From: Methanosarcina horonobensis HB-1 = JCM 15518
GTDB lineage: Archaea; Halobacteriota; Methanosarcinia; Methanosarcinales; Methanosarcinaceae
NCBI RefSeq assembly: GCF_000970285.1
Contig: NZ_CP009516.1
Span: 2,893,036-2,957,035, forward strand
DNA: 64,000 nt
Reading direction: 5' to 3'
The notes beneath the pieces were generated by a model. That model was given only the letters and a program-made list of their open reading frames with translations. It searched no databases and was not told the DNA's origin. The first letter of the stretch is position 1. Each line of letters opens with the position of its first letter. Below are positions 1 to 64,000 of the stretch, piece by piece. The position numbers and the translations under genes were made by a program.

Positions 1-90
1 AATAAGCAGAATCCCGATTCGAAGAATTCTAGATCCGAGAAAAAGGTACTTTTTGAGGAAAATTATCCATGTGAGTTTATACTCGAGTGA

Positions 91-384
91 ATAGATCGCT
101 ATAAATCAAAGGATTGGATAAATAGTCTAAATGTATCAAAACAACGCGTAAGTTTGAATTATACACCTCATACTTTTGTTTCGGGGGGAGTTATGAAGAG
201 AAAGTTGGCTTCTGGTGGAATCACAACGGAGATGTTTAAAAATTCTATGAAGGGAATATATTCCACATCTGTAACTTCCAATACTATTGATGAATCTCCA
301 TTTGCTTACAAAGATTTTTCTGAAATAGAAGAATATCTAAAACAGACGGTGCGGATAACTAATGTCATTAAATCACTTGTGTTT
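91..384 (+). pseudogene. RtcB (RNA ligase) C-terminal remnant
   Basis: The reading frame resembles the last ~95 residues of RtcB, the GTP-dependent tRNA-splicing/RNA-repair ligase. A stretch like N-x-T-P-H leads into a degraded form of the GAGR-x-M-S-R loop (here V-S-G-G-V-M-K-R-K). It is followed by M-K-G-I-Y-S-T-S-V, then D-E-S-P-F-A-Y-K-D and T-V-R-I-T-N-V-I-K, all typical of the RtcB C-terminus. The catalytic N-terminal three quarters are absent and an in-frame TGA sits at 88-90. The frame is also open from 1 to 90, but that part does not look like RtcB. The frame then runs on past the homology to 474. I read it as a decayed tail, not a working gene. Confidence 0.55.
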
Positions 385-442
385 TTGGTACTGAATTGTG
401 TAATTTGCATACACTATCAATTTTATTATAGTTTTAAAAGGA

Positions 443-1309
443 TTATTCTATATTTTTGCAAATATAGGTTTTAGCTTCCATGTAAGAGTTAATTGCTATC
501 TTCATTGTTCCGTTAACATCGATAATCTTCATGTTAAATACTTTTGCAAAATCAGAAGCATTTCTATGAAAATTAACATCCTTATAGCTTTGATTATTAA
601 TCTTAAAAAGAAGACTATACATAGGAGAAGTTAGATATTTGCTGATCTTTTTATAAGATTCAGAAGACTTGTAATTAGTTTCATTCAGGTCGGAAAGCAC
701 CATTGGTGTTGCATATATAGCTCCTTTGCCATTTCCTGATAACATCGTTTTTGTGTAAATCTCGTTTCCTCCGAGTGCTACGCTTATACAGTCATCAACA
801 ATGTTTCTTTCTTCATCCCTCAGAAAATAAATAGGGCAATCAAGTTGCTGCAATTCAGCTTGCGCTTTTTCGGAACTAAAGCCACATTTTCCATAAAATA
901 AAAGAATACCATTCGAAATCTTTGCCATTTCTCTGGCATTCAGATACACTTCGGATTGTAAAAGGTCAATATCAGAATGTAAATCTTTTCTAAGAAGATT
1001 CACAACAACAGTTAATCCTTGTTTCTTTTTAAGGAGTATAAAATCACACATTTTCTTACAGAAAGGAATATTCGCGAACTTCCTCGAGAGCTTCCCGAGT
1101 GGCTCTCTATTGATCTCCAATATAATAGGATACAACTTGTCAGATGGAAACATAAAAGGCTTAAGATTTTCAGACTTGAGTTTTTTTACAAGTCGGAAAC
1201 TGTTTCTATTCTCTACTACAAACAGCCTTTTAATTTCAGGGTCTTTAGAGAGAACATATACTAATTCATCTTCAAGCATTTCACAGGCAACTACACTTAA
1301 GACCGGCAT
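443..1309 (-). CDS. DUF1638 domain protein (second of pair)
   Basis: A 288-residue soluble protein starting M-P-V-L-S-V-V-A-C-E, the usual beginning of the DUF1638 family, which is common in methanogens and often found near methyltransferase or corrinoid genes. No biochemical role is established that I can name. Visible features are a conserved Cys near residue 9, a G-x-C-G motif in the middle, and D-D-C-I-x-x-x-x-G-G after it; the Cys/Asp pattern could bind metal or a cofactor, which is inference. It lies 12 nt after its paralogue (1322-2122) and is surely cotranscribed with it. The two proteins are clearly homologous but well diverged. No membrane segment or signal peptide is seen. Confidence 0.8.
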   Translation of the reverse strand: MPVLSVVACEMLEDELVYVLSKDPEIKRLFVVENRNSFRLVKKLKSENLKPFMFPSDKLYPIILEINREPLGKLSRKFANIPFCKKMCDFILLKKKQGLTVVVNLLRKDLHSDIDLLQSEVYLNAREMAKISNGILLFYGKCGFSSEKAQAELQQLDCPIYFLRDEERNIVDDCISVALGGNEIYTKTMLSGNGKGAIYATPMVLSDLNETNYKSSESYKKISKYLTSPMYSLLFKINNQSYKDVNFHRNASDFAKVFNMKIIDVNGTMKIAINSYMEAKTYICKNIE

Positions 1310-1321
1310 AATTATCTTTTA

Positions 1322-2122
1322 TTAACAGTTCTCACATATTTCATCCTTTATCGAAAAATAACATTTTTTGAATATTTTCTGACTACCAATGATCTCAAAA
1401 GTACTATATCCAAACAATTTAGCATATTCTTCGATCTTTGCATCTATGTCCTTTACATATGTCAGACCTGTATTGACTTTTGCGACTCTTGAATATCCTG
1501 CCAGGTCATTGATCATTTTTGCCATTTTCAACGCCTTTTCAGGATTAGAATGAAGTTTATCTATGTTTAGAAGTTCTTTCCATGAGCTGGCATACATTGG
1601 TGTAAAGAAGAAAGCAGGCTCTTTACTATGGGTTTTAAGCAATTTGAGGTAGTTTGCACCACCGCCTACCGTTGCTCCGATGCAGTCATCTACAACTCTT
1701 TCATCATCCCTTAGTATCCGAACCGTACAACCGTCTTTTTCCAGGCAAAAATCTTCCTCCACATTGCCCAGAACGTTACCACAAAGACCGTAAAAAATGA
1801 GTAGCCCATTGGAGAATGGTATCATTTCCCTGATATTTTGATAGACTTCAGATTTCAATATTTTTGGTACTGCATGAAGCCCAAGTTCCATGAGGTTAAC
1901 TACAACAGTGAGTTCATCCCTGTCGATATTATTAAGTATCTTTGGTAGCTTTTCGAACGGAATAATGTCATAATAGATGTGCTGTTCATCTAGTTTTTCT
2001 GTAAATTCGGAGATATTTCCATTTGCTACAATTAAAATTCTCTTTATTTGCAAATCGTTCGCAATAAGCCAAATTATTTCATCCTGAAGTATTTTACAGC
2101 CTAAGATACTCAAAACAGGCAT
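1322..2122 (-). CDS. DUF1638 domain protein (first of pair)
   Basis: A DUF1638 family protein of ~266 residues and unknown function. I place the start at the ATG at 2122, not the TTG one codon upstream, because GGAGG lies at the right distance (around 2131-2135). The N-terminus M-P-V-L-S-I-L-G-C-K matches its partner downstream. It shares the central G-L-C-G and D-D-C-I-x-A-x-V-G-G motifs. It is first in a two-gene operon. A palindrome matching the sites upstream of the neighbouring tetR gene lies about 80-96 nt before the start, so TetR-type control of this pair is likely. Confidence 0.8.
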   Translation of the reverse strand: MPVLSILGCKILQDEIIWLIANDLQIKRILIVANGNISEFTEKLDEQHIYYDIIPFEKLPKILNNIDRDELTVVVNLMELGLHAVPKILKSEVYQNIREMIPFSNGLLIFYGLCGNVLGNVEEDFCLEKDGCTVRILRDDERVVDDCIGATVGGGANYLKLLKTHSKEPAFFFTPMYASSWKELLNIDKLHSNPEKALKMAKMINDLAGYSRVAKVNTGLTYVKDIDAKIEEYAKLFGYSTFEIIGSQKIFKKCYFSIKDEICENC

Positions 2123-2202
2123 CAAGAATCGCCTCCGGATTTATGTACTTACCAGTTTCATTTTTTTAGAGCAAAAAATTGATTTGATAATTAGAACCTA
2201 TC

Positions 2203-2218
2203 TACCTACATATAGGTA
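2203..2218. promoter_or_regulatory. Palindromic operator before the DUF1638 operon
   Basis: TACCTA-CATA-TAGGTA is an exact inverted repeat (6-bp arms, 4-bp spacer) in the intergenic gap between the tetR stop and the DUF1638 start. Near-identical palindromes lie before tetR at 2913-2950. Shared sites of this kind beside a TetR gene are the usual sign of its own operator. The assignment to this TetR protein is inference. Confidence 0.6.
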
Positions 2219-2237
2219 GGTCATTGGTGGAAAAAAA

Positions 2238-2828
2238 TCAATCCTTCCACCCAAGATCAGATTTGATTACGGAAATAGATCTGACAAGTGTTTTCCTACC
2301 CTGGATGCTAGATAATAGTCTGGCACCCATCAATGTTTCGACTACCAATTCCGCGCGTGCTTCGACAGGATCTGAAAAATTGAATTCTCCCTGTTCTAGG
2401 CCGGTTCTGAGAAGTTTGGAGATCCAATCCAGTATATCATGCAGTAGCAACAGATTTTGCTTTTTAACTTCCTCTGGAAGTTCTTCAAAATTAAGGATCA
2501 CTGAGCCAGGAGGGCAAATACTTTTGCCTTCATCAAACTCCTTCAATGCATAATCGAAATAGTATTGAAGCTGCTCACGAGCAGACCCTCCAGATTCCAC
2601 TATTTGGGCAATATTCTCGGCTAAGTTCTTTCTGCTCTCTTCAAGCAATGCAGCAACCAGATCTTCCTTTTTAGGATAGTAATGATGTATTGAAGAGTTT
2701 TTTATCCCCAGTTTCTGGGAAATATCTTTATAACTAAACCCATTATAACCTTGGCATTGCAAAAAGTGTCTTGCGTAATGGCGTATTTGTTGATTGGTCT
2801 GGTTCACATCTTTCATATGTATACACAT
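2238..2828 (-). CDS. TetR/AcrR family transcriptional regulator
   Basis: A 196-residue TetR-type repressor. The N-terminal helix-turn-helix (about residues 15-60) reads G-F-S-Y-K-D-I-S-Q-K-L-G-I-K-N-S-S-I-H-H-Y-Y-P-x-K-E-D, the typical TetR DNA-binding block. The C-terminal part resembles the ligand domain of YxaF/LmrA-like regulators (C-P-P-G-S near residue 105). An alternative start is the Met at residue 5 (2816). Inverted repeats lie on both sides of the gene: 2913-2950 before its own start and 2203-2218 before the DUF1638 pair. It therefore probably represses itself and the DUF1638 operon. The ligand is unknown. Confidence 0.9.
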   Translation of the reverse strand: MCIHMKDVNQTNQQIRHYARHFLQCQGYNGFSYKDISQKLGIKNSSIHHYYPKKEDLVAALLEESRKNLAENIAQIVESGGSAREQLQYYFDYALKEFDEGKSICPPGSVILNFEELPEEVKKQNLLLLHDILDWISKLLRTGLEQGEFNFSDPVEARAELVVETLMGARLLSSIQGRKTLVRSISVIKSDLGWKD

Positions 2829-2912
2829 GTTCCTTATAAATATTTGAATTGGGCTCCTTCACATATTTCTATTAAATTTTCCATACTTTAATTAATTCTC
2901 ACATAATATCTC

Positions 2913-2950
2913 TACCTATATGTAGGTATCTATCTACATATAGGTAGATA
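2913..2950. promoter_or_regulatory. Double palindromic operator upstream of tetR
   Basis: Two adjacent palindromes: TACCTA-TATG-TAGGTA at 2913-2928, and an imperfect one at 2931-2950 with outer arms TATCTA/TAGATA. Both contain the same core as the site at 2203-2218. They lie 85-122 nt upstream of the tetR start. The arrangement suggests cooperative autorepression. Confidence 0.6.
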
Positions 2951-3146
2951 TTTTCATATAAGTATAACGGTTAAAATGTGGAAACAATCAAAAACCAGGA
3001 TTTTCCAAACTTTAACCTTTTCCAATTCTTCCAATTTATTCGCTCTTTCCAGAACATGAGCATTAAGAGTAAATTACTTATCTGACCTGGCGTTCATATC
3101 TGAAAAAAGGAAAGGGATGTTATGCAAAGGCTCAATTAATTATTGA

Positions 3147-4403
3147 TTATATACCACACTTCTTAAAATTGCCACTGCATACAACGTAGGAGTTCCCATC
3201 ACTTCCTCTGACTGACCGGTAGTATGTGGTCTTGTAGTACAAATTAGCGTGTACAGGATTTGTATATACATACTCCTCCCACCCGGTGCCGTTCTCCAGT
3301 GCTCCGGTAACGATTTCATCACGGAAAGGTTTACCGGTGACATCTGTCTTCCCTTTTAAATTAGTACCGACTAACAGGATATTGTCTGCGTGGGCGACCA
3401 TTGTCACATTCGCATCATACACGAAGGCATAGAGGCCCGGATTCTCAGGATCACGATACGGTGCTTCACCTGCGTTGATGCGATGGAACGTGTCGGTAGC
3501 GTTCTTCTCAATTGCCGTGGCAGTGATGTTCACAAGTGCGATCACTGCTTCATCGGTGAATGTCTGCTGGGCACAGCTGACACCGAGATCCTGATAGACA
3601 ATCCGTTCGTAGTCGCTGACTCCCTGCTCATCTTTCTGATCTCGTAATGTATCCAGAGCCTGCTGGAAGGATTGAACAACGGAGTCGGGGACGTCTTTAC
3701 TAAAAGCATAGTAAGTATCCTGGGCTTGTAATTCATACACGACCATGTAGCTGTTATAGTTCCCGGTCGCCTGTTCAGCAAAGTAATTGCCTGAGGCCTC
3801 GGGACATGCCCAGAGATCGATTTCACCGCTATCCAGTGCGGCAATGATTGCGTATACATCGCTTTCGGTCACTATCTGGCTCTGGTTCACACCAATATCG
3901 AGCAGATACCGAATCGCAACATCGTCAGTGATCACCCCTATACGGTAACCCTTCAGGTCTTCAGGACCTTTTATACTGATTTCTCGGTCCGGTCTGGCAA
4001 ACAGAACCTTTCGGTTAGTATAGACAGGTCCGGCCCATTTGAATAAATCCTCACGTTCGGGAGTTCTTGCCATACTGAAGAGAACTGTACCATTTCCGGT
4101 GAGAGCCGCCTGATATCCTTCGGTCCAGGGGACGAGGTGTATCTCCTCTTGAGATACTTTATTCCCCATTTTTTCAGTTATTGCCTCTAGCAGGTCAACA
4201 GAGAGCCCCTTCACAGTTCCATTTTCCTGATAATTATAGGGAGGAAGTTGTTCAGTGTAATATGTCAAACTGGTCAATTCAAGGGTACTATTCGTATCTG
4301 CAGATTCAACTTCGCGTTCAGAGAGGCATCCGGCAGTCATAATTAGAGCACCAGTGAGTGCTATACTAAGGAAAAGATACGTATATCGCAAGAAGGATGA
4401 CAT
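3147..4403 (-). CDS. Lipoprotein with solute-binding (SBP family 3) and Cache-like domains
   Basis: A 418-residue extracellular lipoprotein. A hydrophobic signal ends in a lipobox (M-T-A-G-C, Cys near residue 26). Residues ~45-275 are a family 3 periplasmic binding domain (Y-Y-T-E-Q-L-P-P-Y-N-Y, then G-L-S-V-D-L-L-E-A-I, then R-I-G-V-I-T-D-D), as in amino-acid binding proteins. Residues ~285-415 resemble a single Cache domain (Y-A-F-V-Y-D, M-V-A-H-A-D, G-x-N-L-x-G-K). This is a sensor-like fusion with no membrane-spanning or kinase part. No permease or ATPase gene adjoins it, so it may act as a ligand sensor or scavenger protein. The surrounding sequence gives no operon partner. Confidence 0.8.
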   Translation of the reverse strand: MSSFLRYTYLFLSIALTGALIMTAGCLSEREVESADTNSTLELTSLTYYTEQLPPYNYQENGTVKGLSVDLLEAITEKMGNKVSQEEIHLVPWTEGYQAALTGNGTVLFSMARTPEREDLFKWAGPVYTNRKVLFARPDREISIKGPEDLKGYRIGVITDDVAIRYLLDIGVNQSQIVTESDVYAIIAALDSGEIDLWACPEASGNYFAEQATGNYNSYMVVYELQAQDTYYAFSKDVPDSVVQSFQQALDTLRDQKDEQGVSDYERIVYQDLGVSCAQQTFTDEAVIALVNITATAIEKNATDTFHRINAGEAPYRDPENPGLYAFVYDANVTMVAHADNILLVGTNLKGKTDVTGKPFRDEIVTGALENGTGWEEYVYTNPVHANLYYKTTYYRSVRGSDGNSYVVCSGNFKKCGI

Positions 4404-4736
4404 AAATATTATAAACTGTCTGTATATAAGTAAATGTTCATTCGGCCAACTTTAAAATTAAACGCCCTCTTTATATTCATATGATCGTTCTCTCGTTATT
4501 TATACTTGAATCTGGCCTCTACTTAATAAAAAAATCATGATTGAGAGGGGAGGTTTTTGTTCCTCCCGATTGCGAGGGGTGGAATATGCATTTGGGACAA
4601 ATTTGCGAAAATTCTAATTTTCACAATAGATGCCAGGAAACTTTGCAGAATTCTGAAAAAGTATTATAGTGTTTGTTGTAGCTGCATACTGCTGTGACTT
4701 GGTGGCCAGGTTGAAAATTGAGATGAGTATATTTCT
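4404..4736. other. Intergenic region with a short hairpin
   Basis: No gene is supported. A GGGAGG/CCTCCC hairpin with an 8-nt loop lies at 4548-4567. It is not followed by a T-tract in either direction and does not end a gene, so it may belong to a short non-coding transcript or be incidental. Confidence 0.4.
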
Positions 4737-4946
4737 ATGATTGAAAATATTTTGGCTATGATGATAGCAGAAAAACAAAAAAATGGGAAGTGTTTAACTT
4801 TATATTTGGAGTTAAAAGATGGAAAACAAATTTCTAGTCATAATGTTGAGGATTACCAACTTACTTCCAGCCCATCAGGAATTCCTCAATACTTCAAACA
4901 AAAAATACCTATTTCCAGGTCAAAGGAATTGTTTAAAAATAATTAG
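4737..4946 (+). CDS. Small hypothetical protein (69 aa)
   Basis: An ATG-initiated frame of 69 residues that reads like a soluble protein (Y-L-E-L-K-D-G-K-Q-I-S-S, then G-I-P-Q-Y-F-K-Q-K-I-P-I-S-R). No clear ribosome-binding site precedes it and I recognise no family. It ends 2 nt before the structured element at 4948-5031, so that element would form its 3' flank. It could be a genuine small gene or a chance frame. Confidence 0.35.
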   Translation: MIENILAMMIAEKQKNGKCLTLYLELKDGKQISSHNVEDYQLTSSPSGIPQYFKQKIPISRSKELFKNN

Positions 4947-4947
4947 A

Positions 4948-5031
4948 AAAGGGTCGGAATTTAAGAAAAAAGGATTTCCTTTCATGTATTGGCAGTTGGG
5001 GAAATACGGGAGGCTTCGTATCCGACCCTTT
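4948..5031. ncRNA. Structured RNA candidate, copy 1
   Basis: A perfect 11-bp closing stem pairs 4948-4958 (AAAGGGTCGGA) with 5021-5031 (TCCGACCCTTT). Inside are a hairpin at 4969-4982 (AAAGG/CCTTT, 4-nt loop) and short GTATT/AATAC and ATACG/CGTAT pairings that may be alternatives. A second element at 5220-5293 has the same plan and shares the sequence around the first junction, but its stem sequences are changed in a way that keeps pairing. The strand is not certain; I read it on + because the shared 5' junction is purine-rich. The class is not recognised. Confidence 0.45.
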
Positions 5032-5219
5032 ACGTCTTATTTATATCAAGCTATATGCACTTGATATTTACTATAATACTTCCATAACATATATACTTTG
5101 TGATTAAATTTAGACAGTACTGAAAATAAGTGTTACTTAGCTATTAAGGATGAGGTTAGTCAAGAAAAAAAATTCATTTTTCAATCTTTAAGGGTATGCT
5201 TAAAAAAGTTATAGAAAAG

Positions 5220-5293
5220 GATTGGAATTAAGAGGAAAGGGTTTTTCCTCTCAATTTCAGAGATTGTGGAATGACAGGGGATTAAATCCAATC
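5220..5293. ncRNA. Structured RNA candidate, copy 2
   Basis: A 7-bp closing stem pairs 5220-5226 (GATTGGA) with 5287-5293 (TCCAATC). An 8-bp hairpin follows at 5231-5251 (AGAGGAAA/TTTCCTCT, 5-nt loop). The joining sequence GGAATTAAGA corresponds to GGAATTTAAGA in copy 1, at the same place between the closing stem and the first hairpin. The stems differ in sequence from copy 1 but remain paired, which is covariation within the window. It may be an sRNA or cis-regulatory element; no open frame starts directly after it. Confidence 0.45.
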
Positions 5294-5429
5294 AACTCTT
5301 ATATTCATCCCATTTTTCGAGCTATGAATAGTTATTATAAACTATTTAACTTAAAAATATATAATTTATAAGGACGTTTTGAACCAATAGTACATATTCT
5401 CAAAAATGTTCTTCTGGCTATTATAAGAT

Positions 5430-5580
5430 TTTTTAATAAGTAAGTTATTGTATTCTATAGTCAGTTTCAAAAGTTAATACACTCTCCCTTCTTTAAAACA
5501 TCTATTTTCTCTTAATGAAGTTGATCTTATTTTAATAGTTCCAAATTACTTCCAGCCAGCTTGACTGTTTCTAGAAGTTC
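5430..5580. repeat. Diverged non-coding duplicate, copy A
   Basis: This stretch can be aligned by eye with 7815-7970. Both run from a TTTTTTAATAAG-like start, through TATAG-A-x-CAGTTT and CT-TTTTA motifs, to a common end resembling CCAGCTAGCTTGACT. Many substitutions separate the two. I see no open frame in it. It looks like an old duplication of intergenic sequence. Confidence 0.35.
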
Positions 5581-5582
5581 TA

Positions 5583-5736
5583 GCAGGAATCCTGAAGGAG
5601 AATTACAGGATTACAGAGGCTTGCTGCAGGGAGCTTGCTAAGCTTACCCGAGAGGATTCAGCTTGAGCTTGATATGTACTGTCCAGACAGAAAGAGACTT
5701 TATTTTATGGACCCTGAAGAACCTAAAGTTGCATAA
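5583..5736 (+). pseudogene. Frameshifted gene remnant, family not recognised
   Basis: Two overlapping frames together read like one protein tail. The first gives I-L-K-E-N-Y-R-I-T-E-A-C-C-R-E-L-A-K-L and hits a stop. The second continues with L-E-L-D-M-Y-C-P-D-R-K-R-L-Y-F-M-D-P-E-E-P-K-V-A and ends at TAA 5734-5736. The Y-C-P-[DE]-R-[KR] motif recurs in the short frame at 10279-10437, hinting at one family. I cannot name it. Confidence 0.3.
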
Positions 5737-5952
5737 AAAAGTAAGTGTTTTGTAATTTTTCGTTCCCGTGAACTATGTAAGATCATTAAAATGTATTACA
5801 AGATATCAAAAGCTCATTGTTTTAAAAAAATTCAATTCTACCTTAGGATAACTGAGGAAATTCAGAAGTTGCCTGCAAAGCAGGCAACTGAGTAAGTCCT
5901 ATATGTTTTGCCTTATTCATCTTCACTCTTCCGATTACTTCTGATCAAAATT

Positions 5953-6876
5953 TTATCTCTCCTGTTTTTTCGTGTAATAGATCCAAAGAAGGATGCAAAT
6001 AATTCCCAAGGCAATGAGGCTTATAACAAGTATTGGTTTTTTCTCAGCTGGTTTTTCTAACTGAGTTTGAGTTTTGTTAATGTTTTTATCGGGTACATTT
6101 ATTGTATCGGGTACATTTATTGTATCTTTCTCCGGTTCTTTTTCGAACTCTCCTTCAGGATTGTTTTCTTCTTGAATGTTCCCTCCGGTTGTGTCATCTA
6201 GAGTTTTGATGGGCTTCAGTGTAACCAGACGAGGATTATCTGAGTGGCTTGAAGAAGAATGCCATTTCTTGAGAGTTATGATTTTTGAAGTGTCCCCTAT
6301 TGTTATTTTGTAATCCCCTTCAGGCATCTTACTGGTATCATATTCATATCTAAAGTTTCCTTCCGAATCAGCAGTGATTTTTTGGCAAGCGGTAATCCTG
6401 AGCTTTACATTAGATTCTTCTTCCAAAGCGTCTCCATACATTTCAACTCTATAAGTCAAAGGAGGTACTCTTGATTGAGAAACAGTAGCGACTCCGTCAA
6501 TAGCATTTTTGCTAAGAGTAAACCCTACAATTTTTTTTACCTTGATGTTCAGGTTTTTCACTTGCTCAGCCCTTACAGTGAAGAGGTTATTATTTCCTTT
6601 AGGAATTTTAACTTCCTTGACAGTATACTCATATTCTCCTTTAGATGCGATCACGTTTTTCTCATATGAAACTTCTGCTGTAAGTTCTTGATTAGGGTTG
6701 GCATTTCCGGTTATCACTAAATTATCACCAAGGTAGGGGTTTGAAGGGACAACATTCCATTCCCCAGCCGTAGCTGTAAGAGAGAAAAACAACAAAGTCA
6801 GTATAGATGCTAAGATAATAGCTGCAGAATTTAGCAGTTTTTTTGATGCGGAAAGAGATTTCATCTTTTCTTGCAT
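5953..6876 (-). CDS. Secreted membrane-anchored surface protein
   Basis: About 307 residues. I place the start at the ATG at 6876 because GGAG lies 9 nt before it; the GTG further upstream (6891) would overlap that site. A signal peptide (A-A-I-I-L-A-S-I-L-T-L-L-F-F-S-L-T-A-T-A-G) precedes a beta-rich extracellular region. A Glu/Asn/Pro-rich linker follows, with a tandem D-T-I-N-V-P repeat. A C-terminal hydrophobic helix (I-S-L-I-A-L-G-I-I-C-I-L-L-W-I-Y-Y) is followed by K-K-Q-E-R. The topology is that of an archaeal cell-surface protein held by its C-terminus. There is no PGF motif and no neighbour to suggest a role. Confidence 0.65.
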   Translation of the reverse strand: MQEKMKSLSASKKLLNSAAIILASILTLLFFSLTATAGEWNVVPSNPYLGDNLVITGNANPNQELTAEVSYEKNVIASKGEYEYTVKEVKIPKGNNNLFTVRAEQVKNLNIKVKKIVGFTLSKNAIDGVATVSQSRVPPLTYRVEMYGDALEEESNVKLRITACQKITADSEGNFRYEYDTSKMPEGDYKITIGDTSKIITLKKWHSSSSHSDNPRLVTLKPIKTLDDTTGGNIQEENNPEGEFEKEPEKDTINVPDTINVPDKNINKTQTQLEKPAEKKPILVISLIALGIICILLWIYYTKKQER

Positions 6877-7360
6877 GAAAAACAACTCCACTTTATAGAT
6901 TTTTTTAAAAATTTGTTAAAAATCTCCTAATTATTTAATTCAGATAAAACTGAATAACTGACCACCTTTTCGAAAATTTAATGTAACTTCCAAATTCGAG
7001 TTTTGAGACGTAATTCTGAATTTTGCAATCAGTTCATTAACTGATTTTGGGTAGGCTAAATCGTAACTGTTTTCGCTAGTTAATTTTTATCTTTTTTAAA
7101 TTTTGGAGTTTAAAAGTTACGTGAAAATTTTCTGAATTACCTTTTTACCTCACTTTTCACAGATGTCTATTCAATTTTCACAAGTCTTGATGCCATTGTT
7201 TTGTCTGATAACTCCATAGTTATCCAAACTTGTGGTTTTGAAATTTCTCTCACGTAAACTGTGTGAATAATCTAATAGTGTACAATATATTTTAACTTTT
7301 CTACAAAGTGCCAAATATTTCTATAAATATCTTTTATATAATTTTTTTAAAATTAGTTTT

Positions 7361-7492
7361 GAGTTCATCCCAAAACCCAGTTTTAATATCAATTATCAGA
7401 ATTATTCTGGATTGCTTTCATAAGTAGAAGCTCTATTGGTCACTTAGAATATGAGATCCAAAGAAGCAAATTCTGAATTTTGGGATCGACTC
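7361..7492. mobile_element. 132-bp MITE-like element, copy 1
   Basis: Terminal inverted repeats GAGTTCATCCCAAAACCC (left) and, read inward from the right end, GAGTCGATCCCAAAATT. The length of 132 bp equals that of the copy at 24110-24241, which has the same type of ends; internal sequence is only partly alike. It has no coding capacity. It is probably a non-autonomous derivative of an insertion sequence with GAG-N3-ATCCCAAAA ends; which family is not clear. Confidence 0.55.
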
Positions 7493-7814
7493 TAGAAATA
7501 GATGCGACTCACTAAAAAATTTAAACTGACAGTACAGGTATGCAAAACGATAAAAAACACTGTCATAATATTGATATGTTCAATAAAACTAATGTTCGCC
7601 TTATTCTTCATTTTTTAGAAATATCTTATTCGATTAAAAAACGTATATATACATTAAAAGCCAATGTTTACTGGGGGGAGAACTTACTATAGAAATTAAG
7701 TTTGGGATCTTTGTTTCTTCCGTTTGTGTTTAAAACGTTGTTAAATTCGGTTCTCCTTCATATCTTCATGTAAAATACATATTTCACAAGACAGTTTTTT
7801 TAATTTACTAGAAA

Positions 7815-7970
7815 AGTTTTTTAATAAGGAAAGCGTTCTGTTATAGAGACCAGTTTTAAAAATGAATACTTCCTGTTTTCTTGAAATATCTTTCGCCTTC
7901 TTTTTAGTGAGAATAGTCTTTATCCTTAATAACTTTCAATTGTTTTCAGCTAGCTTGACTATTTTTTATA
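7815..7970. repeat. Diverged non-coding duplicate, copy B
   Basis: Partner of 5430-5580; see that entry for the shared landmarks. Both copies end near an AGCTTGACT motif. Confidence 0.35.
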
Positions 7971-8256
7971 TATCTAAAGATGTTTTAATTTCCTGTATTA
8001 AACATATAGCACATGGACAAATCCCAGTTTAACTAGGATTTCCAACCCTTTGTTGGTAATTTATACATTTCGTTTGAGTTTCCTTTTGCAATATAAATGG
8101 ATCAAATTCTGAAATTCTGCTATCCGTAACTAAAATCAGGCCCAAATATTCGGGATTTATCCTGCTTTTACTCTTATCGGGGTTCTTTCTCAGGTTCAAG
8201 TTTACACTCCGGATCTCAGGACTTTTAGCTTTTAGTTTTTATCTGATTTTGGGTTT

Positions 8257-8727
8257 TTATCGACCTTCAATAAGCGCAAAAGCAAGTTCTACAGCTTCCT
8301 GCGGACTTTTTACCCTTTGTGTACCTTCTATTTCCCATTTACAGTCAAGAACAAACACAGGCTTTCCCATTTTTAACCCAAGAGCGATTTCCGAAAGCGT
8401 CCCGTATTCTCCGGAAACTGCAATCAGAGCATCCGAAGACTGGGCTATAAGAGCATTTCTGGCATGCCCCATTCCGCTGAGAATGACCGTATCCACCCAC
8501 GGATTTGCATCCTCTCTGCATGTCCCTGGCAAAATTCCTATGGTCGTTCCACCTTCCAGTTTTGCTCCACAGGCTGCAGCTTCCATTACCCCCCCAAGGC
8601 CTCCGCAGACAAGGACAGCTCCCCTTTTTGCAATCTCTTTTCCCACAGCTTCGGCAAGAGTTCTGGTCTCACTGCTGCATGCTCCGGCTCCTATGACCCC
8701 TATCTGCTTTCTTACTTGCGGTTTCAC
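8257..8727 (-). CDS. LOG-like Rossmann protein, TIGR00725 type
   Basis: A 156-residue cytosolic protein with a nucleotide-binding fold. Visible motifs are I-G-V-I-G-A-G-A-C near the start, V-C-G-G-L-G-G-V-M-E (family G-G-x-x-G-x-M), and S-G-E-Y-G-T-L-S-E-I near residue 108. The last corresponds to the P-G-G-x-G-T-x-x-E active-site loop of LOG/lysine-decarboxylase-like proteins. The first part of that loop is altered from PGG to SGE, as in the TIGR00725 subgroup. A nucleotide or nucleotide-derivative hydrolase role is plausible but unproven. It is convergent with nothing and lies 140 nt downstream of tsr3 on the same strand. Confidence 0.8.
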   Translation of the reverse strand: MKPQVRKQIGVIGAGACSSETRTLAEAVGKEIAKRGAVLVCGGLGGVMEAAACGAKLEGGTTIGILPGTCREDANPWVDTVILSGMGHARNALIAQSSDALIAVSGEYGTLSEIALGLKMGKPVFVLDCKWEIEGTQRVKSPQEAVELAFALIEGR

Positions 8728-8867
8728 TATCTATAACTCCTTTCAGACCTGCTATTTGAGATCCGGTTAGTCTGCATCCATTAATTCTGGTAGTTTCGGT
8801 ATAATTGTCTCTCTAATTGCCTTTCTATGTGAGATGTTTTTACATGGAGATGTCCTTACAGGTATCT

Positions 8868-9392
8868 TCAGATATAATGGCTCTGGATTTCCACAATTTC
8901 AGTACTGTTTTTTGCGGTTGCGTATTCCTCAAGAGGCTCCCTGTTCAATTCAAGAAAGCTGTGCCCCCAGTTAAATTTGGACATGACTTTTTCAGCCTGC
9001 TCTTTGTAACCTAAGATGTACAGTGCTGCTGCAAAAGCTTCTGCAGAGTTTAGTTTAAAAGGCCTTCCGAAGTTCACCGGATTGCCTGCAAGCATGTAAG
9101 GAAGGGCTCTGTGTTCCAGATTCAGCTTTTCCAGCTCAGGAAAAACCCTCTCTACTTCTTCCCAGGAACAGTCGAGCACAATAATTCCTTTTTTGGGGTC
9201 ATCAGCTGGTGAGAGAGCCTTTTCTGCCATAGGGTCGAGCAAAATTGCTGATCTGGGCAGCTTTGAGATCTTATCGTAAAGACGGGCAAGTTCAAAACGT
9301 GCCATTTTTCTTCCTGTGCACTTTTTCGGGTCACACTGCCCGGCATGGTAGATGTAAAGGGGAATATCCCGGCTCTTTGTCGGATTCATCAT
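8868..9392 (-). CDS. tsr3: 16S rRNA aminocarboxypropyltransferase Tsr3
   Basis: A 174-residue protein of the Tsr3 (DUF367) family. Tsr3 transfers the aminocarboxypropyl group of S-adenosylmethionine to a modified (pseudo)uridine of small-subunit rRNA. Motifs include [11 protein letters not shown] near the N-terminus, [19 protein letters not shown], then [17 protein letters not shown] and [12 protein letters not shown]. Length is normal for the archaeal enzyme. Two ATGs are adjacent (9392 and 9389); GAGG upstream serves either. Confidence 0.92.
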
Positions 9393-9423
9393 TGATCCTC
9401 TGGAATGTGGGATTTATATGTTT

Positions 9424-9657
9424 TACGTCTTTGCGTCTTTTATACTCGATCTCCCCAGATCTGTTATAGAATTCAGAGTTTCAAAATCCTGGATTGAAGA
9501 AAATAACATAGATATCTCCACGATCGTCCTGAAAAGGTCTCATGACAGATCCTGGACTTCATTTGCAACGGAGATAACCGGAGAAGATGAGGGATACTTA
9601 TTCTTTGAGGCTGAAGCTCGGACTTCTCCAGGTATGCATTTATGGAAACAAAAATGA
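9424..9657 (+). pseudogene. PGF-pre-PGF domain fragment
   Basis: The frame carries F-R-V-S-K-S-W-I-E-E-N-N-I-D, then T-I-V-L-K-R-S-H-D-R-S-W, then T-E-I-T-G-E-D-E-G-Y-L-F-F-E-A-E-A. This is the pattern of the PGF-pre-PGF domain found before the sorting signal of archaeal surface proteins. The remainder of any such protein is missing at both ends; no signal peptide precedes it and no PGF tail follows. It is a relic of a surface-protein gene. Confidence 0.6.
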
Positions 9658-9722
9658 CTAGACTACTACAAAAAAGATTCTGATGTGGAGTTCACTAAAA
9701 GAGGTTCAGGTCGAAGAAAACT

Positions 9723-9786
9723 GTGAACTACCCCTCCCTGAAATCCTCGCCTTGCGGCTCGGTTTCGAGGGATGAGCTTCCTACGA
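9723..9786 (-). mobile_element. IS605/IS1341-type right-end (omega-RNA-like) relic
   Basis: Read on the minus strand this stretch has GGAAGCTCATCCCTC, a GC-rich stem and then GGGAGGGGTAGTTCAC. That layout is typical of the 3' end of tnpB-associated elements and of the omega-RNA scaffold next to its guide. No tnpB frame can be made out upstream on that strand (9790-10270). The call rests on memory of similar ends, so it is tentative. Confidence 0.35.
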
Positions 9787-10128
9787 GTACATTCTATCAT
9801 CAACTTTGACTCTAAGAGTCGCAATTCTTCAAGAAGCCTGTTTGTCGTAGATTTCCGATATTACTACCGAAAGCTCGTCCACAGAGCATTTTGTTATAGA
9901 AACGATTTCCCTTAATTTTTCTAAACTCAACAATATTACTTTTTAATTTCTTCTCTCAAATGCGCCAGGCAAGCTTACAGAGTTCTGAATAAATGAATCT
10001 TTTTTGAGACATAATAATAAGTTACTTTATATCTTATTATTTGTATATAATTAATCATATCACTGCTTCATCAGGTTAATGTGGAGATTTGGTATCGGTC
10101 TTGGTACTGATATTTATCTTGAGATCAA

Positions 10129-10189
10129 GATTAAAATTAAGATTAAAATTAAGATTAAAATCAGGATTAAAATTGAAATTGAAATTGAG
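10129..10189. repeat. Short tandem repeat (12-bp unit)
   Basis: Units of GATTAAAATTAA occur twice exactly (10129-10152). Degenerate units with GATTAAAATCAG and GAAATT follow. This simple sequence creates spurious Asn/Phe/Leu-rich frames on the other strand. Confidence 0.7.
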
Positions 10190-10278
10190 ATCCAAAAAGA
10201 ACCCTGTTAACATACTGCAGTGATAGATGAATAGTTTATTTCGGCCGGTGTCATTCAGGGCTTTCAATTATGGAAAAG

Positions 10279-10437
10279 ATGTATTCAATCAGCATCTTTT
10301 ATGATGAGATTATCTGGAACTTATTAAGGATAAGCTGTACAGACGTGAGTTTCATCAAGTACTGCCCGGAAAGAAGAAAGCACTCTTCTTTGTGGAGGGG
10401 AAAGAAGTATCTTCTTTTCGATTCCGGCTATTTCTAA
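10279..10437 (+). CDS. Possible small protein or remnant (52 aa)
   Basis: An uninterrupted ATG frame whose middle reads F-I-K-Y-C-P-E-R-R-K and which ends K-K-Y-L-L-F-D-S-G-Y-F. The Y-C-P-E-R motif matches the remnant at 5583-5736, which argues that both come from one gene family. There is no convincing ribosome-binding site. It may be a decayed tail of a longer gene. Confidence 0.3.
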   Translation: MYSISIFYDEIIWNLLRISCTDVSFIKYCPERRKHSSLWRGKKYLLFDSGYF

Positions 10438-10569
10438 GTGTGCCTCAAATTATCCGAAAACAGGAAGTTTCGGCTCAAGATGATTGATATCCCTTAGCCT
10501 TGCTTACGCCTGTATTCGGGTAGCGGAGAGTCCCGATTGAGACACTAAAAAGTTAGGGAGGTAGACTAT

Positions 10570-11139
10570 ATGGAACAACCAGTTGAGGTTACTGAACAAC
10601 CAGTTGATGCTGAGAGCGAGGTAGGGTATGAACCGCTGGAGGCACCCTGGTGGGTAGTTTTTCTGGAGGGAGTTATCGCTATTCTTGTTGGCTTATTCTT
10701 GATATACAGCCCTGCAGTAACAACTATCTTTCTCGTCCAGATCCTGGGCATTTTCTGGCTGGCAGGAGGAATTCTTTCCGTTCTGGGGGCGTTTATATTT
10801 TCGGGGAGTCGATTATGGAAACTGCTTGGAGGTGTCCTGTCCATTATTGCAGGAATCCTCATACTGACTTATCCTATTTACAGTCCTTTAGTTGTACTCA
10901 CTCTCTTCGTTATTTTCATAGGAGTCTGGGCTATAATCACAGGTGCTGTAAGACTTATCGGGGGACTTAAAGGAGAAGGATGGGGTACGGGAATCCTTGG
11001 TATCCTTACTATAATCCTCGGTCTTCTCCTTCTAACCAACACTCTGGCAGGAGCCCTTGCTCTACCGTGGGTATTCGGTTTTTTCCTCATTATCGGGGGC
11101 ATTGGAGCAGTCATCGGGGGACTGAGAATGAGAACCTGA
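10570..11139 (+). CDS. HdeD/DUF308 family membrane protein
   Basis: A 189-residue integral membrane protein with about six hydrophobic helices. The typical DUF308 pattern is visible: W-W-V-V-F-L-E-G-V-I-A-I-L-V-G-L-F-L-I, then G-I-L-S-V-L-G-A-F, then a repeated half with G-I-L-G-I-L-T-I-I-L-G-L-L-L-L. HdeD proteins are linked to acid resistance in enteric bacteria; the archaeal role is unknown. GGGAGG lies before the ATG. It heads a cluster with two copies of a small membrane protein (11179-11559 and 11864-12244). Confidence 0.8.
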   Translation: MEQPVEVTEQPVDAESEVGYEPLEAPWWVVFLEGVIAILVGLFLIYSPAVTTIFLVQILGIFWLAGGILSVLGAFIFSGSRLWKLLGGVLSIIAGILILTYPIYSPLVVLTLFVIFIGVWAIITGAVRLIGGLKGEGWGTGILGILTIILGLLLLTNTLAGALALPWVFGFFLIIGGIGAVIGGLRMRT

Positions 11140-11178
11140 AGAAGGAGTTTTTCGAGACAAAAATAAGGAGACAAGAAT

Positions 11179-11559
11179 ATGGATAGACCTATCGGTGTTA
11201 CCATTCTGGCCGCTCTGGCTGTACTGCTGGCAGTTTTAAACGGTATTGCAACGCTTCGTTTTCTTGGATTTTTACCCTTCATAGGACCTCTGGATATACG
11301 TATTTTCAACCTCTGGTACGCTCTACTGTACGGTCTGATGACCTACATCTGGGTATGGGTAGCTAAGATGCTCTGGGAGGTAAATCCGCAGGGCTGGATG
11401 TTTCTGGCTGTTATCGCGGTATTTAATCTCTGTCTGGATTTTGTGATTCTGGTTACCGGGGGTTCATGGTTTGACGTTAATTTCTCAGTAATTATTAACG
11501 CCCTTATCCTCATCTATGTCATGCTTCCGGGGGTGAGAGAAGCTTTCGGGACAGATTAA
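11179..11559 (+). CDS. Small conserved membrane protein, copy 1
   Basis: 126 residues with four hydrophobic segments, starting M-D-R-P-I-G-V-T-I-L-A-A-L-A. The family is not recognised by name. It is a tandem paralogue of 11864-12244 (about three quarters identical by eye). It lies 39 nt after the DUF308 gene and is likely cotranscribed. No charged catalytic motif is seen. Confidence 0.75.
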   Translation: MDRPIGVTILAALAVLLAVLNGIATLRFLGFLPFIGPLDIRIFNLWYALLYGLMTYIWVWVAKMLWEVNPQGWMFLAVIAVFNLCLDFVILVTGGSWFDVNFSVIINALILIYVMLPGVREAFGTD

Positions 11560-11599
11560 ACATATTTGACCAGGAAGAGATTGGGAGCTGGAAACAATT

Positions 11600-11740
11600 G
11601 GTGTCTCCACAATACCTCATCCTGCTCCTGCTGACCAGTTTTTTGGCAGGAGTCATGGTTCTTCGTGGATATTTGTTTTGCTCTTTATTATCGGGGGAAT
11701 TAGGTAGTGATAGGAGAACTAAAAATGCGAACCTGAAGGA
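11600..11740 (+). pseudogene. Remnant of a second DUF308 gene end
   Basis: Between the two small membrane-protein genes, sequence around 11660-11735 resembles the 3' end of the DUF308 gene (11075-11145). Both have a TTATCGGGGG-x-ATT stretch followed by GCGAACCTGAAG or GAGAACCTGAAG. The frames are broken. This suggests that the unit DUF308 plus small membrane protein was duplicated in tandem and the second DUF308 was lost. Confidence 0.4.
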
Positions 11741-11863
11741 TTTTGCAGAGCAGATTATCCTGAGAAATTCAAAACTCGGGTTTGGAACGAAGTAGTCTGA
11801 CAATAATACTATTGCGCTGCATTCAGAATTTTCGATCTTATCAAAATACGGGAGAAGTGATGT

Positions 11864-12244
11864 ATGGATAGACCTATCGGTGTCACTATTCTGACCGCTC
11901 TGGCTGTGGTTCTGGCATTCATAAATGCTATTGCAATGCTCCGGTTTCTTGGATTTTTACCCTCTCTGGGGGTTCTGGATATCCGAATTTTTAATTTCTG
12001 GTATGCCTTATTGTACGGTCTGCTCGCCTATATATGGGCGTGGGTGGCTTATATGCTCTGGCAGGTAGACCGGCAGGCCTGGTTTTTCCTGGCTGTTATC
12101 ACGATATTCAACCTGTGCCTGAGTTTTGTGGTGCTGGTTACAGGTGGTTCATGGTATGACATAAATTTTACAGTTATCGTGAGTGCTCTTATCCTCATCT
12201 ATGTCATGCTACCAGGAACCAGGGAAGCGTTCGGGATCGATTAA
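11864..12244 (+). CDS. Small conserved membrane protein, copy 2
   Basis: 126 residues, same length and same start (M-D-R-P-I-G-V-T-I-L) as the copy at 11179-11559, with four hydrophobic segments. Differences are spread over the whole length, so the duplication is not recent. The function is unknown. Confidence 0.75.
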   Translation: MDRPIGVTILTALAVVLAFINAIAMLRFLGFLPSLGVLDIRIFNFWYALLYGLLAYIWAWVAYMLWQVDRQAWFFLAVITIFNLCLSFVVLVTGGSWYDINFTVIVSALILIYVMLPGTREAFGID

Positions 12245-12296
12245 GGAGTAGCGGTGCCACTGGCAGCGGATTATGGTTTTCAGAGTGATGAAAAAA

Positions 12297-12335
12297 GGCT
12301 CCTGCTCTCCAGATTTATTTATCTGGAGGGCAGCC
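12297..12335. terminator. Hairpin between membrane-protein genes and MFS gene
   Basis: An 11-bp stem with one G-T pair (12304-12314 with 12321-12331, 6-nt loop) is extended by GGCT/AGCC across a bulge. No T-tract follows, so it may be a processing or attenuation structure, not a terminator. Confidence 0.35.
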
Positions 12336-12448
12336 TGCCTGCAGCTGGATAACAGGATCTTCCTTACCGCAGGTATTGCGCCTTATCCCCAGTTATAGGA
12401 GGTGGTAACGTAGAGAGAAAGACTGTACTTGCTGCACTCGTACTTGCG

Positions 12449-14011
12449 ATGTTTATTCTCGTTATTGACACGACAATTATGAATGTTTCAATTTCGGCAC
12501 TTATCGAGGAATTTAATACGAATGTTGCCACTGTCCAGGCTGCCATTACACTCTATGCCCTTGTAATGGCGTCATTTATGATCACAGGAGGAAAGATCGG
12601 AGATATTATTGGCAGAAAAAAAGCATTCAGGATAGGGCTGGTCATCTACGGTACCGGTTCTCTCCTGACATCAATCAGCCCGACAATGGCTGTACTATTT
12701 ATAGGCTGGTCGATCCTTGAAGGGTTTGGGGCAACCCTTGTCATGCCTGCTATCCAGACGCTTGTAACCTCAAATTATAGTGGAAAGGACCGTGCCCTTG
12801 CTTACGGCATAATAGGAGGAATTGTTGCAGGCGCAATTGCCCTCGGGCCCATTATAGGAGGCTGGCTGACAACCTGGTACACCTGGAGGCTAGCCTTTGC
12901 CGGGGAAGTGGTGATCGTGATTATTGTTCTGCTGTTAAGCCGGTATATCCTTGATGCGCCTCTTGAGACTGAAGAAAAACCCAGGCTGGATGTAGTCGGC
13001 ACGATACTCTCTGCACTTGGGATGGGACTTATTGTTTTTGGCATACTACTGGCAGGGACCTATGGCTGGTGGAAGGCACGTCAACCCTTTTACATAGGAG
13101 GAATTGAAATTTCCCCGTTCGGCCTTTCTCCTACTCCGGTGTTTATTTTAGCAGGAATCATTATCCTGCTGTGCTTTGCTCTCTGGGAACGTCATGTCAT
13201 TACCCGGGGGAAGATGCCACTGATAAGGCTCGACGTGCTCAGGGACCGCGGAGTTACCTCAGGCATTTTTGTCCAGATGGTTCAGACCCTTCTTTTTGGA
13301 GGCTTTCTATTCAGCATGGCTCTCTTCTTTCAGATCGCACTGGGCCTCAACGCGATGCAGACAGGCTTTCTCTACCTCCCTCTATCCATACCGCTTTTAA
13401 TTGCTTCGCTTGCAGCATCCCGGTTATCTGCCCGCATAGCTCCAAAGCTCATTATCCAGATTGGGCTACTCGTACTTATTGCAGGGCTCTTGCTGGCTAT
13501 CGCAACCATTAATGTAGAGGTTAAAGGGCTTGGCCTGCTGACCGGGTTTGCCTTAATAGGTATAGGTGGAGGAGTTATAGCTTCCCAGGTAATGAATCTC
13601 GTCCTTTCCCAGGTGGTTCCTGAAAGAACAAGCGAGACAGCTGCCCTTATGAGTGCTTCCCAGAACCTGGGCATGTCTATCGGGACTGCCCTGATGGGCT
13701 CCCTTGTTATTGCGGGACTGGTTGTAGGAGCCACTGCCTTCATCGATGACAGTGCTGTTATTCCGGAAGATCTCAAACCCTCGGTGGTATCAGCAGTAGA
13801 GGAGAATGCCCGTTTTTTGAGCGATGAGGAACTGCAGGCTGTCCTGAAAGATGCCCCTCCTGACCTTACACAGGAGATCTTGAGGATCAACGAAACCGCC
13901 CGCATTCATGGAATAAGAGCTTCCCTCTGGGGGCTGGTGATTTTTGCAATATTCGGCATGATAGTCTCGATCTTCCTGCCGCCTGAAATTCTGGTCTCTA
14001 AAGAAGAATGA
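12449..14011 (+). CDS. MFS multidrug exporter, DHA2 (14-TM) type
   Basis: A proton-driven efflux permease of the EmrB/QacA class. The first helix contains V-I-D-T-T-I-M-N-V-S-I, the DHA2 signature. The loop G-K-I-G-D-I-I-G-R-K-K (motif A) and G-A-I-A-L-G-P-I-I-G-G (motif C) are clear. About 14 hydrophobic segments are seen in ~520 residues. The start is doubtful. A strong GGAGG (12398-12402) is followed at the proper distance by GTA (12410), not a start codon, and that frame reads V-E-R-K-T-V-L-A-A-L-V-L-A into this ATG. The true protein therefore may begin 13 codons upstream, or the start has mutated. The substrate is unknown. Confidence 0.88.
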   Translation: MFILVIDTTIMNVSISALIEEFNTNVATVQAAITLYALVMASFMITGGKIGDIIGRKKAFRIGLVIYGTGSLLTSISPTMAVLFIGWSILEGFGATLVMPAIQTLVTSNYSGKDRALAYGIIGGIVAGAIALGPIIGGWLTTWYTWRLAFAGEVVIVIIVLLLSRYILDAPLETEEKPRLDVVGTILSALGMGLIVFGILLAGTYGWWKARQPFYIGGIEISPFGLSPTPVFILAGIIILLCFALWERHVITRGKMPLIRLDVLRDRGVTSGIFVQMVQTLLFGGFLFSMALFFQIALGLNAMQTGFLYLPLSIPLLIASLAASRLSARIAPKLIIQIGLLVLIAGLLLAIATINVEVKGLGLLTGFALIGIGGGVIASQVMNLVLSQVVPERTSETAALMSASQNLGMSIGTALMGSLVIAGLVVGATAFIDDSAVIPEDLKPSVVSAVEENARFLSDEELQAVLKDAPPDLTQEILRINETARIHGIRASLWGLVIFAIFGMIVSIFLPPEILVSKEE

Positions 14012-14162
14012 AAAGGAGTTCAAAAAGGTGGGTGCAAAGTCCGATCTCTGTGGCTGCCGGCATAGCCGGTGCCACGAGCTATCACTTAAACACACAAGTG
14101 ACTTTCGGAAGTTCGACAGGTCTTGAACATTCGATACAAGGAATAATACAGGGAATCAAACT

Positions 14163-15203
14163 ATGGCAACCAGAACTGAAGATAGGGCAGACAGAATAGA
14201 AGAATTGCTGGACATCCTGAGGGTCCCGCCCGGCAAGAAAATCGACCTCAGGAAGGATTACGATCCCGGCTTCACCGGCAAATGGATGAAAAAAGAAGAG
14301 GCTGAAAAAACCCTGGCTGAAGGCATCCAGATACTTGCCGGGATGCAGGACAAGCTCTGGGCTCAGAACCAGTATGCTGTGCTCATGATCCTTCAGGCCC
14401 TCGATGCAGCCGGCAAGGACGGTACTATCAAACACGTCATGTCTGGAGTCAACCCTCAGGGGGTCGATGTCCACAGTTTCAAAGGACCTTCAAGTGAGGA
14501 ACTGGATCACGATTATCTATGGCGCAACTTCAAGGCTCTGCCTTCTCGCGGCCGCATCGGAATTTTCAATCGCTCCTACTATGAAGAAGTCCTTGTCGTG
14601 CGTGTGCATCCCGAGTTCCTGGCCAGCCAGCAACTCCCGCCCGCGTTGAAAGATGAACGTATCTGGAGGCGGCGTTTCGAGGAGATCAACAATTTCGAGA
14701 AGTACCTGGTTGACAACGGTATCATTGTCGTCAAGATATTCCTCTATGTGTCCAAAGAGGCTCAGAAGGAGCGTTTCCTGGAAAGGGCGATGATGCCGGA
14801 GAAGAACTGGAAGTTCTCAGCAGCCGACATGAAAGAGAGGGCCTTCTGGGATGATTATATCGACGCTTACGAAGACATGTTCAACCACACAAGTACTGAG
14901 TGGGCTCCCTGGCACATCGTGCCTGCCGATCACAAGTGGTTTACACGTCTTGCTGTTGCGGCCGTGCTCTACAACACGATGGAGAACCTCAACCTGGCCT
15001 ATCCTACTATCAGCGAACAGCAGAAACAGGCGTTGCTTGTGGCTAAGAAAGAGCTCGAGAATGAAGACGGCGGTTCGAAGGATAAATCCGTAGTAAAGGC
15101 CAAAGCGAAGGAAGCTGCCTATCCAGAAATTCTGGATGCAAGCGAGGTTACCAGGGACGAAACTAAGAAGAGAGACAGGAAAAAAGGCAAGAAGAACAGG
15201 TAA
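14163..15203 (+). CDS. Polyphosphate kinase 2 family phosphotransferase
   Basis: A 346-residue PPK2-type enzyme, which moves phosphate between polyphosphate and nucleotides. Motifs are D-A-A-G-K-D-G-T-I-K (Walker A-like), G-V-N-P-Q-G-V-D-V-H-S-F-K, F-N-R-S-Y-Y-E-E-V-L-V-V-R-V-H and F-L-Y-V-S-K-E-A-Q-K-E-R-F. The C-terminus is Lys-rich. It resembles the polyphosphate:nucleotide phosphotransferase subgroup (TIGR03709). GC content and codon use differ sharply from the neighbours (many GCC/CTG/GGC codons), as in the ATPase 79 nt downstream, so the pair was probably gained together. Confidence 0.9.
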   Translation: MATRTEDRADRIEELLDILRVPPGKKIDLRKDYDPGFTGKWMKKEEAEKTLAEGIQILAGMQDKLWAQNQYAVLMILQALDAAGKDGTIKHVMSGVNPQGVDVHSFKGPSSEELDHDYLWRNFKALPSRGRIGIFNRSYYEEVLVVRVHPEFLASQQLPPALKDERIWRRRFEEINNFEKYLVDNGIIVVKIFLYVSKEAQKERFLERAMMPEKNWKFSAADMKERAFWDDYIDAYEDMFNHTSTEWAPWHIVPADHKWFTRLAVAAVLYNTMENLNLAYPTISEQQKQALLVAKKELENEDGGSKDKSVVKAKAKEAAYPEILDASEVTRDETKKRDRKKGKKNR

Positions 15204-15282
15204 AACCGCGCTGGAAAGCAGGGCTACTTGCAACCAGAGGGAATTAAAGCCCTGATATTTTTCGAACTCAAGGAGAAGAAGA

Positions 15283-18057
15283 ATGTCATCCCAATCCGAT
15301 CAAACCACATCTCCGGGTCCGGCACAAACGGCATCGGACGTCAAATGGTATGCACTTGCGCCGGCAGAAGTTGCAAACCGCCTCCAGGTCGATCCGGCCA
15401 GGGGCCTGAGCTCGGCAGAGGCTCAGCAGCGCTTGCAGCAGTATGGCCCGAATTACCTTGCCGAGAAAAAGAAGGAACCAGGCTGGCAGGCCTTTCTGCG
15501 CCAGTACCGGGACCTCATGCAGATAATCCTGCTGGTAGCTGCAGTTGTCAACCAGCTCTTCACCGGAGAATGGGGAACCACCATGGTACTGGTGAGCCTT
15601 ACTGTCTTCAATGCAGTTCTTGGTCTGCGCGGAGAGGCAAGAGCCGAGGCCAGCCTAGCGGCGCTGGCAAGCAAGATGAAGAATATTGCCCGTGTGCGCC
15701 GGGACGGCGAGGCAAAGGAGATCGAGGCTGAGGGACTGGTGCCCGGCGATATCGTGTTGATGGAGGCAGGCAACGTTGTCCCTGCAGATGGCCGTCTGTT
15801 CATGACAGCCACGATGGAGATTGAGGAGGCTGCCCTCACCGGCGAGAGCATTGCCACGCTGAAGGATACTGCTGCCATTACCAGGCCCGAGGTTCCCCTG
15901 GGAGACCGGGTGAACATGGCATTTATGAATACATCCGTCACCCGCGGCCGTGGAGAGATGATCGTCACTACCACAGGCATGGGCACCGAGATGGGACATA
16001 TCGCCAACCTGCTCAATAAGACAGAGGCGGACAAGACGCCTTTGCAGAAGCAACTCGACCGGCTGACGATGGCCATTGCGGCACTGGCCGGTCTTGCCTT
16101 CATCCTGATGGTCATCCTGGGACTGCGCAATGGACAGGCGCTGGACGCCATCTTCATCGCAGGTGTAGCGCTGGCAATCTCGGCCATCCCGACCGGCCTG
16201 CCTGCTGTGGTCACCACTATGTACTCCATGGGCACGCGGGCGCTGGCAGCTCAGAATGCTATTGTTAAACGGCTTCCATCTGTGGAGACACTGGGCTCGG
16301 TCTCAGCCATCTGCTCCGACAAGACCGGCACGCTGACGCTTAACAAGATGACAGCGCGCGAGTTCAGCGTCCCTGGCCAGAACCGCTACAGAGTGACCGG
16401 CGAAGGCTACAGCACGAAGGGGCAGTTGCAGCATTCCGGAGGAGCCAGGATCGATATCGATGCAGTATTGCTGCCGATGGCTCTGTGCGCCGACGCCCGC
16501 CTTGACGGCGAAGAATTGATTGGCGACCCGACCGAAGGCGCACTTATTGTGCTGGCCGAAAAGGGTGGCATCAGTGTAGAAGGCGCTCGCCATATGTACC
16601 CGCGTGTGGCCGAAGTACCATTTGACTCCGACTATAAGTTCATGGCCACGTTCCACAATATGAAAAACGAGCAGGGAAAGCCTACGGTGCGCTGTTTCGT
16701 CAAGGGTGCGCCCGATGTGCTGATTGAACGTGCGGGTTCTTACTGGTTGCCGGATGGCGAGAGTCATCCAATCACAGACGATAATCGCCATCTGGCGCTC
16801 CAGGAAAACGACCGGATGGCCGAAGCGGGAGAGCGTGTTATGGTGGTCGCCCGCCGTGACTTCGATCCGGCTACCTTTGATCCGAAGGGCAATCTTCTCG
16901 ACCTGGTGAAGGATCTCACCCTCCTGGCTATGGTCGGCATCGTCGACCCCCCTCGGGCCGAGGCAAAGGATGCCATTGCCAAATGCCACAGTGCTGGCAT
17001 ACAGGTGCGCATGATCACAGGCGACCATGCGGTGACTGCCGCCGCTATTGGTGACGAGCTGGGAATCGAGGGTGAGGCCTTGACAGGGTCTCAATTTGCC
17101 GCCATTCCTGATGAGCAGTTGAAGCAACAACTGGACCAGATAGGTGTGGTTGCCCGTGTGGCACCTGAGGACAAAATCCGACTGGTGACGCTGCTCCAGC
17201 AGAAGAAGAACATAGTGTCCATGACCGGAGATGGAGTCAACGATGCCCCTGCGCTAAAAAAAGCCGACATCGGCGTGGCCATGGGCATCACCGGCACCGA
17301 AGTCTCCAAAGGTGCTGCGGTGATGATCCTGACCGACGATAACTTCGCCACTATCGTTAAGGCGATAGAGTATGGCCGTCATATCTACAATAACCTGTTC
17401 AACTACGTCCGCTTCCAGATGACGCAGCTGGTGGCGTTTATCGCTTCCTACCTGCTGGCCGCACTGTTTATTGTGCTGGGAGGTGCGCCGTTTACGCCTC
17501 TCGTTGTCCTGTTTTTGAATTTCCTCATCACAGTCCCTGTAGCCATCGCGCTAGGATTCGATAAACCGGCCCAGGATCTGATGGAGAGAAGGCCAAGACC
17601 GCTGGAGCAACCCATCCTTTCTCCGTCACAATGGGTGCGTATTGCTTTCATCGGGGTCCTGACAGCTATCGCCACAGTCTATCTGGAGTCTATTTACGAG
17701 GCGGAAGGCGCGGCAACGGCGGCCACCGTGGGCTTTGTGGCTTTTGCCCTCCTCAGCATCGCCATGGGACTCAGCGCTCGCAGCGAGACTGCCACCGCTT
17801 TCAACCGGGATATTTTGCATGATCGAAACCAGGTACTCTTCTATGGTGTGGCATTGTTGGTAACTATCCTGGCTACCGAGCTTCACTTACTGCAGCGCGT
17901 CCTGGACCTGACCCCGCTGAGCGGGAGACAGTGGTTGATATGCATCGTCGCTGCCATCGCCCTACTGCTCGTTGACGAGGTTATCAAGGTCTTCCTGCGC
18001 AGCCGCCGCAGCCATAGTGCGGCACCTCCTGCTGTTGCAGTGCCAACCCCGGCATAA
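15283..18057 (+). CDS. P-type cation-transporting ATPase (P2 class)
   Basis: A 924-residue ion pump. In order: a cation-ATPase N-terminal segment (L-S-S-A-E-A-Q-Q-R-L-Q-Q-Y-G-P-N), the actuator loop L-T-G-E-S, the M4 stretch I-P-T-G-L-P, the phosphorylation site C-S-D-K-T-G-T-L-T, the nucleotide-binding K-G-A-P-D-V-L, M-I-T-G-D-H, and the hinge M-T-G-D-G-V-N-D-A-P-A-L, then a C-terminal bundle of six helices. The M4 motif (IPTGLP in place of PEGLP) leaves the transported ion open: Ca, Mg, Mn or a monovalent ion are possible. AAGGAG precedes the ATG. High GC and linkage to PPK2 suggest an acquired two-gene unit. Confidence 0.93.
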   Translation: MSSQSDQTTSPGPAQTASDVKWYALAPAEVANRLQVDPARGLSSAEAQQRLQQYGPNYLAEKKKEPGWQAFLRQYRDLMQIILLVAAVVNQLFTGEWGTTMVLVSLTVFNAVLGLRGEARAEASLAALASKMKNIARVRRDGEAKEIEAEGLVPGDIVLMEAGNVVPADGRLFMTATMEIEEAALTGESIATLKDTAAITRPEVPLGDRVNMAFMNTSVTRGRGEMIVTTTGMGTEMGHIANLLNKTEADKTPLQKQLDRLTMAIAALAGLAFILMVILGLRNGQALDAIFIAGVALAISAIPTGLPAVVTTMYSMGTRALAAQNAIVKRLPSVETLGSVSAICSDKTGTLTLNKMTAREFSVPGQNRYRVTGEGYSTKGQLQHSGGARIDIDAVLLPMALCADARLDGEELIGDPTEGALIVLAEKGGISVEGARHMYPRVAEVPFDSDYKFMATFHNMKNEQGKPTVRCFVKGAPDVLIERAGSYWLPDGESHPITDDNRHLALQENDRMAEAGERVMVVARRDFDPATFDPKGNLLDLVKDLTLLAMVGIVDPPRAEAKDAIAKCHSAGIQVRMITGDHAVTAAAIGDELGIEGEALTGSQFAAIPDEQLKQQLDQIGVVARVAPEDKIRLVTLLQQKKNIVSMTGDGVNDAPALKKADIGVAMGITGTEVSKGAAVMILTDDNFATIVKAIEYGRHIYNNLFNYVRFQMTQLVAFIASYLLAALFIVLGGAPFTPLVVLFLNFLITVPVAIALGFDKPAQDLMERRPRPLEQPILSPSQWVRIAFIGVLTAIATVYLESIYEAEGAATAATVGFVAFALLSIAMGLSARSETATAFNRDILHDRNQVLFYGVALLVTILATELHLLQRVLDLTPLSGRQWLICIVAAIALLLVDEVIKVFLRSRRSHSAAPPAVAVPTPA

Positions 18058-18398
18058 ACGAACGGAATTTAGAGCAGTGGCTCGAAAATGCTTCATTGCT
18101 TGCAGCGTGGTGCACCAGCGCAACTTTAATTCTTATATATTTATATTAACAGGAAAAGATATAATATGAAATTTGTAATTACCGATGTAATATTAGTTTT
18201 TAGATAGAACACAAAAGAAGATCCGAATATGGCCGGATTAACCGCAATTTAATAACTTTGGCTTTAAACTGGAAGATTTTTATTTCATTTTATATTGAGG
18301 CTGTCAACTGTTAGTGAAATCACTAAAAAATTTTGACATCGTAAAAATGTCAAAAATCTTGAGTTCAAAATGGGGAAGAATCAGCTTAGTGGGGGAAT
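18058..18398. other. Intergenic region at the GC-rich/AT-rich boundary
   Basis: Base composition falls abruptly after about 18130. No gene is supported. A purine-rich GGGGGAA just before 18402 is the likely ribosome-binding site of the next gene. Confidence 0.5.
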
Positions 18399-18401
18399 TA
18401 G

Positions 18402-18905
18402 TTGAATAAACAATACTTGTCAGGTTTTACAATTCTTATTGCGTTTCTCATAATTGCTCCTAGCATTGCAGTAGCAGTACCTGAGACTGATTATACTATT
18501 TCAGCTGGGTATCAAAATGTTACGCCCTATGTTGCTAGTGAGATACTTGATCAAAAATGTGTGTTCATTTTGGATGTTCGTACCTCTGCTGAATACAAGC
18601 ACGGGCATATTGAAGGAGCAAAACTGATCCCATTAAAAAATGTGCCAGCATATGATCCTGTTAATTTATCCGATAGCCAGCTATTGCCGAATAGAATGGG
18701 TGAATTACCAAAAAATAAAGATATGAAAGTACTTGTTTATTGTAAAGCAGGAAATAGAGGTGCCGCTGCAAGCCAGTTGATAGCAGACGCGGGTTACAAA
18801 AGAGTATATAACGTTCAGGGTGGTATCAATTCATGGGTAAATGCAGGGTGTCCAATTGTAGTTGACCCTACAGAATGGACAGCCAGTTATCCTTCTAGTC
18901 TATGA
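18402..18905 (+). CDS. Exported rhodanese-like protein
   Basis: 167 residues beginning with TTG (strong GGGGGAA 7 nt upstream). A signal peptide (F-T-I-L-I-A-F-L-I-I-A-P-S-I-A-V-A) leads a single rhodanese domain: I-L-D-V-R-T-S-A-E-Y-K-H-G-H-I-E-G-A, then the active-site loop V-Y-C-K-A-G-N-R with the catalytic Cys, then G-Y-K-R-V-Y-N-V-Q-G-G-I-N-S-W. It should carry persulfide sulfur outside the membrane. It stands alone, with a terminator hairpin downstream. Confidence 0.88.
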   Translation: MNKQYLSGFTILIAFLIIAPSIAVAVPETDYTISAGYQNVTPYVASEILDQKCVFILDVRTSAEYKHGHIEGAKLIPLKNVPAYDPVNLSDSQLLPNRMGELPKNKDMKVLVYCKAGNRGAAASQLIADAGYKRVYNVQGGINSWVNAGCPIVVDPTEWTASYPSSL

Positions 18906-18951
18906 CACAACAAAGGTATTTAAGTCGAATAAATAATCAGATCGTTAACAG

Positions 18952-18978
18952 GTGCCTTTTCCAATAAGGCACTCTTTT
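18952..18978 (+). terminator. Intrinsic-type terminator after rhodanese gene
   Basis: GTGCCTT (18952-18958) pairs with AAGGCAC (18966-18972) over a 7-nt loop, followed by TCTTTT. It ends about 50 nt after the rhodanese stop. Confidence 0.6.
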
Positions 18979-19137
18979 AACACCTGAATACTAAGAACCT
19001 GTAATCGAATGTTCAGCATTGTCGTCTCGAGCGTTCTGCTTCCGGAAGTTTTGATCTCTTTATAAGCCCGTTTATTCAAGAACTATATAATATTGAGGAT
19101 GAAAAAATATATATCTATAGTTTTTACAGTAAAGTTG

Positions 19138-19965
19138 ATGAGATCTTCCCTGATCACAGTTTTATTGTCTTCCGAGAAAAGGACAGATCTGCTTCTATTC
19201 CTAAAAGAGAAGCCCAGAACCATAGAAGAAATCAACTCCGAACTTGACACCAACTCCGTTGCTACCCTGCCCCAGCTTAAAAGGCTGAAAGAAAACGGGC
19301 TCGTAGTCCAGGAGGACAGGGTATATAATCTCTCCCTTCTGGGGAAAATCCTTGTTCGAAGAATGGAATCTCTTGTAAAAGCTTTCAGGCTACTTGAGGA
19401 CAATTACGATTACTGGTCAGGTGTTAAGCCAGGGGGAGCCCCACTTGTTCTTTTTAAGTTAATGGAAGAACTTATGACATTGATACCTGACAGCTGTCAG
19501 GGAGAAGATGCTTCTTCGGCATACCGGGAAATGTCTGAGACTTTTTGCAGCTCGAAACGAGTTCTCCTTATCATTTCACATCACGATCTGAGCTATCTGG
19601 ACATCTGTGCGGAAAACGCAAAAAAAGGGCTGAAAGTATCGATAATATTTACCCAACCTGTATTTGAAAAGTTTACAGAAGAATTTAAAAAAGAACTTGA
19701 TACCCTGCTTCTTCTCGAAAATGTTGAAATATATGTACTGAGTGAGTGTGTTAATCCCCCCACAATTGCTGTAACTGATACAATGGTTCTTACCTGCTTT
19801 TGTACCGGTAAAAATGACGGGAGTGAGAACAATACCATGGTCAGTTTTGGAGAAAAAGCCGTTTACTGGGGTAAGGAAACCTTTGAGTATTTCAGGGCAC
19901 TGGCCAAACCTCTGGCGTCCGCTGTTAAATCAGGTACTTCTTCCAGATCGGAGGAGCAATTCTGA
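19138..19965 (+). CDS. Winged-helix regulator with FilR1 (DUF1724) domain
   Basis: About 275 residues. An N-terminal winged helix (S-S-E-K-R-T-D-L-L-L-F-L-K-E-K-P-R-T-I-E-E-I, then L-P-Q-L-K-R-L-K-E-N-G-L-V) is joined to a FilR1-type C-terminal domain, a regulator family expanded in Methanosarcina. I prefer the ATG at 19138 because the family typically begins at M-R-S-S-L; an ATG at 19099 and a TTG at 19093 are in frame upstream. It is convergent with the fumarase operon. The target genes are not evident. Confidence 0.82.
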   Translation: MRSSLITVLLSSEKRTDLLLFLKEKPRTIEEINSELDTNSVATLPQLKRLKENGLVVQEDRVYNLSLLGKILVRRMESLVKAFRLLEDNYDYWSGVKPGGAPLVLFKLMEELMTLIPDSCQGEDASSAYREMSETFCSSKRVLLIISHHDLSYLDICAENAKKGLKVSIIFTQPVFEKFTEEFKKELDTLLLLENVEIYVLSECVNPPTIAVTDTMVLTCFCTGKNDGSENNTMVSFGEKAVYWGKETFEYFRALAKPLASAVKSGTSSRSEEQF

Positions 19966-20193
19966 GCAAAAGGATAAACAATGAATGGCTCAAAATAATA
20001 GCTCTTGGCTAGTCAATAATAACGAGGTTAAAAATAACGAGGTTAAAAAGTAAAACAAAAAAAATAAAAAACCAAAAATGAGATTAGCGGAAGTATCTTT
20101 AGATCTCGATTAACAGGTCCAGTGCAGCCTGAAATAACCTAACTCGAGTCCGGAAGACTGAAATTCCTGAAAAATCGATTACTGCTCAGGGAT

Positions 20194-20778
20194 TTAGTTT
20201 TGCTTATCCAGCTTTTCAAGCACTTTTTCAGCTTTTTCTCTTACCTCTGTAAAAATATCTTTTCCTTTTGAATCAATCCCTACAATTAGCGGCCCGAACT
20301 CCTTAACCCTGAGCACCCAGACAGCTTCAGGCATTCCAAGGTCAAGCCAGTGGACAGTTTTTACCTCTTTGATTAATTCTGCGGCAAGGGCTGCGCAGCC
20401 TCCTGTATATGCAAGGTAGACGCACCTGTTTTTCAATGCATCTGCAACACCTTTCATTCCGCCTTTTCCAATAATTGCCCGAATTTCATGGGTTTTCAGG
20501 ATAGGAGGAGTCATTTTTGACATTCTGCCACTGGTTGTGGGGCCTGCTGATACTACTTCCCAGTCGGATTCGGTCTGCTGCATAAGGGGGCCGCAGTGAT
20601 AGATAACTGCCCCTTCAAGAGAGAAAGGAAGTTTTTCTCCTTTTTCTTCCATCTCAAGAATCCTGGCGTGGGCTTCATCCCTGGCTGTCAGGATTTCTCC
20701 TGAGATATAAACAATATCTCCGGCATTGAGTTTCTCAATGTCCTCTCTCTTCAGCGGGGTCTGCAGATGATATTCCAT
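20194..20778 (-). CDS. fumB: Fumarate hydratase class I, beta subunit
   Basis: The C-terminal-type subunit of the two-subunit iron-sulfur fumarase (fumarate + water to malate). I start at the ATG at 20778, which overlaps the alpha stop by one base (TAATG); the longer frame to 20826 is not needed. Motifs: L-N-A-G-D-I-V-Y-I-S-G-E-I-L-T-A-R-D-E-A-H, V-I-Y-H-C-G-P, G-P-T-T-S-G-R-M-S-K-M-T-P, and G-G-C-A-A-L. Length (~194) is typical. In methanogens the enzyme serves the partial citric acid pathway for biosynthesis. Confidence 0.93.
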   Translation of the reverse strand: MEYHLQTPLKREDIEKLNAGDIVYISGEILTARDEAHARILEMEEKGEKLPFSLEGAVIYHCGPLMQQTESDWEVVSAGPTTSGRMSKMTPPILKTHEIRAIIGKGGMKGVADALKNRCVYLAYTGGCAALAAELIKEVKTVHWLDLGMPEAVWVLRVKEFGPLIVGIDSKGKDIFTEVREKAEKVLEKLDKQN

Positions 20779-21620
20779 TATTTTTCCTCCCCGAATACAA
20801 TCGAAGCATGCCTGTTTGCCCAGCACTGGATATTTACTGCAACCGGAAGAGAAGCGGTATGGCAGTGAGCGGTTTTTACGTGTACGGCAAGGGCGGTTGT
20901 GCTGCCTCCAAGTCCCATACAGCCGATTCCAAGAGAGTTTACCGCGTCCAGGATTCCCTTCTCAAACTCGTTCATAGGGGTATCAAGAGGCTCAAGCAGG
21001 GCTTCTTTTGCAAGCCTGGCTGCTTTGTCAAAAGAGCCTCCTATCCCTAATCCCAGAGTCAGGGGAGGACAGGGCATACCTCCGGCATTTATCACGGTCT
21101 CAAGTACAAAATTTTTGATACTGCCTGCTTCAGTCGGGTTAAACATCCGAAGGGCGCTCATATTTTCCGAACCTGCCCCCTTTGGGGCAACAGTGACTTT
21201 TAGTTGCTTTCCGGGCACAAATTTCCAGTGAATATCCGGGATTCCTGCTCCTGTATTGTCCCCACTGTTTTTTCGGGTCAGAGGGTCAACTGCATTGGGG
21301 CGAAGCGGAATTTCCATGGTAGCGAGGGTAACCGCATTTCTTATCGCGGCCTCAAGGTCAAAACCTGGCTGAAACTCAGTTCCGAGCTCGGCAAAAAAGA
21401 TCATGATGCCTGTATCCTGGCACATGGGGACTCCATGATTTTTAGCAATCTCGATGTTTTTCAGGATTGCCCGTAGCTGGGATTTTGCAACCTCATTTTC
21501 TTCTCTGGCTTCAGCTTTCCTTAGCGCATCCACCACATCATCAGGAAGCTCGATTTCTGCTTTTCGCAGGAGGTCTGCAACAGACCGGATAAAGTTTTCA
21601 CGACTGATTTTTGAAGACAA
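20778..21620 (-). CDS. fumA: Fumarate hydratase class I, alpha subunit
   Basis: A 280-residue alpha subunit. The [4Fe-4S] ligand Cys is probably that in G-V-P-M-C-Q-D-T-G; other motifs are P-K-G-A-G-S-E-N-M-S-A-L, N-A-G-G-M-P-C-P-P-L-T-L-G-L-G-I-G-G and G-I-G-C-M-G-L-G-G, which has another conserved Cys. The start is TTG (21620), with GGTGG upstream. It is translationally coupled to the beta subunit (TAATG). Confidence 0.93.
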   Translation of the reverse strand: MSSKISRENFIRSVADLLRKAEIELPDDVVDALRKAEAREENEVAKSQLRAILKNIEIAKNHGVPMCQDTGIMIFFAELGTEFQPGFDLEAAIRNAVTLATMEIPLRPNAVDPLTRKNSGDNTGAGIPDIHWKFVPGKQLKVTVAPKGAGSENMSALRMFNPTEAGSIKNFVLETVINAGGMPCPPLTLGLGIGGSFDKAARLAKEALLEPLDTPMNEFEKGILDAVNSLGIGCMGLGGSTTALAVHVKTAHCHTASLPVAVNIQCWANRHASIVFGEEK

Positions 21621-21765
21621 AAGACCACCAGAATGGTTAAAATGAATTGATAATAGTTAGAAGATAAACGTAAGGTAAATAGAAAATAAACGCAGGCGGG
21701 AAGTTTTCATTTCCGAACGCCTGTCGAATAGATTCTGGACCTTCTGAGAACTGGGCTCTTTAATT

Positions 21766-22325
21766 AAATATATTTTTGTCCCCTGCGTGTTCCAGGACAG
21801 CTTTATTTCAGGATGGGTCTTATTTTGTCTTTGCGTCCTTACTTTTACTTTTGCAGGTCTGCAACCGGAGGCTTTACACCAACACGTTTCTCAGGATATG
21901 CTATCCTGCTCCTCTTGCAGATAAAAGACTCTTCCAGGTTGGATGCCATCTGCTGCGCGAGCCCTGCAGGGATGCCCATAATCATCAGCTCAGGAGGCAG
22001 CCAGGGATTCCCTGTTGGGTCGGCAGGTCCCACAAAAGCCGAGTCTTTTGGCGCATTTTCTGCCATGCCTGCCGGAAAAGCGATCATCGTAGCACAGACG
22101 GGTCCTCCGGGTATTATCGTCCTGTAAAAGGGATCAGAGTTATTGAATTGGGCAAGCCCGCAGAGGTTTCTGATCTGTTCACTACCTGCAAACAGGATAA
22201 ATGCTCTGACGGTTTCAGGTGAAACTTCATCAGTACACGGTGCAATAACCGTGTATTTGCCGTGGGGAGTAATTTTTCCTGCGCGTTCTTTCTGTTCATC
22301 GAACAGTTCAGGAGTTGCCTTCAGG
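21766..22325. repeat. Near-identical direct repeat, copy 1
   Basis: Matches 24242-24801 at an offset of 2476 bp with very few differences. It covers the 3' half of the DUF169 gene and ~65 bp downstream of its stop. Beyond about 22250-22330 the two copies diverge clearly, although the reading frames remain homologous. The uneven identity suggests gene conversion after an older duplication. Confidence 0.8.
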
Positions 22326-22654
22326 TGTTCGGCTGCACCCCCATGAAAATCTGGTGTACCCACAGTAACGAAGTATTTTAGCTTTGGATGCGGTTCAGCA
22401 AGCCCCATCCATACCAGTCCGCCTGCACAGCACTGTTCGTGACCAGCCTCAACATAGAGAGGAGGTGTTTCTTTAAAGAGGGAGGAAGTGTAAACCGCCT
22501 TTGCCACACAGCGGTCTATTTTGTACGATGGTGCTGCACCCTGCGGGACTTCATCCGTGGCATAGACACAGAGAGGGCGCAGTTGCAGCCTTCCGGCTTC
22601 GGCAAACTTTTTTCCCAGCTCCTCTTCAACATTCAACATTGCAGTTTTCCTCAT
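21845..22654 (-). CDS. DUF169 family protein, copy 1
   Basis: 269 residues of the DUF169 (COG2043) family, function unknown. Conserved features are R-P-L-C-V-Y-A-T-D-E-V-P, Y-V-E-A-G-H-E-Q-C-C-A-G-G, I-A-P-C-T-D-E-V-S-P-E, and P-G-G-P-V-C-A-T-M. The paired Cys residues after G-H-E-Q and the later Cys could bind a cofactor or metal (inference). It is a duplicate of 24321-25127. At its 5' side lies the truncated tail of a flavoprotein gene that is intact beside the other copy. Confidence 0.85.
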   Translation of the reverse strand: MRKTAMLNVEEELGKKFAEAGRLQLRPLCVYATDEVPQGAAPSYKIDRCVAKAVYTSSLFKETPPLYVEAGHEQCCAGGLVWMGLAEPHPKLKYFVTVGTPDFHGGAAEHLKATPELFDEQKERAGKITPHGKYTVIAPCTDEVSPETVRAFILFAGSEQIRNLCGLAQFNNSDPFYRTIIPGGPVCATMIAFPAGMAENAPKDSAFVGPADPTGNPWLPPELMIMGIPAGLAQQMASNLEESFICKRSRIAYPEKRVGVKPPVADLQK

Positions 22655-22716
22655 GGCACCACCTTTAGAATATTACCTTGTAAACCCTGTTCTTTGATCT
22701 GGCCGCCCCAGTAGTC

Positions 22717-22815
22717 TTACTCTTTGAGCCAGCCTTTTTCCAGCCAGTAATCGCAGTTGTGCGTCCAATGATCTTTATTGGCAAGGATGACATATTTGAA
22801 GTGATCTCTCCATGT
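22717..22815 (-). pseudogene. Truncated 3' end of flavoprotein (FMN reductase) gene
   Basis: The last ~33 codons match the end of the intact gene at 25190-25861 (W-R-D-H-F-K-Y-V-I-L-A-N-K-D-H-W-T-H). The match stops abruptly at about 22815, where unrelated RHS-like sequence begins. It is the leftover of the duplicated segment. Confidence 0.85.
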
Positions 22816-22825
22816 TTCTTTTGTT

Positions 22826-22963
22826 AAGCTGGATACGATGCTTCCTGACCCCTATAATCCGCAGGCATTGAATAGATATTCTTATGCTCTGAATAACCCC
22901 GTGTTATGTTTTTTACGAGGTAGAAAGAACGAAAATATTGTAAACAGCAACAAATCGGTATAG
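22826..22963 (+). pseudogene. RHS/YD-repeat core fragment
   Basis: The open stretch reads P-D-P-Y-N-P-Q-A-L-N-R-Y-S-Y-A-L-N-N-P, the hallmark end of RHS/YD-repeat core domains before the variable C-terminus. It has no start and then runs into unrelated residues before TAG at 22961. The rest of an RHS gene is absent. A terminator hairpin follows at once, so this may be the true 3' end of a lost large gene. Confidence 0.6.
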
Positions 22964-23000
22964 AAAGGCCTCGTCCAAGTCCTTGGAACGTGGCCTTTTT
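22964..23000 (+). terminator. Strong hairpin terminator
   Basis: AAAGGCC (22964-22970) pairs with GGCCTTT (22992-22998), with CGT/ACG and CCAAG/CTTGG continuing the stem inward. T residues follow on + and the mirrored A residues would serve the minus strand. Confidence 0.65.
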
Positions 23001-23104
23001 ACGGCTAGAGAATTATTTGCTTAAATTACATAAAATACCATATCTACATGCCTTGAGTAGATAAAAATGATGCTGCCTTGAGCTGGCGGGGCCTTGGCGG
23101 ACAT

Positions 23105-23236
23105 TCATCCATGCTGGGCGAGGATATCATTCTCCATTTTGAGTTGCTGAAGCTCCTTGCGCAGCTTGCTTAATTCCTGTTCCTCCGGGGTTCTTTTATA
23201 ATTGTTAAAGAAATGGATCGACACCTGCTTATAGCA
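23105..23236 (-). pseudogene. IS3-family transposase OrfA remnant
   Basis: The minus-strand frame gives Y-K-R-T-P-E-E-Q-E-L-S-K-L-R-K-E-L-Q-Q-L-K-M-E-N-D-I-L, the Leu-zipper end of an IS3-type OrfA, and stops soon after. No OrfB or terminal repeats are seen nearby. It marks past insertion-sequence activity inside the duplicated region. Confidence 0.6.
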
Positions 23237-23240
23237 CCAT

Positions 23241-24020
23241 CTATAAAAATAGCGTTATTAAAAAGGTTAACAATATGAAAACCATTCCTGCCATTGCTAC
23301 AAACAAACCTAACGGGATTTTTCTGCCTGCAAAACTATTAGTTAATGCCCCTTTCTTTGGACATACAGCAATGCATTTTTGGCAGTTAAAACATTCAGCC
23401 GATATTACCTTCTTCATTTTATGCACCTCTAGATTTGAGGGACAGTTCTTTGTACATAACTTGCAATTGATGCACTTATCTTCGCATCGGACGATACCAC
23501 TGGGGCTAAACCGACCTGCAACTCCGGCGACAGCACCCTGTATGCAGATATATTTGCAGAAGAAATTATCAATAAAGAATGAGCCAATAATTGTTACAAA
23601 CATCAACATAATACTTATCCAGGCTAATCCAGGCAATATTATGCTATATTGCTCAAACACATCGTCAACACTGACTTGTAGCAGAAACTTGCCGCTTGCA
23701 ATGGATAATACTGCAAAACCTGTAAGTATGATATATTTCACTGCTCTAAGATATTTATCGAGTGTTGCAGGAACTGTAGCCCTTTTTTTTAAAATTTTGA
23801 ATCCTATATATCCAATACCCCTTTGCAGCGCCCCCACCATGCACAAAAAACCACAAAAGCTTCTTTTGAAGATAATGGCAAACAAAATAAATATTATTAG
23901 AACTTCCATAATGACTGCATTTTCGAAAGTCTCCTCAATAAGGAAACTAAAAACAAACGGGAATATTATTAGAATAAAAGGAATGGCCGTTTTTGCTAAT
24001 TTCTTAGTATTAATATTCAT
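23241..24020 (-). CDS. NapH/CcoG-like membrane ferredoxin
   Basis: 259 residues with an N-terminal hydrophobic half of about five to six helices, two C-x3-C motifs on loops (F-C-G-F-L-C-M-V and F-C-K-Y-I-C-I-Q), and two C-terminal [4Fe-4S] ferredoxin motifs (C-I-N-C-K-L-C-T-K-N-C-P and C-F-N-C-Q-K-C-I-A-V-C-P). This is the plan of NapH-type electron-transfer proteins at the membrane face. A final helix closes the protein. The redox partner is not in the neighbourhood. It lies between the two DUF169 copies, so it may have been inserted with mobile DNA. Confidence 0.85.
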   Translation of the reverse strand: MNINTKKLAKTAIPFILIIFPFVFSFLIEETFENAVIMEVLIIFILFAIIFKRSFCGFLCMVGALQRGIGYIGFKILKKRATVPATLDKYLRAVKYIILTGFAVLSIASGKFLLQVSVDDVFEQYSIILPGLAWISIMLMFVTIIGSFFIDNFFCKYICIQGAVAGVAGRFSPSGIVRCEDKCINCKLCTKNCPSNLEVHKMKKVISAECFNCQKCIAVCPKKGALTNSFAGRKIPLGLFVAMAGMVFILLTFLITLFL

Positions 24021-24109
24021 TACATGACCTCCGTATATTTGGTTTGGTTTACATCTACCGAATTAAAATCTTCACAAAAATACCTCCTGTTTATTTATGT
24101 GATAATAAT

Positions 24110-24241
24110 GAGCTGATCCCAAAACTCAAAAAAATACTTCTTTGAATCTTGGTTTTGAGAGGAACAATCGAACTACTGATCAGGAAAATAGTTATGAGCA
24201 TCTCCCAATATGGGAGTAAAAATGGGTTTTGGGATAGGCTC
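24110..24241. mobile_element. 132-bp MITE-like element, copy 2
   Basis: Left end GAGCTGATCCCAAAACTC; right end, read inward, GAGCCTATCCCAAAACCC. It is the same length as the element at 7361-7492. In reverse orientation the interiors also share an A-AGAT-C-AAAGAAG block. Its right end touches the start of the DUF169 direct repeat. No clear target-site duplication is seen. Confidence 0.6.
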
Positions 24242-24801
24242 TAAATATATTTTGTCCCCTGCGTGTTCCAGGACAGCTTTATTTCAGGATGGGTCTTATT
24301 TTGTCTTTGCGTCCTTACTTTTACTTTTGCAGGTCTGCAATCGGAGGCTTTACACCAACACGTTTCTCAGGATATGCTATCCTGCTCCTCTTGCAGATAA
24401 AAGACTCTTCCAGGTTGGATGCCATCTGCTGCGCGAGCCCTGCAGGGATGCCCATAATCATCAGCTCAGGAGGCAGCCAGGGATTCCCTGTTGGGTCGGC
24501 AGGTCCCACAAAAGCCGAGTCTTTTGGCGCATTTTCTGCCATGCCTGCCGGAAAAGCGATCATCGTAGCACAGACGGGTCCTCCGGGTATTATCGTCCTG
24601 TAAAAGGGATCAGAGTTATTGAATTGGGCAAGCCCGCAGAGGTTTCTGATCTGTTCACTACCTGCAAACAGGATAAATGCTCTGACGGTTTCAGGTGAAA
24701 CTTCATCAGTACACGGTGCAATAACTGTGTATTTGCTATGGGGAGTAATTTTTCCTGCGCGTTCTTTCTGTTCATCGAACAGTTCAGGAGTTGCCTTCAG
24801 G
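24242..24801. repeat. Near-identical direct repeat, copy 2
   Basis: Partner of 21766-22325; see that entry. The copy begins directly at the edge of the MITE-like element. Confidence 0.8.
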
Positions 24802-25127
24802 TGTTCGGCAGCACCACCACGGAAGTCCGGAGTGCCAACAGTTACGAAGTACTTCAGTTTCGGGTGCGGTTCAGCAAGTCCCATCCATACCATTCCGCCG
24901 ATACAACACTGTTCATGTCCTGCCTCAACATAGAGAGGAGGTGTCTCTTTAAAGAGGGCGGAAGCGTATATCGCCTTTGCAACACAGCGGTCTACAGTAT
25001 ACGATGGTACTGCACTCTGCGGGACTTCATCCGTGGCATAGACACAGAGAGGGCGCAGTTGCAGCCTTCCGGCTTCAATGAGCTTTTTCCCCAGCTCTTC
25101 AACGCTTAACATTGCAGTTTCTCTCAT
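24321..25127 (-). CDS. DUF169 family protein, copy 2
   Basis: 268 residues. The last ~130 are virtually identical to copy 1, while the N-terminal half differs at many positions (for example A-V-P-S-Y-T-V-D versus A-A-P-S-Y-K-I-D). The motifs are the same, including G-H-E-Q-C-C. It lies ~60 nt downstream of the intact flavoprotein gene and is probably cotranscribed with it, which suggests a redox context. The function is unknown. Confidence 0.85.
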   Translation of the reverse strand: MRETAMLSVEELGKKLIEAGRLQLRPLCVYATDEVPQSAVPSYTVDRCVAKAIYASALFKETPPLYVEAGHEQCCIGGMVWMGLAEPHPKLKYFVTVGTPDFRGGAAEHLKATPELFDEQKERAGKITPHSKYTVIAPCTDEVSPETVRAFILFAGSEQIRNLCGLAQFNNSDPFYRTIIPGGPVCATMIAFPAGMAENAPKDSAFVGPADPTGNPWLPPELMIMGIPAGLAQQMASNLEESFICKRSRIAYPEKRVGVKPPIADLQK

Positions 25128-25189
25128 GGCATCACCTTTAGAACCTTACCTTGAAAATCCTGCTCTTTGATCTGGCCGCCTCAGTAGTC

Positions 25190-25861
25190 TTACTCTTTGA
25201 GCCAGCCCTTTTCCAGCCAGTAATCGCAGTTGTGCGTCCAATGATCTTTATTGGCAAGGATGACATATTTGAAGTGATCTCTCCATGCCTGGTGTGCAGC
25301 CTCCTGTTCTGGATATGATCTTTTTTCTTTTATCGCTTCAACAAGATCTTTTCCCATCTCACGCGATTTTTCAATGGCTGCTTCCATTGCTTCAGGACCC
25401 CTTGCTACGGAACAGCCTGCTCCTCCGATAGTTTTGCCTCCGCAGTGTAACATAAAGTTGTCCATAATGGCAAGGACAAAATCAAGCTCATCACTACCTG
25501 CAGTTGTTAAGGAAAGGCTGTACTTCCCATCAAAGAGCTGCTCATGAATAACAAGCGGGCTTCTGTCAAACACTGTTTTGAGCTGGGCTGTTACATTTGT
25601 TATGTAGTTAGGGCTGCTCCAGATTATCCCGTCCGCTTCAAGCAGCTTTTCCAGCACGCCGTTATAGTCGTCTTTTATTGAGCATACGCCTGTTTCCTGG
25701 CACTTGTTGCATGCTGTGCAGTATTTGATCTTCAGTTTCGCAACGTCAATAGATTCGACTTCGGCTCCTCCTTTTGCGGCTCCTTCCAGGGCTGCGTCCA
25801 GCAGTTTTAAGGTGTTGCTGTTTTTGCCTCTCGGACTTGATGATATCCCTACTATTTTCAT
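25190..25861 (-). CDS. Iron-sulfur flavoprotein / NADPH-dependent FMN reductase family
   Basis: About 223 residues starting at M-K-I-V-G-I-S-S-S-P-R-G-K-N-S-N-T, the FMN phosphate loop of flavodoxin-like proteins. I chose the ATG at 25861, with AGAGAGGA before it, over the longer frame to 25897. A compact C-T-A-C-N-K-C-Q-E-T-G-V-C motif (residues ~48-60) resembles the [4Fe-4S] site of archaeal iron-sulfur flavoproteins. W-S-S-P-N-Y-I is a further flavin contact. It probably moves electrons in oxidative-stress or reductive reactions. It heads a unit with DUF169 copy 2; its tail is duplicated at 22717-22815. Confidence 0.85.
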   Translation of the reverse strand: MKIVGISSSPRGKNSNTLKLLDAALEGAAKGGAEVESIDVAKLKIKYCTACNKCQETGVCSIKDDYNGVLEKLLEADGIIWSSPNYITNVTAQLKTVFDRSPLVIHEQLFDGKYSLSLTTAGSDELDFVLAIMDNFMLHCGGKTIGGAGCSVARGPEAMEAAIEKSREMGKDLVEAIKEKRSYPEQEAAHQAWRDHFKYVILANKDHWTHNCDYWLEKGWLKE

Positions 25862-26066
25862 AGTTATCCTCTCTTTATATTTGGAAATTAACAACAAGTT
25901 ATTTTTCTCAAGTCTTTATATTAATTTTGTAACTTATACAGGGTTATTGGTGACTTGAGTTAACTTACCATATGGTTAATACCGATTGATGTTTCGACAT
26001 TGAAATAAGCTGTTTGATGTAATAAAATAAATAAAAAAGAGATTTCTATGTCAGATAACTGCTAAT

Positions 26067-26831
26067 TTATTCGTTCCATATGCCGTTAAATATGCTTGCC
26101 TGGTAAGACGCAATCGACACATTTGGGATCCATATAGCTATTGTATTGTCTATGTCCAGAACTTCGTCTTCTACTTTTGAGAACATCATCAACAGTTCTT
26201 TGTCATCTATTATTACAAATTTTGAAAATGATGGCCCGGATATTTTAGTTTCGGGTATAACTGAAGACAATGTTTTAATTATTTCCAGTTCACCTTCTTT
26301 TAATTTTATACTCTGTCTGGATATGGCACGTACGTTTAGCCCTTTTTTCTTAGCATATGATAATTCCGTTTTGAGCCGTTCAATTTCATTTGCAGAGTAA
26401 AGGGCTCCTAAAAGCATTATGTCTCTTTCAGCTCTTCTTATCATATCAAGTGTTTTTGCCGTGATATTATCCATTCCTCTTAAAAGCCAAACTTTAGGAA
26501 TTTCTTTATCCATTAATTTATCGTACAGCATGGACAATTGGTTTGATACATCGTCAACCTCAGAATTAAAAGCGGCTTTTTTCTCTTCGAGTATATCTCT
26601 GGGGTATTTAGGAGTATAAGTAATAGGTCTTGTATGTTCGACTGTTATCCATTTCTCGGTTTTAAGCCTTTTCAGGACATCATATATCTTCGTACGAGGG
26701 ACTTCCGATTCAGCAGCAAGCTCGGTTGCATCGCTCGGACCCAGCGAAACAAGCGTTACATAAACCCTTGCCCCGTAATATGTTAACCCTAACTTTTGTA
26801 ATGTCACTAACATTTTTTCATCGAGCAGCAT
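26067..26831 (-). CDS. TrmB family transcriptional regulator
   Basis: 254 residues. The N-terminal winged helix (L-G-L-T-Y-Y-G-A-R-V-Y-V-T-L-V, A-T-E-L-A-A-E-S-E-V-P-R-T-K-I-Y-D-V-L-K-R-L) is the TrmB signature. A coiled-coil linker and a C-terminal phospholipase-D-like sensor fold (F-V-I-I-D-D-K-E-L-L-M-M) follow. The effector is unknown. It lies upstream, on the same strand, of the flavoprotein/DUF169 unit and could control it. Confidence 0.88.
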   Translation of the reverse strand: MLLDEKMLVTLQKLGLTYYGARVYVTLVSLGPSDATELAAESEVPRTKIYDVLKRLKTEKWITVEHTRPITYTPKYPRDILEEKKAAFNSEVDDVSNQLSMLYDKLMDKEIPKVWLLRGMDNITAKTLDMIRRAERDIMLLGALYSANEIERLKTELSYAKKKGLNVRAISRQSIKLKEGELEIIKTLSSVIPETKISGPSFSKFVIIDDKELLMMFSKVEDEVLDIDNTIAIWIPNVSIASYQASIFNGIWNE

Positions 26832-27069
26832 ATTCTATAATTACCACCTTTATCCTTAATACTGATAAAAAAACATCACAAGCTTATTTACACCAATTTT
26901 GAAGCCATAATAGAGGGCGAAACAAGGGAACTGGAAAATTAAATGGAACTTGCTCTATTAGGTTCGGGAGCAGTTTTTACTCCAGTTAGTAGTTTTATGC
27001 AGCACTATAAGCAACGTGATTGTAGTGATAAACTTTAACGACTTCTGGCTGGCTTGAGCCTTGAAAAGC

Positions 27070-27708
27070 TCACGCTTCCTTATAGCCCCATATCTTCAAA
27101 GATACATCGACCATGAGGTCAATCAGGGATTCTTCACTCTTAATAGTAGATAGGGAGTAGATTATGTCGCAGAAGATAATACCTTTTACAGCAATCCCCC
27201 AGTTCATAAGGACGTCCAGAGGATCTTTATTGCCTATCTCAACACCATTGAAACGGCAGAAAAATTCGGACACGGCTTTGTAGTATTCGTTTTTAAAATC
27301 CATATTTTTGACTTCTTCCACGATCTCGCTGTCGAGTAGTGCAGTCATAATCAAAGCTTTTGTCAAAGAAATATTGTCTTTGGTGTATTGTTGCATATTT
27401 TCTATTACATTCCTCATGTAGCCCGGGAAATCATTAAAATCGATATTTTCGGGCTGCTTTGTCATAAGTAGCTCATCGGTATACCGGTAACCAATCTCCT
27501 TAAGGATGTCAAACTTGCCGCCCGGGAAATATTTGTAAATCAGTCCTATGCTCACACCGCCAGCCTCAGCTATGTCCCGGATAGTCACATTTTCATAACC
27601 TTTTGTCTCTATCAGCATGCATGTGGCATCCTGGATAGAGATAATTTTCGCCTTTTTGTCCCGCTTGACACTCTTCTGATCGTCCTGAACAGTCTTTTTA
27701 GCTGGCAT
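27070..27708 (-). CDS. TetR/AcrR family transcriptional regulator
   Basis: 212 residues. A Lys-rich N-terminus precedes the helix-turn-helix G-Y-E-N-V-T-I-R-D-I-A-E-A-G-G-V-S-I-G-L-I-Y-K-Y-F-P. The C-terminal ligand domain has no clear subfamily. It is divergent from the PGF-CTERM/ABC exporter operon (27857 onward), with a 148-nt gap that contains a TGAAC-ATT-GTTCA palindrome, so it probably represses itself and the exporter. Confidence 0.9.
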   Translation of the reverse strand: MPAKKTVQDDQKSVKRDKKAKIISIQDATCMLIETKGYENVTIRDIAEAGGVSIGLIYKYFPGGKFDILKEIGYRYTDELLMTKQPENIDFNDFPGYMRNVIENMQQYTKDNISLTKALIMTALLDSEIVEEVKNMDFKNEYYKAVSEFFCRFNGVEIGNKDPLDVLMNWGIAVKGIIFCDIIYSLSTIKSEESLIDLMVDVSLKIWGYKEA

Positions 27709-27723
27709 ATGGAATCACCTAAG

Positions 27724-27736
27724 TGAACATTGTTCA
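27724..27736. promoter_or_regulatory. Palindromic operator, TGAAC-N3-GTTCA
   Basis: An exact inverted repeat, 16 nt upstream of the tetR start and 120 nt before the divergent surface-protein gene. Position and symmetry fit a TetR operator; assignment is inference. Confidence 0.5.
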
Positions 27737-27856
27737 TAAGCTTTATTAATAAGCTGTATTCATTAAATCTTAGTAAACTTATGCATGCTCAGAAAAATAA
27801 TTAAAAGTCTTTGAGATCAAAAAATCATTCTGTTATCGAATCGGGGAAAAAAGACC

Positions 27857-29008
27857 ATGAAAGCCTTACTTCTCATACTTGTTTTATTTCTTATATCGGT
27901 CCTCCCGGCCTCTGCAGCAAATACCTCCCAGGTCGAAGGAACAGGTCCAGCCCGCATAGTTGAACTTTATAGTGATATCAAATCCTTTGATGTAACAGTT
28001 TACTCAACCCAGCCCGAAGAGAACCTGACCATTGAGGCTTCTCTGGTTAGACCCGGAAGAGGGACTGAAGAGGTTATTGCTTCACAGGAATTCTTAACTG
28101 GCAGTTTGCCTGCAGATACAAGAGTCACGAAAGTTGGCTTCTGGGAAATAAGGAACGCCGAACGCGGGGCTTACACTCTAAAAATACGGCTTCTGGAGCA
28201 GGGTCAGGTACTTTCGGAATCAGAATACGATTTTGTTTACGGCAGCAATTCCGCTTCCAGACTTCAGGTCAATGACCTTGTCCCTAACTCCGAAGGGATC
28301 ACTGTCGTACTCTCGCCCAATCAGGCTTCACTTTTTGATATCGAGTATATGCTCGTAGACGGGCATGATATTATTTACAGGGCAAGAACCGAAAAAGAGT
28401 CTCTAACCAGCATCCCGGAAGCCTTTTCTGCATCCTGGGGTTCCCTCCTCGAAAACAACAAAGAGTATACAGGAAGAGTAAAAGTCCAGGTCTATTCCCC
28501 TAATCGAGGGTTTGTAGCTTCAACAGAGAATTTCACTGCCAGAGACGATGCAGAAATTACCGATATCTATGAAGATGAAACCGGAGCAAGTGCAACTGTT
28601 TTAGGGCGTTCCCAGGTACCTTTTGAAGGAAGCCTGGTTTTCTCGGTACATAAAGTGCAGGAAACTTCAGGGCGCGGCAGTTCCGTATTTGTCGAATCCG
28701 CCAGGGAGAAAGTCCCGGTGCTGTTGAATGATGATGACGAGACCGTTGAAGTTGCCTGGAGAGAAAGGCTCACTGAAGGAGTCTACAGGCTTGAGATTGA
28801 ACTTATCGGCAACGATGGAGACATTATCGAACGCAGGGAAACTATTATTGAGTCTGACCTTTCCCCCTCGAATACAAGTAATGTAAGCTCTGGTGCAGGG
28901 AACGAAGCCTCAGACGAAAACGGTGGAAATGGCACTCCAGGTTTTTCGATTGTTGCCGGAGTTGCAGGGCTTGCAATGGTTTTCGCCCTTTTCAGAAAGC
29001 TACACTAA
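27857..29008 (+). CDS. PGF-CTERM surface protein linked to ABC exporter
   Basis: 383 residues: a signal peptide (L-I-L-V-L-F-L-I-S-V-L-P-A-S-A-A), several beta-sandwich-like repeats, a Ser/Asn/Gly-rich linker, then G-T-P-G-F-S-I-V-A-G-V-A-G-L-A-M-V-F-A-L-F-R-K. That tail is a PGF-CTERM sorting signal, removed by archaeosortase with lipid attachment in known cases. It is first in a cluster with two FtsX-type permeases and an ATPase, all on +. It may be the extracytoplasmic partner of that transporter. The family is not recognised. Confidence 0.8.
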   Translation: MKALLLILVLFLISVLPASAANTSQVEGTGPARIVELYSDIKSFDVTVYSTQPEENLTIEASLVRPGRGTEEVIASQEFLTGSLPADTRVTKVGFWEIRNAERGAYTLKIRLLEQGQVLSESEYDFVYGSNSASRLQVNDLVPNSEGITVVLSPNQASLFDIEYMLVDGHDIIYRARTEKESLTSIPEAFSASWGSLLENNKEYTGRVKVQVYSPNRGFVASTENFTARDDAEITDIYEDETGASATVLGRSQVPFEGSLVFSVHKVQETSGRGSSVFVESAREKVPVLLNDDDETVEVAWRERLTEGVYRLEIELIGNDGDIIERRETIIESDLSPSNTSNVSSGAGNEASDENGGNGTPGFSIVAGVAGLAMVFALFRKLH

Positions 29009-29116
29009 AACACGTTTGCGTAAAAAATCTGTTTATATCATATAGATGCACCGATCGGGAAAAAATCAGAATAAAACTCAAGAAATCAAAATAAAACCAA
29101 AAAAGCCGTGAATCCC

Positions 29117-30286
29117 ATGCGCTATGAACTCTTTATTGCCCTCAGACAGATTCGGGCAAGAAAATTCCAGACTCTCCTTTCTGTAGGAGCGATAGCTCTC
29201 GCTGTAATGGTACTCACGTTTTCCCAGGCTCTTACGGTAGGTTTTATAGGGGAGCTTTACGACACTACCGTGAATAAACTCCCTCATGTTTCGGTCTCTC
29301 CGCAGGAAGGTGAAGATTACATCTACCTCTACAGGACTCTTGTGGAAAGGATTAGCTCAATAGAAGGCGTTACTGCAGTTTCCCCTTTCCTGACTGGGCA
29401 GGCTTCTTTCAGGTTCAAGGACAATTCCCTCAATGCCGAGCTTAAAGGTGTTGTTCCTTTACAGGAGAGTGAGATCAGCTCTATTGAAGAAGACATGGTT
29501 GAAGGCAGTTTTCGGGAACTCGAGTATTCAAGAAATACGATAGTTATCGGCTCAAAGCTTGCGGAAAAACTTGAAGTTAACCTGGGCGACTCCGTAGATG
29601 TGTCTTTTCCGAACGCAAATCCTCTTTCTCTCAGAGTTGTGGGGATCTTTCATACCGGGTCTCCTCTGGACGAGTCTCTTACATATACTTCTCTGGACAC
29701 TGCCCAGGAATTCTATGACGTTCCGGATGTGGTTAGCGGGGTTTCGGTCCGGCTCAGCGATTTTAATAGGGATCGGGAAGTTGCAACCAAGATTGAAGAA
29801 CTCGGATATAATGCAAGGGGCTGGACTGAAACAAATCCTGAAATCCTGCGTTACATTGCTATAGAGACAACTTCAGGCAACATTATATACGGGCTTATTA
29901 TTGTCATAGCCTCTTTTGGTGTGGTCAGTACCCTGAACCTTTCGGTTATCGGAGCAACAGGCCAGATAGGTATGCTCCGCGCTATGGGCGCCTCGGTCTC
30001 AAGCATCCAGAGGATCTTTATCCTCCAGAGCGGGATTCTCGGCCTTCTGGGCGCCCTTGTCGGTACTTTTACAGGAGTCATGCTAGCCCTGGCAACAGGA
30101 CAGTATGAGATTCCGGCAACTCAAACCGATGCCTACGGTGGTATTACCTCTATCCCGATTGTTGTACGTCCTCAGGATATTGCGTTCATTGTTGTCGCTG
30201 TTTTCCTGCTGAACCTGATCACAGGAGTTTATCCTGCACGACAGGCAGCGAAGCTGGACCCGGTGAAGGCCATTAGTTCAAAGTGA
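29117..30286 (+). CDS. MacB/FtsX-type ABC permease, copy 1
   Basis: About 389 residues. An N-terminal membrane helix, a large extracytoplasmic MacB-like domain (residues ~45-245), then three C-terminal helices of the FtsX domain (M-G-A-S-V-S-S-I-Q-R-I-F, then P-A-R-Q-A-A-K-L-D-P-V-K-A-I). I favour the ATG at 29117 over GTG 29108 because the paralogue starts alike (Y-E-L-x-I-A-L-R-Q). Such permeases export lipoproteins or peptides, or work mechanically outside the membrane. It pairs with 30373-31542 and the ATPase at 31676. Confidence 0.9.
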   Translation: MRYELFIALRQIRARKFQTLLSVGAIALAVMVLTFSQALTVGFIGELYDTTVNKLPHVSVSPQEGEDYIYLYRTLVERISSIEGVTAVSPFLTGQASFRFKDNSLNAELKGVVPLQESEISSIEEDMVEGSFRELEYSRNTIVIGSKLAEKLEVNLGDSVDVSFPNANPLSLRVVGIFHTGSPLDESLTYTSLDTAQEFYDVPDVVSGVSVRLSDFNRDREVATKIEELGYNARGWTETNPEILRYIAIETTSGNIIYGLIIVIASFGVVSTLNLSVIGATGQIGMLRAMGASVSSIQRIFILQSGILGLLGALVGTFTGVMLALATGQYEIPATQTDAYGGITSIPIVVRPQDIAFIVVAVFLLNLITGVYPARQAAKLDPVKAISSK

Positions 30287-30372
30287 GTACAGTTGTAACA
30301 CTATTTCATAGCTTATTTCATAATCGCCGCTGACTAAAACCCAAATATGTATTCATCTAGGAGCTTACTCAG

Positions 30373-31542
30373 ATGTATGAACTGAAAATCGCTTTGAGGC
30401 AGGTATTATCCAGAAAAAGACAGACCCTTTTTGCCATACTTGCCGTTGCCCTGGCAGTAGCCGTAATCACTGTGATGATGGCGATGCTCACTGGTTTTCA
30501 GGATGAGCTTGTTACAGCAAGCATAGAAAATAACCCTCATATCGTCATCAGTCCTCATGACGAAGAAGAAGAGTTCATCCATCTTTACAGGTATACCTCA
30601 GCCCGAATTGCTGAAAAAGAAGGAATTATAGCCGTATCCCCAAAATATCTGGGTCAGGCGGCTCTGGAATATCGGGACAATGCCGAAGGTGTTTCCCTCC
30701 AGGGAGTTGACCCTGCAGCCGAAGAGAGTGTTATGAGGGTGAGCGAGGATGTTGTAGAAGGAGACCTCATGTCCCTTGTCTACACAAGGTACGGGATCCT
30801 GCTCGGAGATAAGCTTGCGGAAAATCTTGAAGTCCATGTAGGAGACAGGGTAGATGCTGTTTTTCCGGGCTCTCAAACAACCTCGTTCAAAGTTGTGGGC
30901 CTGATCCATACCGGGACTGCCGCAGATGAGGTAACAGCTTATGCAAGGCTGGACTCTGTGCAAGACTTTTTCAATGAACCCGGAGTTGTGAGCACTATAG
31001 GAGTCAGGGTTGCAGATCCCTACCAGGCAGATGTCATTGCAGACTCGATTGAAAGAGAAACCGGGCTTGATGCCGTAAGCTGGAGCGAAGCCAATGCCGA
31101 AATTCTCAGTCTCCTGGAAACCCAGATGATCTTTGTAAATATTTTCTATCTTCTGATCTACGGAATTGCAGGCTTTGGGATTGCAAATACCCTTATCACC
31201 ATCGTTGCCCAGAGAACAAGGGAAATAGGTATCCTGAAAGCGATGGGGACTTCTCAAAAGAGCATAATGGTGGTCTTTATTTTCCAGTCCATGATCCTCG
31301 GAGCCATAGGTCTGATACTTGGTACGATTCTCGGTTACGTTGTGACCGTTGGTCTGCAGAGTTATGAAATAGAGGTACCTCAGGAGATGTATTTCGGGCT
31401 TCAGACTCTTCCTCTTGAGGTCGAACCGCTTAACTTTGTATATGCGGCTTTCTTTGCATTTGTCATCAATATCCTCTCAGGAATTTACCCTGCGCGGAAA
31501 GCTGCAAAACTCGACCCTGTAAAAGCAATTGAAAGCGCATGA
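30373..31542 (+). CDS. MacB/FtsX-type ABC permease, copy 2
   Basis: 389 residues, paralogous to the previous gene along its entire length. A single N-terminal helix, a MacB-like extracytoplasmic domain, and three C-terminal helices with M-G-T-S-Q-K-S-I-M-V-V-F are seen. The ending P-A-R-K-A-A-K-L-D-P-V-K-A-I is nearly the same. GGAG precedes the ATG. The two permeases probably form a heterodimer. Confidence 0.9.
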   Translation: MYELKIALRQVLSRKRQTLFAILAVALAVAVITVMMAMLTGFQDELVTASIENNPHIVISPHDEEEEFIHLYRYTSARIAEKEGIIAVSPKYLGQAALEYRDNAEGVSLQGVDPAAEESVMRVSEDVVEGDLMSLVYTRYGILLGDKLAENLEVHVGDRVDAVFPGSQTTSFKVVGLIHTGTAADEVTAYARLDSVQDFFNEPGVVSTIGVRVADPYQADVIADSIERETGLDAVSWSEANAEILSLLETQMIFVNIFYLLIYGIAGFGIANTLITIVAQRTREIGILKAMGTSQKSIMVVFIFQSMILGAIGLILGTILGYVVTVGLQSYEIEVPQEMYFGLQTLPLEVEPLNFVYAAFFAFVINILSGIYPARKAAKLDPVKAIESA

Positions 31543-31675
31543 TATATACAGCCCGCATACAGCCTGCTTTCTGCAGGTGTGAAAAAGACTATACTTTTTA
31601 ATTTCCGCTTAATTTTTTCATGAAACAGGTATATTCGCTTAAAATTTCAATAATTCTAATGAGGCATCGGAAAGT

Positions 31676-32359
31676 ATGACAGAAAAAAGCCCAATTATAG
31701 AGCTTAAGAACCTGACCAAAGTTTACGAAAATGGAGTGGAATTTCGAGCACTCGACAATGTAAGCCTGGAAATTGAGAGAGGGGAATTCGTAGCAATTGT
31801 CGGACCGTCGGGTTCAGGTAAAAGTACACTTATGCACTTAATAGGCCTGCTGGCCACTCCGAGTTCAGGCACTCTCTTGATAGACAGAAATGATGTAACA
31901 AGAATGTCGGACAAAGAACTTTCCGAGACGAGAAACAAGACACTTGGTTTTGTCTTCCAATATCATCATCTGCTTCCGGATTTCACAGCCCTGGAGAATG
32001 TAATGATGCCACTTTTGATTTCTGGAAAAAACAGGAAAGAAGCAACGGAAATTGCCGAAAAGCTTCTGAAAGAGGTAGGGCTTGAGGACAGGATGGATCA
32101 CAGGCCAAGTGAACTTTCAGGAGGGCAGAATCAGAGGGTTGCAATAGCAAGAGCACTGAGCTGTTCTCCTGCAATCGTGCTCGGGGACGAACCTACAGGC
32201 AATCTTGATACAAAAACAGGTGACATGATCTATGAATTGCTCAGGCAGCTGAACAGGGAATATAATCAGACGTTTATCGTAGTTACTCATAGTGAGGATC
32301 TGGCCTCAAAAGCTGACAGAATTATCAGGCTTGTGGATGGGAAAATTACGGTTCAGTAA
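31676..32359 (+). CDS. ABC transporter ATPase, LolD/MacB type
   Basis: 227 residues. Walker A G-P-S-G-S-G-K-S-T, Q-loop V-F-Q-Y-H-H-L-L-P, signature [13 protein letters not shown], Walker B L-G-D-E-P-T-G-N-L-D, and switch His in V-V-T-H-S. The spacing and Q-Y-H-H-L-L-P are typical of LolD-like ATPases that drive FtsX-type permeases. It is the last gene of the exporter cluster. Confidence 0.93.
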   Translation: MTEKSPIIELKNLTKVYENGVEFRALDNVSLEIERGEFVAIVGPSGSGKSTLMHLIGLLATPSSGTLLIDRNDVTRMSDKELSETRNKTLGFVFQYHHLLPDFTALENVMMPLLISGKNRKEATEIAEKLLKEVGLEDRMDHRPSELSGGQNQRVAIARALSCSPAIVLGDEPTGNLDTKTGDMIYELLRQLNREYNQTFIVVTHSEDLASKADRIIRLVDGKITVQ

Positions 32360-32725
32360 GGAGAAAACACGGGGCACGCAAAAGAAAAAACATCTCCCCA
32401 TCCCTATAGATTTTTTCGATTTCGTGCACTTTTCTGGCACTCCGGCAGCGCGGAAGTTTCTCCTTGCTCTGCAGACCTGCAAGTTGCTTGTCGTATGTCA
32501 TATAACCATACAATAAAAATACAAAGGCATCGTGGAAGACAGCAGGAGCATTCCGTAATTGTGTGTAGCTGATAGGTCTACATATAAACCGGTTATTAAT
32601 CTTTTAACTAAATTTTGATAAAAAATGCCCGTTTTATATATCCAGAGAGATTGGCATGTATTAGCTAGTTTTAAACCTGATAAACAGTTAGTGATGTCCT
32701 GAAATAGCATTGGGAAAAATTCTGA
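32360..32725. other. Intergenic region before the nickel cassette
   Basis: No gene supported. It separates the exporter operon from the promoter block at 32726-32778. Confidence 0.5.
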
Positions 32726-32778
32726 TTTTATTATAAAATCATATGATTTATTAATACGTTTTAATAAATTATTAATAC
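32726..32778 (+). promoter_or_regulatory. Shared promoter/operator block before the nickel cassette
   Basis: A TATA-like palindrome TTTTATTATAAAAT (32726-32739; flanks extend it to GATTTTA/TAAAATC) is followed by TTTAATAAATTATTAATAC (32760-32778). The first 15 nt from 32761 (TTAATAAATTATTAA) are themselves a palindrome. TTATTAATAC occurs twice, 21 bp apart (32748 and 32769). The same palindrome and the same 19-mer occur, in the same order toward the gene, before the binding-protein operon at 41942. An operator just downstream of a TATA box is a common archaeal repression layout. Function is inferred. Confidence 0.5.
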
Positions 32779-32894
32779 TAAGAACTTTAACTTGTATTCA
32801 AATGTTTTAACGATCTTCCGGGTGTTTTTTTGTGCAGTGCCATGACGGTGAGTACGCCTAGCATGCTCTAAACGCCCGGTTCGAGGAGTCTGGT

Positions 32895-33608
32895 ATGGAC
32901 AAACTGATTCTAATGGTAAAGGGCCACGAAATATGGCTGGAAAAGACGTTGATGAAAGACGATGACGTAGAGATCGGGCTATATTTCGGCCACATGATGA
33001 AGCCGGACGGCTGCCCCGAAATAGCGAAGGTCTCTCCGTCTGTATACGCACCGGATGGCGAGAAGATCTCTGCCGTCCTGGCGGCGAAAAATGAAGCCAT
33101 CGAGCTGAAGTTCAAAGTGGACGGTCCCGGCTGCTACACGGTCGTGGCCGACCTTTCGCCTGAGATATATTCGAACACAAAAAAGGAAGGCTTCAAAGCC
33201 GGTGCTAAAAAAATGTACAATGATGCGGTCTACGCCGGGGCATGGCACCAGATGGCAAAAGCATTCGTGACCATCGGGGAAAATGGAGAATTCAATGCCG
33301 GGCACACAACAGGCATCCTGGACATCTTTCCGGGCGAAATTACTGCCAGGGTGGGTACACCGCTGGCACTTACGGTCTTCTATGAAGGTAAAAAGCTCGA
33401 GGGCGCCGAAGTAAAGGCGGTATCGAAAAAAGAAGGAAAGGAAATGGCAGTCCTGGTCACGGATAAGGACGGCATCGTCAATGTGCCCATTACCGAGGAA
33501 GGCAAATGGATGTTTCTGGTCAGGCACCGGGATGAGTCCAAGGGCATCGAGGACGAGTTTGATGAAATGGTCTTCGTGACCACATATACGCTGGAAGCCG
33601 TGAAATAA
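32895..33608 (+). CDS. DUF4198-type protein (nickel/cobalt-linked)
   Basis: 237 residues. The N-terminus runs M-D-K-L-I-L-M-V-K-G-H-E-I-W-L-E; G-H-E-x-W-L is the usual start of DUF4198 proteins, which are associated with nickel or cobalt transporters. A second domain (V-G-T-P-L-A-L-T-V-F-Y-E-G-K-K-L-E-G-A-E-V) is the family's Ig-like part. Unlike most members it lacks a signal peptide. His residues near the N-terminus may bind metal. GAGGAG precedes the ATG. It is first in a unit with CooC- and CooT-like genes, so a nickel role is likely. Confidence 0.75.
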   Translation: MDKLILMVKGHEIWLEKTLMKDDDVEIGLYFGHMMKPDGCPEIAKVSPSVYAPDGEKISAVLAAKNEAIELKFKVDGPGCYTVVADLSPEIYSNTKKEGFKAGAKKMYNDAVYAGAWHQMAKAFVTIGENGEFNAGHTTGILDIFPGEITARVGTPLALTVFYEGKKLEGAEVKAVSKKEGKEMAVLVTDKDGIVNVPITEEGKWMFLVRHRDESKGIEDEFDEMVFVTTYTLEAVK

Positions 33609-33642
33609 GCCTAAGAGAAGCTTTTTTGGAGACACGGGCAAG

Positions 33643-34422
33643 ATGAAAAAGATCGTCATAACAGGAAAGGGCGGCGTTGGCAAGACCACAATTATTGCCA
33701 CATTGTCGCGACTCCTATCCCGGGACAGCTACCGGGTAATGATAATTGACACCGACCCCAGCATGAATCTGGCTATGTCCATGGGCGTCCCTTTATCGGA
33801 CGTGCTGACTCTTGCAGCCCATAAGACCGAAATAAGGGTCAATACGGACATGGACGATGATGGCGAAGATAATCATCATTCAGGTAAAATCGATTTCGAG
33901 GACGTCCTCAAAGATTTTACCGTGAAGACGTCCGATGAGGTTCGGCTCATCGTTATGGGCACAATACCATTCGGAGGTGCCGGATGTATCTGCTCTTCTG
34001 TTGCCATGGTCAAGCTGCTGGTCGAGCACCTAGCCGCAAATGGCAGTGAGTATGATTTCGTCATCGTAGACTCCCAGGCCGGGTCGGAAATACTGGGCAG
34101 AGGGTTAGCGGCGAACTACGATTATAACGTTGTCGTGACAGAGGCCTTCCCAAAAGCTATCGATGTCGCTAAACACGTCATGAAACTAGCTGCCGACCTC
34201 AAGGTGAAGCGGCAGCTCGTAGTCGTAAACAAGACAGCGAACGGGATTGATGCTGAAAAAGTTGCAAATGCACTTGGCATCGACGGGCATGACATCTTCA
34301 CTGTCAGGCATGATAAAAAAGTCCTGGAAGCGGATAACAATGTCGTCCAGCTGCTGGACATGGAGCCGGATAGCGTGGTTATCGACGACATTCGAAAGAT
34401 AAAGGATGCCGTTTGCTTTTGA
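33643..34422 (+). CDS. CooC-like nickel-insertion ATPase
   Basis: 259 residues of the SIMIBI (MinD-like) class. A deviant Walker A G-K-G-G-V-G-K-T-T-I-I, D-T-D-P-S-M-N-L-A (switch I), F-G-G-A-G-C-I-C-S-S (the C-x-C that binds metal at the CooC dimer interface), and V-D-S-Q-A-G-S-E (Walker B). CooC matures the nickel site of carbon monoxide dehydrogenase in known systems. No CODH gene is in view, so it may serve an enzyme encoded elsewhere. It lies 34 nt after the DUF4198 gene. Confidence 0.9.
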   Translation: MKKIVITGKGGVGKTTIIATLSRLLSRDSYRVMIIDTDPSMNLAMSMGVPLSDVLTLAAHKTEIRVNTDMDDDGEDNHHSGKIDFEDVLKDFTVKTSDEVRLIVMGTIPFGGAGCICSSVAMVKLLVEHLAANGSEYDFVIVDSQAGSEILGRGLAANYDYNVVVTEAFPKAIDVAKHVMKLAADLKVKRQLVVVNKTANGIDAEKVANALGIDGHDIFTVRHDKKVLEADNNVVQLLDMEPDSVVIDDIRKIKDAVCF

Positions 34423-34445
34423 AATTACTATTTGTGAGGATTATA

Positions 34446-34637
34446 ATGTGCGAATTTAAGGTATACCTGGAAGAATCGGGCCAGAGGAAGGAGATCACAA
34501 AAAACATTGTAAAGGCAAAGCTCAAGGAAGGAAAGGTTGTGCTGATGGGCTCGGCCGGCAACATCATGAAAATAGATGCTGACAAAATCCTTGTCGTTGA
34601 CACTCTCATGCAGGAGCTGATCCTGGGAAAGGACTGA
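34446..34637 (+). CDS. cooT: CooT family nickel-binding protein
   Basis: 63 residues beginning M-C-E-F-K-V-Y-L. The Cys at position 2 is the nickel ligand in the CooT family. The rest (K-V-V-L-M-G-S-A-G-N-I-M-K-I-D-A-D-K-I-L-V-V-D-T) fits its small beta fold. I start at the ATG at 34446, after GAGG, not at the in-frame TTG at 34413, which would overlap the CooC-like gene. It closes the DUF4198-CooC-CooT unit. Confidence 0.85.
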   Translation: MCEFKVYLEESGQRKEITKNIVKAKLKEGKVVLMGSAGNIMKIDADKILVVDTLMQELILGKD

Positions 34638-34800
34638 CTTTCCCGGTACCCTATGTGTTTAAAAACAGGGCTAAAGAGCATGTCGTACAATTTCTCATGC
34701 CATTAACTACCTGCCTGTGTAAACCTATCCCAACTTACAGAAGATAATTCCGTTTCCAAGCTGGTCATCGGCAGTGTCATGGACATTACCGATACTTCAT

Positions 34801-34968
34801 TTTTTTGACTATGGCTTCGGCAACCTGAAACGGATGTTGTCCCATTATGGGCTGGACAAGTTTGACAAGAACGGAGACTTAATCCCTTCACTGGCTGAAT
34901 CCCGGAAGAATACTGACTTGAAAAGATGGGTTTTTTCACTTGAGAGATAATGCTAAGTGGCATGATGG
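34801..34968 (+). pseudogene. NikA/OppA-like binding protein remnant, frameshifted
   Basis: The translation contains D-K-F-D-K-N-G-D-L-I-P-S-L-A-E-S-R-K-N-T-D, then W-V-F-S-L. After a frameshift it continues R-D-N-A-K-W-H-D-G. This is the conserved N-terminal region of family 5 binding proteins (compare L-x-E-N-V-E-F-H-D-G in the gene at 42489). All else is missing. It indicates that another Nik-type importer once stood between the nickel cassette and methyltransferase 1. Confidence 0.65.
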
Positions 34969-35107
34969 ATATTGTTCGGCCTTACAACAGAAACATAAGG
35001 TCTGGACGTATAACGCTTAATATGACGTTATATGCCCGGATACATTTTATAAGACAGTCTCTTAAAGAAACACGCTTCAGTTTAAACCTAAAATTTTTAT
35101 TTGATTT

Positions 35108-35875
35108 TTATTTTACTGTACCATAGACCAGATGGGTTGGACGATCGTAGGAATATCTTAAGTGCCATGAAAGATGTTTTTTTTGTACTTTTCTGATATG
35201 CCTGAGGTCGATTATTTTTATGTCCTTAACTTCAAATTCAGAAAGATATTCAACTATCTTTTTTGAGCTAACTCCGTCCCCGTTAGGAATTCTTTCTCGT
35301 AAACTCTTAGAATAGTGTGTTTTAGAAAAATTTGCACCGTATCTTAAAAACTGGTGCAGAGCCAGCATTTTTCGGCTCAATTTTTGAGCTGCGTTCTTTG
35401 GTGCCCATTCTCCGTCAATGATAATTATCTTCCCTCCAGGTTTTGTCGCTTTAATCCAACCCATAATAGCTTTTTCCGGATTCGGTAAAGTCCAAAGAAG
35501 GTAACGGCAAATTACGCAGTCAAAAATATTTTCATCAAAGGGAAGATTTTCAGCGTCGCATTCCATTAGTTTTATAGAAAGGTTTAGACGTTTAGTCTTT
35601 TCTTTGGCCACCGCAAGCATATCTTTACTAAAATCAACACCTGTGACATTATGCCCCAGTTCTGCCAGAAGAGAAGCGATGAAACCTGTACCCGTGCCGA
35701 CGTCAAGGATGTCTTTTTTTTCCTCACCTATAACCTTACCAAGCTCTTTTTTCCAGCATGCCTTTTCTTCTTCGCTGTTAAGACCAGGACTCTGGTCATA
35801 ATATTTGCTGCTACTACTCCAGTAGTTTTTTACTCTTTCCTTAACAGGATCTATTTCGATATTGTTCGCACCCAT
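35108..35875 (-). CDS. Class I SAM methyltransferase, paralogue 1
   Basis: 255 residues, Methyltransf_11-like. Motif I I-L-D-V-G-T-G-T-G, then V-T-G-V-D-F-S-K-D-M-L, then D-A-E-N-L-P-F. The block C-R-Y-L-L-W-T-L-P-N-P-E-K-A and K-P-G-G-K-I-I-I-I-D-G-E-W is shared with the other four paralogues in the window. A Lys/His/Arg-rich C-terminal region (R-K-V-Q-K-K-H-L-S-W-H-L-R-Y) matches paralogues 2 and 3. The substrate is unknown. It lies downstream of the binding-protein gene at 36047-37189 (gap ~170 nt). Confidence 0.85.
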   Translation of the reverse strand: MGANNIEIDPVKERVKNYWSSSSKYYDQSPGLNSEEEKACWKKELGKVIGEEKKDILDVGTGTGFIASLLAELGHNVTGVDFSKDMLAVAKEKTKRLNLSIKLMECDAENLPFDENIFDCVICRYLLWTLPNPEKAIMGWIKATKPGGKIIIIDGEWAPKNAAQKLSRKMLALHQFLRYGANFSKTHYSKSLRERIPNGDGVSSKKIVEYLSEFEVKDIKIIDLRHIRKVQKKHLSWHLRYSYDRPTHLVYGTVK

Positions 35876-36046
35876 ACTGTACCACTACCATAGTTATTAA
35901 TCTGTGGAAGATTTACAGAGGCACTTCCGTTTCCATAACTGTTTTTATTGAGTTTAATGGGATGATCTACGGTATATCATCTTCAATTTTCCAAGCGTAT
36001 AGGGGCTTGCGGGTTATCCAACACTATCTGCATTTTCGAGATTACA

Positions 36047-37189
36047 CTACTCTTTTAATTCAAGTATCCAGGTTCCACTATAATCAATGGGCATGAACCT
36101 TTCATGGAATTCCTTTATTCCGGCTTCCGGGTCTATATCCTTAAAGTCTTCTGGATAGAACCATTTGGCGAAAGCCTGTAAAGCAGCATAATTATATATT
36201 CTGAAGCAGCACCCGTGGAAGACCCCGTATACATTCTCATTCTGCACGGTTTCCAGTGTGTTCCACCCTGGACGATTCAGATATCCTCTAAGTAACTCTC
36301 TGGAATTGTCTTCATTGGTATAGTATCCCAACCTCAGAGAATTGGGAGCTGCCGGCCAGTTCGCACCGCTAATGATTATAATATCAGGATCCTGGTCCAG
36401 TAAAAATTCGGGATTAATAGTAGGCATCTGCTCAGAAAAATTTTCGGCGATGTTACTCCCGCCGGATCTGTTGATAAGCTCGCCCCACCCAACATTGCTA
36501 TAGCTGTTCCCGTAGGTATCCGGACCTTTCCAACCGCACTCGACATAGACTGTTGGTTTTTGCCTGGTGATTTTTGTGATTCGTGAGTAGACGATGTTTG
36601 TCTGATCATTATAAAAATTTGCGATATCATTTGCTCTTTTTTCTTCTCCCAGCAGTTTACCCATCAAAAGTACACTTTTCGGAGGGTTTTCAAGAGGCTT
36701 AGCCCAAAAATCAATCACTATAACCGGTATTCCAGCCTGCTCAAGCTTTTTAATGTCTTCTTTAGCTTTTTCATAATCCCAGAGAGGGATAGTGACCAAG
36801 TCAGGATTTAACGAAACCACTTTTTCTACACTAAATGTACCTTTGGAGATAGAGCCAACATCGGGTATATTTTCTATTTCTGGATATTTTTCTTTAAACT
36901 TATCATAGGTATCTTTATCGGTATCCTTTATATCAGGGCCCCAGCCAACTATTTTTCTAGAAAAGTCTTCTCCTTCGATAGCAGCAAATTCATGGAGGTC
37001 TCTAGAACTCCCGAGAATTACTCTTTCGACAGGCACTTTAAGTGATACGCTTCTACCTGCTAAATCTGTCACTGTTATTATATTATTTTCTGTCAATTTC
37101 TCGGAAGAACCGGATAGTAAAAATATGCCGGCAGCTGATATAATAATTATAAAAGTTAGAGCGGTTACAATTGAGCTATTTTTATTCAT
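36047..37189 (-). CDS. FecB/BtuF-like metal-complex binding protein 2
   Basis: About 380 residues. A family 2-type periplasmic binding protein begins I-T-V-T-D-L-A-G-R-S-V-S-L-K-V-P-V-E-R-V and ends W-N-T-L-E-T-V-Q-N-E-N-V-Y-G-V-F-H-G-C-C-F. The membrane anchor is an N-terminal helix followed by L-L-S-G-S-S with no lipobox Cys, unlike protein 1 (40788). The paired H-G-C-C or H-G-Y-C motif near the C-terminus is shared with protein 1 and may touch a metal. I start at the second Met (37189), which is better spaced from GAGG. There is no permease of its own; it may feed the FecCD system next door. A NikR-like palindrome lies just upstream. Confidence 0.85.
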   Translation of the reverse strand: MNKNSSIVTALTFIIIISAAGIFLLSGSSEKLTENNIITVTDLAGRSVSLKVPVERVILGSSRDLHEFAAIEGEDFSRKIVGWGPDIKDTDKDTYDKFKEKYPEIENIPDVGSISKGTFSVEKVVSLNPDLVTIPLWDYEKAKEDIKKLEQAGIPVIVIDFWAKPLENPPKSVLLMGKLLGEEKRANDIANFYNDQTNIVYSRITKITRQKPTVYVECGWKGPDTYGNSYSNVGWGELINRSGGSNIAENFSEQMPTINPEFLLDQDPDIIIISGANWPAAPNSLRLGYYTNEDNSRELLRGYLNRPGWNTLETVQNENVYGVFHGCCFRIYNYAALQAFAKWFYPEDFKDIDPEAGIKEFHERFMPIDYSGTWILELKE

Positions 37190-37223
37190 ATCCATGCCTC
37201 TTTCGCTTCAGGTATAAGCTTCA

Positions 37224-37257
37224 ATTGTATTAATATATAGTCATTATGTAATACAAT
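37224..37257 (-). promoter_or_regulatory. NikR-like palindrome
   Basis: ATTGTATTA (37224-37232), 16 nt spacer, TAATACAAT (37249-37257): an exact 9-bp inverted repeat. The core GTATTA-N16-TAATAC has the same half-site length and spacing as the established E. coli NikR operator GTATGA-N16-TCATAC. It lies 35-68 nt before the binding-protein gene. No nikR gene is in the window. Confidence 0.6.
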
Positions 37258-37368
37258 ACTCGAATATCTTTGATTTTTCTTTTATTTTTTAACATTATAC
37301 AGAAAATAATATGATTTATTATTATTTTTTGATCATTTAATGTTCATTCGCAAATTTATATTGAAATG

Positions 37369-38121
37369 TCATTTCAGGCCACAGATCGCATAATAGTCAT
37401 ACTTGTAGGTGACCTTATACCTGAAAGGCATATGCTTTTTCTGAATTCTCACGAGATCGTTTAGCCCCATCGAGTGCACATTTTTAAGCCCGGCTTTTTC
37501 CATGTATTCCCGGGCCTTATCCAAAGACACCCCTTTTGCGTTAGGCAGCATGGCATTCATTTCCGCAGTATAGCTGTCTTTAGAGATATCGTTTCTTTCG
37601 ACTATAAGTATCATAAGATTACCGATCTTTCTTCTCAAGCGCGTCTCAAGGCTACCATTACCCCATATGCCATCTATGACGACTACTTTTCCCCCAGGCT
37701 TCAGTACATTTCGCCAGCTTTCAAGGGCTTTTTCCGGATTCGGCAGCGTCCAGAGTACGTGTCGGGTTACGACTGCATCAAATTTTCCCTTGTCGAAGGG
37801 GAGATTCTCTGCGTCGCCTATCCTAAATTCGATACTGCCGGGAGCCTTTGACTTTGCCACCGCGAGCATTTTCTCGGATAGGTCGATACCCGTCACCTCA
37901 TGCCCCATGTCCGCCAGCATTCGGCTCATCTCGCCTGTGCCGCAGCCAACATCCAGAACGGTTAGCTCTTCTCCGGGGATGACTTGCCTGAAAAGTGCCT
38001 TCCAGGCTGCTGCCTCTTCCTCGCTCTTTACTCCGTGGCCATGATATGTATCATAGCGCTGCGATGAATAGTCCCATCGCTTCGTGATCTCTTCCTTGAT
38101 TTTGTTCTCATTAATTGACAT
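37369..38121 (-). CDS. Class I SAM methyltransferase, paralogue 2
   Basis: About 250 residues. The ATG at 38121 has GAGGT 8 nt upstream; the longer frame would overlap paralogue 3. Motifs: V-L-D-V-G-C-G-T-G-E-M, V-T-G-I-D-L-S-E-K-M-L, D-A-E-N-L-P-F, T-R-H-V-L-W-T-L-P-N-P-E-K-A, K-P-G-G-K-V-V-V-I-D-G-I-W. It is the last gene of the operon starting at 41942 and follows paralogue 3 by 16 nt. Methylation target unknown. Confidence 0.85.
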   Translation of the reverse strand: MSINENKIKEEITKRWDYSSQRYDTYHGHGVKSEEEAAAWKALFRQVIPGEELTVLDVGCGTGEMSRMLADMGHEVTGIDLSEKMLAVAKSKAPGSIEFRIGDAENLPFDKGKFDAVVTRHVLWTLPNPEKALESWRNVLKPGGKVVVIDGIWGNGSLETRLRRKIGNLMILIVERNDISKDSYTAEMNAMLPNAKGVSLDKAREYMEKAGLKNVHSMGLNDLVRIQKKHMPFRYKVTYKYDYYAICGLK

Positions 38122-38137
38122 TTTTATACCTCGGATC

Positions 38138-38923
38138 TTATCCGTTTTTAGCCGCGATACCCTGGACCATAAAAATCGGGTGATCATTTGCATATTTTAA
38201 ATACCAGGGTAGTCTCTTTCGCTGCATATCCCGAATTATCTTCAAATCGGTAACGGCGATATCAGTTAAGTCGGCCTTAGATACATATTCCATGACCTGC
38301 TTTTTCTCGACCCCATGCGGATTAGGGAGGCCGACACTGACCTCCTTCTTATAATCGTAGGTGAAAGGATTTTTTCCATTTTTTATAAATCGGTAGATGT
38401 GGTAATTTGCTGCGGATATAAGGGGAAGTAAACCTTTTGTAACCCACTTCCCGTCAATGATGACAATTTTACCGCCCGGCTTCACGACCCTTACCCATTC
38501 CTTTACCGCTTTTTCCGGATGTGGCAGCGTCCAGAGCACGTACCGGGCTGTGACACAATCAAAAGTCTCATCCTCGAAGCTAAGGTTCTCGACATCCCCG
38601 TCCATAAATCGGATGTTTGCTCCCTTTTCCAGGGCTTTTTTCCGGGCCACGTCCATCATTCCTTCGCTAAAGTCGACCGCTGTCACTCCATGGCCTAGCT
38701 CTGCCAGGTACATGGCGATTATTCCGGTACCGCTGCCGACGTCCAGGATGTTTTTAGGGCTCTGGCCGATCGCGCCTGATAATAGCTCTTTCCACATCTG
38801 GTTTTCATCGTCCCCTCCGCTCCCTGGTGCCGTATCGTAGAACTTGCTCCCGTAATCCCAGTATTTCTTTACTCCTTCTTTGGTTCTGTCGAGTTCTAGC
38901 TTTCCTGATTCCATCATGATCAT
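38138..38923 (-). CDS. Class I SAM methyltransferase, paralogue 3
   Basis: About 261 residues. The ATG at 38923 overlaps the TGA of the FecE-like gene by ATGA, indicating translational coupling; Met codons 38917 and 38914 are alternatives. Motifs: I-L-D-V-G-S-G-T-G, V-T-A-V-D-F-S-E-G-M, A-R-Y-V-L-W-T-L-P-H-P-E-K-A, K-P-G-G-K-I-V-I-I-D-G-K-W. Coupling to a metal-complex importer ties the enzyme to the transported ligand or metal. Confidence 0.85.
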   Translation of the reverse strand: MIMMESGKLELDRTKEGVKKYWDYGSKFYDTAPGSGGDDENQMWKELLSGAIGQSPKNILDVGSGTGIIAMYLAELGHGVTAVDFSEGMMDVARKKALEKGANIRFMDGDVENLSFEDETFDCVTARYVLWTLPHPEKAVKEWVRVVKPGGKIVIIDGKWVTKGLLPLISAANYHIYRFIKNGKNPFTYDYKKEVSVGLPNPHGVEKKQVMEYVSKADLTDIAVTDLKIIRDMQRKRLPWYLKYANDHPIFMVQGIAAKNG

Positions 38924-39717
38924 CCCGTTATGGCCTTTTTTATCCCGCATTTTCGCGTCGAATTAATTGGTATGACTTGCGGTATGCCCTCACCGTCGAG
39001 CGTTACTCTTGCATTGACCCCGTATACTTCCCGGATCATCGCTTCGGTTATCACGGAAGCCGGGCTTCCTGCCGCCACGATCTTACCTCCGTTCATCAAT
39101 ATGACGTTGCCTGCATATCGGGCCGCCAGGTTGAGGTCGTGCAATGCTACTATCGTCGTCATATCGTTCTCTTCCGTGATGTTCCGGATCACGTCAAAAA
39201 GCTCGAGCTGCCGCTGGAGGTCCAGTGAGTTCGTAGGCTCGTCCATGAGAAGCACTCCGGGCTTTCGGATGATCGACTGAGCAATGGATACCATTTGCTT
39301 CTGTCCGCCGCTGAGCTCGTTCATTTGCCGCATCGCCAGGTCTTCGATCCCGAGCTTTTCAAGAGTATCCATAGATGCGGACAGGTCCTCGTCCTTGATC
39401 CTCCAGCCAAGCGAGCTTAGCTTTCCCATCAATGTTGCCTCCAGCACCGTCATGACCGCGCTTGTAGATGATTCCTGGGGAAGGTAGCTGATAGCTTTTA
39501 TGACCTCGTCCTTCTGATATGCTTTCAGGTCTTTTCCATTGAGGATTATCGATCCTTCGGCCTTGAGTATCCCGCACATGCATTTTAGCAAGGTAGATTT
39601 TCCGGCCGCGTTCGGGCCTATGATCGCGGTGATCATAGGCTCGGCGACCATGCTTACGTTTTTTAATACCGGATTGGAATTATATCCGAACTTGAGGTTT
39701 TTGATTTCCAGCTTCAC
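38920..39717 (-). CDS. FecE/BtuD-like ABC ATPase
   Basis: 265 residues. Walker A G-P-N-A-A-G-K-S-T, signature L-S-G-G-Q-K-Q-M-V, Walker B L-L-M-D-E-P-T-N-S-L-D-L, switch region V-A-L-H-D-L-N-L-A. It is a type II importer ATPase for iron-siderophore, cobalamin or related metal complexes. GTG start overlaps the permease stop (GTGA). It is also coupled to methyltransferase 3 downstream. Confidence 0.92.
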   Translation of the reverse strand: MKLEIKNLKFGYNSNPVLKNVSMVAEPMITAIIGPNAAGKSTLLKCMCGILKAEGSIILNGKDLKAYQKDEVIKAISYLPQESSTSAVMTVLEATLMGKLSSLGWRIKDEDLSASMDTLEKLGIEDLAMRQMNELSGGQKQMVSIAQSIIRKPGVLLMDEPTNSLDLQRQLELFDVIRNITEENDMTTIVALHDLNLAARYAGNVILMNGGKIVAAGSPASVITEAMIREVYGVNARVTLDGEGIPQVIPINSTRKCGIKKAITG

Positions 39718-40757
39718 CAGTATCCCCTCTTTTTAGATAGCAGGAGCCAGATGAAAAACGGAATTCCGATCAGTGACGTGAGTATCCCTATGGGAAATAT
39801 GATCCCAGGGACGATGGCTTTGCTGAAGATTGAAGCGGTAGAGAGTATAAACGCTCCGGACAGGGCTGAAAAAGGTAAAAAGTACCGGTGATCCTCGCCC
39901 ACGAGCATCCGTGCTATGTGTGGCGCCACAAGGCCGATGAACCCGATAGTGCCCACGAACGCCACCGCCGTGGCCGTAAGAACCGAAACCAGGATCAGTC
40001 CCTTTATTCTCATCCTTTCGACATTCACGCCAAGACTTCTTGCCTTATCGTCGCCCAGCCTGAGAGCGGTGAGTTTCCAGACATCCATGGCCAGCAGCGG
40101 TATAACCACCAGAACGATCCCCACAGTGATGCCCAGAGTGGTCCAGTTGGCCCTGGTCAGACTGCCGAAAAGCCAGAAAACGATGGCCTGGACCTGCTCC
40201 GGGTTTGCCGTGTATTGCAGGAGCGCCAGAAGAGAGTCGAACAGGAACAGCACAGCGATGCCGGTAAGAACGATAGTCTCGGAGGTGGCCTGCTTGAACC
40301 TGGCAATACCATATATTGCCATGCAACTGATTAGCGAGAACACGAATGCGTTGATCGGAACGAATAAGGTATCCGCAAATGGCAGCACTCCCACCCCGAG
40401 CACGATGGCCAGTGCGGCACCGAACCCGGCGGCTGCGGATATGCCAAGTGTATATGGGCTAGCCAGGGGGTTATCGAGGATAGTTTGCATATTCGCACCG
40501 GCGAGGCCTAAAGTTATTCCTATCACGATTGCCATGAGGGCGCCGGGTAGGCGGTAGGTCCAAACGATGACCTGAACCGATCGCTCGCTGTAAGCAGGGA
40601 ATAATATTGTCGAAATAACCTCACTTGTCGATAAAGACGCCGGTCCTGTCATAACGTCAATAATAAAAGTGAGGACGATCGCCACCAAGATCGAGAGGAG
40701 AAAAAGATATTTCTTCCTCGTGATTCCCCTGTACGCCGTTTTTGCCTTAACGTTCAT
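39714..40757 (-). CDS. FecCD/BtuC-like permease
   Basis: 347 residues with about ten hydrophobic helices. Family motifs: R-L-P-G-A-L-M-A-I-V-I-G, G-L-A-G-A-N-M-Q-T-I-L-D-N-P-L-A-S-P-Y-T-L-G, and G-F-I-G-L-V-A-P-H-I-A-R-M-L-V-G-E-D-H-R. Type II importer membrane subunit, working as a homodimer. It lies 30 nt after the binding-protein gene and overlaps the ATPase gene by 4 nt. Confidence 0.92.
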   Translation of the reverse strand: MNVKAKTAYRGITRKKYLFLLSILVAIVLTFIIDVMTGPASLSTSEVISTILFPAYSERSVQVIVWTYRLPGALMAIVIGITLGLAGANMQTILDNPLASPYTLGISAAAGFGAALAIVLGVGVLPFADTLFVPINAFVFSLISCMAIYGIARFKQATSETIVLTGIAVLFLFDSLLALLQYTANPEQVQAIVFWLFGSLTRANWTTLGITVGIVLVVIPLLAMDVWKLTALRLGDDKARSLGVNVERMRIKGLILVSVLTATAVAFVGTIGFIGLVAPHIARMLVGEDHRYFLPFSALSGAFILSTASIFSKAIVPGIIFPIGILTSLIGIPFFIWLLLSKKRGYW

Positions 40758-40787
40758 CCTAAGCGCTGCCCCTCAAGTCCGCGTTTG

Positions 40788-41942
40788 TTAATAATGGCTG
40801 TACATGAACGTCCCGCCGTATTCAACGGGCATGAACTTTTCATGGTACTCCCGGATGGTAGCATCAGGGTCGATATCCTTGAACTCCTCCGGATAGAACC
40901 ACTTCGCAAAAGCTTCCAGCGCCACGAAATTATAGATGCTGAAGCAGTATCCGTGATAAATACCGTAAACCTTGCGGTTCTTGACAGCGTTAATCGTGTC
41001 CCATCCGGGGCGTGCAATATATGCATCAATTGTATTTCTCGTATCTGCGGCGGTTGAGGTATATCCCATCCTGATCGATCCCGGTGTGGACCAGTTCCGG
41101 CCGGTCAGTATTATGATATTCGGGTTCTGGTTGATGAGGTACTCGGGGCTGATTGCTTTGCTGGTATTTCCTAATAAAGGCTCGGCAATGTTATCTCCAC
41201 CTGCCTTCTTTACGATCGATCCCCATGCCACGTCGCCCTCGGTTATGCCATATGTTTCTGGGCCATTGTATCCGGTCTCTATATATACACTGGGCTTCAG
41301 TCCGGCGTTTTTCGCCAGGCGCGAATAAACCGCGTCGACATGTTGATCATAAAAATCGACGATATCCTTCGCTCTTTGTTCTTTGCCCAGGATCTGGCCA
41401 AGCAGCAGCATGCTCTTCGTGGAGTTGGTCATCGGATCCATGTAGAAATCCACGAAGACTACCGGGATGCCTGCCTGTTCCAGCCTGATCAGGGCTTCTT
41501 TTGTCGCGTCCCCGCACCACATGAATTCCCAGTTGTGCATGATGACGACGTCCGGGTTCAACGCGATCACCTTTTCAACGCTGAATGTGCTGTCGTCGAG
41601 GGAACCTACATTGGGAACATCGGCCAGCTTCGGATATTTTTCCACGAATTTCACATATCCGTCACCTGCATAGTCCTTGAAATCATTATCCCACCCTACA
41701 ATCTTATCGGCAATGGCCTTCCCATCTATAGCGGCCAGTTCCTGGGTTTTTGACGATTCCATCAGGACAATCCGTTCTACCGGTGCCTTTACAGTAACCG
41801 ATCTCCCCTGCATATCCGTAACGGTGACCGTGTTCGTCTGGTCTCCTGTGCCGCCTTTTGTAACACAGCCGGAGGCCGTAAAGACCGTAAAAATAACCAG
41901 TACGACCGCAAGGATTGAGAACGTTGTTAATCTATCGCGCAT
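40788..41942 (-). CDS. FecB/BtuF-like metal-complex binding lipoprotein 1
   Basis: About 384 residues. A signal ends in T-A-S-G-C (lipobox). Then V-T-V-T-D-M-Q-G-R-S-V-T-V-K-A-P-V-E-R-I, the family 2 binding-protein start. The C-terminal I-Y-H-G-Y-C-F-S-I-Y-N-F-V-A-L-E-A-F-A-K-W is shared with protein 2. I use the ATG at 41942 because GAGAGAGG lies before it, inside the longer frame to 41957. It heads the operon SBP-FecC-FecE-MT3-MT2. The transported compound is not indicated; nickel or another metal chelate is my inference from the neighbourhood. Confidence 0.9.
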   Translation of the reverse strand: MRDRLTTFSILAVVLVIFTVFTASGCVTKGGTGDQTNTVTVTDMQGRSVTVKAPVERIVLMESSKTQELAAIDGKAIADKIVGWDNDFKDYAGDGYVKFVEKYPKLADVPNVGSLDDSTFSVEKVIALNPDVVIMHNWEFMWCGDATKEALIRLEQAGIPVVFVDFYMDPMTNSTKSMLLLGQILGKEQRAKDIVDFYDQHVDAVYSRLAKNAGLKPSVYIETGYNGPETYGITEGDVAWGSIVKKAGGDNIAEPLLGNTSKAISPEYLINQNPNIIILTGRNWSTPGSIRMGYTSTAADTRNTIDAYIARPGWDTINAVKNRKVYGIYHGYCFSIYNFVALEAFAKWFYPEEFKDIDPDATIREYHEKFMPVEYGGTFMYSHY

Positions 41943-42187
41943 GCTAACCTCTCTCATTCAAATTATACCGAAACCGGACCACTTTCATATGCTGGCATGA
42001 AACCACGTTTGTACCCTATTGGATTGTAGCCTGTAGAAGCCCGCGTTTAGCGGGAAAGACATCCGCCGTAATTATTTTATGGGCTTATACTTATCCAAAA
42101 ATGCAAGTGTCTATTGTAAGAGCTCGTTACCCAGTATCACAATCATTGAAGATCCAGTAACGATACAGCACTCAATAGGGTTTTAAT

Positions 42188-42237
42188 GTATTAATAATTT
42201 ATTAAATAGTGTTATTTTGTATCTTTTATTATAAAAT
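42188..42237 (-). promoter_or_regulatory. Shared promoter/operator block before FecBCD-MT operon
   Basis: Read toward the minus-strand operon, the TATA-like palindrome (complement of 42224-42237) is followed by TTTAATAAATTATTAATAC (complement of 42188-42206). Both elements, in the same order and a similar spacing, occur before the nickel cassette at 32726-32778. It would leave a ~245-nt leader before 41942. It also lies ~250 nt before the divergent nikA-like gene, so it could act on both. Confidence 0.45.
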
Positions 42238-42272
42238 TAATAGTACAAATAATTGTAATTTTTAGATATCGT

Positions 42273-42338
42273 GTTATCCCAACCCTCTCAATGATATTTT
42301 CTACTGATAAGGAATACAACAGGTTTTGGGATTAGCTC
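42273..42338. mobile_element. Truncated MITE-like element
   Basis: The right end, read inward, is GAGCTAATCCCAAAACCT, matching the 132-bp elements at 7361 and 24110. The left end TTATCCCAACCC is a weaker match. It is about half the normal length, so it is probably an internal deletion. It lies in the divergent promoter region between the FecBCD-MT operon and the first Nik operon. Confidence 0.4.
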
Positions 42339-42488
42339 TAGTAATGAATTATAGAGGATTCTAATATCTGATTGAAAAATAAATTTAAATCTGTAAGAAA
42401 TGGGTAACATTAAATATTAAATTCATATTAATTATTATCAATAATGCTAAAAGTAGTAATATTTAGTAAAAAATTATGGAAGTATCAC

Positions 42489-44114
42489 ATGAAAAAAATA
42501 AACGTTACTGGAGTATTTGTAATTCTGATACTTGCGGTACTGATCAGCTGTGTCGCATTTTCCGGATGCACCGAATCGTCTGGATCATCCAGTGCATCTG
42601 ATGCATCCGGTACATCCGAAAACAATGTGGAAAAAGGTAACAGTGCTAAGAATACTCAGCAACAACTGGTTGTTGGAGAAGTATGGGGGCTGGGGGGTGT
42701 TGATCCGGGTCTACATAGCTATGATTTGAATAACTTCCTGGTAAGCGAAGGATTGACATCCATTTCTCCTGATTACAAACTTCTACCGGCTATAGCAGAT
42801 TCCTGGGAATATGTAGAAAACAGTACCTGGAGGTTTTACTTAAATGAAAATGTTGAGTTCCACGACGGCAGTAAAGTCACTGCAAATGACGTAAAAACTG
42901 CCCTTGACAGAAGTATGAAACTCAACCCGGACCTGCAGGGTAGCCTGAATATTAAAGAGGTCAAAGTCGTGGATGACAGTACAGTGGATATCATCACTAA
43001 CACTGTCGATGCCTCTCTTCCTGGCAGGATGGCCTACGGAGCTGCCGGGATCTACAAAAATAACGAGGGTGCAGAAGGCACAATTTCAACTCCGATATGT
43101 ACCGGTCCCTTTAAGGTTGTCAGTTATGATAAGGCAGCTGATACGCTAAAACTCGTAAAGAACGAAAATTACAGGGACGGCGCTCCAAAGTTAGATTCAG
43201 TCGTGATCAAGTTCGGTATTGGTGAGCCAAACACACGAGAAATGGCAGTCGAGAAGGGGGAAGTCGATTTTACTACGGAACCCACTCTGGGATCAACAAA
43301 AAGGCTTGAGAGCAACAAGAACCTCAATGTCACAATACATCCTCTCTGCCAGGGGTACAAGCTGAAGTTCGGGGACGTTTCAAAGGCACCGTATGACGAT
43401 GTAAGAGTAAGGAGAGCTATAGCTTATGCCATTGACAGGCAAAAAATAGTAGATAATATCCTTCTGGGAAGAGCCGCGGTATCCGACGGGAACGGACTGA
43501 CACCAGGTATCGAGTGGAGAAATAATGACTTAACAGGCTATGCCTACGATGTCCAGAGAGCAAAAGGGCTGCTTGAAGAAGCAGGATGGAAAGATACTGA
43601 CGGAGATGGAATAGTAGACAAGGAAGGACAGAAGTTCAAGATCACACTCTACACATGGCCCCAGAGACCAGCGCTGCCGCCCCTTGCACAGGCTACCCAA
43701 TCAATGCTTAAAGACATCGGTATAGAGTCTGAGGTAAGGATAATGGAATGGGATGCTATCAGCGACAGAAAAAAGGAATGGGGCATGATATGGGTTGCTG
43801 GCGGAGATACATGCATGATGATTCCGGACCCCAGCTACTACATTGAAGGAAACTTCTATTCCGAAAAGAATGACTACAATTACAGCAACCCCAATGTTGA
43901 TGCGCTTATAATGAAAGGAAGGACTATCTTTGATAAGGAGGAAAGATATGATGCATATAGGGAAGTGCAGAGAATCGTTTATGACGAAGACTGTGCCCAG
44001 GTGCACATTGCCTATCACTACCTGATGGTAGTCACGGATAAGAATGTAAAAGGCTACATACCTAACCCGGCTCACCATGATTACTGCATCAACAAAGACA
44101 TGTACATCGAATAA
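42489..44114 (+). CDS. NikA/OppA-like binding lipoprotein 1 (SBP family 5)
   Basis: About 541 residues. I start at M-K-K-I-N-V-T-G (42489); the signal ends in V-A-F-S-G-C. A Ser/Ala-rich spacer follows. Family 5 motifs: L-L-P-A-I-A-D-S-W-E, F-Y-L-N-E-N-V-E-F-H-D-G, V-R-R-A-I-A-Y-A-I-D-R. The C-terminal part is His-rich (V-H-I-A-Y-H-Y, P-A-H-H-D-Y), which fits binding a metal or metal chelate such as nickel. It is the first gene of a complete five-gene importer. A terminator-like hairpin separates it from the permease genes. Confidence 0.9.
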   Translation: MKKINVTGVFVILILAVLISCVAFSGCTESSGSSSASDASGTSENNVEKGNSAKNTQQQLVVGEVWGLGGVDPGLHSYDLNNFLVSEGLTSISPDYKLLPAIADSWEYVENSTWRFYLNENVEFHDGSKVTANDVKTALDRSMKLNPDLQGSLNIKEVKVVDDSTVDIITNTVDASLPGRMAYGAAGIYKNNEGAEGTISTPICTGPFKVVSYDKAADTLKLVKNENYRDGAPKLDSVVIKFGIGEPNTREMAVEKGEVDFTTEPTLGSTKRLESNKNLNVTIHPLCQGYKLKFGDVSKAPYDDVRVRRAIAYAIDRQKIVDNILLGRAAVSDGNGLTPGIEWRNNDLTGYAYDVQRAKGLLEEAGWKDTDGDGIVDKEGQKFKITLYTWPQRPALPPLAQATQSMLKDIGIESEVRIMEWDAISDRKKEWGMIWVAGGDTCMMIPDPSYYIEGNFYSEKNDYNYSNPNVDALIMKGRTIFDKEERYDAYREVQRIVYDEDCAQVHIAYHYLMVVTDKNVKGYIPNPAHHDYCINKDMYIE

Positions 44115-44127
44115 GTCTGTCACATAA

Positions 44128-44159
44128 AGCCTGTGTTACCTAACACGGGCTCTTTTTTT
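44128..44159 (+). terminator. Hairpin with T-tract between nikA-like and nikB-like genes
   Basis: AGCCTGTGTTA (44128-44138) pairs with TAACACGGGCT (44141-44151; one G-T pair), followed by seven T residues (44153-44159). Its place inside the operon suggests partial termination, giving more binding protein than membrane subunits. Confidence 0.65.
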
Positions 44160-44177
44160 ATGCTGGAGAGTGGTGAA

Positions 44178-45128
44178 ATGCTGGAGATCATCTTAAAACG
44201 AACAGGTATGTTTATTCTTGTAGTCATTGCCTCTACTGCGCTTGTATTTTTCCTGCTTCACAGCCTGCCCGGAGAGAGTGCGGAGGTCATGGCCAAATAC
44301 ATTTTTCTGGGAAACGTCGAACTTACTCCCTCAAATGAGGCAATAGATATAATAAAAGACAAATATGACCTGGAGAAACCCCTTTCCTCCCAATATGCCA
44401 CCTGGGTCTGGAACGCGATACACGGAAATCTGGGGAAATCATATCAGACAAATGACCCGGTAACTGAGGAAATCCTGATAAGGTTGCCTGCAACCATAAC
44501 ACTTGCTTTCGTCAGTATCCTTCTTTCCCTGGTCATAGGAATACCTGCAGGTATTATTGCTGCCGTGAAACAGAACTCGTTAACGGATTATTTCTGCAGC
44601 ACTATATCCGTGCTTGGAATATCGATTCCCAGTTTCTGGCTTGCAATCCTTTTAATTTTTGTTTTTTCCTACACTTTAGGCTTGACACCGACAATGGGAT
44701 ACGGAGACTTTAAGAGCCTGATACTGCCGGCAGTTGCACTCGGAACTCCTGCTTCAGCTGTAATTGCGCGTCTCATGCGTTCAAGTATGCTGGAAGTCAT
44801 GAGGCAGGACTACATCAGGACAGCCGTAGGAAAAGGCCTCAGTTACAGAATGGTTATCCTGAGACATGCGTTGAAGAACACGTTTATTCCGGTGATTACA
44901 ATAATCGGGCTTGAATTCGGACACCTGCTGGGAGGTACTGTCATCATTGAAACCATTTTTGCATGGCCAGGCATTGGCAGGCTTCTTATAACATCCATAT
45001 CTGCACGAGATATCCCGGTGATCCAGGGATGCATCGTTTTTATCACCATCACTTACCTTGTGATCAATTTTATAACAGACATCTCCTACTCCTATTTGGA
45101 TCCCAGGATAGGGAGGAGTAAGCATTGA
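44178..45128 (+). CDS. NikB/OppB-like permease 1
   Basis: About 316 residues, six helices. Start at M-L-E-I-I-L-K-R-T-G, with GGAG upstream, beyond the hairpin. Motifs: Y-D-L-E-K-P-L-S-S-Q-Y, G-L-T-P-T-M-G-Y, D-Y-I-R-T-A-V-G-K-G-L (the cytoplasmic EAA loop), I-P-V-I-T-I-I-G-L-E-F-G-H-L-L-G-G. Membrane subunit of a peptide/nickel-type importer. Its end is overlapped by the next gene. Confidence 0.92.
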   Translation: MLEIILKRTGMFILVVIASTALVFFLLHSLPGESAEVMAKYIFLGNVELTPSNEAIDIIKDKYDLEKPLSSQYATWVWNAIHGNLGKSYQTNDPVTEEILIRLPATITLAFVSILLSLVIGIPAGIIAAVKQNSLTDYFCSTISVLGISIPSFWLAILLIFVFSYTLGLTPTMGYGDFKSLILPAVALGTPASAVIARLMRSSMLEVMRQDYIRTAVGKGLSYRMVILRHALKNTFIPVITIIGLEFGHLLGGTVIIETIFAWPGIGRLLITSISARDIPVIQGCIVFITITYLVINFITDISYSYLDPRIGRSKH

Positions 45129-45970
45129 AGTTCAAAGACATCAGACTGGATGACCTGCTCAGGAATAAGGCTTCATTCCTTGGACTTGTTATTATCGGGC
45201 TTTTAGCTTTTACTGCAATTGCAGCAGATTTCATAGCGCCTTATGATCCCAACAAGATAGAACTTGACGACAAACTCAAACCGCCGTCTTCCGAACATAT
45301 ATTCGGTACCGATCAACTGGGTAGGGACCAACTCAGCCGGGTGATTCACGGAACACGGACAACTTTCGAACTGAGCCTTATTATAGTCACTGTCACTGCT
45401 TCATTCGGAGTGTTTGTCGGTATTATAGCCGGGTATTGCGGAGGTTTCATTGATGAGATATTAATGCGTCTCATTGATGTCCTGCTTGCCTTTCCGTCCA
45501 TAATCCTTGCCCTGGTCATAATCGGTTCACTTGGACCCGGGATTTTGAATACGGTAATTGCTATCTCGCTTGTAGGATGGCTATATTACGCAAGGGTTGC
45601 GAGGGCATCAACACTCTCAATCAAAGAAAAAGAATACATAGAGGGAGCCAGGGCGATGGGCTGCAGCGAAATGTATATTTACACACATTATATCCTGCCC
45701 AATTGCCTGCCTCCCATCATAGTTCTTGTTACCCTTAACATGGGGGGGGTGATATTGACCATAGCCTCTCTTGGTTTCCTTGGTCTTGGAGCCCAGCCTC
45801 CGACACCCGAGTGGGGTACCATGCTCAACGAAGGGCGGGAGTTCCTGAGGGATTGTCCATGGCTATCTGTAGTTCCCGGGGCCTTGATAATGATTTCTGT
45901 CCTGGCATTCAATTTTATCGGAGACGGATTAAGAGATATTCTGGACCCCAGGCAGCAGGTGATTAAGTGA
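45125..45970 (+). CDS. NikC/OppC-like permease 1
   Basis: 281 residues. TTG start just after GGGAGGAG, overlapping the nikB-like stop. Motifs: F-I-A-P-Y-D-P-N, H-I-F-G-T-D-Q-L-G-R-D, Y-I-E-G-A-R-A-M-G-C (EAA loop), F-L-G-L-G-A-Q-P-P-T-P-E-W-G-T-M. Partner of the NikB-like subunit. Confidence 0.92.
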   Translation: MKFKDIRLDDLLRNKASFLGLVIIGLLAFTAIAADFIAPYDPNKIELDDKLKPPSSEHIFGTDQLGRDQLSRVIHGTRTTFELSLIIVTVTASFGVFVGIIAGYCGGFIDEILMRLIDVLLAFPSIILALVIIGSLGPGILNTVIAISLVGWLYYARVARASTLSIKEKEYIEGARAMGCSEMYIYTHYILPNCLPPIIVLVTLNMGGVILTIASLGFLGLGAQPPTPEWGTMLNEGREFLRDCPWLSVVPGALIMISVLAFNFIGDGLRDILDPRQQVIK

Positions 45971-46908
45971 CTCTCTTATCCATCAGGAACCTTAAGAGCT
46001 ATTTTGTAACTCGTGATGGGGTTGTGAAGGCAGTTAACCAGGTAAGCCTTGATATATTCGAAAACGAGACTCTCGGCCTTGTAGGGGAAAGTGGATGCGG
46101 AAAGACCGTTCTTGCGCTGTCTATCTTAAGGCTTTTGTCGGAAAATACGGTAGTCGAAGGTAAGATCTCATTTAAGGGAAATGATCTTTTGCGTCTTAAT
46201 GAGGAAGAGATGCGGGATATCCGGGGCAAGGAGATAGCCCAGATATTTCAGAACCCCCTTAGTTCCTTGAATCCTGTCCTGACAATCGGTTTACAGGTTT
46301 CGGAACCTTTCATGCTTCACAGAGGCATGAAACTTGCAGATGCATGGCAGAGCGCCATATCAATGCTGCGTGCTGCAAAGATACCGTCTCCAGCAGAAAG
46401 GGGAAAAGAATACCCTCATCAATTCAGCGGGGGAATGAGGCAGAGAGCTATGATATCCATGGGGCTTGCGTGCAACCCTGCGTTAATACTCGCCGATGAG
46501 CCTACAAAAGGCCTTGATGTAACCATACAGTCCCAGATAATCGAACTGATGAGGGAGCTTGTGAAGGACAGGGGAGCATCGATGCTCATCATCACCCACG
46601 ATCTTGCTGTTGCTGCAGAACTTTGTGACAGAATTGCAGTCATGTATTCGGGGGAAATAGTGGAGGTTTCGGAAATCAAGGATTTTTTAAGTAATCCGGG
46701 TCATCCCTATTGTAGAGGCCTTTTACGGTCTTTGCCATTGAACGGTATGGAACCTATACCCGGAAATAGTCCTTCTTTAATTGATGTTCCGGAAGGGTGC
46801 CGCTTCCACCCCAGATGCGAATATGCCATGGAAAGATGCCGGAACGAACATCCTGAAATATATGAAGTTGAAAACGGCAGAAAAACGAGGTGTTTCCTTT
46901 ATGCTTGA
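45967..46908 (+). CDS. NikD/OppD-like ATPase 1
   Basis: 313 residues, GTG start in a GTGA overlap. Walker [10 protein letters not shown], signature [11 protein letters not shown], Walker [12 protein letters not shown], and a C-terminal Cys-rich end ([15 protein letters not shown]) that in OppD-type ATPases holds an iron-sulfur cluster. Walker A ends in KTV in place of KST. Confidence 0.92.
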
Positions 46909-47842
46909 GGTGCGGGACATTAAAAAAACTTTTTCAAAAGGACTGGTGCATAAGAAGTATCTCCGAGCCGTAGATGGTGTTAGTTTCACCATAGGCGAAA
47001 AGGAGACTTTCGGGCTGGTCGGAGAAAGCGGTTGTGGAAAGACTACTGTTGGCAGACTCATTTTGAGGCTTATGGAGCCTGATGCCGGGGATGTAGTCTT
47101 TAACGGGACAAACATAACAGGGCTCAACAAACCGGATCTGAGGAAAATGCGCCCGAAAATGCAGATCCTGTTCCAGGATGCGGATTCCTCTTTACATCCC
47201 AGGATGAGGATACGGGAGAGCGTGGCTGAACCTTTGAAGCTGTATAACTTAGTACCGGAATCAGATATCGAAAAAAAAGTAGTTGAGCTGTTAGAAATGG
47301 TTGGGCTTCAAAAAGAGCATCTTAACAGGTATCCTCACGAGTTAAGCGGAGGGCAAAACCAGAGAGTAGTGCTGGCAAGGGTACTTGCTCTCGGACCGCA
47401 ATTCATTGTTGCCGACGAGCCGACATCTGCACTGGATGTCAGTGTGCAGGCTCAGATATTATCCCTGATGAATGAGATGCAGCAGAAGTATGGCTTTTCA
47501 TGTCTTTTCATATCTCATGACCTGAGTGTCATAAGAAAAATGACCAGCAATATGGGTGTGATGTACCTTGGCAAGCTTGTGGAAACAGGCCGGACGGAAG
47601 ATGTTTTTGAGACGCCAAAGCACCCTTATACGCAGGCTTTGATCTCGGCTGTCAGGATAGCCGGTTCGGAAAGTCTACAAAAAACATCTCCCATTGAAGG
47701 TGAGACGCCGGACCCGATGAATCCGCCATCGGGATGTAAGTTCCATACACGATGTCCACAAAAGATGGATATATGCGAAAGAGTCGAGCCTGAAGTGGTC
47801 AATGTAGGAAATGGGCAGGTAGCGTGCCATTTATTCGAGTGA
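46901..47842 (+). CDS. NikE/OppF-like ATPase 1
   Basis: About 313 residues. The ATG at 46901 overlaps the end of the nikD-like gene by 8 nt; the longer frame to 46781 would lie inside that gene. Walker [10 protein letters not shown], signature [10 protein letters not shown], Walker [12 protein letters not shown], and a C-terminal C-x6-C-x6-C-like cluster ([15 protein letters not shown]). Completes the first Nik-type importer. Confidence 0.92.
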
Positions 47843-47849
47843 TTGCACT

Positions 47850-47866
47850 GTATCAATTCCTGATAC
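47850..47866. promoter_or_regulatory. Palindrome GTATCA-N5-TGATAC
   Basis: An exact inverted repeat just after the nikE-like stop. The half-site resembles that of the NikR-like site at 37224, but the 5-nt spacer is different. It could be an operator for the following FecCD genes or a small hairpin. Confidence 0.35.
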
Positions 47867-47903
47867 TCATTTCAGATCGTGTCAGGAAATTTCTATTCAC
47901 AGT

Positions 47904-47936
47904 CTTGGCAGAATCCTACAAAGCCAAGATTTTTAT
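47904..47936 (+). terminator. Terminator after first Nik operon
   Basis: CTTGGC (47904-47909) pairs with GCCAAG (47923-47928), followed by ATTTTTAT. It separates the Nik operon from the FecCD genes. Confidence 0.6.
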
Positions 47937-48019
47937 AATATGAAAGCAATGAAGTGCTACTAAAAGTTAGAAAAATAACACTATCAAAGCCTGATGCTGT
48001 TTGGAGGACTCATGAATTT

Positions 48020-49126
48020 ATGAATCGAACCACTGATAGGCATTGCTCTCCTGATGTTAATAAGACAGATATAAGTATTCAGGCGAAGTTTCGTCAATAT
48101 AATTCGAGAAAAAAATTTTTTTTGACCAGTGTATCGGCAATGATTGTTCTTTTGGTCGGTATTGCAGCAGCCTTCGGCTCCTATGATCTCACCTTTGTTG
48201 AGGTCTATAGAATCATCTTTGGTGGAATCATTAATAGAATTTTTCTAGAATCAACCCTTCCCGATTCTGTCACTAGCACCATAATCTGGGATCTTCGCCT
48301 TCCCAGAATCTGCATGGCAATCGTTTCAGGTGCAAGTCTTGGGATTGCCGGTGCAATTATGCAAGGGGTACTCCGCAATCCATTGGCTGAACCATTTACG
48401 CTTGGCATCTCTTCTGCTGCCGCAATGGGGGCATCCCTGTCGATCATAGGCGGGATAAGGTTTTTTGGATCCTACAGTGTGGTAATCAACGCCTTCATCT
48501 GCGCTTTCGTTGCAACCATGGTTATCTACACGATCGCAAAAAGCAAGGGCATGACCCCTGAGACAATTATTCTCTCTGGAATTGCCATCATGTTCCTGCT
48601 TGACGCTGTCACATCCTTCATGCAGTATCTTGGCACTGCGCAGCAAGTTCAGGCAGTAGTCTTCTGGATGATGGGAAGTATTTCGGTTGCAGGCTGGGAT
48701 GCTGTATTCATCGTCTTTCTGACTGCCATAGTTTCTATTCCATATCTGATATATAAGGCTTCAGATATCACTATCATCGGGGCCGGTGATGAGACCGCCC
48801 ACAGCCTTGGGATAAATGTCGAAAAAGTACGAATGCAAACCCTCGCATTTGGGGCTCTACTCACAGCTGCAGTTACTGCATTCTGCGGGATTATAGGATT
48901 TGTCGGCCTGCTCTCCCCGCATATTACAAGGATGATCATCGGGGGAGACAACCGTTATGTTATTCCAGGATCTGCTATGGTAGGGGCAGTTCTTCTCCTT
49001 GGTGCAGATACAGTAGCAAGAACTATCCTCTCTCCAATGATCCTCCCGGTCGGAATCATGACCGCTTTTGTTGGAGTTCCATTCTTTATGTACCTTTTTA
49101 TGCGTAAGGGGAGAGAATCATGGTGA
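48020..49126 (+). CDS. FecCD/BtuC-like permease 2
   Basis: About 368 residues, ten helices. Motifs R-L-P-R-I-C-M-A-I-V-S-G, G-I-A-G-A-I-M-Q-G-V-L-R-N-P-L-A-E-P-F-T-L-G, G-F-V-G-L-L-S-P-H-I-T-R-M-I-I-G-G-D-N-R. The start is uncertain: GGAGG at 48002 favours the ATG at 48020, but the frame is open to a GTG at 47954. It is coupled to the ATPase gene by a 7-nt overlap. No binding-protein gene is on this strand; the one at 50328 (opposite strand) is the likely partner. Confidence 0.88.
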   Translation: MNRTTDRHCSPDVNKTDISIQAKFRQYNSRKKFFLTSVSAMIVLLVGIAAAFGSYDLTFVEVYRIIFGGIINRIFLESTLPDSVTSTIIWDLRLPRICMAIVSGASLGIAGAIMQGVLRNPLAEPFTLGISSAAAMGASLSIIGGIRFFGSYSVVINAFICAFVATMVIYTIAKSKGMTPETIILSGIAIMFLLDAVTSFMQYLGTAQQVQAVVFWMMGSISVAGWDAVFIVFLTAIVSIPYLIYKASDITIIGAGDETAHSLGINVEKVRMQTLAFGALLTAAVTAFCGIIGFVGLLSPHITRMIIGGDNRYVIPGSAMVGAVLLLGADTVARTILSPMILPVGIMTAFVGVPFFMYLFMRKGRESW

Positions 49127-49914
49127 AAGTTGATATCAATCAAGTATCCTTCAGTTATCCTAGTGCTGATGTACTCCATGATGTGACTTTCCAGATAGGG
49201 CCTGGAGAGATAACTGGTATCGTCGGTCCAAATGGTTCTGGAAAGAGCACTCTTATTAAGTGTATAGATACAATCCTTAAGCCAAAGGGTTCTATTCTAC
49301 TCGATGGAACTAATGTTCTGAAGATGGATCCGGTTGAACGTGCCCGTAATATCAGCTTGGTTCCGCAGTATGAAACCAGTGCGATGGATTCGACTGTCTT
49401 TGAGACCGTGCTTATGGGCAGGAGACCACACTCGGCCTGGAGGATAAGGAATGAAGATATAAACAAGGTTGCAGAAGTTTTGGAATGCTTTGGTCTCACA
49501 GATATGGCTATGCAAAAATTTGTTAGCCTTTCAGGGGGTCAGAAGCAAATCACTATGCTTGCCCGTGCGATCTGTCAGGAGCCTAAATTTCTTCTTTTGG
49601 ATGAACCAACCGCTGCCTTGGATATCAAAAATCAGCTTGAGGTACTTGACGTTATACGAAAACTTGTAAAGGAGCGAAACATGGCAGCTATCATTGCTAT
49701 CCATGATCTAAATCTAGGGTCCCGTTACGCAGACTCAATCGTGATGCTCAAAGAAGGTATGATATTTTCTAAAGGAAAGGCAGATGAGTTATATACTTCG
49801 GATATGATTGAGAAAGTTTACGGTGTGGAATCTGTAGTATTGGAAGTGCTCGGAAAACCTCATGTCATTCCTGTAAGCCCAATGAAAAAAGAATCATTTG
49901 ATCTAGCAGAGTAG
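49120..49914 (+). CDS. FecE/BtuD-like ABC ATPase 2
   Basis: 264 residues. Walker A G-P-N-G-S-G-K-S-T, signature L-S-G-G-Q-K-Q-I-T, Walker B L-L-L-D-E-P-T-A-A-L-D-I, switch A-I-H-D-L-N-L-G. It pairs with the permease at 48020. It is homologous to 38920-39717 but well diverged. Confidence 0.92.
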   Translation: MVKVDINQVSFSYPSADVLHDVTFQIGPGEITGIVGPNGSGKSTLIKCIDTILKPKGSILLDGTNVLKMDPVERARNISLVPQYETSAMDSTVFETVLMGRRPHSAWRIRNEDINKVAEVLECFGLTDMAMQKFVSLSGGQKQITMLARAICQEPKFLLLDEPTAALDIKNQLEVLDVIRKLVKERNMAAIIAIHDLNLGSRYADSIVMLKEGMIFSKGKADELYTSDMIEKVYGVESVVLEVLGKPHVIPVSPMKKESFDLAE

Positions 49915-50327
49915 AAGTCTTTTAAGGAAAACTTCATCAAATGAAGCAAATCAAAGATTTTTGCACTTTAAGCCTGAAAGTGGAGGCACCTCTTGAGCAG
50001 TTCCTCTTCATTTTTTCGACCTTAAGCTTGTCAGGCTCATCCCCATACTTGGACGGTATATGGAGCGCACCTTACCGCAGCCCTCATCAGTTTAAGTGCT
50101 TCAATTCTCCTAATGTTTCTTGTAAGCCTCTTTATTTCGGCGGTGGTCGAGGGGTAATTCCCTGCAAATATGGCTTGTTTTTGATTACAACGCAAATAAG
50201 TAGCAGACGATTCATACTGTTACAAGGGTAAACTAAAGGAAGGAGAAGATGGAAAAATACCCTCTTTTGCCTTTCACGGAACTAAAGACCTTCCTCATTA
50301 TTATCTATAAGATGAAATTCCTTAAAA
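49915..50327. other. Intergenic region between convergent genes
   Basis: A 96-codon frame at 49941-50231 has no protein-like pattern or ribosome-binding site, so I call no gene. The minus strand has a short K-R-L-T-R-N-I-R-R-I-E-A-L-K-like stretch (about 50080-50170) without start, possibly a relic. Confidence 0.4.
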
Positions 50328-51656
50328 TTAAGAAATATCTGGATAGATAAAAAGTCCATCCTTCTTAACATCCATATCCGGAAGTTTGAGGAAGTCGGTT
50401 ACATATTTTTGGTGGATTGCATAGGGATCCATATCAGCCAGTTGATCCGGATACAAGGCCTTTGATATGTACAATGCACCAAGGCAATTGCTGTGAGACA
50501 CAATGTTCACATCAACCAGGTATACCTTGTTATTCTTCACGGCATCTATAGAGCCAAACCCAGGCATTGCTTTGATTTTATCAAGTTCGGATTGGGCTAC
50601 GGCCTTGTCCGTCAAACCATAACCTAATGCTACATCAAAATCTTCCATCACTATCACCTCAGGGTTCTTCATAATAACCACCTCAGGATCGATCTCGAAG
50701 TAGGACGCAGTATCCATGAGGTTTCCTTTTGTGCCTTTTGTATCTTTGGTCATGGTGTTTGCACCAAGGAATTGGAGAGTCTTGATCGTCGGGCATTCAT
50801 CACCACCGCTTCCAAGAGCTTCACCTTTTCTTGGATACAGATAAATCACTTTTGCTCGTTCATCCTCGTTCAAGTCGGCAAGTTTATCGTGAACGTTACC
50901 TAAGGTATTTCCCATCCAGTCTACGTATCTGTTGGCTGAGTTTGGGGATCCGCAAAGATATCCGAGCATCTTTGCATACCCTAAGCTGTTCTGAATATCT
51001 CCATGATAGATCATGCTTAAGGGAGTTAAACTGGCTTCTTTCATCTTATTCATAAGTTCTTCATCAAAGTACTGATTCTGAACAACAAGGTCCGGCTTTA
51101 AGGCTACAATAGCCTCTATATCTGGTTCCGCTGCATCGCCTACATTCTTCACCTTACTAATCTCGGGAAGAATAATGCTCCGGGAAGCAGTGTCTTTATC
51201 AATTCCGACAATTTTGTCTCCAACTCCTATTACCTGGGCATTCTCGGCGATCATTTTGTCCAGCGAAACTATACGCTCAACAGGTGTCTTGACCCTTACA
51301 GGATTACTGTAGGAATCTTGCACAATCATTTCTGTTGCAGCTCCATCCATGATTGCCTTTACCTGCTCAACATCCTTGCTGTCCACTTTTCCATCGAGGT
51401 TAGCATCTGCAAGGGGTGTTGAGTCAGTTTTTCCTGCTCCAATCTGTTCTATTAGATCGATGTCTTGCTGATCAATATTCATATCCCCATTAGCATTTCC
51501 ATAGATGAAAAGTGTAAAATTCATTCCTGTATCGAAAGTAGCGCTGGCGTTTTTTTCATAATCCGAGCTCATGGAGGTTTTCATAACTCCAAGTGCCAGA
51601 ATTAATATTACTAAACCGATACCAAAATATAGATACTTGTTATTTTTGTCCATCAT
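50328..51656 (-). CDS. FecB-like binding protein 3 with dockerin-type repeat
   Basis: 442 residues. An N-terminal membrane helix (I-G-L-V-I-L-I-L-A-L-G-V) without lipobox Cys anchors the protein. Residues ~50-107 are a type I dockerin-like pair of calcium loops (G-N-A-N-G-D-M-N-I-D-Q-Q-D-I and A-D-A-N-L-D-G-K-V-D-S-K-D-V). The remainder is a family 2 binding protein (V-K-T-P-V-E-R-I-V-S-L-D, L-K-P-D-L-V-V-Q-N, V-K-N-N-K-V-Y-L-V-D). The H-G-x-C-F motif of proteins 1 and 2 is absent; S-H-S-N-C-L is at the matching place. The dockerin could be a calcium-dependent spacer or contact site. Probable partner of the FecCD-like pair at 48020-49914. Confidence 0.85.
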   Translation of the reverse strand: MMDKNNKYLYFGIGLVILILALGVMKTSMSSDYEKNASATFDTGMNFTLFIYGNANGDMNIDQQDIDLIEQIGAGKTDSTPLADANLDGKVDSKDVEQVKAIMDGAATEMIVQDSYSNPVRVKTPVERIVSLDKMIAENAQVIGVGDKIVGIDKDTASRSIILPEISKVKNVGDAAEPDIEAIVALKPDLVVQNQYFDEELMNKMKEASLTPLSMIYHGDIQNSLGYAKMLGYLCGSPNSANRYVDWMGNTLGNVHDKLADLNEDERAKVIYLYPRKGEALGSGGDECPTIKTLQFLGANTMTKDTKGTKGNLMDTASYFEIDPEVVIMKNPEVIVMEDFDVALGYGLTDKAVAQSELDKIKAMPGFGSIDAVKNNKVYLVDVNIVSHSNCLGALYISKALYPDQLADMDPYAIHQKYVTDFLKLPDMDVKKDGLFIYPDIS

Positions 51657-51684
51657 TTATCCTCAGTACGCATAAGATTTACAT

Positions 51685-51697
51685 AATAACTGTTATT
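51685..51697 (-). promoter_or_regulatory. Palindrome AATAAC-T-GTTATT
   Basis: An exact inverted repeat 28-41 nt upstream of the binding-protein 3 start, a position suited to an operator. AATAAC/GTTAT motifs also recur in the intergenic region at 56759-57251 but without clear symmetry. Confidence 0.35.
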
Positions 51698-53147
51698 TTG
51701 CAAATCATGATAGATCATATTTTCCTTTATTCCTAGCCACAATAACAAACATAAAATTTGAATAACAAGCAAAAAAATGAAATCCATGTTTGTCTTAATT
51801 TTTTGCACTTGTCTGTTTTTCTTTTTGGGTAGTAATGTTGTTTTTTGTTTTTCAAATTCGTCAAACTACGTGGATCACCATCAAATTACAGGTGTGACTT
51901 GATCGCGGATGTAAAATTGGTTTCTCAGGCAGTATCACTTTCAGAATAAGTCATATCACATATATAGTTGTTATTAAAAGATTTCGTTTTTATCACTATT
52001 TGTTTTATTTTTTTGAATAAAATTCATATTTTGGCATATTTTAGATAATAAAATTATTGTTTTTTATGACTCATTTTTATGACTTTTCGCTGTTTTGTAT
52101 GGGCTGTCGTATCCAAAAATAATTTCACATGTGTAAATCATTGGATATTTCGAAATATGATCATTATTGAATGGCTCAAAAGTTTAATCATTGAGAGACT
52201 TCATTTTAATCGAAGCCCAATAGAACGACTATGTGAGATGAAACAGATCTGAGTAGAAGGAAAAAATAGTAGTCATTAGTTTTTGATTTTACCCTAAATA
52301 AAAGAGTTGAAAAGAGAAATTATTTTGGAATAAAACTTGTATTAAATATTCCTGATTTAATTTCTTTAAGCACATATACTTTTGCATTTAGAGCCATTTT
52401 TGATAATTTATCGTAGAATATTACTAAGTATATAAATTAATACTAAATCACTAAAAAATATTAAAATATGACATATTTTAATACATACATGTTAACATTT
52501 AAATAATAAATCGTCATTGATATTGATATTAAAAAGGAATTACATATAGAAATTTAAAAATTAGATAAAAACGCAATGTCAACAGAAACACCACAACACG
52601 TGACAGAAACACTAAAACAAATAACAAAGAGATCGCCTCACCCACAATACCAAAAGAGGACTTAACTTTTGATCAGGGCTCAAACCAAATGATACGATGT
52701 TCAGGTGGTTAATCTTACAAGAGAGTGGTCTTCCCGATAGCATCTTAAACGACATTCTGCGAAATTTTAATGATCCCCGCAAAGGGAGTATTTAAAAGCT
52801 GCAGATGTCGCCAGGGAACTCCATAGAATTTTCGTTGGGATCTCTTCCTAAAAGCATAACTATTTTTTCATTTTCATTTTCATTTTCAGTGAAAGCATTC
52901 CATCTAATGTGTTTTCATTTGGATTCGGTTAAGGATTTTGAGCTGCTGATCTCGATTTCGACGGAAAAACTCAAATCCAAATGTTTAGTGTTTAAATTGA
53001 AATCGATATCAGATTCCAGTTTTGCATTTGATGAATAATTTAACAAATTTTATGAAAATCAATGCAATTGATAACGATTTTTTCCTTAACCGATGACCAA
53101 TGAATGTGTTTTTCATACGAAAAACACTTTATTAATTAACAAGATCA
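51698..53147. other. Long AT-rich gene-free region
   Basis: About 1.45 kb between the binding-protein 3 promoter and the end of the ABC pair. No convincing gene is seen. Around 52575-52800 short frames (for example M-F-R-W-L-I-L-Q-E-S-G-L-P-D-S-I-L-N) look like decayed coding sequence that I cannot assign. A 77-codon frame at 52805-53038 rests on TTTTCA repeats and is rejected. Confidence 0.5.
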
Positions 53148-54950
53148 TCATACTCGAATTTTAAGAGGAGCAGATACCGGTCCGTATGTTTTTCCAGTAA
53201 TAAGGCTTTCAAAACTCCCTCCTGCTCTTATTAATTCGTCGTATTTCCCGGATTCTGCTACACGGCCTTTGTCTAACATGACTACCGTATCCGCACTACG
53301 AATCGTCGAAGGACGGTGAGCTACAATAATCGTTGTCCTGTCCCTGGAGACCTCTGCCATAGCCCGGCGCACTGCGACCTCCGATTCGGTGTCCAGGCTG
53401 GAAACCGCTTCGTCCATGACCAGTATAGGGGCGTCCTTCAAAAATGCCCGGGCTATCGCAATCCTCTGGCGTTGGCCTCCCGAAAGCGTCTCGCCACGCT
53501 CTCCAAGCACGGTGTTCCACTTATCAGGCAAAGCCTCAATGAAATCAAGAGCAAATGCCCGACGGGCCGCTTCCCGAACTTCGGCGTCGGTAGCGTCACT
53601 CCGGCCGATGCGGATGTTTTCCCTCACTGAGATATTGAACAGGTAGACATCCTGAGGCACATAGGCGATCATATTCCGAAGATATTCCTGAGGGAACTGA
53701 CGCAGATCGTGCCCGCCGATCCTGACCGAGCCTTCAGTAGGGTCCCATAGCCTGAGTAACAGATAGGTACAGGTCGACTTTCCTGCACCTGAAGAACCGA
53801 CAAGTGCGACTGTCTCGCCCGGCGATACCGTCAGGTTCACACCCTTCAGTACTTCAGGTAATTTAGGGTCGTACCGGAACCTCACGTCTTCAAAGCGTAC
53901 TTCCGGGATAATCGGCCCCTTGGGAGGGGAAACTACCCGATCGACGACCGAAGGCTGAGTGTTCATTATACCGAACACTCGGTCGGCTGCTGCCGCGGTC
54001 TGGCTGAGCTGTCGGGCGATATTCAGCAAGTGCATAACAGGTGAGAACGCCATTGCAGTGAGGACTGCTGCTACAGGGTATAGTGCAATGTTCATGTAGC
54101 CCATGATAGAGAGCCAACCTCCTAGCGCTATGGTGACGAACATTCCTCCCGCCAGCAATGCATCGCCGGCTCCACGCTCCATGCCGCTGCGACTCTCGTA
54201 GGCTACGTAAGTGTCCGAGTACTTCTGCTGGCTGGCATCGAGCCGGCTCATCGACAATTTTATCGCCCCGAAGGCCACGATCTCCTTCATGCCCTGGATG
54301 TAATCGATCACGTCTGCACTCATCGCTCCTGCCGATTCCCTGTGAGCTTTGCCCTGCGCTTCCGCCCGGCGAGCGAACCAGTCTGGCACCGTTACTGCGG
54401 CTATAAGGAACGGAGCAAGCACTATCATCAGGCTCCAGTGGATAAGCCCGATGAAGATCAGTGCTAAAGGTGTCACCACGATCGCCTGTAGAAACTCGGG
54501 CAGTGTGTGGGCAATGTATAGCTCCAGAAGGTTGACATCTGAGAGCGCGGATCGGGCCAGGTCGCCGGACCGCTGCTTGATCACATATGCCGGGGCAAGC
54601 TCGTCCAGTTTCCGGTATAGCGCCTTGCGAATCTCGGCCAGAGATCGGAACGCGATAACATGAGACCAGTAGCTGTTGAGGTTTGAGAGCCCGAATTGCG
54701 TAATGGTGAACAGGAGCAACAGCCCGATCACCGGCCATAGCTCGGCAACGGGAACCCCTGTGATTACCGCCCCCACGAGATACGCTCCGGTAACTGCCGA
54801 TAGAACGCTGAGCACCTGAATCACAATGCTGGCAATCCGCACTTTCCAGAGATCCAGGTGATAGATGGTCAACAACCGATCAATGATTCTTACTTTTCGA
54901 AATACCTGTCCTACGGGCAAATCGAAGTGTGTGCTGTGTTCGTGGCTCAT
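53148..54950 (-). CDS. ABC transporter, fused membrane-ATPase protein (IrtB-like)
   Basis: About 600 residues. Six N-terminal helices (residues ~45-340) and a C-terminal ATPase: Walker A G-S-S-G-A-G-K-S-T, signature L-S-G-G-Q-R-Q-R-I-A, Walker B I-L-V-M-D-E-A-V-S-S-L-D, switch V-A-H-R-P-S-T. The ATG at 54950 overlaps the upstream stop (ATGA) and has GGAGGA before it. It forms a heterodimer with 54947-56758. Exporter-fold pairs of this kind can also import metallophores (IrtAB, YbtPQ); the neighbouring uptake genes favour that, but export is possible. Confidence 0.9.
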   Translation of the reverse strand: MSHEHSTHFDLPVGQVFRKVRIIDRLLTIYHLDLWKVRIASIVIQVLSVLSAVTGAYLVGAVITGVPVAELWPVIGLLLLFTITQFGLSNLNSYWSHVIAFRSLAEIRKALYRKLDELAPAYVIKQRSGDLARSALSDVNLLELYIAHTLPEFLQAIVVTPLALIFIGLIHWSLMIVLAPFLIAAVTVPDWFARRAEAQGKAHRESAGAMSADVIDYIQGMKEIVAFGAIKLSMSRLDASQQKYSDTYVAYESRSGMERGAGDALLAGGMFVTIALGGWLSIMGYMNIALYPVAAVLTAMAFSPVMHLLNIARQLSQTAAAADRVFGIMNTQPSVVDRVVSPPKGPIIPEVRFEDVRFRYDPKLPEVLKGVNLTVSPGETVALVGSSGAGKSTCTYLLLRLWDPTEGSVRIGGHDLRQFPQEYLRNMIAYVPQDVYLFNISVRENIRIGRSDATDAEVREAARRAFALDFIEALPDKWNTVLGERGETLSGGQRQRIAIARAFLKDAPILVMDEAVSSLDTESEVAVRRAMAEVSRDRTTIIVAHRPSTIRSADTVVMLDKGRVAESGKYDELIRAGGSFESLITGKTYGPVSAPLKIRV

Positions 54951-56758
54951 ACACATTCCTCCTCGGCCCTGACCAGAGCACTGTAATTACCGTTGCAGCC
55001 GACCAGCTCCGTGTGCGTACCCGCCTCCGTCAGCCGGCCTTTTTCCAACACGTAGATTCTGTCGGCATCTCGAACTGTCGAAAGACGGTGAGAGATGATC
55101 AAGGTGGTTCTGTCATGGGCCAAACCGGCTATTGCTTCGCGAATCAGCGCTTCGTTGGCGACATCTACGCTGGATGTCGCCTCATCCAGGATAAGGATTG
55201 GAGCATCCTTCAGGATGGCCCGGGCGATAGCGATACGCTGGCGCTCGCCTCCGGACAACCGTACCCCCCTCTCCCCTATCAATGTGTCGTAGCCTTCAGG
55301 GAGAGTTGTGATGAACTTGTGCGCTGCAGCAGCCCGAGCAGCCCGCTCGAGTTCCTCCTGTGAAGCCGACGGTTTCGCCATCAACAGGTTATCACGTACA
55401 GTCCCATAGGACAGGAACGTGTCCTGGGATACGATCGAGTACATGGCATGTAAGTCGTCTGTAGGAATATACCGGATGTCTTCCCCGCCGAGCCTGACGA
55501 CGCCGGCTTGCGGGTCAAAATACCTCATCAGGAGAGCGGTTACTGTCGTTTTGCCACTCCCGGAACGGCCGACCAGCGCGACTTTATCTCCTGGTTCAAC
55601 CTCAAATGAAAGATTCTCGACCGCAGGAGCATCAGCTTTCCGGTACCTGAAGGTGATGTCTTCAAAGGCAAAGGAGTGGGGGATGGGGCTCGGGGTGGGT
55701 CTAGCGGGCACTGCCGCGAGAGAGACCGCTTCCAGGATATCTAACACGCCTTCGGCAGCGCCCATTCCGGAAAAGGAGAAGTGTATCGTCTGCCTCAGGT
55801 CAGTGACCGGGCGAAGCGCTTCTCTCACCAGCAACAGCACGAAGAGCAGACCGGCTGCAGACAGGGCACCTGCGTCCATGCGGATGGCACCGATAATGAT
55901 AGCCACAGTGCCGCAGATCGCGGCGACCAGCCCGGGAGGGATACTCCACAGAATTTCATTCCGCAGAATGCCGATTTCCGCATCGTACAGGTCATTAGTC
56001 CGCTGGTAGAGAATTTCCCCTTGTTTTTGGCTTGCGTTGAAAGACTTCAACGTGACGATGCCCTGGATGTTATCGACGTACTCCGCGAATAGGCGGGGCA
56101 TGGCGACAAACCAGATCTGTATCCCCTTGCCGACTCCCTTATAGATGGCGAGCGGCTGGATTAGGGCAGCAATCATCATAGCCCCGATGACCAGCCCGAT
56201 GATCATGTCAACGTAGAGCAGTATCGCTACAATCGAGATACCGGCGGCGATAGACACTACGACCTGAGGCAGAAAGCGCCCGTAGTAATTCTGCAGGGCT
56301 TCGGCTCCGTCGACCAGCGTAGCCTGTATAACTCCGCTTTTCTGGTTCAGGACCCACCCGGGACCAAGCTCGTACAACTTATGGTACATGCGCCGTCGTA
56401 AAGACATGGCGATGTTGCTGGCAGTTCTGGCCGCGATACGATCGTTTTCCCGGATCATGGCCCATCGCAGGACGATAAGGAGCGCTACAGCGGCAAAGTA
56501 CAGCCCGGATTCATGGAGCGGCGTTCCCGCAAACACTCCGTTGAGTATGAGGGCAATGAGCAGTCCCTGGATAATATAACTGAATGAGATGAGAAGGCCG
56601 AGAATGATAACGCTCCATAGCTTGCCGTACTCTCCGCGGCCGAGCTCAAGCACCCTGCGGTCGAATAGTTTCATTCTGTTCGCCCCTGTTGTAATCGAAA
56701 GCCCGCGCTTTGACTCAATCCGGGTATACTCTTTGACGACATCGGTTTTTTTTGACAT
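54947..56758 (-). CDS. ABC transporter, fused membrane-ATPase protein (IrtA-like)
   Basis: 603 residues, same plan as its partner. Walker A G-R-S-G-S-G-K-T-T, signature L-S-G-G-E-R-Q-R-I-A, Walker B I-L-I-L-D-E-A-T-S-S-V-D, switch I-S-H-R-L-S-T. No siderophore-interacting reductase domain is present, unlike mycobacterial IrtA. It is transcribed away from methyltransferase 4, with a 493-nt AT-rich region between. Base composition is richer in GC than the flanking DNA. Confidence 0.9.
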   Translation of the reverse strand: MSKKTDVVKEYTRIESKRGLSITTGANRMKLFDRRVLELGRGEYGKLWSVIILGLLISFSYIIQGLLIALILNGVFAGTPLHESGLYFAAVALLIVLRWAMIRENDRIAARTASNIAMSLRRRMYHKLYELGPGWVLNQKSGVIQATLVDGAEALQNYYGRFLPQVVVSIAAGISIVAILLYVDMIIGLVIGAMMIAALIQPLAIYKGVGKGIQIWFVAMPRLFAEYVDNIQGIVTLKSFNASQKQGEILYQRTNDLYDAEIGILRNEILWSIPPGLVAAICGTVAIIIGAIRMDAGALSAAGLLFVLLLVREALRPVTDLRQTIHFSFSGMGAAEGVLDILEAVSLAAVPARPTPSPIPHSFAFEDITFRYRKADAPAVENLSFEVEPGDKVALVGRSGSGKTTVTALLMRYFDPQAGVVRLGGEDIRYIPTDDLHAMYSIVSQDTFLSYGTVRDNLLMAKPSASQEELERAARAAAAHKFITTLPEGYDTLIGERGVRLSGGERQRIAIARAILKDAPILILDEATSSVDVANEALIREAIAGLAHDRTTLIISHRLSTVRDADRIYVLEKGRLTEAGTHTELVGCNGNYSALVRAEEECV

Positions 56759-57251
56759 GTGATCTCTCTGTTAACAACTGCATTTTGTCATTAATTGATG
56801 TAATTTCGGCTGTGTTCCTAGACTTATTGCTGACTTGAGGAGAATCAATTAAACGAATTTTTAATATATTTGCTAAAAATCATTTATAAATAACTTATTA
56901 ATTAACATTAATAACAATATTTATATCATATTGATTAACATTTAAAGAAATTAGTAATAAAAATTAATAACTATAGCATTATTTGTAAGAAAGATAACAT
57001 TTGTTAGCCAAATAACAATATATATCACACAAAATTATATTAAAAAGAATTGACAACAAAAAGTAATAAATTTGATATTTGTTATAAAAATGTTAGTCAA
57101 AGATGATTAAAACATTAAAGGTTATTTGGAAAAATGAAATATTAATTAAAAATCTATATATTTTTTCTAAGATATTGTCGAAAAAATAGTAATTCTACTA
57201 GAATTATCATGAATTTAGCCAAAAAATGTTGCATATTAGAGGGACAGTAAA
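56759..57251. promoter_or_regulatory. AT-rich divergent promoter region with palindrome
   Basis: Region between the ABC pair (minus) and methyltransferase 4 (plus). The palindrome TTATTAAT-TAAC-ATTAATAA lies at 56895-56914, and several AATAAC and GTTA motifs follow. No coding frame is supported. It probably controls both directions. Confidence 0.45.
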
Positions 57252-58001
57252 ATGAGTTTAAACATCCGCATTAAAAATTATTGGGAAGGCGAGGCGCAAG
57301 GTTACAGTGAATTTATTGATAATGAACTAAACGGCTTTGAGAGAAAAGCATGGTCCGATTTGGTACTGGAACACGCTCCCTCCAAAGATTCTCTTGACAT
57401 ACTGGATATTGGTACCGGACCGGGATTTTTTCCAATTGTCTTGTCACAGGGCGGACATAATGTTACTGGTATAGACTTAACAGAAAACATGATCGAGTTT
57501 GCACGTCTTAACCTTGCACGTGAAGGTGCTAGTGCAAAGTTGATGACTATGGACTGTCAGGATTTAAAATTTCCAGATAACAGTTTTGATCTGTTAGTTT
57601 GCCGTAATCTCACGTGGACACTTGACGACCCTGCCAGATCATATCAAGAATGGCACCGCGTCCTAAGACCCGGCGGGAGGATTCTTGTCTTCGACGCTTG
57701 CTGGTATCTGCACCTGTTTGATGAAAATATGAAAATAGCCTATGAGAAAAAGGAAAAAGAGATCCTTGAAAAATACGGGTACCCGGTGCACCGGCACAAG
57801 GACCAGGCTGAAGGCGAAGCACTCAGCCGGAAGCTGTTTATGAGTGACAAAGTCAGACCGCAGTGGGATTTGGATTTGATGCTTAAACTCGGATTTTCAA
57901 AGGTATTTGCAGATACTTCAGTGGGTGAACGGATACTCAATGAACAGCAGCAGGATATAAACAGTATGCATCCTCCATTTTTGGTGGGAGGAGAAAAATA
58001 A
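57252..58001 (+). CDS. Class I SAM methyltransferase, paralogue 4
   Basis: 249 residues. Motif I I-L-D-I-G-T-G-P-G-F-F, V-T-G-I-D-L-T-E-N-M-I, C-R-N-L-T-W-T-L-D-D-P-A-R-S, R-P-G-G-R-I-L-V-F-D-A-C-W. It is closer to paralogue 5 (G-x-G-P-G-F-F) than to paralogues 1-3 in motif I. The C-terminal part differs from paralogues 1-3 (F-M-S-D-K-V-R-P-Q-W-D). It precedes the second Nik-type operon by 278 nt. Substrate unknown. Confidence 0.85.
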   Translation: MSLNIRIKNYWEGEAQGYSEFIDNELNGFERKAWSDLVLEHAPSKDSLDILDIGTGPGFFPIVLSQGGHNVTGIDLTENMIEFARLNLAREGASAKLMTMDCQDLKFPDNSFDLLVCRNLTWTLDDPARSYQEWHRVLRPGGRILVFDACWYLHLFDENMKIAYEKKEKEILEKYGYPVHRHKDQAEGEALSRKLFMSDKVRPQWDLDLMLKLGFSKVFADTSVGERILNEQQQDINSMHPPFLVGGEK

Positions 58002-58279
58002 AAAAGACACACTAAATGTCGCGCCTTGTGGCAAAATATTTACGGCTTGTACAGCTCCTCCGTGGATTCTAAAAAAGATGTAACAGGCAAAGTGACAGTC
58101 GATCTTTTGTCTACAGAGTGCGGTTTTTAAGTATATCCGCGTTTATAAGTCGACACCCTCAACGAATTAATAAAGCAGCCAGCTTTTACAGGGCCCTTAT
58201 TGAACCACAGTTGCAAAAATAGAAGAGATAGGAGAGGGTTCAAACTGCGAGTAACATCACAGGTACGGGAAGTGAAGTA

Positions 58280-59209
58280 ATGCTTAAAAACATAGGTGAA
58301 CGGCTGTTCACATTGATTCCGGTACTGCTGGCTGTTTCATTAGTAACTTTTATCCTTGGTAGCATGTCTTCCGGCGACACTGCACGTACACTGGCTGAAA
58401 AGAAATATGACAGGCCAACATATGAGCAGATTGAGGAAATAAGAACCGAAATGGGATTTGACAGACCGGTGCTCGTCCAATACGCCGATTGGCTTAAGGA
58501 TGCGGTGAGGGGCAATTTGGGCTTTTCTTATTCAAATAACAAGCCTGTTGTTGACGAGATTGTTAAGTATTTTCCCAAAACATTACAGTTGGCACTTCTC
58601 GCACTATTGTTTTTAATTGTAATTTCATTTACTCTTGGAATCTTATCAGCGGTGTTTTCCGGCTCATGGATCGACAAGATTTCCAGGATATACTGTTTTT
58701 GGAGTGTATCAATGCCCGAATTCTGGTTGGGACTCATTCTGCTGTATATTTTCGGAGCTCGTCTTGGACTAATATCAGTGCTTGGTGGAAGTTCAATGAA
58801 ATTTCCAATAATACCTGCTCTTACAATGTCTATATGCAGTGGTGGGATTTATGTCCGACTTGTTCGCACAAATATGGAGGAAGTACTGAATAAAGGATAT
58901 ATCCGTGCAGCCAGAGCAAAAGGCGTTAGTGAATATAACATTATAACAAAACATGCTCTCAAAAACGCAATGCTTCCTGTAATAAACAAGCTTGGAATTG
59001 GATTTGGCTCTTTGTTAGCTGGATCTGCCATTATCGAATCAATATTTTCATGGAACGGACTTGGAAAACTGGCTCTCGAATCTGTTAAGCTCAAAGATTA
59101 TCCAGTAGTCCAGGGATATGTGCTGTTTATGGCTGTTTTGATGGTGTTAATTAACCTGGCTGTAGATATCGTATGCGGCATCATTGATCCGCGTCTTAAA
59201 AATGGATGA
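58280..59209 (+). CDS. NikB/OppB-like permease 2
   Basis: 309 residues, six helices. Motifs: M-G-F-D-R-P-V-L-V-Q-Y-A-D-W, P-E-F-W-L-G-L-I-L-L, Y-I-R-A-A-R-A-K-G-V (EAA loop), G-S-L-L-A-G-S-A-I-I-E. First gene of the second Nik-type importer; here the binding-protein gene comes last. The order differs from operon 1, so the two were not made by local duplication. Confidence 0.92.
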   Translation: MLKNIGERLFTLIPVLLAVSLVTFILGSMSSGDTARTLAEKKYDRPTYEQIEEIRTEMGFDRPVLVQYADWLKDAVRGNLGFSYSNNKPVVDEIVKYFPKTLQLALLALLFLIVISFTLGILSAVFSGSWIDKISRIYCFWSVSMPEFWLGLILLYIFGARLGLISVLGGSSMKFPIIPALTMSICSGGIYVRLVRTNMEEVLNKGYIRAARAKGVSEYNIITKHALKNAMLPVINKLGIGFGSLLAGSAIIESIFSWNGLGKLALESVKLKDYPVVQGYVLFMAVLMVLINLAVDIVCGIIDPRLKNG

Positions 59210-59219
59210 GGATGAACAT

Positions 59220-60092
59220 ATGATGCAGATCAAAATTCAAGCAATAAAGAGATTAAATGTATGGTTTCGTCCATCCAATGGCATTACAAATCGTATACTT
59301 ACGCAAAAAGCACCAGTTTTCGGTCTTGTAATAGTGGCTTTGATCATCTTCATTGCCATAGCTGCATCTGTAATTGCTCCAAATGACCCACTTAAGGTAA
59401 ATATGTCAATGCGTTTAGAAGGCCCAAGCTCATTATATTGGCTTGGCACTGATAATCTGGGGCGATGCATCGCATCTCGTCTGATTTGGGGAGCACGAAT
59501 GTCACTGATATATAGCCTGTGCGTACTGGGTCTAATGATGGCAATTAGTATTCCGATAGGGCTCCTTTCCGGGTATGCAGGCGGTCGCGTGGACACGTTT
59601 ATTATGCGGGTTACCGACATATTTTTATCACTTCCGACTTTTCTGATGGCACTAGCCGTCGCCGGTATGCTGGGACCCAGTGCGAAAAATATGATTATCG
59701 CCATGGCCAGCGTGTGGTGGTCGTCTTATGCAAGAATAATACGTGGTATGGCAATGCAGATGAAGCAGCAGGACTTTATGCTTGCAGCAAAAGCAGCCGC
59801 CTGTACTCACAGTCAGATTCTTTTCCGGCACATACTTCGCAATATCGCCTCACCAATTATCGTAATGGCCACACTTGAAATTGGTTCGATTATACTGGCA
59901 ATTGCATCATTTTCTTTTATAGGGTTGGGTGCTCAGCCGCCTACGCCCGAGTGGGGTATTATGCTCAGCGATAGCAAAGAGTTTATCCAGACACAGCCGC
60001 AGTTGATGATTTATCCGGGGATTGCAATTATTATTACAGTCATGGCATTCAATCTTCTGGGGGAAGGACTGAAAAATGCAATACAAGATTGA
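59220..60092 (+). CDS. NikC/OppC-like permease 2
   Basis: About 290 residues. I start at 59220 (ATGATG after GAGGATG), 10 nt after the nikB-like stop, in place of the longer overlapping frame. Motifs: I-A-P-N-D-P-L-K-V, L-G-T-D-N-L-G-R-C, F-I-G-L-G-A-Q-P-P-T-P-E-W-G-I-M. The EAA loop is A-A-K-A-A-A-C-T-H. Confidence 0.9.
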   Translation: MMQIKIQAIKRLNVWFRPSNGITNRILTQKAPVFGLVIVALIIFIAIAASVIAPNDPLKVNMSMRLEGPSSLYWLGTDNLGRCIASRLIWGARMSLIYSLCVLGLMMAISIPIGLLSGYAGGRVDTFIMRVTDIFLSLPTFLMALAVAGMLGPSAKNMIIAMASVWWSSYARIIRGMAMQMKQQDFMLAAKAAACTHSQILFRHILRNIASPIIVMATLEIGSIILAIASFSFIGLGAQPPTPEWGIMLSDSKEFIQTQPQLMIYPGIAIIITVMAFNLLGEGLKNAIQD

Positions 60093-60888
60093 CAAGGGAG
60101 TTCGGAGTGAAAATGTGATATTAGATATCCGGGACCTTTCTCTGGACTACGTTATGCCGGATCAAAACATCCATGCCGTAATAGACTTGAAACTTGTTGC
60201 AAGAATGGGAAAAATCACCGCACTTGTTGGGGAAAGTGGCAGTGGAAAATCAACGGTCGCACTTGCGGTAATGGGTATTCAGGATAAAAATGCTGTCATC
60301 TCAAATGGTGAGATTTATTTGGCAGGGACAGATGTACTTTCTCTACCCAAAAAAGATAAGCGTTCTTATATATCTAACCGTGTCGGCATTATCTTTCAGG
60401 ATCCAATTGATTCGCTGAATCCGTTATTAACTATTGGAGAGCAGCTGGTGGAGGCAGTCCTGATACATGAAAAAATAACAAAAAATCAAGCTCGCACCAT
60501 TGCACTCAATCAACTTCTGGCTGTCAGCCTGCCGCAGCCAGAGGAATTGATGAAAAAGTACCCATTTATGTTGAGCGGAGGAATGTGCCAGCGTGTTATG
60601 ATTGCCATCGCCAGTGTTTTCCGTCCACTGCTTCTTATTGCAGATGAGCCAACGACCGCTCTTGATGTAACGATTCAGGCTCAAATCCTGCATCAATTGG
60701 ATTCTATGCGGAAGAGAGACGGAACTGCAATTTTGCTTATTACGCACGATTTGGGAGTCGTTGCAGAAATAGCAGACGACGTGTGTATCATGAAGGACGG
60801 ACATATTGTGGAAAGCGGCACGGTAGACGACATATTTTATAATCCGCAACATGTGCATACACGCCAGCTACTGGCGGCGACGCTCTAA
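60076..60888 (+). CDS. NikD/OppD-like ATPase 2
   Basis: 270 residues. Walker A G-E-S-G-S-G-K-S-T, signature L-S-G-G-M-C-Q-R-V-M-I, Walker B I-A-D-E-P-T-T-A-L-D-V, switch I-T-H-D-L-G-V. It overlaps the nikC-like end by 17 nt. It lacks the Cys-rich C-terminal tail of ATPase 1, ending soon after H-V-H-T-R-Q-L-L-A-A, as in short NikD proteins. Confidence 0.92.
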   Translation: MQYKIDKGVRSENVILDIRDLSLDYVMPDQNIHAVIDLKLVARMGKITALVGESGSGKSTVALAVMGIQDKNAVISNGEIYLAGTDVLSLPKKDKRSYISNRVGIIFQDPIDSLNPLLTIGEQLVEAVLIHEKITKNQARTIALNQLLAVSLPQPEELMKKYPFMLSGGMCQRVMIAIASVFRPLLLIADEPTTALDVTIQAQILHQLDSMRKRDGTAILLITHDLGVVAEIADDVCIMKDGHIVESGTVDDIFYNPQHVHTRQLLAATL

Positions 60889-60899
60889 GAGGTTTGACC

Positions 60900-61865
60900 A
60901 TGGAAGTATTGGTGGAAACCCTGAACATACGAAAATGCTACGAAAAACAAAAGTTATTTACAAAAAAGGGAGACCAGGTTTCTGCCGTAAACGGCGTGTC
61001 TCTCAAAATTCAGAAGGGACGTTCATTAGGACTTGTCGGGGAGAGCGGAAGCGGAAAAAGCACACTTGGCAGAATGATGGCCGGGCTGGAAACGCCGACA
61101 GAAGGACAGATACTGTTCCGAGGACAGTCAATATCAAATATTTCCCTTAGAAAAATGCGCCCATTACGGCGTAATATTCAGATAATCTTTCAAAATAGCA
61201 GCAGCGTTTTTGATACGTCCTATACTATAGGAGAAAGTATTGCCGAGGTTATTAAAAACAGCGAGACAGTATCAAAAAAAGAATGCTTAGGAAAAATTGA
61301 GACGATATTGGAACAGGTGGGGTTAGATGCCTTATATGCTCAGCGGAATCCAAAGGAGTTGAGCGGAGGGCAACGCCAGCGCGCCAATATTGCCCGTGCT
61401 CTTGTTCTTCACCCGGAGTTCGTTGTTTGCGACGAGCCCGTTTCCAGCCTTGATTATTCATTGCGCAAACAAGTTCTGACTTTACTTAACGATCTACGAA
61501 ACAAATTTGGTTTAACCTACTTGTTTATCACCCACGACCTCAACTGTGTGCCTTATGTCTGCGATATTATGGCCATTATGTATGCGGGCAAGATAGTGGA
61601 GCAAATAGATTTAAAGAATAACTCGATGCAAAACGCACTTCACCCGTATACCAGCCTGCTGTTTTCGTGTATACCAGCAAAGGTACCTGCAGAACGAAAA
61701 AAATGCACGATGGAGAGCATAATTGATACAACAGTTATACCTGATTCAAAGCACTGTTGTCGGTTTTTTCTGCGCTGTCCTTGTTGTACGGAACGTTGCA
61801 TAAACGAAGAGCCTTTGCTAAAAGAGGTCGCAAGCGGTCATTTTGTAGCATGTCATATCGTATAA
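60900..61865 (+). CDS. NikE/OppF-like ATPase 2
   Basis: About 321 residues. ATG at 60900, with AGAGGT upstream, preferred to the TTG at 60894. Walker A G-E-S-G-S-G-K-S-T, signature L-S-G-G-Q-R-Q-R-A-N, Walker B V-C-D-E-P-V-S-S-L-D-Y, and a C-terminal Cys cluster (H-C-C-R-F-F-L-R-C-P-C-C-T-E-R-C) richer than usual. Confidence 0.92.
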   Translation: MEVLVETLNIRKCYEKQKLFTKKGDQVSAVNGVSLKIQKGRSLGLVGESGSGKSTLGRMMAGLETPTEGQILFRGQSISNISLRKMRPLRRNIQIIFQNSSSVFDTSYTIGESIAEVIKNSETVSKKECLGKIETILEQVGLDALYAQRNPKELSGGQRQRANIARALVLHPEFVVCDEPVSSLDYSLRKQVLTLLNDLRNKFGLTYLFITHDLNCVPYVCDIMAIMYAGKIVEQIDLKNNSMQNALHPYTSLLFSCIPAKVPAERKKCTMESIIDTTVIPDSKHCCRFFLRCPCCTERCINEEPLLKEVASGHFVACHIV

Positions 61866-61890
61866 GCCATAATAAAAAGGAGAATAAAAA

Positions 61891-63507
61891 ATGAAGAAAA
61901 AATGTATTTGGGCAGTTATCGTGTCAGCACTATCACTGGTGCTGTTGATGAGTGGATGCATTTCAAATCAAGTGTTAAACGATACTCCGAACGGGACTTC
62001 TGGTTCTTCAGCTGCTACCGCCATGGACGATAGCAATCAGTCCGACTCTATTACAATTATGATTTCTGGCACGATGAATCCGGAAGACGCCAGCCCGATA
62101 GAATCCAGTACGGAAATGTGCCTTTATGAAATGGTATACGAACCGCTGGTTAAATACGGAAATGGTGGCGTGATTGAACCGGGGCTTGCTGAGAGATGGG
62201 AAATCAACGATAATGGAACACAGTATACTTTCTATTTACGTGAAGATGTCAAATTTTCAGATGGTACCATCTTTAACGCGGACAGCGTGGTAAGCAGTGC
62301 AAAGCACTGGGAACCCACGAAATTTTCCACGCCGCTTACAAATGTTGAGAAATTAGACGATTACACGGTCAGGATGACATTTAAGGAAAACTGCTACCCT
62401 GTATTAATCGAACTGACCTATCCCCGGCCTTTCCGCATTGCGTCTGAGAATTCATTTGATACAAACGGCAACTTTGTAAAAATGATTGGCACGGGTGAGT
62501 GGATGGTGAAGAGCTATATCCCCGAGGAAGAGGTGGTCATGGCGCCTAACCCGTATTACTACGGAACAAAACCGAGTATTAAAAAGATAACCATCAGAAA
62601 AGTTACTGACGGCGGATCAAGAATTATGGCGCTTCAGAGCGGAGAAGCTGACCTTTCTCTTGCAGATCTTCCCTCCGAAGGCAAATCGATTATCGAGTCA
62701 TCAAAAGATCTTGCCGTTAAAAACGCTGAAGGTACAATGGGATTTTTCCTAATGCTAAATCAAGAAAATAAAATACTGCAGGATAAAAATGTTCGTCTTG
62801 CGTTAAATTATGCAATAGACAAAGACAGCATCGTGGATTATATACTCGGAGGCGACGGAGTTGTCGCGAAAGGTATTTTGCCCGACACGGTACCGTACGT
62901 TACTGACGAAAACAGCGAAGGCTACTCTTATAACCCGGAAAAAGCTAAAGAACTGCTGGCTGAATCGGGATATACGGACACTGATGGAGATGGGATCGTT
63001 GATAAGAACGGCGTGCCGCTGTCCCTTAAGCTTGTTTTTCAGTCTGAGGAATATTCAAGCTGGAAACCTATGTGCGAATACTTGCAGGCGGCTGGCAAAG
63101 AGGTCGGAATTGATATTCGGCTTGAGCAACGGGACACTTCGGCCTACTATGACGCGATCTGGAAAAACCGTAATTTTGACATGATTATTTACCGCACATA
63201 TGAGGACTCATGGAATCCTCACGGATTTTTGCGCTCCATGTTTTATCAGGCCGAGGGCGGCATGTCCGTGTGCTGGTATGACCCGCAGTTAAATAAATAT
63301 CTTGACGAGGTCATTAAGACACAGGACGAGTCAACGCGTCAGGCAAAGTATGACCAGATATTCAGACTGATCAATGACGGGGCGCTTATTGTTCCTCTGT
63401 GCAATCCCGATAAACAATATGCATATAATACCCGCTTGCAAAACGTGACAGTTGCACCGACGACCTATGAAGGCATAGAGTGGCAGACAATCACTATAGC
63501 AAAGTAA
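61891..63507 (+). CDS. NikA/OppA-like binding lipoprotein 2 (SBP family 5)
   Basis: 538 residues. AAAAGGAG precedes the ATG. Signal ending L-L-M-S-G-C (lipobox). Motifs: G-L-A-E-R-W-E, F-Y-L-R-E-D-V-K-F-S-D-G, V-R-L-A-L-N-Y-A-I-D-K, D-T-D-G-D-G-I-V-D-K. It lacks the His-rich C-terminal end of protein 1, so the ligand may differ (for example another chelate). It is followed by methyltransferase 5 after 11 nt. Confidence 0.92.
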   Translation: MKKKCIWAVIVSALSLVLLMSGCISNQVLNDTPNGTSGSSAATAMDDSNQSDSITIMISGTMNPEDASPIESSTEMCLYEMVYEPLVKYGNGGVIEPGLAERWEINDNGTQYTFYLREDVKFSDGTIFNADSVVSSAKHWEPTKFSTPLTNVEKLDDYTVRMTFKENCYPVLIELTYPRPFRIASENSFDTNGNFVKMIGTGEWMVKSYIPEEEVVMAPNPYYYGTKPSIKKITIRKVTDGGSRIMALQSGEADLSLADLPSEGKSIIESSKDLAVKNAEGTMGFFLMLNQENKILQDKNVRLALNYAIDKDSIVDYILGGDGVVAKGILPDTVPYVTDENSEGYSYNPEKAKELLAESGYTDTDGDGIVDKNGVPLSLKLVFQSEEYSSWKPMCEYLQAAGKEVGIDIRLEQRDTSAYYDAIWKNRNFDMIIYRTYEDSWNPHGFLRSMFYQAEGGMSVCWYDPQLNKYLDEVIKTQDESTRQAKYDQIFRLINDGALIVPLCNPDKQYAYNTRLQNVTVAPTTYEGIEWQTITIAK

Positions 63508-63518
63508 AAGGTCTAAGC

Positions 63519-64000
63519 ATGTCGGAAACTGTGTTTGAACAGATTGAAACAGCCTGGTCTGCCGATGCCGGAAGTTATGACCAGGTAATTCAAAAACAGC
63601 TAAGTAATAAAAAAGACGTAAAACATTGGCAGGACGAACTTTGTCTGGTGCTTGGTGAGGAACCATTGAATGTACTTGATGTCGGGTGCGGACCCGGATT
63701 TTTTACAATTATGCTTGCCAGGCTAAAACATAATGTGACATCTGTTGACGGTGCTGAGGGAATGGTAGAGCGCGTCAGAATCAATATCAAAAAAGAGGCA
63801 TTAAATGCAAAAGTGTATAAAGGTGACGCAGTGCTTCTGGATAAAGAGAAGGAAAACAGCTTTGATGCCATAGTGTCACGTGATGTTGTTTGGACTCTCT
63901 ATGACCCGGAGAAAGCTTTCATGAGGTGGAAAAATCTGCTGAAACCAGGTGGTAAAATCGTCATTTATGATGGAAATTACAGGCGGGATCAGTCGTCTTT
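63519..64000 (+). CDS. Class I SAM methyltransferase, paralogue 5 (cut by window end)
   Basis: The first ~160 residues are present. Motif I V-L-D-V-G-C-G-P-G-F-F, V-T-S-V-D-G-A-E-G-M-V, S-R-D-V-V-W-T-L-Y-D-P-E-K-A, K-P-G-G-K-I-V-I-Y-D-G-N-Y. It starts 11 nt after the binding-protein gene and is surely in the same operon, which makes the link between Nik-type uptake and methyltransferase direct. The 3' end lies outside the window. Confidence 0.85.
   Translation, partial: MSETVFEQIETAWSADAGSYDQVIQKQLSNKKDVKHWQDELCLVLGEEPLNVLDVGCGPGFFTIMLARLKHNVTSVDGAEGMVERVRINIKKEALNAKVYKGDAVLLDKEKENSFDAIVSRDVVWTLYDPEKAFMRWKNLLKPGGKIVIYDGNYRRDQSS

Follow-up and report, generated by a model that had tools for sequence, protein, structure and literature searches.

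Tandem E1/E2 elements of Methanosarcina horonobensis as probable divergent members of a multi-copy superfamily of stand-alone structured RNAs

The closest described systems are small RNAs (sRNAs) of Methanosarcina itself. The sRNA162/sRNA171 locus of M. mazei, described with an RNA of 191 nt and a 39-nt linker, lies between the gene of the ArsR-family (ArsR-type) regulator MM2441 and MM2442, and is present as a single copy in M. acetivorans (PMC3510493). sRNA154 of M. mazei is one nitrogen-regulated, trans-acting RNA with two stem-loops, which is conserved in Methanosarcina (PMC5867862). In bacteria, multi-copy CsrB has been described (PMC6262261).

Here, we analyzed a window of 64,000 nucleotides from M. 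horonobensis HB-1 = JCM 15518, whose genome consists of one contig of 5.02 Mb. This window carries two tandem structured RNA elements on the plus strand, E1 (4948-5031) and E2 (5216-5293), which we compare below with a second, abundant element termed R2. Like sRNA162/sRNA171, these are intergenic elements of Methanosarcina that contain several stem-loops, come as paralogous pairs and show compensatory changes. In contrast to the published description of sRNA162/sRNA171, R2 has other neighbours and is present in seven copies in genome G014, which we take to be M. acetivorans (C2A). Identity with sRNA162/sRNA171, which also differs in length, was rejected, as locus and copy number disagree and no E-type locus examined has the MM2441/MM2442 neighbourhood; the sRNA162 locus itself, sought through FilR1-type regulators, was not identified in M. 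mazei. Conservation in Methanosarcina, the two stem-loops and a putative trans action are shared with sRNA154, from whose description E1/E2 and R2 are set apart by being multi-copy. Several copies per genome and repeated purine motifs in hairpin loops are features in common with CsrB/RsmY-type sibling sRNAs; however, the number of loops is one or two rather than large, and the likeness is a functional analogy only, with a hypothetical protein binding.

Searching Rfam 15 yielded no match above the gathering threshold in the window, nothing credible between 4700 and 5500 at E-values up to 5, and none at the R2 loci, and PMC searches retrieved no paper describing the E/R2 family. R2 is a previously uncatalogued family, absent from Rfam. 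A 2009 catalogue of M. mazei reportedly holds roughly 200 intergenic sRNAs, and R2 transcripts may already stand unnamed in this list, without having been recognized as a family. Archaeal sRNA families defined by covariation are few, and Methanosarcina serves as a genetic model of methane production. R2, found in nearly all species of the genus in up to 11 copies, offers targets for deletion and pull-down in M. mazei and M. acetivorans.

Architecture and covariation of E1 and E2

E1 and E2 sit in a 1.5 kb gap between two minus-strand ORFs, a solute-binding/Cache protein gene upstream (3147-4403) and an ORF without Pfam match downstream (5953-6891), the latter being 660 bp away. An earlier sequence-only reading had stated that no clear gene directly follows the elements, which agrees with the opposite strand of this next ORF. 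Both elements were found where that reading had placed them, each with a closing stem of 7-11 bp. In E1, this stem comprises 11 bp (AAAGGGTCGGA, 4948-4958, paired with TCCGACCCTTT, 5021-5031), and in E2 7 bp (GATTGGA, 5220-5226, paired with TCCAATC, 5287-5293). Running on from the 5' arm, the two elements have the junction GGAATT(T)AAGA in common (GGAATTTAAGA, 4956-4966, and GGAATTAAGA, 5224-5233).

The proposed design, a common junction with closing stems that differ in sequence and yet pair, was confirmed using a strict pattern consisting of a 7-nt arm ending in GGA, then ATTT?AAGA and, 40-90 nt further on, the reverse complement of the arm. This pattern occurs at two sites in the window, namely E1 and E2, versus none in 300 first-order Markov windows with the dinucleotide make-up of the real window; a looser form is encountered 0.2 times per random window. 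The first hairpins had likewise been described as staying paired, which holds for the strong hairpin 1 of E2 (AGAGGAAA, 5231-5238, and TTTCCTCT, 5244-5251), but not for the weak hairpin 1 of E1, in which two of five homologous pairs are broken. Single-sequence folding gave a significant z of -2.9 for E1, a non-significant -0.75 for E2 alone, and a moderate -2.1 for E2 with its 3' flank.

In an alignment of ten E-type copies, the closing stem is paired in 80% of cells, compared to 23-48% when slid, and its covariation score is reached by none of 500 shuffles. As the structure had guided this alignment, the test was repeated on five copies aligned with MAFFT in a structure-blind manner; here, the score of closing stem and hairpin jointly is reached by 6 of 500 shuffles. 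Covariation of hairpin 1 is weaker (31/500). An alternative fold suggested by RNAalifold, with the 3' arm paired to an internal copy of GRTTGG, showed no covariation (266/500) and was discarded. Compensatory changes in the closing stem are seen in relatives from four other Methanosarcina genomes.

Relatives in other genomes and the R2 family

Using blastn, E1 together with its 5' flank was matched in G014 (L002, E 2.5e-25), with both 8-nt arms fully conserved, and E2 was matched in the same genome (L014, E 7e-13). An E2-like copy is present in G025, presumably M. mazei (L003, E 1e-8). In G014, the E1 match stops and the E2 match starts at one position of the window (~5203), the two lying 260 kb apart, and this shared breakpoint suggests that the tandem was probably split by rearrangement. 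An IS21 gene is found near the E1 copy of this genome.

A covariance model from five E-type copies (R1) added copies in G025, G030 and G003 as well as two more in G014. A further model from ten E-type copies (R3), which contains no R2 sequence, added an eleventh copy, in G014 (E 1.4e-5); this copy was flagged independently by CTATGCACACTT, a motif not contained in the model, which is located just downstream of it, as in three other E-type copies. E1 and E2, both of which are inside this model, score 65.4 bits (E 7e-15) and 80.5 bits, respectively. The R1/R3 matches L056, L059, L038, L040 and L033 resemble coding sequence and were excluded. In total, the distribution of probable E-type copies is patchy, with 5 genomes out of the 31 searched within Methanosarcina. 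Much of the closing stem is missing from several of the ten copies; L057 and L178 have an apparent 3' hairpin in its place, as judged by eye only. Homologues with compensatory changes exist, and their absence, which the sequence-only reading had named as a refutation, was not observed.

Low-scoring matches of R1 converged on an abundant and highly conserved element, through which the R2 family was reached. Its layout is a hairpin 1 (GATTRAGAG..AGGGTTT..CTCTYAATC), a linker GGGTTGGATC and a covarying 3' hairpin, or, in full, GATTRAGAG-TAATAGGGTTT-CCTCTYAATC, then TTTGGGTTGGATCGC, then GGTAGGGA..CTGAG-AATAGGGA-CTCAG..CCCTACC. The model has 24 pairs, 9 of them with compensatory changes (0/500 shuffles); hairpin 1 and linker are nearly invariant in sequence, and the 3' hairpin changes by compensation. 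Within Methanosarcina, R2 is present in 30 of 31 genomes; it also occurs in two sister genera of the family Methanosarcinaceae, and is absent from the remaining genera of the class among the 238 genomes of 39 genera sampled. Every named contig with an exact R2 core is Methanosarcina; a virus origin was rejected, with no exact core match in viral contigs.

R2 copies hold the same loci across species (ornithine decarboxylase-like, MauG, FilR1/FmdE), where they form conserved islands: two copies compared between G000 and G014 are 95% and 92% identical within intergenic DNA of 41-59% identity. The neighbour genes vary by copy and lie in both orientations, mostly 0.2-1.6 kb off, and include PAS/MEDS histidine kinases, a FilR1-type regulator beside FmdE, and ornithine decarboxylase-like and MauG proteins. 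PAS/MEDS histidine kinase genes repeatedly adjoin R2 copies (L052, L099, L104, L113 and L114), in genomes in which kinase genes are common. Tandem R2 units are found at L062, L032 and L051. A variant R2-like group (L049 and L050, G026:C3) has the hairpin GATTGAGAGGATAAGGGTTTCCTCTCAATC followed by GGGGTGGATCAC, with several copies within 16 kb. Separately, L149 and L150 (G025, 2843000-2868000) contain about six repeats, at 85-92% identity, of a cassette in which a FilR1-type regulator is combined with a divergent surface/exported protein gene.

The R2 model was built without E-type sequences. Among its matches in the window, E2 has the highest score (22.5 bits, E 0.0055; runner-up 12.8 bits), and L055, L065 and L066 rank first on their loci. 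In the opposite direction, R2 copies make up 18 of the 20 next-best R3 matches at E <= 0.05 in the 31 genomes. This two-way match is not fully independent, since R2 was first reached through R1, and E1 alone does not score significantly with R2 (9.9 bits), so that it joins only through E2. E2 carries the R2 hallmark, in which hairpin 1 has a AAAGGGTTT-like loop and a GRTTGGA-like linker comes next. What E1 and E2 do not have is R2's separate 3' hairpin (GGTAGGG..CCCTACC); the closing stem takes its place, and this assigns them to a divergent subfamily and not to R2 proper. Taken together, these matches suggest that E1 and E2 probably belong, as divergent members, to one superfamily of multi-copy, stand-alone RNAs with R2. 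That E1 and E2 are new-class structured RNAs which may act in trans, as had been proposed from the letters, is in line with their stand-alone position, the covarying stems, the lack of an Rfam match and relatives at unrelated loci, whereas the larger genus-wide family had been missed.

Proposed function and alternative readings

With moderate confidence, we favour a model in which E1 and E2 are tandem genes for trans-acting sRNAs, as divergent members of the Methanosarcina multi-copy superfamily. They would represent two genes, each with its own flank, whose products are small structured non-coding RNAs with a length of about 80-130 nt. The putative functional core shared in the superfamily is hairpin 1 with its purine-rich AAAGGG loop, together with the adjoining G/U-rich segment. 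Further 3', the E-type closing stem or the R2-type 3' hairpin varies in sequence yet pairs, and is therefore probably a stabilizing clamp. The two RNAs would most likely act in trans as sibling regulatory sRNAs that base-pair with mRNAs via the exposed loop or linker, and their transcription may terminate at T runs such as 5313-5317.

The same AATAGGG stands in both R2 loops, which makes titration the main rival to this model: the AGGG loop of hairpin 1, joined in R2 by the AATAGGGA loop, would bind an RNA-binding protein, and the copies would tune its free level in the manner of CsrB/RsmY-type RNAs. Such a role would suit the R2 hairpin 1 stem, which is near-invariant in both sequence and pairing, unlike the 3' hairpin with its compensatory variation, the multiple copies and tandem units, and the several copies adjoining PAS/MEDS histidine kinase genes. 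However, E1 and E2 retain one such loop only, kinase genes are common in Methanosarcina genomes anyway, and no CsrA-like protein is known from archaea, and we consider protein titration unlikely. By analogy, genus-wide sibling RNAs that titrate an archaeal RNA-binding protein by means of their repeated AGGG-loop hairpins, partly under the control of neighbouring PAS/MEDS sensor kinases, would amount to an archaeal counterpart of Gac/Rsm, a proposal that we regard as improbable and put forward as speculation.

The multi-copy, clustered occurrence and the transposase genes near some copies (L064, L066) could also be explained by mobile or repeat (MITE-like) DNA, whose inverted repeats merely fold without any RNA function. 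This is very unlikely given that R2 copies keep their loci between species as conserved islands and that the stems covary; moreover, an unsystematic inspection showed neither terminal inverted repeats nor target duplications. We give equally little credence to cis-acting leader, attenuator or 3'-end elements of adjoining genes, to which the intergenic position and the T runs after the elements would correspond, but neither the distance and strand of the next downstream ORF (660 bp, other strand) nor the differing R2 neighbours, in both orientations and mostly 0.2-1.6 kb away, fit a role of this kind. Finally, small ORFs are contained in many of the sRNAs of M. mazei (PMC11456600), and an 81-codon ORF (4819-5064) reads through E1, which might thus be part of a small protein gene. 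This ORF has no Pfam match, no ORF of at least 60 codons lies over E2, and stops break the frame in the G014 relative, for which reason the small-protein assignment was rejected as highly improbable.

Flanking sequences and downstream features

The conserved 5' flank of E1 (4900-4939, plus strand) contains a dyad-like AAAAAATACCTATTTCC and a TATA-like TTTAAAAA at 4932-4939. It is 80-85% identical to the G014 copy, with the sequence beyond at alignment-background identity, and a resembling flank also precedes E2, L064 and L053. The conserved flank of E2 (5160-5207, plus strand), with a TATA-like TTAAAAAA at 5200-5207, still adjoins the E1 orthologue in G014, though E2 has moved off. At the usual spacing of 26-27 nt, these TATA-like boxes would direct starts near 4962 (E1) and 5230 (E2); since both positions fall within the element and past the 5' arm of its closing stem, such boxes do not fit simply. 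The real TATA box may be located more upstream, the RNA may be processed from a longer precursor, or the closing stem may not form part of the RNA. Considered as genes of the R2 superfamily, E1 and E2 thus combine stand-alone placement and a conserved 5' flank with an awkward TATA spacing.

Downstream of E1, the hairpin TATCAAG-CTATATGCA-CTTGATA (5044-5066, plus strand) shows 84% identity in G014 and one compensatory change in L054 (TCAAG/CTTGA to TTAAG/CTTAA). The four E-type copies followed by CTATGCACACTT are L064, L054, L057 and L178. A T5 run at 5313-5317 (plus strand) is a possible archaeal terminator of E2, and T5 runs 7-25 nt past the closing stem are also found in L065, L066, L054 and L053.

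At 4527-4623 (plus strand), 350 bp upstream of E1, the superfamily-like sequence GATTGAGAGGGGAGG-TTTTTGTT-CCTCCCGATTGCGAGGGGTGGAA is possibly a decayed copy; as a third tandem copy it was rejected, being weak with R2 (12.3 bits) and unsupported by R3 (9.1 bits). The E-type 5' flank GAAATATCTGTTTTCCAGG..GTTTAAAAAAG..ATAGAAAAGGATTGAATT also precedes unrelated sequence in L004, L006 and L017 (around 1480-1540), perhaps marking a decayed E locus or a different RNA that shares this promoter. A conserved AT-rich stretch, e.g. CTCCAAATATTTATAATTTGTGGAG, is located ~60-90 nt past the closing stem (5080-5110 in the window, and in L064, L065 and L054) and could be a promoter or terminator.
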